From NCBI GenBank assembly GCA_025057455.1, contig JANWWY010000010.1, forward strand, positions 10,479 through 42,848: 32,370 nucleotides of DNA. The letters are read 5' to 3'. Under the pieces are notes generated by a model. That model was not told the origin of the DNA and did not search any database. It saw only the letters and a list, made by a program, of their open reading frames with translations. Shown here one piece after another: positions 1 through 32,370 of this stretch. A program made the position numbers and the translations under genes. Within the stretch, counting starts at the first letter, position 1; every line of letters starts with the position of its first letter. Source of the stretch: Aquificaceae bacterium. GTDB taxonomy: Bacteria; Aquificota; Aquificia; Aquificales; Aquificaceae.

Positions 1-420
1 GAACCTTTGGAAGTTTTCGTAGAGTATCCTTGCACCCAGCTCTATGTTTGTTTCTATTTCATAGAGCTGGTCTGGGTCTTTTATGCCGTATTCTCTCATA
101 AGTCTGAGGTTGTGCTGGTAGTTTACTTGCATAAGACCTCTGTCCTCTGTGCTATCCTTGTTTTTGTTGTAAGCATTAGGGTTAAAGTTGCTCTCTTGCT
201 TTATTATGGCAAGGATTATCTCCTTTGGTATGGAATACTTCTGAGAAACCTCCTCCACTTTTGCCATGATTCTAACATCCAGAGGAAGGCTATTGGTGCT
301 TTTATTCCTAACTTCCATTTCTTGCATAGCAAGGTTTAGATGATGACCAAAATCTTCCTTGGGCTTTATGTGTTCTTCCCTTGTGGTTTTAAGTTCTAAC
401 CTCCATCCCTCTACTTTCAT
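1..420 (-). CDS. Lytic transglycosylase (SLT domain), 3' part cut off by window edge
   Basis: The minus strand reads open from an ATG at 420 to the window edge, giving 140 residues of a longer protein. Residues 50-140 look like a Slt-type muramidase domain: E76 in KQESNFNPNA is the expected catalytic glutamate, followed by the family block DRGLMQVN (93-100) and the helix NIELGARIL (125-133). Such enzymes cut peptidoglycan glycan strands, often to let flagella or secretion machines pass. No signal peptide is visible; residues 1-45 are polar. The start overlaps the end of the Fur-family gene by 32 bases and is preceded by AAGGAG eight to ten bases upstream, so the two are probably co-transcribed. 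A flagellar role is only inferred from other flagellar genes in the window. Confidence 0.8.
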   Translation of the reverse strand, partial: MKVEGWRLELKTTREEHIKPKEDFGHHLNLAMQEMEVRNKSTNSLPLDVRIMAKVEEVSQKYSIPKEIILAIIKQESNFNPNAYNKNKDSTEDRGLMQVNYQHNLRLMREYGIKDPDQLYEIETNIELGARILYENFQRF

Positions 421-862
421 GTTTTTTCTCCTTACAGTCTGAACACACACCGAATATTTCCAGTCTGTGATTTATGGGGCTAAATCTGTGCTCCTCGCAG
501 ACTCTGTCTTGAAGCTCTTCTATTTCTTGCTTGTAAAACTCTATTATTTTTCCACACTCTACGCATATGAGATGCTCATGATGTGGCTTACCAGCCACAA
601 ACTCGTATATTGTTCTGTTCCCCAGCTTTATGACTTCCCTTATGGCACCAAACTCTTGCAAGAGCCTAACCGTTCTGTATACCGTTGACCTGCTTGCCGC
701 AGACCTATCTTGATTGGCAATCCATCGCACAAGCTCCTCAATTTCAAAGTGAGGTCCGTAGTTGGCAATCTTGTCAATGATTTCAAATCTTCCCCTGGTT
801 ATTTTATGCCCCCTTTGACGAAGAAACTGTTCAAACTTACTTTTTAACTCTTCCAGTTGCAT
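389..862 (-). CDS. fur: Fur-family metal- or peroxide-responsive repressor
   Basis: The 157-residue product has the Fur layout: a winged helix (about 10-85) with recognition helix ASRSTVYRTVRLL, then a metal-binding dimerisation domain. HHEH at 94-97 is the typical metal-sensing site; C100/C103 and C140/C143 form two CxxC pairs for a structural zinc. Length is normal for Fur, PerR or Zur, and sequence alone does not decide among them. The gene is divergent from thiE with 48 bases between them and precedes a muramidase that overlaps its 3' end. There is no Shine-Dalgarno before the ATG; a -10-like box lies seven bases upstream, so the mRNA may be leaderless. Autoregulation is plausible, but I could not identify a clear Fur box. 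Confidence 0.88.
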   Translation of the reverse strand: MQLEELKSKFEQFLRQRGHKITRGRFEIIDKIANYGPHFEIEELVRWIANQDRSAASRSTVYRTVRLLQEFGAIREVIKLGNRTIYEFVAGKPHHEHLICVECGKIIEFYKQEIEELQDRVCEEHRFSPINHRLEIFGVCSDCKEKKHESRGMEVRT

Positions 863-872
863 GGCATATAAT
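844..872 (+). promoter_or_regulatory. Candidate thiE promoter
   Basis: A perfect TATAAT lies at 867-872 with a weak -35 (TTAACT, 844-849) 17 bases upstream. The start would fall near 879, leaving a leader of about 30 bases that contains the GGAGGA ribosome binding site. Its -10 overlaps the -10 of the divergent fur-family gene. Confidence 0.4.
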
Positions 873-898
873 ATAGTCTAACTGAATATCATTTGCAA
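870..898 (-). promoter_or_regulatory. Promoter of the fur-family gene, leaderless type
   Basis: On the minus strand TTGCAA (893-898) is followed after 17 bases by TATATT (870-875) and, seven bases on, by the ATG at 862. The predicted transcript would start at or within a base or two of the start codon. It overlaps the thiE promoter on the other strand. Confidence 0.55.
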
Positions 899-910
899 TA
901 GGAGGAAAGA

Positions 911-1573
911 ATGAAAAAGCCCAACTTAACCTTATATTTGGTAACAGATGACAGCTATTTTCAAGACAGAGACCTTGTTTCAACCATAGAGTCAGCCATA
1001 AGAGGTGGAATAACCGCCCTTCAATACAGATTTAAGAAAAAGCCAGCAAGGCAGATGTACGAGGAGCTTTTGGTCCTAAGAGAGCTTACCAGAAGGCACG
1101 GTGTTGACCTTGTGGTCAACGATAGAGTAGACCTTGCCCTTGCAGTGGAAGCGGATGGTGTGCACGTGGGACAGGAGGACCTACCGCCCGATGTGGTAAG
1201 AAAGCTAGTAGGCGAAAGCATGTACATAGGATACTCGGTCAACTCCGTAGAAAAACTAAAGGAAGTGGAGCACTTACCCATAGACTACATAGGCTTTGGC
1301 TCCATCTACGAGACTACCACAAAGCAAAACTACAAACTGGTGGGTCTTGAGGGACTCCGTCAGGCGGTAAAGCTTACTACAAAGCCCATAGTTGCCATAG
1401 GTGGTATAACCCACTACAGAGTTCAAGAGGTGCTGGGGGCTGGTGCAAAGGGCATAGCGGTCGTCTCTGCCATATTGGGCTTTGAAGACGTAGAAAGAGC
1501 AACCAGAAGCCTCGTGGAGGCAATAAAGGGATACTACAGGAAGGCAATACATGAAGGTACTTTATCTGCTTGA
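911..1573 (+). CDS. thiE: Thiamine-phosphate synthase
   Basis: ThiE joins hydroxymethylpyrimidine diphosphate and thiazole phosphate to make thiamine phosphate in the cytoplasm. The 220-residue TIM-barrel shows the family blocks in order: LQYRFKKK near 37, VVNDRVDLALAVEADGVHVG (67-86), QEDLP, IGYSVNS (about 106), YIGFGSIYETTTK and VAIGGI, then GIAVVSAI before the last helix. Length matches ThiE. The start is set by GGAGGAAAGA just before the ATG. The 3' end overlaps the next gene by 23 bases, indicating translational coupling with the exonuclease, an unrelated function. No TPP riboswitch fits in the 48-base upstream gap. Confidence 0.93.
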   Translation: MKKPNLTLYLVTDDSYFQDRDLVSTIESAIRGGITALQYRFKKKPARQMYEELLVLRELTRRHGVDLVVNDRVDLALAVEADGVHVGQEDLPPDVVRKLVGESMYIGYSVNSVEKLKEVEHLPIDYIGFGSIYETTTKQNYKLVGLEGLRQAVKLTTKPIVAIGGITHYRVQEVLGAGAKGIAVVSAILGFEDVERATRSLVEAIKGYYRKAIHEGTLSA

Positions 1574-2420
1574 CGGCTCTGCCTTTCTCTACAGGAGCTT
1601 TTTTGCCCTTCCGCCCCTGTCCACTTCTGAAGGCTTCCCTACAGGTGGTATATACGGCTTTATGAAGGCTCTCTTTGCCCTCATAAAGAAAGAAAAGCCG
1701 GAGTATTTTGCTATAGCTTTCGATATGCCAGCACCCACTAAGAGAGAAAGCCTCTATAAAGAATACAAGGCAAAAAGACCTACCATGCCAGACCCTCTAA
1801 GGGTTCAAATACCAGTTATAAAGGAGCTTATAGACCTTATGGGTATAAAGAGATACGAAGTAGAGGGATACGAGGCGGATGACATAATAGCCACCCTGAG
1901 CCTTATGGCTCTTGACAGAGGCTTTTTCGTAAAAGTTTACTCTCCAGACAAGGATATTATGCAGTTGGTGTGCGATAGGCTTGTGGTCATAAATCCCATA
2001 AGCGGTGAAGTCTATGATAGGAAAAGGGTAATAGAGAAGTTTGGCGTGCCACCAGAAAAGCTCGTAGATTACCTGTCTCTTGTTGGGGATAAGGTGGACA
2101 ACATAGAAGGTGTAAAGGGCGTAGGACCAAAAACCGCAGTAAAACTCTTGCAAAAATACGGTAGCGTTGAGAACATACTTAGAAACTGGGAAGACTTTAG
2201 CGCCTCTTTTCCAGAGGCAAAGAGAGAAAACCTTGAGCTTGCCCTTGACCTTTTGAGGCTTCATGAAGTTGAGGGTCTCCCTTTTGACGAAGAAAGCCTT
2301 AGGGTAAAACAACCAGATTACGAAAGACTAAAAAAAAGGTTTGAAGACCTTCAGATGAAAAGCCTAATAAAGGAGGTTGAAAACCTCTCTAAAATTACAG
2401 CTCAGAAAAGTCTCTTCTAA
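1551..2420 (+). CDS. Stand-alone 5'-3' exonuclease / flap endonuclease (Pol I N-terminal type)
   Basis: The 289-residue protein equals the 5'-nuclease domain that usually forms the N-terminus of DNA polymerase I, and would remove RNA primers and flaps. Metal-binding acids are in place: D8 (LLDGSAFLYR), D58 (FDMP), the EGYEADD block at 105-111, D133/D135 (SPDKD) and D180/D183 (GDKVDN), followed by the helix-hairpin-helix GVKGVGPKTAVKLL (187-200). No polymerase domain follows; the gene stops at 2420. Known Aquifex polymerase I lacks this domain, so the split fits the group. The start overlaps thiE by 23 bases and has AGGAAGG upstream. Its stop shares the bases CTAA with the flgF stop on the opposite strand. 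Confidence 0.9.
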   Translation: MKVLYLLDGSAFLYRSFFALPPLSTSEGFPTGGIYGFMKALFALIKKEKPEYFAIAFDMPAPTKRESLYKEYKAKRPTMPDPLRVQIPVIKELIDLMGIKRYEVEGYEADDIIATLSLMALDRGFFVKVYSPDKDIMQLVCDRLVVINPISGEVYDRKRVIEKFGVPPEKLVDYLSLVGDKVDNIEGVKGVGPKTAVKLLQKYGSVENILRNWEDFSASFPEAKRENLELALDLLRLHEVEGLPFDEESLRVKQPDYERLKKRFEDLQMKSLIKEVENLSKITAQKSLF

Positions 2421-3139
2421 AAGCTTTGATTGAACCTTTCATACAGCGTATCCAGAGACCTAATTAGATTGGAGTATACCTCGTGAGCTCTGTGAGTTTG
2501 TATGAGCCGTGCCATCTCCAAAACTGGATTCACATTGGACAACTCTATGTAGCCCTGCATAAGTCTAAAGCCGTCCGCAGGTTGAGGCTGACCTGTAAAT
2601 AGGTCCCTTCCCAACTTTTGAGGGTCTTGCAAGTTAAAGATACCCAGTGTAGCCACCTGCTGACCGTCTACAAAAACTGACCCATCCTTTCCAAAGGATA
2701 CCTCCCCACTCAGTCTTATTTCGTCCATGTTTTGGTCCAGAACCCTGTATCCCAACTCATTGACAAGGAAGCCTTCACTGTCGAGCCTGAAGTTTCCCTT
2801 TCTCGTGTATACGACCTCTTGTCCTCGCCTCAGGGCAAAAAAACCCCTTCCCTCTATGGCAACGTCCAAGGGGTTGCCCGTATGTCTTATAGAACCCTGC
2901 GTAAAATCTGTAAAGACTCTGTCAATAACGGGATAGAGAAAGTTGTTCTTGGGGTTTTGTGGATTGTTGTCTGGAAGCCTCTGTCCGTCGGGAGTTTCCC
3001 AGAGGCTAACAACAAAAAGTTCCCTCTTAAAGGAAGGAGTGTCCACATTGGCTAAGTTGTTGGTGATGGTATCCAGCTTTCTCTGCTGGAGTAGCATACC
3101 GCTTGCCAATACATACAGAGGCTGATACTCTACTGCCAT
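2417..3139 (-). CDS. flgF: Flagellar basal-body rod protein FlgF
   Basis: A 240-residue rod/hook family protein. The N-terminus carries the flagellar rod signature GMLLQQRKLDTITNNLANVDTPSFKR (about 14-39, with NLANVDTPSFKR the conserved core), the centre has GNPLDVAIEGRGFFAL and YTRKGNFRLDSEGFLV, and the C-terminus has the helix ELSNVNPVLEMARLIQTHRAHE typical of FlgF/FlgG. The length favours FlgF over FlgG (about 260). It forms the proximal rod and is exported by the flagellar apparatus, so no signal peptide is expected. It ends an argH/LapA-like/flgF run and has GGAGGGG before its ATG. The 3' end overlaps the exonuclease by four bases. Confidence 0.85.
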   Translation of the reverse strand: MAVEYQPLYVLASGMLLQQRKLDTITNNLANVDTPSFKRELFVVSLWETPDGQRLPDNNPQNPKNNFLYPVIDRVFTDFTQGSIRHTGNPLDVAIEGRGFFALRRGQEVVYTRKGNFRLDSEGFLVNELGYRVLDQNMDEIRLSGEVSFGKDGSVFVDGQQVATLGIFNLQDPQKLGRDLFTGQPQPADGFRLMQGYIELSNVNPVLEMARLIQTHRAHEVYSNLIRSLDTLYERFNQSF

Positions 3140-3149
3140 GTTTCCCCTC

Positions 3150-3374
3150 CTATCTTATCAGCCTTGTCACAAGGGCAAACAAATAGCCCAAAAGCAAACC
3201 GAGGAAAAAACTAAGCACCACGAGAAGCCCAATGGACATTTCTGGCAATATGTAATATACATTTCCAAAGGCTGGCGTCAGCACTAAGGTTACCCTCTCC
3301 TGATTTAGGAAAACTATGGTCCCAGAGATGCCTGCAAGCACAAGGAGAATAAGAAAGCTTAAAACCATCTTCAT
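3150..3374 (-). CDS. Small LapA-domain (DUF1049-like) membrane protein
   Basis: A 74-residue protein with two predicted membrane helices (about 3-22 and 46-68) around a short loop containing FLNQERVTLVLTPAFG. That arrangement, NQE-type loop and length match the LapA/DUF1049 family, linked in Proteobacteria to lipopolysaccharide transport. Family membership is a pattern call, not a strong motif. The start overlaps the argH stop in an ATGA, so translation is coupled; flgF follows after 10 bases. Confidence 0.6.
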   Translation of the reverse strand: MKMVLSFLILLVLAGISGTIVFLNQERVTLVLTPAFGNVYYILPEMSIGLLVVLSFFLGLLLGYLFALVTRLIR

Positions 3375-4747
3375 TTCATTCCCTCCTCCCTCTTAGCAAC
3401 CTCTATTCTTTTCACCAGCTCTTCTTTTGCCGTCCCTCCGTATGTCCTTCTTCTGTCAGCTACCTTCTCTGGGTTCAAAAGCTCAAGCGCATCCTCTTGG
3501 TACAACTCAGAAAAGTTCCTCAGTTCCTCAAGGGTTAAATCTTCAGGTCTTTTGCCCTTTTCTATGAGATATGAGGTTATAGAACCAGCTATGTGGTGAG
3601 CCTGACGAAAGGCAACACCCTTTAGAACCAGATAGTTGGCAAGGTCCGTCATCAGGGTAAAGCCACCGCTCGCCCTTTTCATGGCATCCGCCTTTATGCT
3701 CATACCTTCAAGAACGAGCTTAGTGCCAGTAAGGCAGTCTTGTATGGTCCTAAGGCTGTCAAAGAGAGGTTCTTTATCCTCTTGTAGGTCTCTGTTGTAA
3801 GCCATGGGTAATGCTTTAAGCGTGGTAAAGAAGCCTATAAGGTTTCCGTACAGCCTTCCAGTTTTACCCCTTATGAGCTCTAAAACATCTGGGTTTTTCT
3901 TCTGTGGCATGATGGAGCTTCCCGTGCAGAGCCTGTCTGGGAGGTCAACAAAGCCAAACTCTTCAGTAGACCAAAGTATAAGGTCCTCAGAAAGGCGTGA
4001 AAGATGCATACCGCACACCGCGCAGGCATACAGCACATCCAACACAAAGTCCCTGTCTGCGGTTGCCTGCATAGAGTTCCTGCAAAGCCTATTAAAGCCC
4101 AAAAGCTCCGCAGTGTAAAACCTGTCAAGGGGAAAGTCTACGCCAGCCACCGCACCTGAACCAAGGGGGAGATAGTCCGCAGACCTGTAAGCTCTTAAAA
4201 ACCTCTCCTCATCGCTTAGAAAAATTTCTCTATAGGCAAGAAAGTAGTGGGAAAGTCTTATAGGTTGTGCCCTCTGAAGGTGTGTATACGAGGGCATCAC
4301 CACTTCAAGGCTGTTTTCCGCAAGCTTTACAAGAACCTTCCTCAAATCCCTTAGTAACCCACAGACCTGTAAAATCTCGTCTTTTATGTAAAGCCTTTCG
4401 TCGGTAGCCACTTGGTCATTTCTACTCCTCCCGGTATGAAGCTTGCCACCAACCTCACCCTTTCTCTTTATTAGCTCCACTTCTATATTCATGTGCACGT
4501 CTTCAAGCTCTTGCTTGAACTCAAAGCTCCCCTTTAAGATGCTCTCTTCTATATCTTTCAGCCCCTGAAGAATGCTTTGGGCTTCTTCTTGCGTGATTAT
4601 ACCAGCCTTCAGGAGGGTTTTCACATGAGCTACACTTTGCTTTATATCCCAGAAAGCCAATTCTTTGTCAAAGCTTACCGATTGGGTGAATCTCTCTACA
4701 AACTCCTCAGTTTTCTCCTTAAAGCGACCTTCCCATGGCTTTTGCAT
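3371..4747 (-). CDS. argH: Argininosuccinate lyase
   Basis: ArgH splits argininosuccinate into arginine and fumarate, the last step of arginine synthesis. The 458-residue length is normal. The substrate loop GGKLHTGRSRNDQ is at 100-112, the catalytic base region TSYTHLQRAQP includes H156, and the superfamily signature GSSIMPQKKNPD at 276-287 carries the catalytic serine and K283/N285. No truncation is seen. The ATG directly follows a TATAAT with six bases between and no Shine-Dalgarno, suggesting a leaderless message. It heads an operon with the LapA-like gene and flgF and is divergent from the lipoate ligase fusion. Confidence 0.95.
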   Translation of the reverse strand: MQKPWEGRFKEKTEEFVERFTQSVSFDKELAFWDIKQSVAHVKTLLKAGIITQEEAQSILQGLKDIEESILKGSFEFKQELEDVHMNIEVELIKRKGEVGGKLHTGRSRNDQVATDERLYIKDEILQVCGLLRDLRKVLVKLAENSLEVVMPSYTHLQRAQPIRLSHYFLAYREIFLSDEERFLRAYRSADYLPLGSGAVAGVDFPLDRFYTAELLGFNRLCRNSMQATADRDFVLDVLYACAVCGMHLSRLSEDLILWSTEEFGFVDLPDRLCTGSSIMPQKKNPDVLELIRGKTGRLYGNLIGFFTTLKALPMAYNRDLQEDKEPLFDSLRTIQDCLTGTKLVLEGMSIKADAMKRASGGFTLMTDLANYLVLKGVAFRQAHHIAGSITSYLIEKGKRPEDLTLEELRNFSELYQEDALELLNPEKVADRRRTYGGTAKEELVKRIEVAKREEGMK

Positions 4748-4781
4748 GGAAAAATTATAAGGCTTTTCGTAACCTGACCAA
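4748..4781 (-). promoter_or_regulatory. argH promoter, leaderless type
   Basis: On the minus strand TATAAT (4754-4759) sits six bases before the argH ATG, with TTGGTC (4776-4781) 16 bases further upstream. The 18 bases AAGCCTTATAATTTTTCC that end right at the ATG recur, inverted and with two mismatches, at 4804-4821. Confidence 0.5.
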
Positions 4782-4803
4782 CATCAGAAAAACAATGCCC
4801 TAT

Positions 4804-4821
4804 AAGCCTTAAAATTTATCC
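4804..4821 (+). promoter_or_regulatory. Mirror copy of the argH -10 region, candidate promoter for the ligase fusion
   Basis: AAGCCTTAAAATTTATCC matches the argH upstream element at 16 of 18 positions in the opposite orientation. TAAAAT at 4810-4815 can serve as a -10 for the downstream gene, giving a leader of about 20 bases that contains the AGGAGGT ribosome binding site. Confidence 0.4.
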
Positions 4822-4841
4822 ACCAGCACAAGGAGGTCAGC

Positions 4842-7022
4842 ATGTGGAGAGTTGTGTATACAGGTCAGAGACCACACTACGAAAACATAGCCTTGGATAG
4901 AATTATGCTTGACCTTATGTACGAGGGCAAAATTCCGCCTACCATAAGGTTTTTGCAGTTTAAGCCGGAGTGCGTCCTCATAGGCTTTCACCAGTCTGTC
5001 GAGCAAGAGGTAAGGCTTGAATACACGCAAAGAGAGAACATACAGGTAGGTAGGAGAATAACGGGCGGGGGTGCCATATACTTTGACGAGACCCAGATAG
5101 GTTGGGAGGTTATAGCCACCACCGACCAGTTTGGAGGGCTAAACTACGAGGAACTTACCAGAAGGATATGCACCGGTGTGGCGAAGGGACTTCAAAGGCT
5201 TGGAATAAAGGCTGAGTTTAGACCAAGAAACGACATAGAAGTGGACGGCAGAAAAATATCGGGCACAGGGGGTGTTTTTGAAGGAAAGGCATTCCTATAT
5301 CAGGGCACCATTCTTATGGACTTCAACGTGGAAAGAATGCTAAAGTCCCTACAGATACCCGTGGAAAAGCTAACCTCTAAAGGCATAAAGTCTGCGGAGG
5401 ACAGGGTCGAGTGGGTAAAAAGAGCTTTGGGATACCTTCCGCAGAAGGAGGAGGTCTTTAAAGCCATCCTGGAAGGCTTAGAAGAAGAGCTAAGAATAAA
5501 AGCCTACTGGGGTAAGCTGACAGAGGAGGAGCTTAGGCTACTTGAGGAAAAGAGCCCATACTTTGCAAGCGAGGAATGGATATACCACGTGAAGAAAGCA
5601 CCTTTGGAGGACGAGATGCTCTTTGGCATATACAGATGTCCGGGGGGCACCTTTAGAGTATCCGCAAAGGTGGACCTTCACAGCAAGCTTCTACAGCAGG
5701 TTATAATAAACGGGGACTTCTTCGTAAAACCCCAGAGGCTCATATACGACCTTGAGGCTTACCTAAAGCACACGCCTCTTTCGGACGTAGAAAAGAGAAT
5801 AAGAGAATTTTTCTCAAGTAGGGAATGGGAAGGCTTAAACCTAAGCGTGGAGGACTTTGTGGAGGCTATTCTCTTTCCCCTCAGGAAGGTAGAGGGCTTA
5901 GACTTGGGTATTGAAAAAAAAAGGCTGAATAACATAATAGCTTCCATAGGTGGTGGTCTTATAGAAAACCTTCAGAAAGCAAAGGTTATGCTCCTACCCT
6001 ACTGTGCCAAGCCAAGATGGTGTGATTATAGGCATCTTGATGACTGTGGAGAGTGTGGAGGGTGCACCGTTGGGGATGCTTACAGACTTGCCTATCAAAA
6101 AGGCATGATACCCATAACCATTACATCCTTTGAGCTTTTGAGGGATACACTACTGTGGTGTGCTCAAAATGGCTATACCTACGTAGGGCATTGTTGTTAT
6201 GAGTTTTATGAAAAGAGGTATGAAATTTTTAGGAGGGCTTCTGAAGAGGGTGCAAAAGGTGTGCTTTTTGATATTGTGGGAACAACCTGCTACAGCCTTG
6301 GTGTAGAAGAAGAAGAAAGGGCATATCATGGAGAGTTTACCGTGGAGCTTGACCTAATAAAAGAAGACCTATACAGGAGCCTATCCATAAAAGAGGATAT
6401 GCAAGAATGTAACCAAAGGTCAGAGAACAGTTTTGACTACTCTCCCTATCTTTTAGACTTTAAGCCCTCCTACTACAAAAAACCCAAAGCTGTACCAACA
6501 CCACAGGAAGATAGAACAAGAACCTCCATGCAGAAAGAGGTTTTCTTGGGCGAAGCCACCATAGAGGAAAGCGTGGTGGACTACAAGGAAGCTCTGAAGA
6601 CCTTAGCAAGTTGGATAAGGGAATCGGAAAGGCCTACAGTAGTTGTGGGTCCTCTTCTTTTCTGGGATTTTGGCGAAAAGAGCCTTCAGGAAAAGGCGAA
6701 GGCTCTGAGAGAGCTTATAGAAAAGGTAGAGAAGTTCAACATAAAGGTTTTGCCCGACTATAGGCCAAAGCTGAAAAAGTACGACCCTAATGTGGAAATG
6801 GACCCACCAAACCCTCACCATGCGATATTGCACGGAAAACACGACCTTACCCTGCTTGTAGGCGTTCATTGCTACAGGACAGACTTTGTGATTAGACTTC
6901 TCAGAAAACACACGGACACGAGAGTGGTAGCCCTGTGCGGACTTTACGGACATCCCACCGCACATCTTTCCACGAGTTTTACCGATGCGGAGAAGTTGGA
7001 GGATTTGATAAGGATTCTGTAG
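4842..7022 (+). CDS. Lipoate-protein ligase / DUF116 / CODH-beta-like three-domain fusion
   Basis: A 726-residue protein with three parts. Residues 1-300 are a lipoate-protein ligase A: RRITGGGAIYFD (71-82) is the lipoyl-AMP loop, NDIEVDGRKISGTGG (130-144) holds the catalytic-type lysine K138, and 225-310 looks like the accessory domain. Residues 383-505 match DUF116: C388, C394, C402, C405, C408, then HCC at 450-452 and C483 could bind a metal or cluster. Residues 575-726 resemble the CO dehydrogenase beta/epsilon (CdhB-like) fold, with TVVVGPLLFWDF at 599-610 and LLVGVHCYRTDF at 671-682. AGGAGGT precedes the ATG. It probably attaches lipoate to H-protein-like carriers; the roles of the two C-terminal domains are unknown. 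The CdhB-like call is the least certain part. Confidence 0.8.
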   Translation: MWRVVYTGQRPHYENIALDRIMLDLMYEGKIPPTIRFLQFKPECVLIGFHQSVEQEVRLEYTQRENIQVGRRITGGGAIYFDETQIGWEVIATTDQFGGLNYEELTRRICTGVAKGLQRLGIKAEFRPRNDIEVDGRKISGTGGVFEGKAFLYQGTILMDFNVERMLKSLQIPVEKLTSKGIKSAEDRVEWVKRALGYLPQKEEVFKAILEGLEEELRIKAYWGKLTEEELRLLEEKSPYFASEEWIYHVKKAPLEDEMLFGIYRCPGGTFRVSAKVDLHSKLLQQVIINGDFFVKPQRLIYDLEAYLKHTPLSDVEKRIREFFSSREWEGLNLSVEDFVEAILFPLRKVEGLDLGIEKKRLNNIIASIGGGLIENLQKAKVMLLPYCAKPRWCDYRHLDDCGECGGCTVGDAYRLAYQKGMIPITITSFELLRDTLLWCAQNGYTYVGHCCYEFYEKRYEIFRRASEEGAKGVLFDIVGTTCYSLGVEEEERAYHGEFTVELDLIKEDLYRSLSIKEDMQECNQRSENSFDYSPYLLDFKPSYYKKPKAVPTPQEDRTRTSMQKEVFLGEATIEESVVDYKEALKTLASWIRESERPTVVVGPLLFWDFGEKSLQEKAKALRELIEKVEKFNIKVLPDYRPKLKKYDPNVEMDPPNPHHAILHGKHDLTLLVGVHCYRTDFVIRLLRKHTDTRVVALCGLYGHPTAHLSTSFTDAEKLEDLIRIL

Positions 7023-7087
7023 AAGCTTTTCCAAAGCTCTGGTGCTGGCTTATTTTACATTTGCGATTTTACAAAGGATTATTCTTA

Positions 7088-7093
7088 TATTAT
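7088..7093 (+). promoter_or_regulatory. -10-like box of the DegT aminotransferase gene
   Basis: TATTAT lies seven bases before the ATG at 7101, with no Shine-Dalgarno between. No good -35 is visible at normal spacing. Confidence 0.35.
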
Positions 7094-7100
7094 CTATTCT

Positions 7101-8159
7101 ATGATAAGAATAATAGAGCCAAGGTTTTCTGAGGAAGAAAAGGAGATTGTCCTGGAAATTCTCGAAAGCGGCCATGTTACCAGGGGAAAGTGGACAGCCC
7201 TTTTCCAGGAGGAGTTTGCCAGGTATTTGGGCGTAGACTACGTGTTTACTGTGTGTTCTGGAACTGTTGCCCTTTTTGTAGCCTTGAAAGCCCTCGGAGT
7301 AGAAGGTAGGCATGTGATAGTTCCAGCCATGAGCTTCATGGCTACCATAGATGCGGTGTATCTTGCAGGTGGAATTCCAGTGGTGGTAGATGTGGACCAG
7401 TTTTATACCATGGACCCAAACCAGTTGGAAGATGCGGTAAAGAGATACAATCCAAAGGTGGTAGTGCCGGTGCATCTTTACGGTCAGACCGCTGATATGG
7501 ACGCCATCATGTGGCTCTCTGACAGATACGGCTTTTATGTACTCGAAGACTCAGCCCAAGCACACGGTGCTCTATGGAAGGGCAAAAAAGCAGGTAGCAT
7601 AGGTCATTTGTCAGCCTTTAGCTTTTACGCTTCAAAAAACGTACCCATGGGTGAGGGTGGTGCAGTAGCTACATCAGACCCAAAGATTGCCCAGGAAATT
7701 AAAAAGTGGATAGACTTTGGAGAACATCCAGCCTTTAATGTAAGGATAACGGAATTTCAAGCTGGTTTGGGCTACGCACAACTCAAAAAAGTTGAGGAAA
7801 ACAACTCAAGGAGAAGGGAGATAGCCTTCAAATATATGCAAACCCTTAACGGTGGCTTTGTGCATCCCGTAGAGAGAGAAGGATGCTTGCATGTCTACCA
7901 TCTTTACACCCTGAGGCATCCTCAAAGGGACAAAATTATAGAGGCACTGAAGGTAAATGGCATAGATGCCAGAGTGTACTATCCCTATCTACTTCACGAA
8001 CTTAGAGGAGCAGAGCATCTACCTACACCGAACGCGGAAAGCTTTAGAAAAGAGGTTTTCTCCATACCTGTGCATCCATACCTTACAGAAGAGCAGGTAG
8101 ACCTTATTGTTGATTCTCTTTTGTCTGTGGTCGGGTTAGCTCCGCACCCCTTATGTTGA
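7101..8159 (+). CDS. DegT/DnrJ/EryC1-family PLP sugar aminotransferase
   Basis: This 352-residue protein belongs to the fold-type I aminotransferases that put amino groups on nucleotide-linked keto sugars for surface glycans. Seen in order: CSGTVALFVALKALG (52-66) phosphate-binding region, PAMSFMATIDAV (75-86), LEDSAQAHGA (148-157) with D150 for the PLP pyridine nitrogen, and FSFYASKN (173-180) with K179 as the Schiff-base lysine. The exact sugar substrate cannot be told. It has no co-directional neighbour within 78 bases and its 3' end overlaps motB, which runs the other way, by 56 bases. Confidence 0.88.
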   Translation: MIRIIEPRFSEEEKEIVLEILESGHVTRGKWTALFQEEFARYLGVDYVFTVCSGTVALFVALKALGVEGRHVIVPAMSFMATIDAVYLAGGIPVVVDVDQFYTMDPNQLEDAVKRYNPKVVVPVHLYGQTADMDAIMWLSDRYGFYVLEDSAQAHGALWKGKKAGSIGHLSAFSFYASKNVPMGEGGAVATSDPKIAQEIKKWIDFGEHPAFNVRITEFQAGLGYAQLKKVEENNSRRREIAFKYMQTLNGGFVHPVEREGCLHVYHLYTLRHPQRDKIIEALKVNGIDARVYYPYLLHELRGAEHLPTPNAESFRKEVFSIPVHPYLTEEQVDLIVDSLLSVVGLAPHPLC

Positions 8160-8847
8160 GTATTACTATTTCTACCCTTCTATTTTGAGCTCTTCCCTCG
8201 GGGGTTGTATTGGGAACCATGGGTCTTGTGTCCGCATAGCCCGATGCCTTTAATCTTTCTGGCTCTATCCCTTTGGCTATAAAGTATCTTACTATGGAGC
8301 CTGCCCTTGCTGTGGAAAGTTCCCAGTTGGATGGGAACCTTTCTGTAGATATGGGAATGTTGTCCGTATGACCTTCTACCTCTACAGGGTTGGGTATGTC
8401 CCTGATTATCTCATAGAGCTTATCTAAAAGAAGCCTCATTTCTGGTTTTATATCCGCACTTCCAGGCTCAAAAAGTAGCTTTTCCTGGAGAATGAGCCTT
8501 ATGCCTATAGCCTCGTAGGCTACCTTTATCTCACCATCAAGCCCTAACTTTTTCATTAGTTCCTGAAGTTCCTGTATCTGTCTCTGTATGCGCCTTCCTT
8601 TTTCCGTTGGCTCAGCCCTTTTTAGCACTGGTTCGGGGAGTATCTGCTTTGGTAATGCTTCCTGAAAGGGAACCATTCTTATACCAAAGGCCTTTGCAAA
8701 TGCCTGGGCGTATTCCATAGCAGCCTGCTTGCCTGCCTGTGCCATTGCAAACAAAGCAATAAACAGGCATAACAACAGTGTAAGAAAGTCCGCATAAGGT
8801 ATAGCCCACTTCTCAGAAACTTCTTCTGGACACTTTTTCTTTTTCAT
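8104..8847 (-). CDS. motB: Flagellar motor stator protein MotB
   Basis: A 247-residue stator subunit. The N-terminus has a plug-and-helix segment WAIPYADFLTLLLCLFIALFA in which D20 is the expected proton-carrying aspartate. Residues 130-235 form the OmpA/MotB peptidoglycan-binding domain, with EGHTDNIPI, NWELSTARA and GRAQNRRVEIVI. It anchors MotA to the cell wall and, with it, drives flagellar rotation. Its ATG overlaps the motA stop by four bases. The tail (about 18 codons) overlaps the DegT gene on the other strand. Confidence 0.94.
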   Translation of the reverse strand: MKKKKCPEEVSEKWAIPYADFLTLLLCLFIALFAMAQAGKQAAMEYAQAFAKAFGIRMVPFQEALPKQILPEPVLKRAEPTEKGRRIQRQIQELQELMKKLGLDGEIKVAYEAIGIRLILQEKLLFEPGSADIKPEMRLLLDKLYEIIRDIPNPVEVEGHTDNIPISTERFPSNWELSTARAGSIVRYFIAKGIEPERLKASGYADTRPMVPNTTPEGRAQNRRVEIVILNIRGAELTRPQTKENQQ

Positions 8848-9593
8848 CCCTTTATCTCAACGTATGAGCTTAGCCGTTCTTCTATAAGTCTGGGGTTTTC
8901 CCCTCTTACCATCATCTTGCATGCATCCAGCACCATGTACATCCTCATTATTTCCTCCTTAGACTTTATCTTTATCTTCTTGGAAATGGGTCCGAACACA
9001 AGGTAAGAGAAGGTTATTCCATAAACGGTTGCCACAAAGGCTGCAGATATACCAGCGGCAAGCTCCTGGGCGTTATCCAAGCTTTTAAGTGCCTTCATAA
9101 GTCCAAAAACCGCACCTACGAGACCAAAGGTGGGTGCACTCTCCGCAGAGTTCTTCCAGTACTCCACCGCAATCTCAAAATCCTCCTCTTTCTTGGCTAT
9201 TTCTGCCTCTAAGCTCTCCGCCAAAACATGTTCATCCACACCAAGCACCATGAGGTCTATAGCCCTCCTTAGGAAGGGGTCATCTATCTCCTCAGCTCTC
9301 GTTTCTAAGGCAAGCATACCCTCTTTCCTCACAAGGTTTGCCAGCTCCACAAGCTTATTTTTCGTTTCAAGGGCTTCACTTCCACCCCCCTTGAAGGCTA
9401 TCTTTAGACCTTCTATTATCAGAGAAAATTTTGATATGGGCATAGTAACGAGGCTCGCAAAAAGTGTTGTGGGTACCACTATAACAAAGGCGGCGGGCTG
9501 TATCAAAAAGAGTATGTTCGCACCTTTTAGTATTGCACCCACCAAAAGAGCAACCAATCCCCCTACTATACCTACAACTGTTAAAAGGTCCAT
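8844..9593 (-). CDS. motA: Flagellar motor stator protein MotA
   Basis: From the ATG at 9593 the product is 249 residues, starting MDLLTVVGIVGGLVALLVG. Four membrane segments are expected; two near the N-terminus and two (about 150-170 and 180-200) around SAPTFGLVGAVFGLMKAL, where the family's key proline lies, with the cytoplasmic torque-generating loop between. An in-frame TTG at 9617 would add eight residues, but the ATG at 9593 lies seven bases after a perfect TATAAT and matches the usual MotA N-terminus, so I prefer it. It forms an operon with motB. No flagellar sigma-28 promoter motif was seen. Confidence 0.92.
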   Translation of the reverse strand: MDLLTVVGIVGGLVALLVGAILKGANILFLIQPAAFVIVVPTTLFASLVTMPISKFSLIIEGLKIAFKGGGSEALETKNKLVELANLVRKEGMLALETRAEEIDDPFLRRAIDLMVLGVDEHVLAESLEAEIAKKEEDFEIAVEYWKNSAESAPTFGLVGAVFGLMKALKSLDNAQELAAGISAAFVATVYGITFSYLVFGPISKKIKIKSKEEIMRMYMVLDACKMMVRGENPRLIEERLSSYVEIKG

Positions 9594-9600
9594 GGCTACT

Positions 9601-9628
9601 ATTATAACTATCGTCAACTACACGTTAA
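9601..9628 (-). promoter_or_regulatory. motA promoter, leaderless type
   Basis: On the minus strand TTAACG (9623-9628) precedes TATAAT (9601-9606) by 16 bases, and the ATG follows seven bases later. This places the start of transcription at the start codon. Confidence 0.5.
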
Positions 9629-9725
9629 TGTTTAGACCTTTAAAACCATTAATAAAACTTAAAAGTAGGAAAGATAGCTGATGTTGAATTGGGTTAAAGG
9701 TTTCTCAGCAAACATAACTATGATT

Positions 9726-9731
9726 TAATAT
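9726..9731 (+). promoter_or_regulatory. -10-like box of trpS
   Basis: TAATAT ends seven bases before the trpS ATG and no Shine-Dalgarno is present. A second candidate, TATGAT at 9719-9724, would give a leader of about eight bases. The -35 is poor for both. The 145 bases between motA and trpS hold only these promoter signals. Confidence 0.35.
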
Positions 9732-9738
9732 TTAAACC

Positions 9739-10917
9739 ATGAGAATCCTCAGTGGCATGAGACCTACTGGCAAGCTTCATCTTGGGCACTACTTTGGGGT
9801 CATAAAAAACTGGGTAAGGCTACAGGAAGAATACGAAACCCTCTACATGGTAGCGGACTGGCATGCTTTAACCACTGGATACAAGAGAGTAGAAGAGATA
9901 CCCCATAACATAGAAGAAATGGTCATTGACTGGTTAGTTCTTGGAATAGACCCAAAAAAAAGCGTGCTCTTTCAGCAGTCAAAGGTAAAGGAGCATGCGG
10001 AGCTTTTTCTACTCTTTTCTATGATAACCCCAAAAAGCTGGCTTGAATGGAATCCGACATACAAGGATACCAAATACAACCTTTTGAGGCTAACAGACCT
10101 AAGCTTTATGTTTAAGGGGGGGTTGAGGGACCAGGTAAAGGCCTTTGTGGCAAAGCTACCATACAAAATTGAAGACTTTGAAGCTTTAGAAGAACTTATA
10201 TTGGATGATATTTCCGATACGCTCATCCAAGCCCTTTTTGAGGGTTATTTGGAAAGGGGAGTGTTAAGGGAACTCAACGTTTCTAAGAGGGAGTTTTATG
10301 ACACGGATACCTACGGCTTTTTGGGTTATCCAGTCCTGCAAGCAGCTGATATACTTCTGTACAAGGCTCAGGCTGTTCCTGTTGGAGAGGACCAGCTTCC
10401 ACACATAGAACTGTCTAGAGAAATAGCAAGAAGGTTTAACGGGCTGTATGGAGAATTATTTCCAGAACCACAGGCAATTCTAACGGAGACACCAAAACTT
10501 TTAGGGACCGATGGGAGAAAGATGAGCAAATCTTACAACAACGCCATATACTTTGCGGACAGCAGGGAAGAGGTTCAGAGAAAGGTCATGAGCTTTTATA
10601 CGGACCCTCAAAAACTACGCAAGGGAGACCCGGGAAGACCTGAAATATGCCCAGTCTTCTTCTATCATAAACTCTTTACTCCGTCAGAAAAAGTAGAAGA
10701 GATAGAAAGGGATTGCAGGAGCGGAAAGCTTGGCTGTGTAGATTGCAAAAAGCTCATGTTTGAGGGATTAGAGGGCTTCTTGGCACCCATAAGGGAAAGA
10801 AGAGAAAGCATCTCAAAGAGTATGGTCTGGGATATCCTTAGAGAGGGGTCTGAAAGGGCAAGGAAGCTGGCAACTCAAACCATGGAAGAAGTAAGAGAAA
10901 GGCTAAAAGTGGGATGA
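9739..10917 (+). CDS. trpS: Tryptophanyl-tRNA synthetase with likely [4Fe-4S] site
   Basis: Class I synthetase charging tRNA(Trp). The HIGH-like motif is KLHLGH (12-17) and the KMSKS motif is at 261-265. At 392 residues it is about 60 longer than typical bacterial TrpRS; the extra stretch lies between WNPTYKD (104-110) and YGFLGYPVLQAADIL (192-206). C304, C326, C333 and C336 form a C-x21-C-x6-C-x2-C pattern closely resembling the cluster site known in Thermotoga maritima TrpRS, so an iron-sulfur cluster near the anticodon-binding region is likely. The gene leads a tightly coupled run (ATGA overlap with the PHP gene). Confidence 0.94.
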   Translation: MRILSGMRPTGKLHLGHYFGVIKNWVRLQEEYETLYMVADWHALTTGYKRVEEIPHNIEEMVIDWLVLGIDPKKSVLFQQSKVKEHAELFLLFSMITPKSWLEWNPTYKDTKYNLLRLTDLSFMFKGGLRDQVKAFVAKLPYKIEDFEALEELILDDISDTLIQALFEGYLERGVLRELNVSKREFYDTDTYGFLGYPVLQAADILLYKAQAVPVGEDQLPHIELSREIARRFNGLYGELFPEPQAILTETPKLLGTDGRKMSKSYNNAIYFADSREEVQRKVMSFYTDPQKLRKGDPGRPEICPVFFYHKLFTPSEKVEEIERDCRSGKLGCVDCKKLMFEGLEGFLAPIRERRESISKSMVWDILREGSERARKLATQTMEEVRERLKVG

Positions 10918-11963
10918 CCCTTATCTTTCTGCTCCTCTTACTGTTAGTGCTGTATTTTACCTTTGCCCATTTTTATCCCGTAAGAGGTTTTAAGGCAAAG
11001 TTTTCAAGTTTTACACCAAACACCCTCCCAAACCTATATCTTTATTCCTTTGAAATACACCTACATAGTCAGTTTTCTTACGATTCCCTTGGTAAGCCAG
11101 AGGATATAACAAAGACTGCCATAGAGGAAGACATAGACTATGTCATAGTTACAGACCACGAAAACGACTACATAAAACACTTTACCAGCGACAGAATAAT
11201 AGCAGGCGTGGAAAGAAAAATCACAGACGAAAAGGGTCAAATTCTTGGAGACCTTCTCGTGGTAGAGGACATAAAGGTTGTAGCCCATCCCTTCAAGGAA
11301 AAATACCGATGGAAGCTTGAGCTACCCGAAGACTATCTCTTTGAACTTGTTGACCTAAAGGATGCTCTCTTGGAAAGGAAAGCTCTTTTAGCTCTTTTTC
11401 TGCCTTACATTCTTTTAAGGGGTCTTTTCTCAATAAATTGGGCACTTGAGCCCCTTAAAAGGCTCATAGATGTGGAAAAATACCTTCAGCTCTATATGAA
11501 AATGGGTATAAAGAATCCTATTGTTGGTGGTCTTGACCACCATGTAAAGCTATACATAAGAGAGGTAGGTATAAGATTCCTTTTCCCTCACTACAGGCAT
11601 AGCTTTAGGCTCATGAGAAACTTTTTGATAAGCGACGAAAGAGTTACAGAAAAGAAGGATTTTCTCAGATTCCTGAAAAAAGGCAACCTTCTTATATCCT
11701 TCAGTCAAAAGCCTACCCTATACTGGAAGGAGGAGCAACGCCTCAAGGTGCTTCCGCCAGAGGATTGTCTTCTGTTAAAGCTTACGCAAAGGGGTAAGGA
11801 GTGCTATACGGGGTCTTACTTTGAAGTGGAGCCTTCCGCTGGTATAAATCTTTTTATTGGATATACTTATAAATTAAGGCTCGGATGGTTTTACCTTGGA
11901 CTAAAACCGCTTTTTGTTTTTCTCTGGAAGGAGGAACATAATGGAAGAGATGCCACTGCCTGA
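10914..11963 (+). CDS. Membrane-anchored PHP-domain metal phosphoesterase
   Basis: The 349-residue protein begins with one hydrophobic helix (2-18), an uncleaved anchor or signal, then a PHP-type metal site: H49 and H51 (EIHLHSQFS), D81-H82 (VTDHEND), H125 (VAHPF) and D208-H209 (GGLDHH). PHP domains hydrolyse phosphoester bonds with two or three metal ions; the substrate is unknown. Residues 150-195 and the last 40 residues contain further hydrophobic stretches. If the anchor is a signal-anchor, the active site would face the periplasm. Translation is coupled to trpS through ATGA and its 3' end overlaps the next small gene by 23 bases. Confidence 0.75.
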   Translation: MTLIFLLLLLLVLYFTFAHFYPVRGFKAKFSSFTPNTLPNLYLYSFEIHLHSQFSYDSLGKPEDITKTAIEEDIDYVIVTDHENDYIKHFTSDRIIAGVERKITDEKGQILGDLLVVEDIKVVAHPFKEKYRWKLELPEDYLFELVDLKDALLERKALLALFLPYILLRGLFSINWALEPLKRLIDVEKYLQLYMKMGIKNPIVGGLDHHVKLYIREVGIRFLFPHYRHSFRLMRNFLISDERVTEKKDFLRFLKKGNLLISFSQKPTLYWKEEQRLKVLPPEDCLLLKLTQRGKECYTGSYFEVEPSAGINLFIGYTYKLRLGWFYLGLKPLFVFLWKEEHNGRDATA

Positions 11964-12171
11964 AGACATAAAGGAAAGGATACTGCGGAAGGTATCAAAC
12001 AAAGCCCTGGCTCTTAAAGCCTTTGAATACATAAAGCTTGTAAGAAGGGAAGATGGAAGCCTTTGGGTAAAGGAAGAGTTTGATGAGGTTAATAACCATG
12101 CCCTTTGGTTTATGGTGCTTGCGTGTGTAAACTACGCACAGAGACTTTTGAAAGGAGAGGAGATAGACTAA
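11941..12171 (+). CDS. Small conserved-looking protein of unknown function
   Basis: The 76-residue product is not recognised. It begins MEEMPLPEDIKERILRKV, is mostly charged helix, and has a short hydrophobic stretch HALWFMVLACVNYAQ (50-64). I chose the ATG at 11941 because GGAAGGAGG lies six bases upstream; an in-frame ATG at 11914 would lie deep inside the PHP gene without such a site. It overlaps the PHP gene by 23 bases and shares one base (TAATG) with the pterin gene downstream, so it is part of that operon and may act with one of them. Confidence 0.6.
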   Translation: MEEMPLPEDIKERILRKVSNKALALKAFEYIKLVRREDGSLWVKEEFDEVNNHALWFMVLACVNYAQRLLKGEEID

Positions 12172-12518
12172 TGCCTTGGAATGTGATAGTTAAGAAAAAA
12201 TTTAGCTGGGCACACTTTCTGACGGACTATCACGGTTCGCCTGAGCCAATTCACGGGCACACATGGATGGTAGAGGTTCACATAAGAGCGAATAATGTTG
12301 ACAAGGGTGGCATGGGTTATGACTTTTTAGAAGTGGAAGGTTTCCTTAGAGAGCTTCTCCCAGACTACAGGCTTATAAACGATTTTGTGGACTTCTCACC
12401 CAGCGCAGAGAATATGGCAAAGTGGATTTACGAAAGGGTAAAGGAAAGGTACCCCACAGTCTCCAAGGTGGTGGTTTGGGAAAAGGAAGACTGTGGGGCT
12501 GAGTACTGGGAAGATTAA
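12171..12518 (+). CDS. PTPS-III-like 6-pyruvoyltetrahydropterin synthase family protein (possible FolB substitute)
   Basis: A 115-residue COG0720 protein. Zinc ligands are H15 (FSWAHF), H28 and H30 (HGHTW). The catalytic cysteine of QueD is absent; instead the loop reads PEPIHGH, giving the ExxHGH motif (E25) reported for PTPS-III, which makes 6-hydroxymethyl-dihydropterin and replaces dihydroneopterin aldolase (FolB). The Asp-His pair is D65-Y66, so the His is also missing. PSAENMAKWI (77-86) and E104 fit the family. With folE and folP elsewhere in the window this fits folate synthesis, though this is inference. The start at 12171 has GGAGAGGAG upstream; an earlier ATG at 12105 would not give a family-like N-terminus. 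It shares the bases TTAA with the opposite gene's stop. Confidence 0.75.
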   Translation: MPWNVIVKKKFSWAHFLTDYHGSPEPIHGHTWMVEVHIRANNVDKGGMGYDFLEVEGFLRELLPDYRLINDFVDFSPSAENMAKWIYERVKERYPTVSKVVVWEKEDCGAEYWED

Positions 12519-12973
12519 CAGCTTGAGCAATGTGACTCTTTGGCCTCTCTTGCTTTCTTAGCCATTTCTGGGTCGTAGGCTTTGCCCTGCCAAAGCATCT
12601 GATAAACCACCTCGTATGTGCTTTCCGCAAGCTCGGTCAGCTCCTTAAAGAGCTTGTTAAAGCCTTCGCTTCTGTGGGACTCTTCGTGGTCTTCCAGGGA
12701 CCTCCAGAAGGTAATTATGAGCACCTCTCTGTTCTTGAGGGGGTGTTCGGTAGTTTGTCCTGCAGTTGAACCCTCAAGGGAAACACCGCCCGTGTTCAGA
12801 GCAACAAACCCACCGTAGAAGCCTGTGTCTGAGTGGTAGGTTTTTACATGCTCGCAGAGGTATGCCACCCTTTCAGCCACATCGTCTATGGTGACACCCT
12901 CCTTTAACACTACATAGTTTATGTTTACTACCGCATCCTCTGGAACGTTTACTATAAGGTTGTTTCCATACAT
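12515..12973 (-). CDS. Half-size sulfur-oxygenase-reductase-like protein
   Basis: The 152-residue protein has the look of a dimeric alpha-beta barrel. ITFWRSLEDHEESHR (87-101) and ESTYEVVY (117-124) resemble the segments of sulfur oxygenase reductase (SOR) that carry the mononuclear iron ligands H86, H90 and E114; the counterparts here would be H96, H100 and E117. SOR is about 310 residues and made of two such halves; only one is present. The SOR core cysteine has no exact match (C40 lies near), and there is an unusual C-terminal HCSSC (C149, C152). SOR similarity is from memory of the family sequence. A generic heme/monooxygenase-fold (Dabb or ABM) protein is the alternative. AGGAGGTG precedes the ATG. 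Confidence 0.55.
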   Translation of the reverse strand: MYGNNLIVNVPEDAVVNINYVVLKEGVTIDDVAERVAYLCEHVKTYHSDTGFYGGFVALNTGGVSLEGSTAGQTTEHPLKNREVLIITFWRSLEDHEESHRSEGFNKLFKELTELAESTYEVVYQMLWQGKAYDPEMAKKAREAKESHCSSC

Positions 12974-13007
12974 GGTTGCACCTCCTACAAGACTTTAATT
13001 GTTTTAG

Positions 13008-13013
13008 AATATA
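13008..13013 (-). promoter_or_regulatory. Candidate -10 of the SOR-like gene
   Basis: TATATT on the minus strand lies 34 bases before the ATG, giving a leader of about 28 bases with AGGAGGTG in it. No good -35 is visible. The 88-base gap after the alcohol dehydrogenase gene would also permit read-through from upstream. Confidence 0.3.
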
Positions 13014-13061
13014 TAAAACTTCTTATGAGTTTGCTATGCTCTCGGTCATAAATATTGAAAC

Positions 13062-14222
13062 TTAATATCCCTCGTATGACCTTTCGTAGAGCCTTTGCAC
13101 ATCTTCAGGCGTGGGCTCCACTGGGTTTATAGCAAAAAGGCCTCTCGAGAGCATGTAAACATCTTCCGCAAGCCTATCAAGCTTTTCCCTCTCCACACCT
13201 AACTCCTTTAAGCTTAACCTCATACCTACCCTTTGAAGAAAGTCTTCAAGAGCCTTTACCGCCATATGGGGATGAGAAGGATAACCCATAAGCTCCGCAA
13301 ACAGAGCGTATTTTTCTGGGTTTCCCCTGTAGTTGAATTCCATCACGGCCACTGCAAGGGCTGCAAGACCATCCCCGTGAGCTACATGAGGATAGTGGGC
13401 TGATACGGGATGCTCCATACCGTGGATAAGGGCTACCCTTTTCCTATCTATGGCTATCCCTGCCAGCATGGCAGCGTAGCTCATGTAGGACCTTGCCTTT
13501 AGGTTTTCTGGCTCTTCTATTGCTACGGGAAGCCAATCCCTTATTATCTGTATGGACCTTATGGCTAACTCCTCCGCCAATTGGTTGGACAGCCTGTTGG
13601 TTAAAGATTCAAGGGCATGCATAAGGGCATCTACACCAGTCTTTGCGGTCAGCCTTCTATCCATACTCACAGTAAGGGAAGGGTCAACTATGGCAACCTT
13701 TGGGTAATTGAGAGAGTGGGATATGACCATTTTTTCCTTCCTGATGGGGTTAGAAATAACTGAATACCTGTTTACCTCGCTTCCAGTGCCAGCGGTGGTG
13801 GGTATGCATATGACTGGTCTGTTTAGGAAGGGGATGAGCCTTGGACCCTCTGGGTAGTTTACATAATCCCAACAGTATCCCTCGTTGGAAGAAACTATGG
13901 ATATTGCCTTTGCGGAGTCTAGACTGCTTCCACCACCCAATCCTACTATGTAGTCTATCTTTTCTTTCACCACAAGCTCGCTGGCAAGGTTGACTACCTT
14001 GTCGGTTGGGTTTGGGTCTATTTGGTCAAAAATAAAGACTTCTTCAGCACCGTTTTTCTTTAAGGAATCTACCAAGGTTTGTATGGCTCCGTTTTCCTTA
14101 GTGCTTCTCCTGCCTGTAACCACAAGCACCCTGTAGCCAAAGCGCCTACCTATCTCCCCTACTTTTTTTAAGCTTCCTGTTCCAAAAATTACCTCAACGG
14201 GTAGGTAAAACTCAAAGTTCAT
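13062..14222 (-). CDS. Iron-containing (group III) alcohol dehydrogenase
   Basis: A 386-residue Fe-ADH family oxidoreductase. The nucleotide-binding motif GGGSSLDSAKA is at 96-106 and PTTAGTGSEV at 141-150. Metal ligands expected from the family are D198 and H202 (TGVDALMHALE), H267 (LIHGMEHP) and H282 (AHGDGLA). Substrate cannot be told; family members act on simple alcohols, diols or hydroxyacids. The ATG overlaps the stop of the DksA/TraR-type gene by four bases. No truncation is visible. Confidence 0.9.
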   Translation of the reverse strand: MNFEFYLPVEVIFGTGSLKKVGEIGRRFGYRVLVVTGRRSTKENGAIQTLVDSLKKNGAEEVFIFDQIDPNPTDKVVNLASELVVKEKIDYIVGLGGGSSLDSAKAISIVSSNEGYCWDYVNYPEGPRLIPFLNRPVICIPTTAGTGSEVNRYSVISNPIRKEKMVISHSLNYPKVAIVDPSLTVSMDRRLTAKTGVDALMHALESLTNRLSNQLAEELAIRSIQIIRDWLPVAIEEPENLKARSYMSYAAMLAGIAIDRKRVALIHGMEHPVSAHYPHVAHGDGLAALAVAVMEFNYRGNPEKYALFAELMGYPSHPHMAVKALEDFLQRVGMRLSLKELGVEREKLDRLAEDVYMLSRGLFAINPVEPTPEDVQRLYERSYEGY

Positions 14223-14662
14223 GCCTCGGTTATGTCCTCTCTCTGGAGCTCTACCTCTTCGGGGATTGTAGCTTCAAAGGTAATTGCTGGGTATGTGGGC
14301 ACTATGCCTTCTTCTTCTGCCTTTTCCGCACAGTGAGCATGATATCTTGTCCAAGGAAGTGCCATTAGCCTTTCAAGGGGTATTTCTTCTCCGCAGTACT
14401 CGCATATGCCGTAGGTACCACCCTGCATTTTATTGAGGGCATGGTCAATCTCCTTTATAATGAAGAACTCTCTGCTGGACAGAGTGTCTAACAGTTCTTG
14501 TGTATAGGTCATCTGCCCTATGTCTTCAAGGTCTCTTGGCTCTTTTACTTCTTCTTCAATGCGTGCTTGCGTATCCTCCTTTTTCTTGTAGCGTTCAAGG
14601 AGCTTCTCTTTTTCTTCAATTAGTTTGTCCCTTAGTGTTTGTAGTTGTTCTCTCGTAAGCAT
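14219..14662 (-). CDS. DksA/TraR-family zinc-finger protein
   Basis: A 147-residue protein with a long N-terminal coiled coil (about 1-80) and a C4-type finger: C87-x2-C90 in YGICEYCGEEIPLERL and H108...C111 in RYHAHC, so the third cysteine of classical DksA is replaced by histidine. DksA proteins reach into the RNA polymerase secondary channel to tune transcription with ppGpp; this shorter type is a family relative and the role is inferred. The start has GGAGG five bases upstream. It overlaps the alcohol dehydrogenase gene by an ATGA. Confidence 0.85.
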   Translation of the reverse strand: MLTREQLQTLRDKLIEEKEKLLERYKKKEDTQARIEEEVKEPRDLEDIGQMTYTQELLDTLSSREFFIIKEIDHALNKMQGGTYGICEYCGEEIPLERLMALPWTRYHAHCAEKAEEEGIVPTYPAITFEATIPEEVELQREDITEA

Positions 14663-14699
14663 GCTTACCTCCTTAGGAAGAATTCAGAATAATATATGC

Positions 14700-14705
14700 T
14701 AAAAT
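14700..14705 (+). promoter_or_regulatory. -10-like box of the PpiD-like gene
   Basis: TAAAAT ends eight bases before the ATG at 14714. TAATAT at 14690-14695 is a second candidate, leaving about 12 bases of leader. Neither leaves room for a Shine-Dalgarno. Confidence 0.3.
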
Positions 14706-14713
14706 TTTCCACC

Positions 14714-16048
14714 ATGTATTCCATACTTCACAGATATAAAGCCATAACAGTAGCTATTATATCAGTTGCTACTGTAGGCTTTTTCCTGTGGCTTTTCTTT
14801 GCGGGTGGTGTGGCGGATATAACTTCACCCTCTAAAAGGTGCGTAGCGGAAGTAGGGTCTGGTTGCGTAACTTTGAAGGATTACAGAAGGGAATTGCTTC
14901 GCTTCTCAAACCTTCTTCAAAACCCTCAAATGGAGCAGTTCGTGAGGGAGCAGGTGCTTTCAAACCTAATAGCCCAGGAGCTTCTTTATCAAAAGGCAAA
15001 AAGCCTTTCCTTTATAGCCAGCGATGAGGAAGTTGTAGAGGTGATAAAATCTGACCCAACCTTTCAAGAGGGTGGTTTTTTTACCGCATCAAAATACAGG
15101 GAAGTTCTATCAAGGGTAAATATGACACCAGAAGAGTATGAGGAATATCTGAGAAAGGTTCTGAGCGTGCAAAAGCTTATAAACCTTCTAACAAACGGCA
15201 TCTACCTAACGGAGCAAGAAGCGGAGATTAACCTACTTGCGGAATCCACTCTTTTGTACGGTAGCCTTTACATCGTAACGCCCGCAGATGTAAAGGATAA
15301 GTATTCACCTACAGAACAGGAACTTCTTGAATACTACCAAAAACACAGGGAAAGCTTTAAAAAGCCAGAGGCAAAGATAGTACGTCTGTGGAGGGAAAAG
15401 GATAAGGAAAAAGCCCTGAACATATACAAAGAGCTCAAGGCTGGTAATAATCCCGAAGGATTTCAAGAATTTAAATTACCCGATGACGACGGAAAAATAG
15501 AAACAGAGCTAAAGGCTGAGGTGCAAAAGCTAAGCATTCAGGAAAAAGTCAGCATAACAAAAAGAGGAGAAGAGTATGTGGTGCTTTACTTGAAAGAAGT
15601 CCTGCCCGCAGGTTATGAGAGCTTTGAAAAGGTAAAGGAGAAGGTAAAGGAAAGGCTGATAGAAGAAAAGACAAGTTCTTTGGCTCTTGAGAGGGCAAAG
15701 GAGGTTGCCCAGAGCCTAAAGGAAGGCAAGAAGCCCGAGGCAAGAGCCCTCAACTTTTCAGATACACCCGTTGCCCAGCTTAGTGCGGTGGTGAACATAC
15801 AAGAGAGAGATTTGACCAATCTTCTGCTTTCGGAGGAAAAAGTCTTTGGTCCATACCCTCTGAGACAAGGCTACGGCGTGCTTTTGATAGAAAGAAGAAG
15901 CAAAAAGGACATGAGTAAGGAAGAAAGAGAGGAAGTCCTGAAGGACATCCTCAGCCTAAAGTCTCAGGCTTTGCTTAACCAGCACATTGAGAGCATGAAG
16001 AAAAATACAAAAATACGCATAAACAAAGAACTTCTTGGAGGTGAATAG
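14714..16048 (+). CDS. PpiD/SurA-like periplasmic chaperone, membrane-anchored
   Basis: From the ATG at 14714 the product is 444 residues and begins MYSILHRYKAITVAIISV, giving a positively charged N-end and one membrane helix (about 9-30), as in PpiD. Residues 55-175 resemble the SurA/PpiD N-terminal chaperone domain (EQFVREQVLSNLIAQELLYQ), and 195-290 and 300-420 are weakly PPIase/parvulin-like with a last helix cap. Canonical parvulin motifs are not clear, so isomerase activity is doubtful. It would help outer-membrane or exported proteins fold. An ATG at 14696 adds six residues but lies against a -10-like box. Citryl-CoA lyase follows after one base. Confidence 0.75.
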   Translation: MYSILHRYKAITVAIISVATVGFFLWLFFAGGVADITSPSKRCVAEVGSGCVTLKDYRRELLRFSNLLQNPQMEQFVREQVLSNLIAQELLYQKAKSLSFIASDEEVVEVIKSDPTFQEGGFFTASKYREVLSRVNMTPEEYEEYLRKVLSVQKLINLLTNGIYLTEQEAEINLLAESTLLYGSLYIVTPADVKDKYSPTEQELLEYYQKHRESFKKPEAKIVRLWREKDKEKALNIYKELKAGNNPEGFQEFKLPDDDGKIETELKAEVQKLSIQEKVSITKRGEEYVVLYLKEVLPAGYESFEKVKEKVKERLIEEKTSSLALERAKEVAQSLKEGKKPEARALNFSDTPVAQLSAVVNIQERDLTNLLLSEEKVFGPYPLRQGYGVLLIERRSKKDMSKEEREEVLKDILSLKSQALLNQHIESMKKNTKIRINKELLGGE

Positions 16049-16049
16049 C

Positions 16050-16829
16050 ATGGAGAAAAAGTGGAGGACCGCCATAACTCAGCATGTGGGACACGAAACC
16101 TACATAAGGGGCTACAGGCTTTTGGACCTTGTTGGAAATCTAAGCTTTGCCCAGGCAATATACCTCATTCTAAAAGGTGAACTGCCAGACGAAAAAGAGT
16201 CCAAGATGATGGAAGCAATTTTTGTGTCCGTGATAGACCATGGCATAGCACCACCTTCTGCCATAGCAGCCAGAGCGGTAGCATCTGGTGGAAACTCCCT
16301 TAACGTAGGTGTGGCGGCTGGTGTTCTTGCCTTTGGCTCTGCTCACGGCGGTGCTCTTGAGGATGCCATGATGTTCATACAGGAAGGCGTGGGGAGCAAA
16401 AGACCTGTGGAGGAGATAGTGAAGGAATATTTGGCAGCCAAAAAACCTATACCCGGCTACGGTCACAGGTATTACAAGGAATTTGACCCAAGAACAAAAA
16501 GGCTCATGGATATAGCCAGGGATTTAGGCTTTTATGGCGAGCATTGTCATTTTGCGGAGCAGGTGCAAGAAGAAATCGGACGTCAAAAGGGCAAAAAGCT
16601 GGTACTCAACGTGGATGGTGCCATAGCGGCAATAACCTCTGAGATGGGTTTTGATTGGCGTCTTGGCAAGGGCTTTTTCATCATAGGAAGAGTTCCAGGT
16701 CTTGTAGCACATGTTTACGAAGAGCTTACCACCGAAAAGCCCTTCTCCAAGAGACTTGACGAGGAAACGGAAACAGAGTATACTGGTGTTCCTCCAAGGG
16801 AGCTACCTCAAGAGTTTAAAAGAATATGA
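16050..16829 (+). CDS. ccl: Citryl-CoA lyase (reductive TCA cycle)
   Basis: A 259-residue citrate-synthase-superfamily protein that lacks the N-terminal part of citrate synthase. Active-site residues align with citrate synthase: H99 in GSAHGGALEDA, H139 in IPGYGHRYYKEFDPR and D189 in LNVDGAI. The size and composition match the citryl-CoA lyase described in Hydrogenobacter thermophilus, which splits citryl-CoA to oxaloacetate and acetyl-CoA after citryl-CoA synthetase. The synthetase genes are not in this window. GGAGGTG lies six bases before the ATG at 16050; an upstream ATG at 16035 lies inside the preceding gene. The stop overlaps the next ATG (ATGA). Confidence 0.88.
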   Translation: MEKKWRTAITQHVGHETYIRGYRLLDLVGNLSFAQAIYLILKGELPDEKESKMMEAIFVSVIDHGIAPPSAIAARAVASGGNSLNVGVAAGVLAFGSAHGGALEDAMMFIQEGVGSKRPVEEIVKEYLAAKKPIPGYGHRYYKEFDPRTKRLMDIARDLGFYGEHCHFAEQVQEEIGRQKGKKLVLNVDGAIAAITSEMGFDWRLGKGFFIIGRVPGLVAHVYEELTTEKPFSKRLDEETETEYTGVPPRELPQEFKRI

Positions 16830-17242
16830 ATTTGCAGGAAAGTATAACAGCTTTTTACAAAGCTTTTATACGATTAGTCTTTAATGTAACAATCGTAGTA
16901 CTTCTTATCTCTCTATCTGCAGCCCTCGTGAGGACGATTTTGGAAATAGGTCTTCTGTTTACCGAAGCCACTGTAAGATTAAGCATAAAGGAACTTCTCA
17001 CAAACATTCTCTCTTTGGTGATAATCCTTGAGCTTATAAGAGCTTTTGTAGACTACTTCGAGTACGAGAGGGTAAGGATTGAGGTGCTGGTGGAGATACT
17101 AATAGCCTTCATGATAAGAGAGTTTATGATATTTATCTTTGCTGGAAATGTGAAGGCGGTTGAAATAGCCCTTTGGGCTTTGGGCATAGTTCTTTTGCTG
17201 GGGGCGAGAACCCTTGCGGTAATATTCAAACCCACGAAATAG
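16826..17242 (+). CDS. PsiE-like integral membrane protein (copy 1)
   Basis: A 138-residue protein with four predicted membrane helices (about 18-40, 57-75, 85-105 and 110-130). The pattern, length and central IILELIRAFVDYFEYERVRIEV suggest the PsiE family (phosphate-starvation-inducible E), whose function is unknown. It is translationally coupled to citryl-CoA lyase. A second, divergent PsiE-like gene lies at 23854-24282. The stop codon abuts that of the TPR gene on the other strand with no base between. Confidence 0.65.
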   Translation: MNLQESITAFYKAFIRLVFNVTIVVLLISLSAALVRTILEIGLLFTEATVRLSIKELLTNILSLVIILELIRAFVDYFEYERVRIEVLVEILIAFMIREFMIFIFAGNVKAVEIALWALGIVLLLGARTLAVIFKPTK

Positions 17243-17485
17243 CTAAGTACCGTATATTATGTCCAGAAGTTCCTTCGCTTTTTCTTTGTCTATGTCCTTT
17301 AGTTTTTTGTAAACCTCCCTTGCCTCCGATACCTTTCCAACCCTGCTGTAGGCAACACCCAACTTAAAAAGAGTTTCTGGGTCGTAGGGTCTTTGTTCCA
17401 ACTCTTTTTTTAAGTCCTCTATGAACTTTTCCAAAAGTCCCTCACCCATCTTGCTAAAAATACCCTTGTAGTTTCTCTCCATCAT
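17243..17485 (-). CDS. Small TPR-repeat protein
   Basis: An 80-residue protein with at least one clear tetratricopeptide repeat, DPETLFKLGVAYSRVGKVSEA (36-56) followed by REVYKKLKDIDKEKAKELL; the N-terminal 30 residues are amphipathic helix. TPRs mediate protein contacts, so it may partner with the product of the preceding gene. It overlaps that gene's stop (ATGATG with TGA), and GGAG lies upstream. Two adjacent ATGs (17485 and 17482) are possible starts. Confidence 0.7.
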   Translation of the reverse strand: MMERNYKGIFSKMGEGLLEKFIEDLKKELEQRPYDPETLFKLGVAYSRVGKVSEAREVYKKLKDIDKEKAKELLDIIYGT

Positions 17486-17991
17486 GCCTTTGCTCCGTAG
17501 AATTTGTACTTCAAACCTTTTATTCTGTGGAGGTTTTCCAACAGAAGGTCTTCTAAATACGGTGTGTAAGACAGCACAACCACATCGAGCCCAAAGCCAC
17601 CCTCTTCCAAAAGCCTTCTTGACACCTCTAAGAACTCCCTGAGGATTTCGTCTTGCTCCAGCTCAAAGGGTGCACCCAAAAAGTGATGGCTTATACCTAA
17701 AAAGCTCCCGGGCTTTACCCTCACGGTGAGCCTTATGGGGTTTAGGTTGTCTATGAGCCTTTCCCTCTCCCTCGCAAACTCAAGCCCAAACATGAGCATA
17801 GCATCGGTGAGAAGATGAAGAGAAGATAGGGACACAAACTGTCTGAAGCCACTTTCTCTAAAATCCAGCTTTAAGTTATCCCTTACCGTTTCAACCCAAT
17901 GAGGGTGTGGGTTTTCCACAAGCCAGAAAATTCTCTCGGGATAAAAGTTCTGTCCCTCCTGCTTTCCCCATAGCATGGTGATTAGGGGCAT
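17482..17991 (-). CDS. Unrecognised 169-residue protein
   Basis: I do not recognise the family. The protein starts MPLITMLWGKQEGQNFYPE and is a mix of hydrophobic beta-like and helical stretches without membrane segments, signal peptide or Cys. Noticeable segments are LVENPHPHWVETV (24-36), RLTVRVKPGSFLGISHHFLG (87-106) and a C-terminal hydrophobic run GFGLDVVVLSYTPYLEDLL (132-150). It has no Shine-Dalgarno; TATATT lies seven bases upstream. It is coupled to a small TPR gene and divergent from glcD. Coding quality (ATA/AGG use, Glu/Lys content) matches the neighbours. Confidence 0.75.
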   Translation of the reverse strand: MPLITMLWGKQEGQNFYPERIFWLVENPHPHWVETVRDNLKLDFRESGFRQFVSLSSLHLLTDAMLMFGLEFARERERLIDNLNPIRLTVRVKPGSFLGISHHFLGAPFELEQDEILREFLEVSRRLLEEGGFGLDVVVLSYTPYLEDLLLENLHRIKGLKYKFYGAKA

Positions 17992-18019
17992 TGTTATAAA
18001 TATAGGCTGGGTTTATATT
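17991..18019 (+). promoter_or_regulatory. glcD promoter, leaderless type
   Basis: TTGTTA (17991-17996), a 17-base spacer and TATATT (18014-18019) are followed by eight bases and the ATG. The -35 overlaps the start codon of the divergent gene. Confidence 0.5.
17999..18004 (-). promoter_or_regulatory. -10-like box of the 169-residue gene
   Basis: TATATT on the minus strand, seven bases before the ATG at 17991; no Shine-Dalgarno. It lies within the glcD promoter spacer, so the two promoters compete for the same DNA. Confidence 0.4.
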
Positions 18020-18027
18020 TTTATGCC

Positions 18028-19419
18028 ATGTTTGGAGTTTTAAAGAGGAAACCGCTGGACAAACTAATGGAGGTTCTGGGAAAAGGTAAGGTAAACACTT
18101 CTCTGGTAGAAAGGAGACTGTACTCCTACGACGCTACACCCATACCCATACAGAGGGCTCTGCCGTCCGCAGTAATATTTCCCGAAAGCCACGAGGATGT
18201 GGTCAAGCTTGTAAGTGTGTGCTACGAAGAGGGGATTCCTATGTTTCCAAGGGGAGCAGGGTCAGGTTTGACGGGTGGTGCGGTTCCTACCGTAGAAAAG
18301 GGTGTGGTGGTATCCTTCGAGAGGATGAACCACTTTGATGTAAATGTGGATAATGCCACCGCTGAGGTTCAGCCAGGTGTGATAACTGCACAATTTCAGG
18401 AATATGTGGAAAAGCTTGGACTTTTTTATCCTCCAGACCCATCCTCTTTTAAGTACTCTACACTGGGTGGAAACATAGCGGAGAACGCAGGAGGTCCAAG
18501 GTGTCTCAAGTATGGAGTTACCAGAGAATATGTGCTTGGTCTTAGTGCGGTCATAAAGGATGGGCTCTCCATAAAGACGGGCAACCCCGTCATAAAGGAT
18601 GTGGCCGGCTACGACATAACCAAGCTCTTAGTTGGTTCTGAGGGCACTCTGGGTCTTATTACATCCGCTACCCTAAAGTTAATACCAAAACCAAGGGCAA
18701 GGGCAACTGTGTTGGCACTGTTTGACAAACTTGAGGACGTCGGAAAAGCGGTAACCAAAATATTCACATCTGGTGTCTTCCCCTCAGCCTTAGAATTTAT
18801 GGATGCGGATGCCATAAAGGCGGTGGAGGACTACAAGCCCGTTGGACTTCCAAAGGTTGAAGCCTTACTTCTCATAGAGGTGGACGGCTCACACCAAAGC
18901 GTCCAGGAGGACATAAGGATAATAGAAGAACTCTTAAGGCCTATGGGTGTTGAGATAAGAACAGCCAAAAACAGGGAAGAGGAGGAAAAGCTGTGGTCTG
19001 CAAGAAAGAGCCTCGGTCCGGCCTTGGGGAATTTAAAGAGTGGCAAGATAAACGAGGATATAGTCATACCAAGAATTTACCTCTCGGAAGCCATACCCAA
19101 GTTTAGAGAGGTTGCCCAAAGGTATAACCTTCTTATGGTTATATTTGGACACATAGGCGATGGCAACCTTCATGTGAACTTTCTGTATGACAAAGCTAAT
19201 AGGGAAGAAGAGGAAAGGGCGGAAAGGGCGGTGGACGAAGTTTTTGAGCTTGCACTGAGGTATAATGGCTCCATAACTGGAGAGCATGGGGTTGGACTCA
19301 CAAAGAGAAAGTTCCTAAGGTGGCAGTTTGGTGATGCAGGTTATGAACTGCTCAAGGGCATAAAACTCCTCTTTGACCCAAAGAACCTTTTCAACCCTGG
19401 AAAAGTGTTGGAAGATTGA
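18028..19419 (+). CDS. glcD: FAD-linked glycolate/D-lactate oxidase subunit GlcD
   Basis: A 463-residue flavoenzyme of the GlcD/D-2-hydroxyacid dehydrogenase family. The FAD-binding PP-loop is FPRGAGSGLTGGAVP (73-87), followed by PDPSSFKYSTLGGNIAENAGG (137-157) and DVAGYDITKLLVGSEGTLGL. The C-terminal cap has FGHIGDGNLHVNF and TGEHGVGLTKR, and ends with FDPKNLFNPGKVL. It would oxidise glycolate or D-lactate, feeding electrons to a partner; no glcE or glcF lies next to it. Its last 29 bases overlap the Nudix gene on the other strand. Confidence 0.88.
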   Translation: MFGVLKRKPLDKLMEVLGKGKVNTSLVERRLYSYDATPIPIQRALPSAVIFPESHEDVVKLVSVCYEEGIPMFPRGAGSGLTGGAVPTVEKGVVVSFERMNHFDVNVDNATAEVQPGVITAQFQEYVEKLGLFYPPDPSSFKYSTLGGNIAENAGGPRCLKYGVTREYVLGLSAVIKDGLSIKTGNPVIKDVAGYDITKLLVGSEGTLGLITSATLKLIPKPRARATVLALFDKLEDVGKAVTKIFTSGVFPSALEFMDADAIKAVEDYKPVGLPKVEALLLIEVDGSHQSVQEDIRIIEELLRPMGVEIRTAKNREEEEKLWSARKSLGPALGNLKSGKINEDIVIPRIYLSEAIPKFREVAQRYNLLMVIFGHIGDGNLHVNFLYDKANREEEERAERAVDEVFELALRYNGSITGEHGVGLTKRKFLRWQFGDAGYELLKGIKLLFDPKNLFNPGKVLED

Positions 19420-19804
19420 ACATATGCAATGCTTTTTTAAATATCTCCTTATCACCTTTATATTTTAGGAGCTTTTCTACCTCGTGCAAAGGTATAAATT
19501 TCGCATCCTTTACCTCCCAGGAGGGCTTTGGTTCTCCTTCCAAGTATTCCATCAAGTAGAAAATAACCTTCTTTTTTACCTTTTGCCCTTCTCTCATGTA
19601 CCAGTAAGCTATGTGACCGAGCGGGGCCAATATTTTTCCTTTTACTCCGGTTTCTTCAAGGACTTCCCTTATGGCTGTCTCCTCTGGACTTTCAGTCCCT
19701 TCTATAAGGCCCTTTGGAAAAGTCCACACGTTGGAAGGATTTTTTATAAGTAGGACAGCGTCCTTTCTGAAAAGGACACCACCGGCGGATACCTCTTCAA
19801 TCAT
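19391..19804 (-). CDS. Nudix hydrolase, Ap4A-hydrolase type
   Basis: A 137-residue Nudix protein. The Nudix box runs from G32 to V54 with E38, R46, E47, E50, E51 and G53 in their canonical places. The N-terminal SAGGVLFR and PSNVWTFPKG, and the C-terminal EVKDAKFIPL...LLKYKGDKEIFKKAL, closely resemble the structurally studied diadenosine-tetraphosphate hydrolase of Aquifex (recalled, not searched). It would remove signalling or toxic dinucleotides. The ATG overlaps the flgA stop by four bases, making it last in the frdB-flgA run. Confidence 0.88.
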   Translation of the reverse strand: MIEEVSAGGVLFRKDAVLLIKNPSNVWTFPKGLIEGTESPEETAIREVLEETGVKGKILAPLGHIAYWYMREGQKVKKKVIFYLMEYLEGEPKPSWEVKDAKFIPLHEVEKLLKYKGDKEIFKKALHMFNLPTLFQG

Positions 19805-20424
19805 GGCAATACCTCTACCTTTCCCCTTGAAACCACTTTACCTCTCAATATCTTCTCGTCCCTTTTAATCCTTATAGTCCTTCCCAACTGTCCGCTGTCT
19901 ACTGCTATTGCCTTAAATTTTATTTCCAGACTACCGCTCGTGTATACCGCATCCACTAAATCCCCAGCTCTTACCGGGGGCAAATCCTTTAGAAGAGACC
20001 TTCTTAGCACTGTCCCCTTTGGTATCTTGGTGGACGCTACGAAGTTTTCAAACTCTTCTGGGTTTAACCTAAGGTCTGAAGGCACGCTTTTCATAAAACG
20101 CTCTTCAACCCTGAACATTTCCAACCTTATGAGGCTTCCCTTTGGCACATCCTCAAGAGCCACAAAGCTCTTCACCTTCCATAGCACATCAAGGATAACC
20201 TGATACCTTTCTTCTCCAGAGTAGAGGTAAGCCAACGCATTGCTCTTTCCGTATTCCATGTGAAGCTCTATCCTATCTACCCTTGAGACTTCCCTCGCTC
20301 CCAGAACTTTGACTTTTTGAACCTTTACACTGTCGCCAAACCTCTGATATACGAGCTTTTCAATAGCCTCTTCAACCCTCGCATAGGCAAGGGAAAGCAA
20401 TAAGAAAAGGCTAAGAACCAACAT
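19801..20424 (-). CDS. flgA: Flagellar P-ring assembly chaperone FlgA
   Basis: A 207-residue exported protein. The N-terminus MLVLSLFLLLSLAYA is a signal peptide with likely cleavage after AYA (15). The SAF-type segment lies at about 88-150 (ALEDVPKGSLIRLEMF, TKIPKGTVLRRSLL), and the C-terminal part SGSLEIKFKAIAVDSGQLGRTIRIKR is the FlgA beta-rich end. FlgA helps build the P-ring in the periplasm. It overlaps frdB by 14 bases and the Nudix gene by four. Its grouping with an iron-sulfur subunit and a Nudix enzyme has no obvious functional reason. Confidence 0.87.
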   Translation of the reverse strand: MLVLSLFLLLSLAYARVEEAIEKLVYQRFGDSVKVQKVKVLGAREVSRVDRIELHMEYGKSNALAYLYSGEERYQVILDVLWKVKSFVALEDVPKGSLIRLEMFRVEERFMKSVPSDLRLNPEEFENFVASTKIPKGTVLRRSLLKDLPPVRAGDLVDAVYTSGSLEIKFKAIAVDSGQLGRTIRIKRDEKILRGKVVSRGKVEVLP

Positions 20425-21094
20425 CCATAACCTGCATAAGCTCCCTTATAAGGGTTGCAGGCTCTACTTCCTTTGGACAGACCAGATTGCACTTGTTGCA
20501 AGAAAGACAGTGATATAGGTGTCCTTCTGAAATAGCCTGTACAACCCTTAAATTCTTTTCCTCCTCCCTTGGGTCTTCGTAAAATCTGTATAGCTTGGCA
20601 AAGAACAGGGGACCAGCGTATTCTTCTTCAAGCACCTGAGGACAATAGGATTGACATGCAAAGCAGAGTATGCAGTCGGCGGAATTTTCTATTTTTTTGC
20701 TGAGGTCTGGAGGTATGCGTGGGTCTTTTGAGCTCTCCTTTATCCACAGCCTTAGACCCTTTACCTTCCTTATTACTCCCTCGTTATCCACCACGAGGTC
20801 CCTTATGACTTCAAAATTTTTAAGGGGTTCTACGAAGAGGGTTTCACCAAAAAGAGCGTAGGGGAGCATTTGCTCCTTGCATGCAAGCTTAGGAAAACCA
20901 TTTACCATAACGGTGCAAGTTCCACATATACCGGCCCTACAAAAATGCCTAAAGCTCAATGTGGGGTCAACCTCTTCCTTTATCCTCTGTAAGGCAGAAA
21001 GCAGAGTCATACCTTCTTCATAAGGCACTTCAAAATCTTGATAGTATGTTTTCCCTTTTTCCTCTTGCCTTTTTATTTTAAGCTTTAAAACCAT
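20411..21094 (-). CDS. frdB: Fumarate reductase/succinate dehydrogenase iron-sulfur subunit
   Basis: A 227-residue subunit from the ATG at 21094. The [2Fe-2S] site is C52, C57, C60 and C72 (FCRAGICGTC, then LAC). C141-x2-C144-x2-C147-x3-C151 is a [4Fe-4S] site. The last site is C196-x2-C199-x2-C202-x3-C206: standard FrdB/SdhB have no Cys at the second position and bind [3Fe-4S], so here a second [4Fe-4S] cluster is likely. It would pass electrons to or from a flavoprotein subunit, which is not encoded nearby. An in-frame ATG at 21130 adds 12 residues, but the 21094 start matches family N-termini and has a -10-like box eight bases upstream. Confidence 0.87.
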   Translation of the reverse strand: MVLKLKIKRQEEKGKTYYQDFEVPYEEGMTLLSALQRIKEEVDPTLSFRHFCRAGICGTCTVMVNGFPKLACKEQMLPYALFGETLFVEPLKNFEVIRDLVVDNEGVIRKVKGLRLWIKESSKDPRIPPDLSKKIENSADCILCFACQSYCPQVLEEEYAGPLFFAKLYRFYEDPREEEKNLRVVQAISEGHLYHCLSCNKCNLVCPKEVEPATLIRELMQVMDVGS

Positions 21095-21112
21095 GCTTAA
21101 ATAATGTATCCT
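21084..21112 (+). promoter_or_regulatory. folP promoter, leaderless type
   Basis: TTTAAA (21084-21089), a 17-base spacer and TATCCT (21107-21112) precede the ATG at 21120 by seven bases. It overlaps the frdB -10 and start codon on the opposite strand. Confidence 0.4.
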
Positions 21113-21130
21113 ATTGTTTATGCTGGTCAA
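21103..21130 (-). promoter_or_regulatory. frdB promoter, leaderless type
   Basis: On the minus strand TTGACC (21125-21130), a 16-base spacer and TACATT (21103-21108) precede the ATG at 21094 by eight bases. The -35 lies inside the first codons of folP. Confidence 0.5.
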
Positions 21131-22304
21131 GCACTTTGAAAGTAAAGAATCCTTTTACAGATTTCTTAAAGACAAGCTGGGCGTATTCTATAGAGAAGCT
21201 TACGACAGAAGCCATGAGGGTGTATTCTATGTAATATACATAAAAAAGCAAGACTTAAAGCCTGAGGTTTTTTTCTCCCTTGGTAGGCAAGCCTGCCTGC
21301 ATACCTTCTATGGGGAAGGTAGCTTTGTTATTTGTGGTTCTGAAGCTAAGATAAAGGATTTTTGTTCTTTGCTCGTGAAAGAAAACAAGGAGCTTGCCTT
21401 AAACATACTCCAGACAATTCAAAATTACCGCAAGAGGTCCTTCAAGATACAATACAACAGAAAGATTCTTCCGCTGGGCATAAAGACCGCAGTTATGGGA
21501 GTGCTAAATGTGACCCCAGATTCCTTTTCCGATGGCGGTTTATACTTCAAGCCCACTGACGCAGTAAAAAAGGCTCTGCGTATGGTTGAGGAGGGTGCGG
21601 ACATAATAGACATAGGTGGCGAGTCAACGAGACCAGGTTCTCAGAGAATATCCGCCCAAGAAGAGCTCCAGAGAATCCTACCAGTTTTAAAGGAGGTCAG
21701 AAAGGAGCTTCCCAACCTTTGGATATCCGTAGACACTTACAAATCGGAGGTGGCTGAGGTTTGCCTGCAAGAAGGTGCGGACATTATAAACGACATAAGC
21801 GGAGGGACTTTTGACCCCAATATATTCAACCTAATAAGCAAACACAACTGCCCCTATGTGCTTACCCATATAAAGGGAAGACCAGAAACGTGGAAGGATA
21901 TGCCAATTGTCTACGAGGACGTTGTGGAGGAGATAGCCTCCTGGTTTAACAGTAGGTTAGAAAGCCTTCAGGAAAAAGGCTACAAGGGGCAGGTTATACT
22001 TGACCCTGGTATAGGTTTCGGAAAACTTCCAGAGCATAACATAGAAATAATAAAGAGGTTTGATGAATTTCGTCTGTTTGGTCTTCCCCTTATGGTGGGA
22101 CTTTCAAGAAAGTCCTTTATAGGGCTTGTCATAGAGGGGCTCCTCAAAAAGAAAACAGAACCTCAAGAGAGGCTTTACGGAAGTCTTGGAGCTTTGGCCT
22201 TGGCGGTTATAAAGGGTGCTCATATAGTTAGGGTTCACGATGTGCGACAAACCCGTGAATTCCTCGCTCTTCTTGATACGGTGAGAACCTATGGTGAGTT
22301 TTGA
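21120..22304 (+). CDS. folP: Dihydropteroate synthase with N-terminal extension
   Basis: FolP joins 6-hydroxymethyl-dihydropterin diphosphate and p-aminobenzoate. From the ATG at 21120 the protein has 394 residues. The TIM-barrel begins near 122: MGVLNVTPDSFSDGG (126-140), DIGGESTRPGS (164-174), ISVDTYK, INDISGG, and the C-terminal VGLSRKSFIG and RVHDV. The first 120 residues are an extra domain absent from E. coli FolP, mixed alpha-beta, with C59, C72 and C82. A TTG at 21114 would add two residues but the ATG suits the promoter spacing. The stop overlaps cdaA by 14 bases. Confidence 0.92.
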   Translation: MLVKHFESKESFYRFLKDKLGVFYREAYDRSHEGVFYVIYIKKQDLKPEVFFSLGRQACLHTFYGEGSFVICGSEAKIKDFCSLLVKENKELALNILQTIQNYRKRSFKIQYNRKILPLGIKTAVMGVLNVTPDSFSDGGLYFKPTDAVKKALRMVEEGADIIDIGGESTRPGSQRISAQEELQRILPVLKEVRKELPNLWISVDTYKSEVAEVCLQEGADIINDISGGTFDPNIFNLISKHNCPYVLTHIKGRPETWKDMPIVYEDVVEEIASWFNSRLESLQEKGYKGQVILDPGIGFGKLPEHNIEIIKRFDEFRLFGLPLMVGLSRKSFIGLVIEGLLKKKTEPQERLYGSLGALALAVIKGAHIVRVHDVRQTREFLALLDTVRTYGEF

Positions 22305-23058
22305 GGACCTTTTTAGAGTTTTATCTTGGAAAGACATAGTAGACATACTATCCGTATCCCTCTTCTTTTATGGTGTTCTCTACTTTTTGCGTATAACTAA
22401 GGGTCTTCAAATATTTAAGGGTCTTGCTGTTTTAGCGGTCCTTTGGCTAATGGCTGAACTTTTAAACCTTAGAACCTTATCTTGGATATTTGAAAAGCTA
22501 TGGACTGTTGGGCTCTTTTCCCTTGTGGTCATCTTTCAGCCTGAGATAAGAAAGACCCTGAGCAAGTTGGGTCAGAGGGCTGGGGTCTCTGTTATAAAAC
22601 CAGTAGGTGAAAGGGTAGTAGACAGGGTTGTAAGGGCCTGTTCTTTTCTCTCTGAAAGGCAAATAGGTGGTCTAATAGTGATAGAAAGGGGACAGAGCGT
22701 GGAAGGACTCGTAGAGGGCTGTGCCCTAATAGATAGCGTGGTATCCGTTGAGCTTATAATTACCATATTCAACCCTCTTTCTCCCTTGCACGATGGTGCT
22801 CTGGTCATCAGAGGAGACAGGGTGGTTTACGCTTCCTGCATACTACCGCTTTCTAAATCGCAGGAATTGCCTAAAAAGTACGGCACAAGACATCGTGCAG
22901 CCTTGGGTATATCGGAAGAGAGCGATGCCCTGTGTATAGTAGTATCAGAGGAAACTGGAGAAATATCCTTGGCTGTAGCTGGAAAACTTCACAGAAACCT
23001 TGACCCAGAAATGCTCAGAGCAATGCTACTGAAGGAGCTCAGGATTGACAATGTTTAA
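22291..23058 (+). CDS. cdaA: Diadenylate cyclase CdaA (c-di-AMP synthase)
   Basis: A 255-residue membrane protein. Three helices lie in the first 85 residues, followed by the DAC domain. LSPLHDGALVIRGDRV (163-178) has the catalytic DGA at 168-170, and YGTRHRAALGIS (197-208) has the RHR motif at 200-202, so it is expected to be active and to make cyclic di-AMP from two ATP at the membrane. It overlaps folP by 14 bases and the following YbbR-like gene by eight, the same order (cdaA then cdaR) as in Firmicutes, but with folP upstream. Confidence 0.92.
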   Translation: MVSFEDLFRVLSWKDIVDILSVSLFFYGVLYFLRITKGLQIFKGLAVLAVLWLMAELLNLRTLSWIFEKLWTVGLFSLVVIFQPEIRKTLSKLGQRAGVSVIKPVGERVVDRVVRACSFLSERQIGGLIVIERGQSVEGLVEGCALIDSVVSVELIITIFNPLSPLHDGALVIRGDRVVYASCILPLSKSQELPKKYGTRHRAALGISEESDALCIVVSEETGEISLAVAGKLHRNLDPEMLRAMLLKELRIDNV

Positions 23059-23437
23059 GGATTTGTTTTTAAAGGACTGGCAGTATAAGCTTCTTGCCCT
23101 CCTGCTCGGTACAACCTTATGGTTTGTGCTTAACTTGGGACAGAAGGTGCCTACAAGCGTGGAAAGACCTATAGAGCTTCTCAACCAAGAAAAGGGATAC
23201 GAGTACAAACTTGATAGGAAAAGAGCAAGAATAAGGCTGTTGGTGATGGAGCGTTTCGTATCCGAAGAGACGTTGGATGAGATAGCTGTGATTGTGGATG
23301 TTAAAGGTTTGAGGGAAGGCGAATATACTCTTAAAGTGGAAGTCAAAAACATACCAAGATTTTTGGTTTCCGTAGAAAAACTGGAGCCAGAGTATGTAAG
23401 GCTAAAGGTGTCAAAAGCCCCCCAAGGGGGGCAATAG
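23051..23437 (+). CDS. YbbR-domain protein (CdaR-like), short
   Basis: From the ATG at 23051 the product has 128 residues. One membrane helix (about 8-27, WQYKLLALLLGTTLWFVLNLG) anchors a single YbbR-type beta domain with VPTSVERPIELLN and YTLKVEVKNIP. CdaR in Bacillus has four such repeats and modulates CdaA; this has one. A TTG at 23045 is a less likely start. The last codons, for SKAPQGGQ, contain an inverted repeat of GCCCCCC that works as a terminator for the opposite strand. Confidence 0.8.
   Translation: MFKDLFLKDWQYKLLALLLGTTLWFVLNLGQKVPTSVERPIELLNQEKGYEYKLDRKRARIRLLVMERFVSEETLDEIAVIVDVKGLREGEYTLKVEVKNIPRFLVSVEKLEPEYVRLKVSKAPQGGQ
23413..23432 (-). terminator. Intrinsic terminator inside the end of the cdaR-like gene
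   Basis: GCCCCCC (23417-23423) and GGGGGGC (23426-23432) form a perfect GC hairpin. On the minus strand it is followed by TTTTGA, which suits termination of the iscA-like transcript. On the plus strand there is no T tract. It lies seven bases beyond the iscA-like stop. Confidence 0.5.
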
Positions 23438-23439
23438 GC

Positions 23440-23784
23440 TCATCCGCAGGAGAAGGAGCTACCGCAACCGCAGGAACCAGACACGTTGGGATTCCTTATG
23501 GTAAAGCCACCACCCATAAAGTCCATTACGTAGTCGAGCTCTGCGTTGTTTACGTAGGGCATAGAAAACTGGTCTATGGCAATCTTAAGACCGCCGTACT
23601 CAAAAACATTGTCGCCTTCTTCCACGGTGTCGTCAAAACCCATGGCGTACTGAAAGCCAGAGCATCCACCAGGGACAACCCTTATTCTTAGTATGGGTTC
23701 TGTTATGTTATTCTCCTGAGCTATTCTGAGAACCTCCTGAACAGCCTTTTCTGTAGCATAAAAGTTAAAGGCTAACTTTTGCAT
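23440..23784 (-). CDS. A-type iron-sulfur carrier protein (IscA/ErpA family)
   Basis: A 114-residue HesB/IscA-family protein that carries Fe-S clusters or iron to target enzymes. The three usual cysteines are C41 (VPGGCSGFQYAMGF), C105 and C107 (SGSCGCG); an extra C113 ends the protein. AAGGAGGT lies six to seven bases upstream of the ATG. It follows a PsiE-like gene on the same strand with 69 bases between. A perfect inverted repeat at 23822-23841 lies just upstream of its -10-like box. Confidence 0.9.
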   Translation of the reverse strand: MQKLAFNFYATEKAVQEVLRIAQENNITEPILRIRVVPGGCSGFQYAMGFDDTVEEGDNVFEYGGLKIAIDQFSMPYVNNAELDYVMDFMGGGFTIRNPNVSGSCGCGSSFSCG

Positions 23785-23821
23785 AACGCTACCTCCTTAA
23801 AAGTTTTGTTATGAATATGAT

Positions 23822-23841
23822 AACCTTAAAACACTAAGGTT
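23822..23841. promoter_or_regulatory. Perfect inverted repeat upstream of the iscA-like gene, candidate operator
   Basis: AACCTTA and TAAGGTT flank a six-base centre. The repeat lies two bases upstream of CATATT (23815-23820), a possible -10 for the iscA-like gene on the minus strand. It has no T tract on either side, so a role as a repressor site or mRNA hairpin is more likely than termination. The regulator is unknown. Confidence 0.35.
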
Positions 23842-23853
23842 CTATGACCATTC

Positions 23854-24282
23854 TCATGAAGCCCTTTCCACTTTGTGGATTAACCAATAAACAAGCCCAA
23901 GGGAAAGGAGGACAAGGGCAAGGGTTATAAGCTCCTGCATCTTCTCGGGGGAGAGGGATATGATAAGCACCTTTCTTATGACTGCTGCAAGGGCTACACC
24001 CACAAAAGCCTTTATGCTTATAGCACCCCCTCTTATGTGTTTTACCTCTTCGGAAAGGAGCTCTGATACGGCGTACAGTATTAGCACGGAGCCCAATATA
24101 CTCAAACCGCCTCTTTCAAGAGGAAGCTGACCTATCAAAACTAAGTAAAACTCGTAGACTATCCAAACCATAAGGAAAAGCCCAACCATAGAGAGGGTAA
24201 CGATAATAAAGGCGTCAAAAACTAAGATGACTTTCCTTATACCCTTTATCAAAAGCCTCTGGTTTTCTCTAAGTTCTTCCAT
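23854..24282 (-). CDS. PsiE-like integral membrane protein (copy 2)
   Basis: A 142-residue protein with four hydrophobic helices (about 20-45, 58-75, 92-110 and 118-135). The loop SELLSEEVKHIRGGAISIKAFV (71-92) and helix order are typical of PsiE/DUF-like membrane proteins, function unknown. It is only distantly like the copy at 16826-17242. The ATG follows TATGAT by eight bases, without a Shine-Dalgarno. It is divergent from folE and upstream of the iscA-like gene. Confidence 0.7.
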   Translation of the reverse strand: MEELRENQRLLIKGIRKVILVFDAFIIVTLSMVGLFLMVWIVYEFYLVLIGQLPLERGGLSILGSVLILYAVSELLSEEVKHIRGGAISIKAFVGVALAAVIRKVLIISLSPEKMQELITLALVLLSLGLVYWLIHKVERAS

Positions 24283-24290
24283 GGGTGAAT

Positions 24291-24296
24291 ATCATA
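24291..24296 (-). promoter_or_regulatory. -10-like box of PsiE-like copy 2
   Basis: TATGAT on the minus strand ends eight bases before the ATG at 24282. No convincing -35 at normal spacing. Confidence 0.3.
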
Positions 24297-24318
24297 AAAC
24301 CCTCTTGCCTTACAAACT

Positions 24319-24324
24319 TATAAT
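24319..24324 (+). promoter_or_regulatory. -10 box of folE, leaderless type
   Basis: TATAAT ends eight bases before the folE ATG, with no Shine-Dalgarno between. The -35 is weak. Confidence 0.4.
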
Positions 24325-24332
24325 AATCTCTC

Positions 24333-24893
24333 ATGGCTATAGACAAGGAGAAAATAAGACAAGCGGTTAGACTTTTTTTGGAAGGTATAGGGGAAGACCC
24401 ATACAGAGAAGGACTAGTGGAAACACCCGACAGGGTTGCCCGCATGTGGGAGGAGTTTGACCGTCAAAGGTCCTTTGACTTTAAACTCTTTGAGGAGTTT
24501 GGTTCCTACAACGAAATGGTATTGGTTAAAGACATAAACATATACTCCCTCTGTGAGCATCACCTTCTTCCCTTTTTTGGGAAGGCTCACATAGCCTACA
24601 TACCAGACGGTATAGTGTGCGGTCTTTCAAAGATAGTAAGAACAGTCCGAGCCTTTTCCCTAAGACCGCAGGTGCAAGAAAGGCTCACAAACCAAATAGC
24701 GGATTTTTTAATGGAGCAGTTAAAACCAAAAGGTGTGGCGGTAGTGCTGGAAATGGAACATCTTTGCATGTCCATGAGGGGTGTGATGTCCCCAGGACAT
24801 CTCACGGTTACCTCAGCCCTAAGGGGTCTTTTCCTTAGCGATTTGAGAACCAGGGAGGAGTTTCTTAAGCTTATTGGAAAGAGTGGTTCATGA
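24333..24893 (+). CDS. folE: GTP cyclohydrolase I
   Basis: FolE converts GTP to dihydroneopterin triphosphate, the first step of pterin and folate synthesis. The 186-residue protein has the zinc site C74-E-H-H77 ([11 protein letters not shown]) and C145 (HLCMSMRGV), the [19 protein letters not shown] block (100-118), and the C-terminal [11 protein letters not shown]. All key residues are present. The stop overlaps the lpxI ATG in an ATGA. With the PTPS-III-like gene and folP it gives three folate steps in this window. Confidence 0.95.
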
Positions 24894-25672
24894 AAGTTTG
24901 TCTTATCGCAGGCTCAGGGGAACTTCCTAAGGTTTTTTATAAGGAGGCAATAAAAAGGGGTGTGGAGGTTTTTGTTGCCGGCGTGAAAGGCATAACGGAC
25001 ATAAGGGCGGATGAATACTTTCCACTTGGGAAAATAGGGAGGCTCATAAACACCTTAGAAAAGTTAGGCATAAAGGATATAGTTATGCTGGGAAAGTTTG
25101 AGCATAGTCTTCTGTTCTCACACCTACTTATGCTTGACGAGGTTGCCCTCAGAATCCTCCAAAAAGCCAAGGATAAAAAACCCCAGACTTTAATAAGAAC
25201 CCTAATGGATGAGCTCCAGTCTATGGGCTTTGATTTTCCAGACCCAAGGCCTTTTTTAGAAGAACTTCTTGCACCAAAGGGGAAAGTATCCCTTATAGAG
25301 CCTTCAGAAGAGGCCATGGAAGATGGTCTCTGGGGATTCCCAATAGCAAAGGACATAGCCACTTTGGACATTGGACAAACCATAGTGGTTAAAAACAAGG
25401 CGGTGGTTAGCGTAGAAGCTATGGAAGGAACGCAGAGAACCATAGAAAGGGCTGGTGAGATAGCAGGCAGAGGTTGCAGGGTCATAAAGGTTGCAAGAAA
25501 AAACCAAGACTTCCGCATAGACGTGCCAACGGTTGGTCCCAAAACTTTGGAAATAATAAGGAAGATAAAGGGGGACGCTCTTTTTCTGGAGGCAGGAAAG
25601 GTTTACCTTTTGGAGAGGGAAAAACTCATAAGGTTTGCGGAGAGATATGGCATAGCTGTTTATGGGCTGTAG
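24890..25672 (+). CDS. lpxI: UDP-2,3-diacylglucosamine pyrophosphatase LpxI
   Basis: A 260-residue LpxI (DUF1009) protein, the hydrolase that makes lipid X in lipid A synthesis in bacteria lacking LpxH. Recognisable are the N-terminal LIAGSGELP (5-13), [17 protein letters not shown] (34-50), [20 protein letters not shown] (144-163), and [17 protein letters not shown] (205-221) with D207 and D211 near the catalytic site. It implies an outer membrane with lipid A. It is coupled to folE and its last 13 bases overlap the ABC transporter gene. Confidence 0.88.
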
Positions 25673-27339
25673 AGGAAAAAGTTTATGGCTTCTTTTGGCG
25701 TGCCTTCAAATTCTATTCTTCCATCCTTGAAGACTACAACCCTGTCACATCTTGTAAGGTTTGAAAACCTATGGGCTACCAGTATAAAAGTTCTGTCTCC
25801 GAAGTGGTTAAAGATATTGTCAAGAAGTTCCTTCTCCTTTTTGGCATCTAAGGCGGAAGTTGCCTCATCCAGAAGCAAAACTTGAGGAGACCTTAAAAAT
25901 ACTCTTGCCAGTGCAAGCCTCTGCCTTTCACCGCCCGAGAGGCTTTTTGGGTTTACCTTCTGGTCCAAGCTGTTTACAAAATCACAGCCTGCAAGCTTAA
26001 GAGCCTCCCAAAGCTCTTCGTCTTTTCTATCGCCCGCCATGAGAAGGTTTTCCCTTACTGTGCCTGGAAATACGAAGGGCTCCTGAGACAGAAAGAGGAA
26101 TTTTTCTCTGAGGTCGTTCTTCTCTATGTCCCTAAGCTCCACCCCGTCCAGTTTTACGCTACCCTCGTAGGGTAGAAGACCAGCAAGCACCCTCAGAAGG
26201 GTGCTCTTTCCCGAGCCTGTATCGCCCATAATGCCTAACTTTTCTCCCTTTCTTATACTCAGGCTTACGCCCCTTAAAAGTTCCTGGGTGCCTATGCTCA
26301 CTCTTAGGTTTTCAAGTTTAATCTCCTCTTTAAAGCTTTCAAACTTCAGAGTTCCAGCTTTTTCCTCTTCCAAAGATAGTATGTCTTTGACCCTCTCCAC
26401 TACAGGAAGGGAAGCCCTTAGCTCCATAAAGCCCTTCTGGCTCTCCATTAGTGGATTCTGTAAGAAAACCAAAGCTGTGAGATAGGATATAAAATCACCC
26501 GGCGTGAGTGTACCCTCCACAACCCTGTAGCCCCCGTAAAGTATCACCAGAGAGACCACCGAGTAGCCAAAGGTATAGTTAAAAACAGAATTCATAGCGA
26601 AGTAAACCTCAGACCTCAGACTTGAACGAAACAAAAGTTGGTTTAGCTCCCGGAAAAGCCTTTCAAACATACCCTCTGACCTAAAACTCCTGATGCTTTC
26701 AAATCCAGAGAAAGAGCTGAAAAGTCTATCTGTTACGCTTGCGTAGCCCTCCTGAGCTCTCTTTATATGCTTTCCTCTCTTTTTCCCAAAGTATCTTACC
26801 GCAAGCATAAGAAAGGGAAGCAAGAGGGCAAGGCTTAAGGTCAAGAGCCAATCCCTGTATATAAGCACAGCCAACAGGAAGATGACCGTTATGGGCTCTT
26901 TGAATATCTTCACCCCGTAAGAGCCTATAAGGTTTCTGTAAAGGCTCATGTCAGATATGACCCTGGAAGCAAACTCACCGGGCGAAACCCCCAAAAAGGC
27001 AGAATAGTCCGCTCTCATAAGTCTAAGAAAGGCTTCTTCTCTTAGCCTTTTCATCTCCAACTCTGTGTAAAAGTTTGAGAAAAACCTTGTGGTAAAGCTT
27101 CCAACCTGAGCCAGCAGGACAAAGCCCATGAGCGTGGCTATTATCCTTAGTATTTCCTCCTCTTCCTTTAGAAGAAAAACCCTGTCCACGAGGGACTTTA
27201 TTAGCAAGCTAACTCCGGCGGTTCCACCAGCTTCAAGCAAAGAACCCAAGAGGCTAAGAAGCATAAAGTGCCAGTAATTTTTCAAACGGTAAAGGACCCA
27301 CTTGATATCTTCCATATACAAGACTATTTTATTAAACAT
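25660..27339 (-). CDS. MsbA-like ABC exporter (fused membrane and ATPase domains)
   Basis: A 559-residue half-transporter. Residues 1-310 hold six membrane helices; the ATPase follows, with Walker A GDTGSGKSTLL (near 373), signature LSGGERQRLALARVFL, Walker B VLLLDEATSALD, and the H-loop VAHR. It works as a homodimer, and the nearby lpxI suggests lipid A-core flipping, but MsbA-type and drug or glycolipid exporters look alike. An internal ATG at 27315 (MEDIKWVLYR) is an alternative start. Neither start has a Shine-Dalgarno. Confidence 0.88.
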   Translation of the reverse strand: MFNKIVLYMEDIKWVLYRLKNYWHFMLLSLLGSLLEAGGTAGVSLLIKSLVDRVFLLKEEEEILRIIATLMGFVLLAQVGSFTTRFFSNFYTELEMKRLREEAFLRLMRADYSAFLGVSPGEFASRVISDMSLYRNLIGSYGVKIFKEPITVIFLLAVLIYRDWLLTLSLALLLPFLMLAVRYFGKKRGKHIKRAQEGYASVTDRLFSSFSGFESIRSFRSEGMFERLFRELNQLLFRSSLRSEVYFAMNSVFNYTFGYSVVSLVILYGGYRVVEGTLTPGDFISYLTALVFLQNPLMESQKGFMELRASLPVVERVKDILSLEEEKAGTLKFESFKEEIKLENLRVSIGTQELLRGVSLSIRKGEKLGIMGDTGSGKSTLLRVLAGLLPYEGSVKLDGVELRDIEKNDLREKFLFLSQEPFVFPGTVRENLLMAGDRKDEELWEALKLAGCDFVNSLDQKVNPKSLSGGERQRLALARVFLRSPQVLLLDEATSALDAKKEKELLDNIFNHFGDRTFILVAHRFSNLTRCDRVVVFKDGRIEFEGTPKEAINFFLYSP

Positions 27340-27341
27340 CC

Positions 27342-27587
27342 ATGCTCATAAAATGGATAGCTGGGGTAATATTAGCCTTCCTAATAATAGACCACATTTG
27401 GGTACACTATGGGGGTCCTTTCTTGGAAAAGTACAGAAGCCAGTACAGAGAAGAGCTTAAAAAGGGCACCGTGGAAAAGCAGGAGGTGCCTATGGAACAA
27501 TCCTATCGCAAGAGCATTCTTGATGAGACTTGGGAAAGGGTCAAAGGGCTCTTGAGAAGGGACGACGAGGAAAAAACAAACAGGTAA
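27342..27587 (+). CDS. Small single-pass membrane protein of unknown function
   Basis: The 81-residue product begins MLIKWIAGVILAFLIIDHIW, one membrane helix (3-20), then a polar, charged tail with ESTWERVKGLLRRDDE-like helical character ending in KTNR. I do not recognise a family. The start lies two bases from the ABC transporter start on the other strand and there is no Shine-Dalgarno; TATTAA lies six bases upstream. ribBA follows after 15 bases, so the two are probably co-transcribed. Confidence 0.6.
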   Translation: MLIKWIAGVILAFLIIDHIWVHYGGPFLEKYRSQYREELKKGTVEKQEVPMEQSYRKSILDETWERVKGLLRRDDEEKTNR

Positions 27588-27602
27588 TCTGGAGGTGTTC
27601 CC

Positions 27603-28811
27603 ATGGAGTTTAAGTTTAACACCATTGAAGAAGCCCTCGAAGACATAGCCCAAGGTAAGATGGTAATAGTGGTTGATGACCCGGATAGGGAGAACGAGGG
27701 AGACTTAGTAATGGCCGCAGAGAAAGTAACTCCAGAAGCCATAAACTTCATGGCAAAGCACGGAAGGGGGCTAATATGTCTTACCCTTACGCCCCAGAGA
27801 TGCGAGGAGCTTGACCTATACCCCATGGCTGTGAGAAATACAGACCCAAAAGGAACTTACTTTTGCGTGTCTATAGACGCCCATCCAAAGTTTGGCACTA
27901 CTACCGGCATATCCGCCTTTGACAGGGCAATAACCATAAAATTAGCCGTAAGTCCCGATGCAAAACCTTCCGATTTTGTAAGACCTGGTCATGTTTTCCC
28001 CTTAAAGGCTAAGCCGGGGGGTGTGTTAGAGCGTGCTGGTCATACGGAAGCGTCCGTAGACTTGGCAAGGCTTGCAGGTCTTTATCCCGCAGGCGTCATA
28101 TGCGAGATAATGAGAGATGATGGTACTATGGCAAGGCTTCCCGACCTAATGGAGTTTGCCAAAAGGTTTAACCTTAAAGTTATAACCATAGCAGACCTAA
28201 TTAGTTACAGACTGAGGAGGGAAAGGCTTGTGGTAAGGGAGGCCTCTGCAAACCTACCCACAAGATACGGTCTTTTCAAGATACACGCCTACAGGCATAT
28301 TCTTACCGGTGAGGAGCAGGTGGCACTAACCATGGGAGAATGGAAAGAGGATGAGCCAGTGCTTGTGAGGGTGCATTCTGAATGTCTAACGGGTGATGTG
28401 TTCAAGTCTCTTAGATGCGACTGTAGGTCTCAGCTGGAATCCGCCATGGAAGCCATAGCCCAAGAAGGCAAGGGAGTTCTCGTCTACATAATGGGACACG
28501 AAGGCAGAGGGATAGGTATAGTGAACAAGATTAAGGCATACCATCTTCAGGACATGGGATACGATACGGTGGAAGCCAACGAAAAGGTTGGTTATCCTGC
28601 GGACCTTAGGGATTACGGCATAGGAGTACAGATACTTTTAGACCTGGGTGTAAGAAAAATGAAGCTTCTAACAAACAACCCCAGGAAGATAGTAGCTCTT
28701 GAAGGCTACGGGCTTGAGGTAGTGGAAAGAGTACCCCTAAGAACACCAGCCTGCGAGTACAACCAAAGGTATCTCGAGACCAAGAAGATAAAACTGGGGC
28801 ACCTACTCTAA
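27603..28811 (+). CDS. ribBA: Bifunctional DHBP synthase / GTP cyclohydrolase II
   Basis: A 402-residue fusion that starts both branches of riboflavin synthesis. Residues 1-200 are Rib[19 protein letters not shown] (21-38) and [14 protein letters not shown] carry the metal- and substrate-binding acids and histidine. Residues 205-402 are Rib[18 protein letters not shown] holds the zinc cysteines, followed by GHEGRGIG and the GTP-binding LLTNNPRK. Both halves look intact. GGAGGTG precedes the ATG. No FMN riboswitch fits in the short gap. The 3' end overlaps the histidine kinase by nine bases. Confidence 0.95.
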
Positions 28812-29789
28812 AGGCAGGTACACGCGAAAGGTGCTTCCCTCTCCCTCCTTGCTTTCAACCTCAACCCTTCCACCGTGAGAAAGGGCAATGTGCTTGACGA
28901 TGGAAAGACCAAGACCCGTGCCACCCCTTTCCCTTGACCTTGAGGGTTCAACCCTGTAAAACCTTTCAAAGATAAAGGGGAGGTGTTCCTTGGGTATGCC
29001 TATGCCTGTGTCTGAAACCTCAACCACAGAGTAGTTTCCTCTCGTGTAAGCTTTTACTTCTACCTTTCCGCCCTGCTTGTTGTACTTTATGGAATTGTCC
29101 ACAAGGTTTTTAAAAAGCAAAAAGAGCTTATCCCAGTCTCCCTTGACCTTGAAGTTTTCCTCAACAAGGTTTAGAAGGGATACCGAATGCTCTACCGCTT
29201 GGGGCTCCAAAAGTTCAAAAACTTCCTCTATTAAAAGTCTAAGGTCTACCTCTTCCCTCCTTATTCTTTCCTCCCCAGATTCCAGCTTTGTAAGTATAAG
29301 AAGGTCTTCTACGAGCCTTCTCATGTCTTCCACGCGCTTTAGAGCCTTTTCAAGGAAAGCCCTTTTTTCTTCTCTATCTTCTTCCTCGTAGAGGGTTTCC
29401 AGCAGGCTCTTTAAAACCGCTATGGGTGTCTTTAGCTCGTGGGATACATTTGCCACGAATTCCTTTCTTGACCTTTCGTATCTTTTTAGCTCCGTTATGT
29501 CTGAAAACCTAACTACAGTAAGCTCACTCCCTACAAAAACATAGAGAGAGTATTCTCTTTCTTCGTGGTCAAAGTGGCACAGCCTGTCCCTTTTTTCTGA
29601 AGTAGCTTCCGCAAGACAGCTTACCACCGTAAGATTGTTTACACACTCATAATAAGGTTTTCCCTCAAAATCTTCCTTTAGTAGCCCCCTTTTTATCATA
29701 AACTCGTTTCCAAAAACTACCCTACCTTCCTTGTCTATAAGCAAATAGCCCTCCCCTACCTGACTAAGAAATTCCTTAAGAAGGCTCAT
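28803..29789 (-). CDS. Soluble PAS-domain sensor histidine kinase (PhoR-like)
   Basis: A 328-residue kinase. Residues 1-100 form a PAS-type sensor with C49, C58 and C71; HisKA begins at 103 with the phosphoacceptor H117 in [14 protein letters not shown]; the ATPase has [13 protein letters not shown] (N box), DTGIGIP, FERFYR and [10 protein letters not shown]. There is no membrane helix, so the signal is cytoplasmic. No response regulator is adjacent; the gene instead overlaps purK by 14 bases. PhoR-like kinases often sense phosphate, but the cysteines could also point to redox or metal sensing. Confidence 0.85.
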
Positions 29790-30858
29790 GTGAGTATATA
29801 AGGTTTATTATCTTCTCAATCTTTTCCTCTACCTCTTGTTCTGTGCTTGCCACTACGTTTATGTGCCCCATCTTTCTCCTTGGTTTTTTCTCCTTGCCGT
29901 ACCAGTATAGCTTTGCACCTTCCACAGAAAGTATGCTTGCTATGTCTATATCCTCCAAAGATAGACCCAGAAGGTTTACCATGCCCGATGGTGTTTTCAG
30001 CTTTGTGGACCCAAGAGGAAGACCGCATATGGCTCTAAGCAAGTTCTCAAACTGCGATGTGTAGCATCCATCGAGGCTGTAATGTCCTGTGTTGTGAGGT
30101 CTCGGTGCAAACTCATTTATAAGAACTCTGCCATCCCAAGTATAGAAAAACTCAACAGCCAGAAGACCCACAAGGTCAAGCTCTTCCATAAGGGAAAGGA
30201 CTATATGTTCCGCATCCTTTAATTCGTAGCTTCTCGTAAAGTTGTACAAGAGAATACCGTTCTCATGATGGTTTAAGGTTATGGGATAGAGCCTTTTGTT
30301 GCCCCTTCTGTCTCTTACTCCTATTATAGAAAATTCAAAGTTGAAGTCTATCAGCCTTTCTACGAGAAATTTCTCGTCCTGAGCGTGGTTATTTAGAGCC
30401 TTCTCCACGTCTTCAGGATAGTACAGTCTGTATTGACCTTTTCCGTCGTATCCAAGTCTTTCCGCTTTTACTACGCAGGGTAGTCCAAATTCCCTTACCT
30501 TTTGCTTTAAATCCTTCCAGCTTGCAACGGTAAACTCTGGTGTTGGATAGCTCCCCTTCCTGTAAAACTCCTTTTCCCTTATTCTACTCCTTTTTAGCTC
30601 CAAGATGTTCAAAGAGGGTGTGGTAAGGTCATAGACCTTTTGAAGAACATCTTCTTCTATGTGTTCAAACTCGTAGGTTATCACGTCAGAATGTCTTATA
30701 AAGTCTTCCACTTTATTAGGCGGAAACCATGCGTCCGCAATCTTGCTGGCAGGAGCCCCTGGGTCTGGGTCTAGGACTAAGAACTCAAAGCCCATTTTTC
30801 TGCCCTCTAATATGGTCATCCAACCAAGCTGTCCACCACCCAGTAAGCCCACACGCAT
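29776..30858 (-). CDS. purK: N5-carboxyaminoimidazole ribonucleotide synthase
   Basis: PurK carboxylates aminoimidazole ribonucleotide using ATP and bicarbonate in purine synthesis. The 360-residue ATP-grasp protein has GLLGGGQLGWMTILEG (4-19), FEHIEEDVL, PCVVKAERLGYDGKGQ, and the C-terminal EFAPRPHNTGHYSLDGC, characteristic for PurK. It lacks PurE nearby. The ATG lies eight bases after a perfect TATAAT, without a Shine-Dalgarno. It overlaps the kinase gene and is divergent from birA. Confidence 0.94.
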   Translation of the reverse strand: MRVGLLGGGQLGWMTILEGRKMGFEFLVLDPDPGAPASKIADAWFPPNKVEDFIRHSDVITYEFEHIEEDVLQKVYDLTTPSLNILELKRSRIREKEFYRKGSYPTPEFTVASWKDLKQKVREFGLPCVVKAERLGYDGKGQYRLYYPEDVEKALNNHAQDEKFLVERLIDFNFEFSIIGVRDRRGNKRLYPITLNHHENGILLYNFTRSYELKDAEHIVLSLMEELDLVGLLAVEFFYTWDGRVLINEFAPRPHNTGHYSLDGCYTSQFENLLRAICGLPLGSTKLKTPSGMVNLLGLSLEDIDIASILSVEGAKLYWYGKEKKPRRKMGHINVVASTEQEVEEKIEKIINLIYSHEPS

Positions 30859-30866
30859 AAGTTAAA

Positions 30867-30872
30867 ATTATA
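30867..30872 (-). promoter_or_regulatory. -10 box of purK, leaderless type
   Basis: TATAAT on the minus strand ends eight bases before the purK ATG. It overlaps the birA -10 (30869-30874) on the other strand, so the two promoters cannot be open at once. Confidence 0.4.
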
Positions 30873-30874
30873 AA
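30869..30874 (+). promoter_or_regulatory. -10-like box of birA
   Basis: TATAAA ends eight bases before the birA ATG at 30883. No Shine-Dalgarno is present, and no good -35 is seen. Confidence 0.35.
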
Positions 30875-30882
30875 TCTTTGGA

Positions 30883-31566
30883 ATGTTTAAAAGTTTTTTG
30901 TGGCTTGAAGAGGTCTCCTCAACTCAGCAGGTCATAAGAAGCCTTCCGCATAGGAGCCTTGTGGTAGCCAACAGGCAAACCTCTGGTAGAGGAAGACAGG
31001 GAAGACTTTGGCACTCTCAGGAAGGTGGGCTCTACCTTAGCTTTTCTTTGCCAAGGGGCATAAAGGACGAAGGCACTCTACCCCTTGTTGTGGCTTCCTC
31101 TGTAGCGGACTGTCTGGAAAGCCTTGGCTTTTTACCAGCAATAAAGTGGGTCAACGATGTATACCTGAGAGGTAAAAAAGTTTGCGGTGTTTTGGTGGAA
31201 GGCTTAAAGGATAAAATTCTTGTGGGTATTGGCATAAATCTCAATCAAGAAGGATTTCCACCAGACCTTGAAGCTACATCTCTCAGGCTCATATCAGGAA
31301 AAACATACAACAAAGTAGATTTCCTCCTGACGCTCTTGGACTTTCTATCCGCTGGCCTTGACAAGCTGGAAAGGCTAGGCTTTCAAAGCTTTAAAGATTC
31401 TATAGAAAACAGGCTTCTTTTTAAGGATGCGGAGGTCATACTTTACATCCCAGAACCCAGAGTAGGTATACTACAGGGAATAGGGGAAGACGGAAGTCTC
31501 CTTCTTATGACGCAAGAAGGTCTTAAACGTTTTCAGGTAGGTGATATAACCTTGAGACCTCTATGA
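30883..31566 (+). CDS. birA: Biotin-[acetyl-CoA carboxylase] ligase, catalytic domain only
   Basis: A 227-residue class I biotin ligase that biotinylates carrier proteins such as those of pyruvate or 2-oxoglutarate carboxylases. The biotinyl-AMP loop is SGRGRQGRLW (34-43), KWVNDVYLRGKKVCGVLVEG (88-107) holds the catalytic-type lysine, and the small C-terminal SH3-like domain ends DITLRPL. There is no N-terminal helix-turn-helix, so it should not act as a repressor. hisG follows after 16 bases, with its own -10-like box. Confidence 0.93.
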   Translation: MFKSFLWLEEVSSTQQVIRSLPHRSLVVANRQTSGRGRQGRLWHSQEGGLYLSFSLPRGIKDEGTLPLVVASSVADCLESLGFLPAIKWVNDVYLRGKKVCGVLVEGLKDKILVGIGINLNQEGFPPDLEATSLRLISGKTYNKVDFLLTLLDFLSAGLDKLERLGFQSFKDSIENRLLFKDAEVILYIPEPRVGILQGIGEDGSLLLMTQEGLKRFQVGDITLRPL

Positions 31567-31569
31567 TGT

Positions 31570-31575
31570 TATACT
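31570..31575 (+). promoter_or_regulatory. -10-like box of hisG
   Basis: TATACT ends seven bases before the hisG ATG; no Shine-Dalgarno is present. The -35 is unclear, so read-through from birA is also possible. Confidence 0.3.
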
Positions 31576-31582
31576 TTAAGCC

Positions 31583-32191
31583 ATGCTACGCATAGCCTTA
31601 CCCAAAGGGAGACTGTTCGAGGAAGCTCAATCCCTTCTACTGGAAAAGGGTATCATAGAGGAAGGCTTTGAAGAAAGCAGGAAGCTAAGCTTGAGGGTAG
31701 GGCAGTTTGAATTTTTGCTTGTAAAACCCTTTGATGTGCCTGTATACGTGGAAAACGGCGTAGCGGACCTCGGGATTGTGGGTAAGGATGTGCTGTTGGA
31801 GAGAAGACCAGACCTTTACGTGGCGTGTGACCTCAAAATAGGCTTTTGTAAGATAGTGGTGGCCGGGAAGGAAGAAGCTAAGCAAAAATACTTTAACAGT
31901 TCTTTTCTTAAAGTGGCCACCAAGTATCCGCGCATAGCTCAGGAGTTTTTCTCAGAAAAAGGTGTAAAATGCAAAATAGTCCCACTTAGCGGGTCTGTGG
32001 AGCTTGCACCACTGATAGGACTTTCTGACTTTATTGTGGACCTTGTGCAGACAGGAAGAACTCTGAAAGAGAATAACCTTGTGGTGATAGAAGAAATAAC
32101 CAGTTCCACAGCCATGCTGGTCTGCAACAGAGCCAGCTACAGAAACATGAGGGAGGAAATCTTAAGCATAGTAAATAAACTTGTTGTATAG
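31583..32191 (+). CDS. hisG: ATP phosphoribosyltransferase, short form
   Basis: HisG condenses ATP and PRPP in the first step of histidine synthesis. The 202-residue length marks the short form, which needs the regulatory partner HisZ; no hisZ is in the window. Visible are LPKGRLFEEA (5-14), NGVADLGIVGKDVL (58-71) and the PRPP-binding DLVQTGRTLKENNL. The C-terminal regulatory domain of the long form is absent. Whether other his genes lie to the right cannot be seen. Confidence 0.94.
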   Translation: MLRIALPKGRLFEEAQSLLLEKGIIEEGFEESRKLSLRVGQFEFLLVKPFDVPVYVENGVADLGIVGKDVLLERRPDLYVACDLKIGFCKIVVAGKEEAKQKYFNSSFLKVATKYPRIAQEFFSEKGVKCKIVPLSGSVELAPLIGLSDFIVDLVQTGRTLKENNLVVIEEITSSTAMLVCNRASYRNMREEILSIVNKLVV

Positions 32192-32329
32192 GCTTAATGC
32201 TCACTTGCAGTCTAGTGGATTTACACTTAGCATACTCAAGCTTAAAAAGCCTAAAACTTAGTATAAAAGGGCTCACCTTTCGGGGAACTTTTGACAGCAC
32301 TATTTCTAAGGCGAAGGTGGCTAAACTCT
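32192..32329 (+). promoter_or_regulatory. Intergenic leader with a hairpin that can cover a ribosome binding site
   Basis: No gene is seen in this stretch. CACCTTTCG (32274-32282) can pair with CGAAGGTG (32312-32319), with one bulged T, closing a loop of about 29 bases. The 3' arm contains AAGGTGG, the only ribosome-binding-like sequence before the ATG at 32330. TATAAA at 32262-32267 could be a -10 starting transcription right at the base of the stem. It matches no riboswitch class that I know. Confidence 0.35.
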
Positions 32330-32370
32330 ATGAAACAATACACCCGTAAGGTATATGTTTGGATTATATT
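32330..32370 (+). CDS. Possible start of a further gene, cut by the window edge
   Basis: An ATG nine bases after AAGGTGG opens a frame of 13 residues to the edge (MKQYTRKVYVWII), a charged start followed by hydrophobic residues, as for a signal or membrane segment. Too short to identify, and listed only because of the ribosome-binding-like sequence and the leader before it. Confidence 0.3.
   Translation, partial: MKQYTRKVYVWII

Follow-up and report, generated by a model that had tools for sequence, protein, structure and literature searches.

A run of nine adenines at the ligase/DUF116 junction suggests that an Aquificaceae sLpl(AB)-type lipoate ligase gene yields two products

Lipoate:protein ligases of the sLpl(AB) type belong to the sHdr-LbpA / LipS1-LipS2-LipT route (Tanabe et al. 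2023, PMC10332631; eLife 2018, PMC6067878), and the known ones are single-purpose proteins of about 345 aa encoded in operons; for Aquificae, the maturation genes were placed in the hdr-lbpA operon (PMC6067878). Transcriptional slippage is described for dnaX of T. thermophilus, in which a run of nine A (A9) yields about half short product, and a 9A run of conserved length among homologues is considered very likely to reflect purposeful slippage (Baranov et al., PMC1088944). The gene examined here resembles both systems. Its ligase domain is like sLpl(AB) and its genome contains sHdr, LbpA, LipS1 and LipT, but the gene stands alone and carries a fused DUF116 domain and a domain like the delta subunit of 2-oxoacid:ferredoxin oxidoreductases (OFORs), the parts being separated by a predicted A9 slippage site. 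Like dnaX, it is one gene with an A9 run, an early stop after a shift, and full-length and short products, which here are predicted; unlike the clamp-loader gene, it encodes a cofactor ligase, its in-frame and out-of-frame states occur within one family, and other lineages have two genes in its place.

The window, a stretch of 32,370 nucleotides of DNA from a hot-spring Aquificaceae bacterium, contains at 4842..7022 (+ strand) a single continuous ATG-TAA frame of 726 aa, composed of an sLpl(AB)-type lipoate/octanoate:protein ligase, DUF116 and the OFOR-delta-like domain. A Pfam search by domain recovered LplA/LplB, PF02552 with a strong match and DUF116 with a weak one. The LplA catalytic domain (residues 12-213; 4875..5480, +) bears RRITGGGAIYFDETQIGWE and RPRNDIEVDGRKISGTGG and matched both LplA-B_cat (PF21948, 7.6e-45) and LplA structures, whereas the LplB or C-terminal accessory domain (residues 265-343; 5634..5870, +) matched Lip_prot_lig_C (PF10437, 1.3e-3) and NCBIfam LplB (4.6e-12), in agreement with the original prediction of one open frame with the LplA motifs. 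The whole protein was modelled confidently with AlphaFold2 (pLDDT 88, pTM 0.72), and a fold search found that the ligase part of the model resembles LplA lipoate ligase structures (E about 2e-23). The same fusion, sought across Aquificota, was present throughout Aquificaceae with the same domain order and absent from one genus.

Outside Aquificota, the nearest relatives were the sLpl(AB) ligases of lipS1-sLpl-lipT-lipS2 operons and two-domain LplA-DUF116 proteins. The ligase domain was 42-48% identical to sLpl(AB) over residues 2-350, has the LplA catalytic and LplB domains with intact motifs, has its nearest counterparts in the sLpl from organisms with LipS1/S2, and is found together with LipS1/S2. 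An operon with lipS1, lipT and lipS2, which is usual but not universal for sLpl(AB), was not found, as these genes are scattered in Aquificaceae. One contig of the window's genome carries hdr genes, two LbpA-like H proteins, DsrE and LipS1 in the order hdr-lbpA-dsrE-lbpA-lipS1, and LipT (325 bits) was present away from it. Because its own genome has this sHdr-LbpA-LipS1 cluster, the gene probably encodes the sLpl(AB) ligase that had been missing from the sHdr/LipS1-S2 pathway of Aquificaceae. In contrast to the gene placement given in PMC6067878, only lipS1 lies in the hdr-lbpA operon of this genome (C13, C22, C1), with the ligase and lipT elsewhere. The genome also encodes a second LplA/LipM-type protein of 266 aa (L004 1444-2229, -), possibly a GcvH octanoyl or lipoyl transferase.

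Among 136 Aquificota genomes, which are related so that the counts are non-independent, and with weak LipS2 matches under 100 bits left out, DUF116 and LipS2 occurred together in 51, DUF116 only in four, LipS2 only in three and neither in 78. The LipT distribution paralleled that of DUF116 and LipS2, and one Aquificaceae genus (g10; G058-G061) was without the fusion, LipS2 and LipT, all three together. A profile search did not find LipS2 in the window's own assembly, although this contains LipS1, LipT and the fusion, and synteny with genome G036 ended before LipS2. The two-domain LplA-DUF116 proteins of archaea and Caldisericia, and those with diverged LplA in sHdr Proteobacteria, share the first two domains but have neither the delta domain nor the A9 run. 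In Thermoplasmatales (L045), lipT, lipS1 and lipS2 come after such a gene, and in Caldisericia (L043) lipT does, at the contig end. The sLpl relatives, the LipS2/LipT co-distribution and the hdr-LbpA-LipS1 contig of the same genome together make LbpA very likely to be the carrier loaded by this ligase. They also bear out the earlier proposal of a link to sHdr/LbpA sulfur oxidation, and the LipS2- and LipT-like distribution of the fusion agrees with extra domains that are conserved and tied to lipoate assembly. The "self-contained" assembly factor that had been envisaged found no support, since LipS1, LipS2 and LipT are separate genes.

Two neighborhoods of these pathway genes held further genes. 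Upstream of the LplA-DUF116-lipT-lipS1-lipS2 cluster of L045 lies a SAMP2/ThiS-type sulfur-carrier-like gene (7286-7609), which was dropped as pathway evidence because the two are nearly 400 bp apart and the spacer contains a tRNA-like stretch. In two Aquificaceae genomes, genes for an encapsulin-type shell protein (Linocin_M18, 4e-69) and a VWA-domain protein adjoin lipT (L183 13871-14716 and 12027-13871; L184 2137-2985).

The second domain, DUF116-like (PF01976), spans about residues 362-523 (5925..6410, +). The Pfam match itself covered residues 356-427 at 4.6e-5 and 23.4 bits in the protein search, against a curated cut-off of 25, and reached 25.9 bits in the genome search. The two-domain relatives, however, were 37-47% identical across the entire domain and scored 42-44 bits on the DUF116 profile, which supports placing the window's domain in this family. 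Eight cysteines were invariant in an alignment of 13 diverse domains: a first block of C388, C394, C402, C405 and C408 (6003..6065, +), then C451-C452 in GHCCYEFY (6192..6197, +) and C483 in TTCY (6288..6290, +), in line with the cysteine-rich block from C388 to C483 claimed originally. The isolated domain gave a confident model (pLDDT 89, pTM 0.86), which resembled no solved structure in a Foldseek search (best E 0.05). The eight-cysteine domain is probably a metal or Fe-S/thiolate site. We found no paper in the open-access literature that links DUF116 to lipoate.

The third domain (residues 573-719; 6558..6998, +) matched PF02552 (CO_dh) at 1.5e-31 and 109.9 bits. Two further strong PF02552 copies were found in the genome (at C9 and C4), both adjoining genes that by eye read as POR/OGOR alpha-type (2-oxoacid:ferredoxin oxidoreductase), and the fused domain has the DYRPK, ILH, GxHC (here GVHC) and C..GH (here LC..GH) motifs in common with both of these delta paralogues. 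The ACDS-epsilon equivalog TIGR00315 (cdhB) scored 16.1 bits against a cut-off of 101, and PDB CODH epsilon chains matched only at E about 1, so a CODH epsilon identity was rejected. Thus, of the "CODH-beta-like" domain proposed earlier, the PF02552 similarity stood and the CODH assignment did not, and with the shared delta motifs the domain is better read as OFOR-delta-like; by sequence it appears nearer the delta subunit of five-subunit 2-oxoacid:ferredoxin oxidoreductases. It shares PF02552, the DYRPK/GxHC/C..GH motifs and 31-34% identity with the PFOR/OGOR delta of Aquificaceae (PMC10052474), from which it differs in being the C-terminal part of a lipoate ligase. The conserved His/Cys motifs ILH, GxHC and C..GH of the OFOR delta subunits (L002 1318-2031; L003 1423-1992) are a possible ligand site, and the CODH epsilon chain that we retrieved is without them.

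At the ligase/DUF116 junction, GGT ATT GAA AAA AAA AGG CTG AAT AAC, lies a run of nine A (5914..5922, +; codons E358-K359-K360-R361), the only A9/T9 within the window and a predicted transcriptional slippage site, which the original prediction did not mention. The run was exactly nine long in 33 of 34 distinct in-frame Aquificaceae genes and ten in the remaining one, fitting the slippage genes described, in which a run of at least nine A keeps its length among homologues. It was also present in the orthologues of closed genomes G009, G036, G037, G039, G050, G052 and G057, and in that of G001, which we take to be A. aeolicus VF5. Three codon registers occurred (GAA AAA AAA AGG, AAA AAA AAA GAG and GAT AAA AAA AAA CTC); therefore, nucleotides and not amino acids are conserved at the run. 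The lysine codons of these genes favor AAG (1311, versus 729 AAA), and under a synonymous null with each gene's own codon usage the per-gene probability of A9 was 0.001-0.23; multiplied over 20 genes that are less than 80% identical in DNA, this comes to about 1e-30 when these are taken as independent despite their common ancestry. As a control with the same ancestry, we compared 26 conserved lysine columns; the two at the junction were 100% AAA, whereas the others ranged from 9 to 73%. Furthermore, across 427 Aquificota ORFs (430 kb), no coding-strand run reached nine A outside this gene, and whole genomes had few A9/T9 runs, closed genome G036 having just this one. We found no report in the open-access literature of slippage in a lipoate ligase gene.

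In the shifted frames, loss of one A would lead to a TGA at 5926..5928 (+) and a 361-aa lone ligase ending EKKG, and gain of one A, or a -1 ribosomal shift, to a TAA at 5930..5932 (+) and a 363-aa lone ligase ending EKKKAE. A one-A shift met a stop 3-11 codons after the run start in 34 of 34 genes. The second product would thus be a sensible one, as in known slippage genes: a complete ligase of about 360 aa, close in length to sLpl(AB) proteins that stand alone, such as the 343-aa one of Hydrogenobaculum. In seven further genomes, all metagenome assemblies whereas closed genomes are all in frame, the ligase frame ended at the run and DUF116-delta went on in another frame. The run was A9 in six of these copies and A8 in the seventh, all seven would be rejoined by one more A or a -1 shift, and the tree indicated at least four independent frame breaks. 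Start codons ahead of M384 are almost absent from the DUF116 frame of the broken copies, although this upstream sequence is conserved. The run has very probably been selected for making two products. The gene would thus very probably make two products and not the fusion alone.

In Hydrogenobaculum, the fused ligase is degenerate: the N-terminal strand, GGG loop and segment with the catalytic lysine are gone. Hydrogenobaculum has a separate intact ligase gene and no A run; its DUF116 and delta domains remained 87-89% and 70-74% identical, respectively, to those of the window. Because DUF116 and delta are kept with a degenerate fused ligase and a separate ligase, the module would act beyond ligation, which gives no support to the earlier suggestion that these domains help with attachment. 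Eight of 17 sHdr proteobacterial genomes probed have a second gene of the LplA-like-DUF116 type, its ligase part diverged. At four Thioalkalivibrio loci, this gene directly precedes the lipS1-sLpl operon and is read in the opposite direction, on the (-) strand (L050 4896-6596; L051 4670-6439; L047 5068-6960; L057 1899-3719), with lipS1 as the divergent neighbor in L050 and L051. The Thioalkalivibrio gene goes unnamed in the papers examined. Since run-less Hydrogenobaculum and proteobacteria have a separate ligase and a DUF116-bearing gene, the same pair would come from two genes there and, by inference, from one gene where the run is present. Archaeal and Caldisericia two-domain genes are also without the run. 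In one proteobacterial order (47 genomes), a DUF116 protein occurred in 24 genomes, 21 of them with LipS2, and 18 of 39 LipS2 genomes were without a DUF116 protein. The module is therefore accessory in that order, and a strict need of LipS1/S2 for DUF116 was ruled out.

Taken together, the conserved A9 length, the early stops after shifts, the frames that break at the run and the absence of the run from Hydrogenobaculum make it very probable that programmed slippage makes a lone ligase plus the fusion. The two products could also come from -1 ribosomal frameshifting on A_AAA_AAA, a slippery heptamer contained in every A9 run, and the broken genes all need a shift in this one direction. No downstream stem or upstream Shine-Dalgarno-like stimulator is conserved at the run among the homologues, however, which favors transcriptional slippage, and a run that shifts register yet stays exactly nine fits slippage by the polymerase. 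Transcription is the likely step at which the frame changes, and a ribosomal shift appears unlikely.

That the fusion is the sole product, with A9 a by-product of a Lys-rich linker and codon bias, broken frames that are assembly errors and extra domains that tune or guide ligation, seems improbable. The closed genomes are in keeping with it, and indels are possible in MAGs. Nevertheless, the junction lysines are all AAA against the AAG preference, the nine A retained in six of seven broken copies indicate that run length was not misread, A9 is nearly absent from other Aquificota ORFs and genomes, and the degenerate Hydrogenobaculum ligase speaks against a module serving ligation alone. Slightly less credible still is a separate DUF116-delta product made without frame change from an internal start at M384, just before LLPYC. 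This ATG is conserved and nearly the sole usable start in the broken copies, but its use would remove the first strand and helix of DUF116, AAGG lies just 2-3 nt ahead of it, and conservation of the preceding protein sequence in broken copies too indicates that it is translated. A phase-variation tract, in which DNA indels toggle the DUF116-delta module between strains, would suit a homopolymer whose in-frame and broken states both occur among genomes; it is very improbable given a length fixed at nine across the family, a metabolic and not a surface gene, and at least four breaks that mostly retained A9. Finally, the delta-like domain is hardly credible as a replacement of LipT as electron input for LipS1/S2, because although its paralogues belong to ferredoxin-linked enzymes (PMC10052474), LipT occurs alongside the fusion in Aquificaceae, the window's own genome included.

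In the proposed mechanism, RNA polymerase would slip on A9 at the ligase/DUF116 joint, so that the nine-A mRNA gives the three-domain protein and mRNA with one A more or fewer gives the lone ligase, in shape a counterpart of the sLpl(AB) that other sulfur oxidizers encode separately. This shorter product would put octanoate or lipoate on LbpA, the carrier of the sHdr sulfur-oxidation complex. The DUF116-delta form would be a second factor of the same pathway, in which the ligase fold, active or degenerate, holds the carrier, the eight-cysteine domain serves a later sulfur-insertion or redox step, and the delta domain is a docking or ligand domain. As a whole, an sLpl(AB)-type ligase of the LipS1/S2-LipT route that loads LbpA and is encoded by an A9-slippage two-product gene, with the DUF116-delta form as second pathway factor, is a fairly likely reading of these sequence comparisons. 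That DUF116-delta acts downstream of ligation, in inserting sulfur or in Fe-S/redox supply, is suggested more tentatively by the eight conserved cysteines, the pathway neighbors and the persistence of the module where its ligase part is no longer active. Similarly tentative is the fuller proposal that polymerase slippage at the domain boundary yields the sLpl ligase and an undescribed lipoate-biosynthesis factor, DUF116-delta, which might supply sulfur or an Fe-S cluster to LipS1/S2, the pair being two genes in other lineages.

A9 recoding and sLpl ligases are each of a known kind, and neither their combination nor the LplA-DUF116(-delta) component was found in the open-access literature. This analysis would identify the ligase that the sHdr/LipS1-S2 pathway of Aquificaceae was missing, and LplA-DUF116 would be a previously undescribed pathway component, overlooked by searches for standalone ligases. 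The predicted site would add a strongly conserved case of recoding to the few chromosomal genes using polymerase slippage, and the Hydrogenobaculum state is a natural experiment in which ligation is separated from the DUF116-delta function. Gene callers will read the out-of-frame copies as two genes or as pseudogenes. A broken Thermocrinis copy (L031 8001-9993), in which the junction region is missing, has another A9 run at about residue 230 and may be a pseudogene, an assembly error or a second slippage case. The Aquificaceae fusion, 85% identical, also occurs in a record labelled Acidobacteria (L018, isolate J001), which is probably a misassigned MAG or contig.
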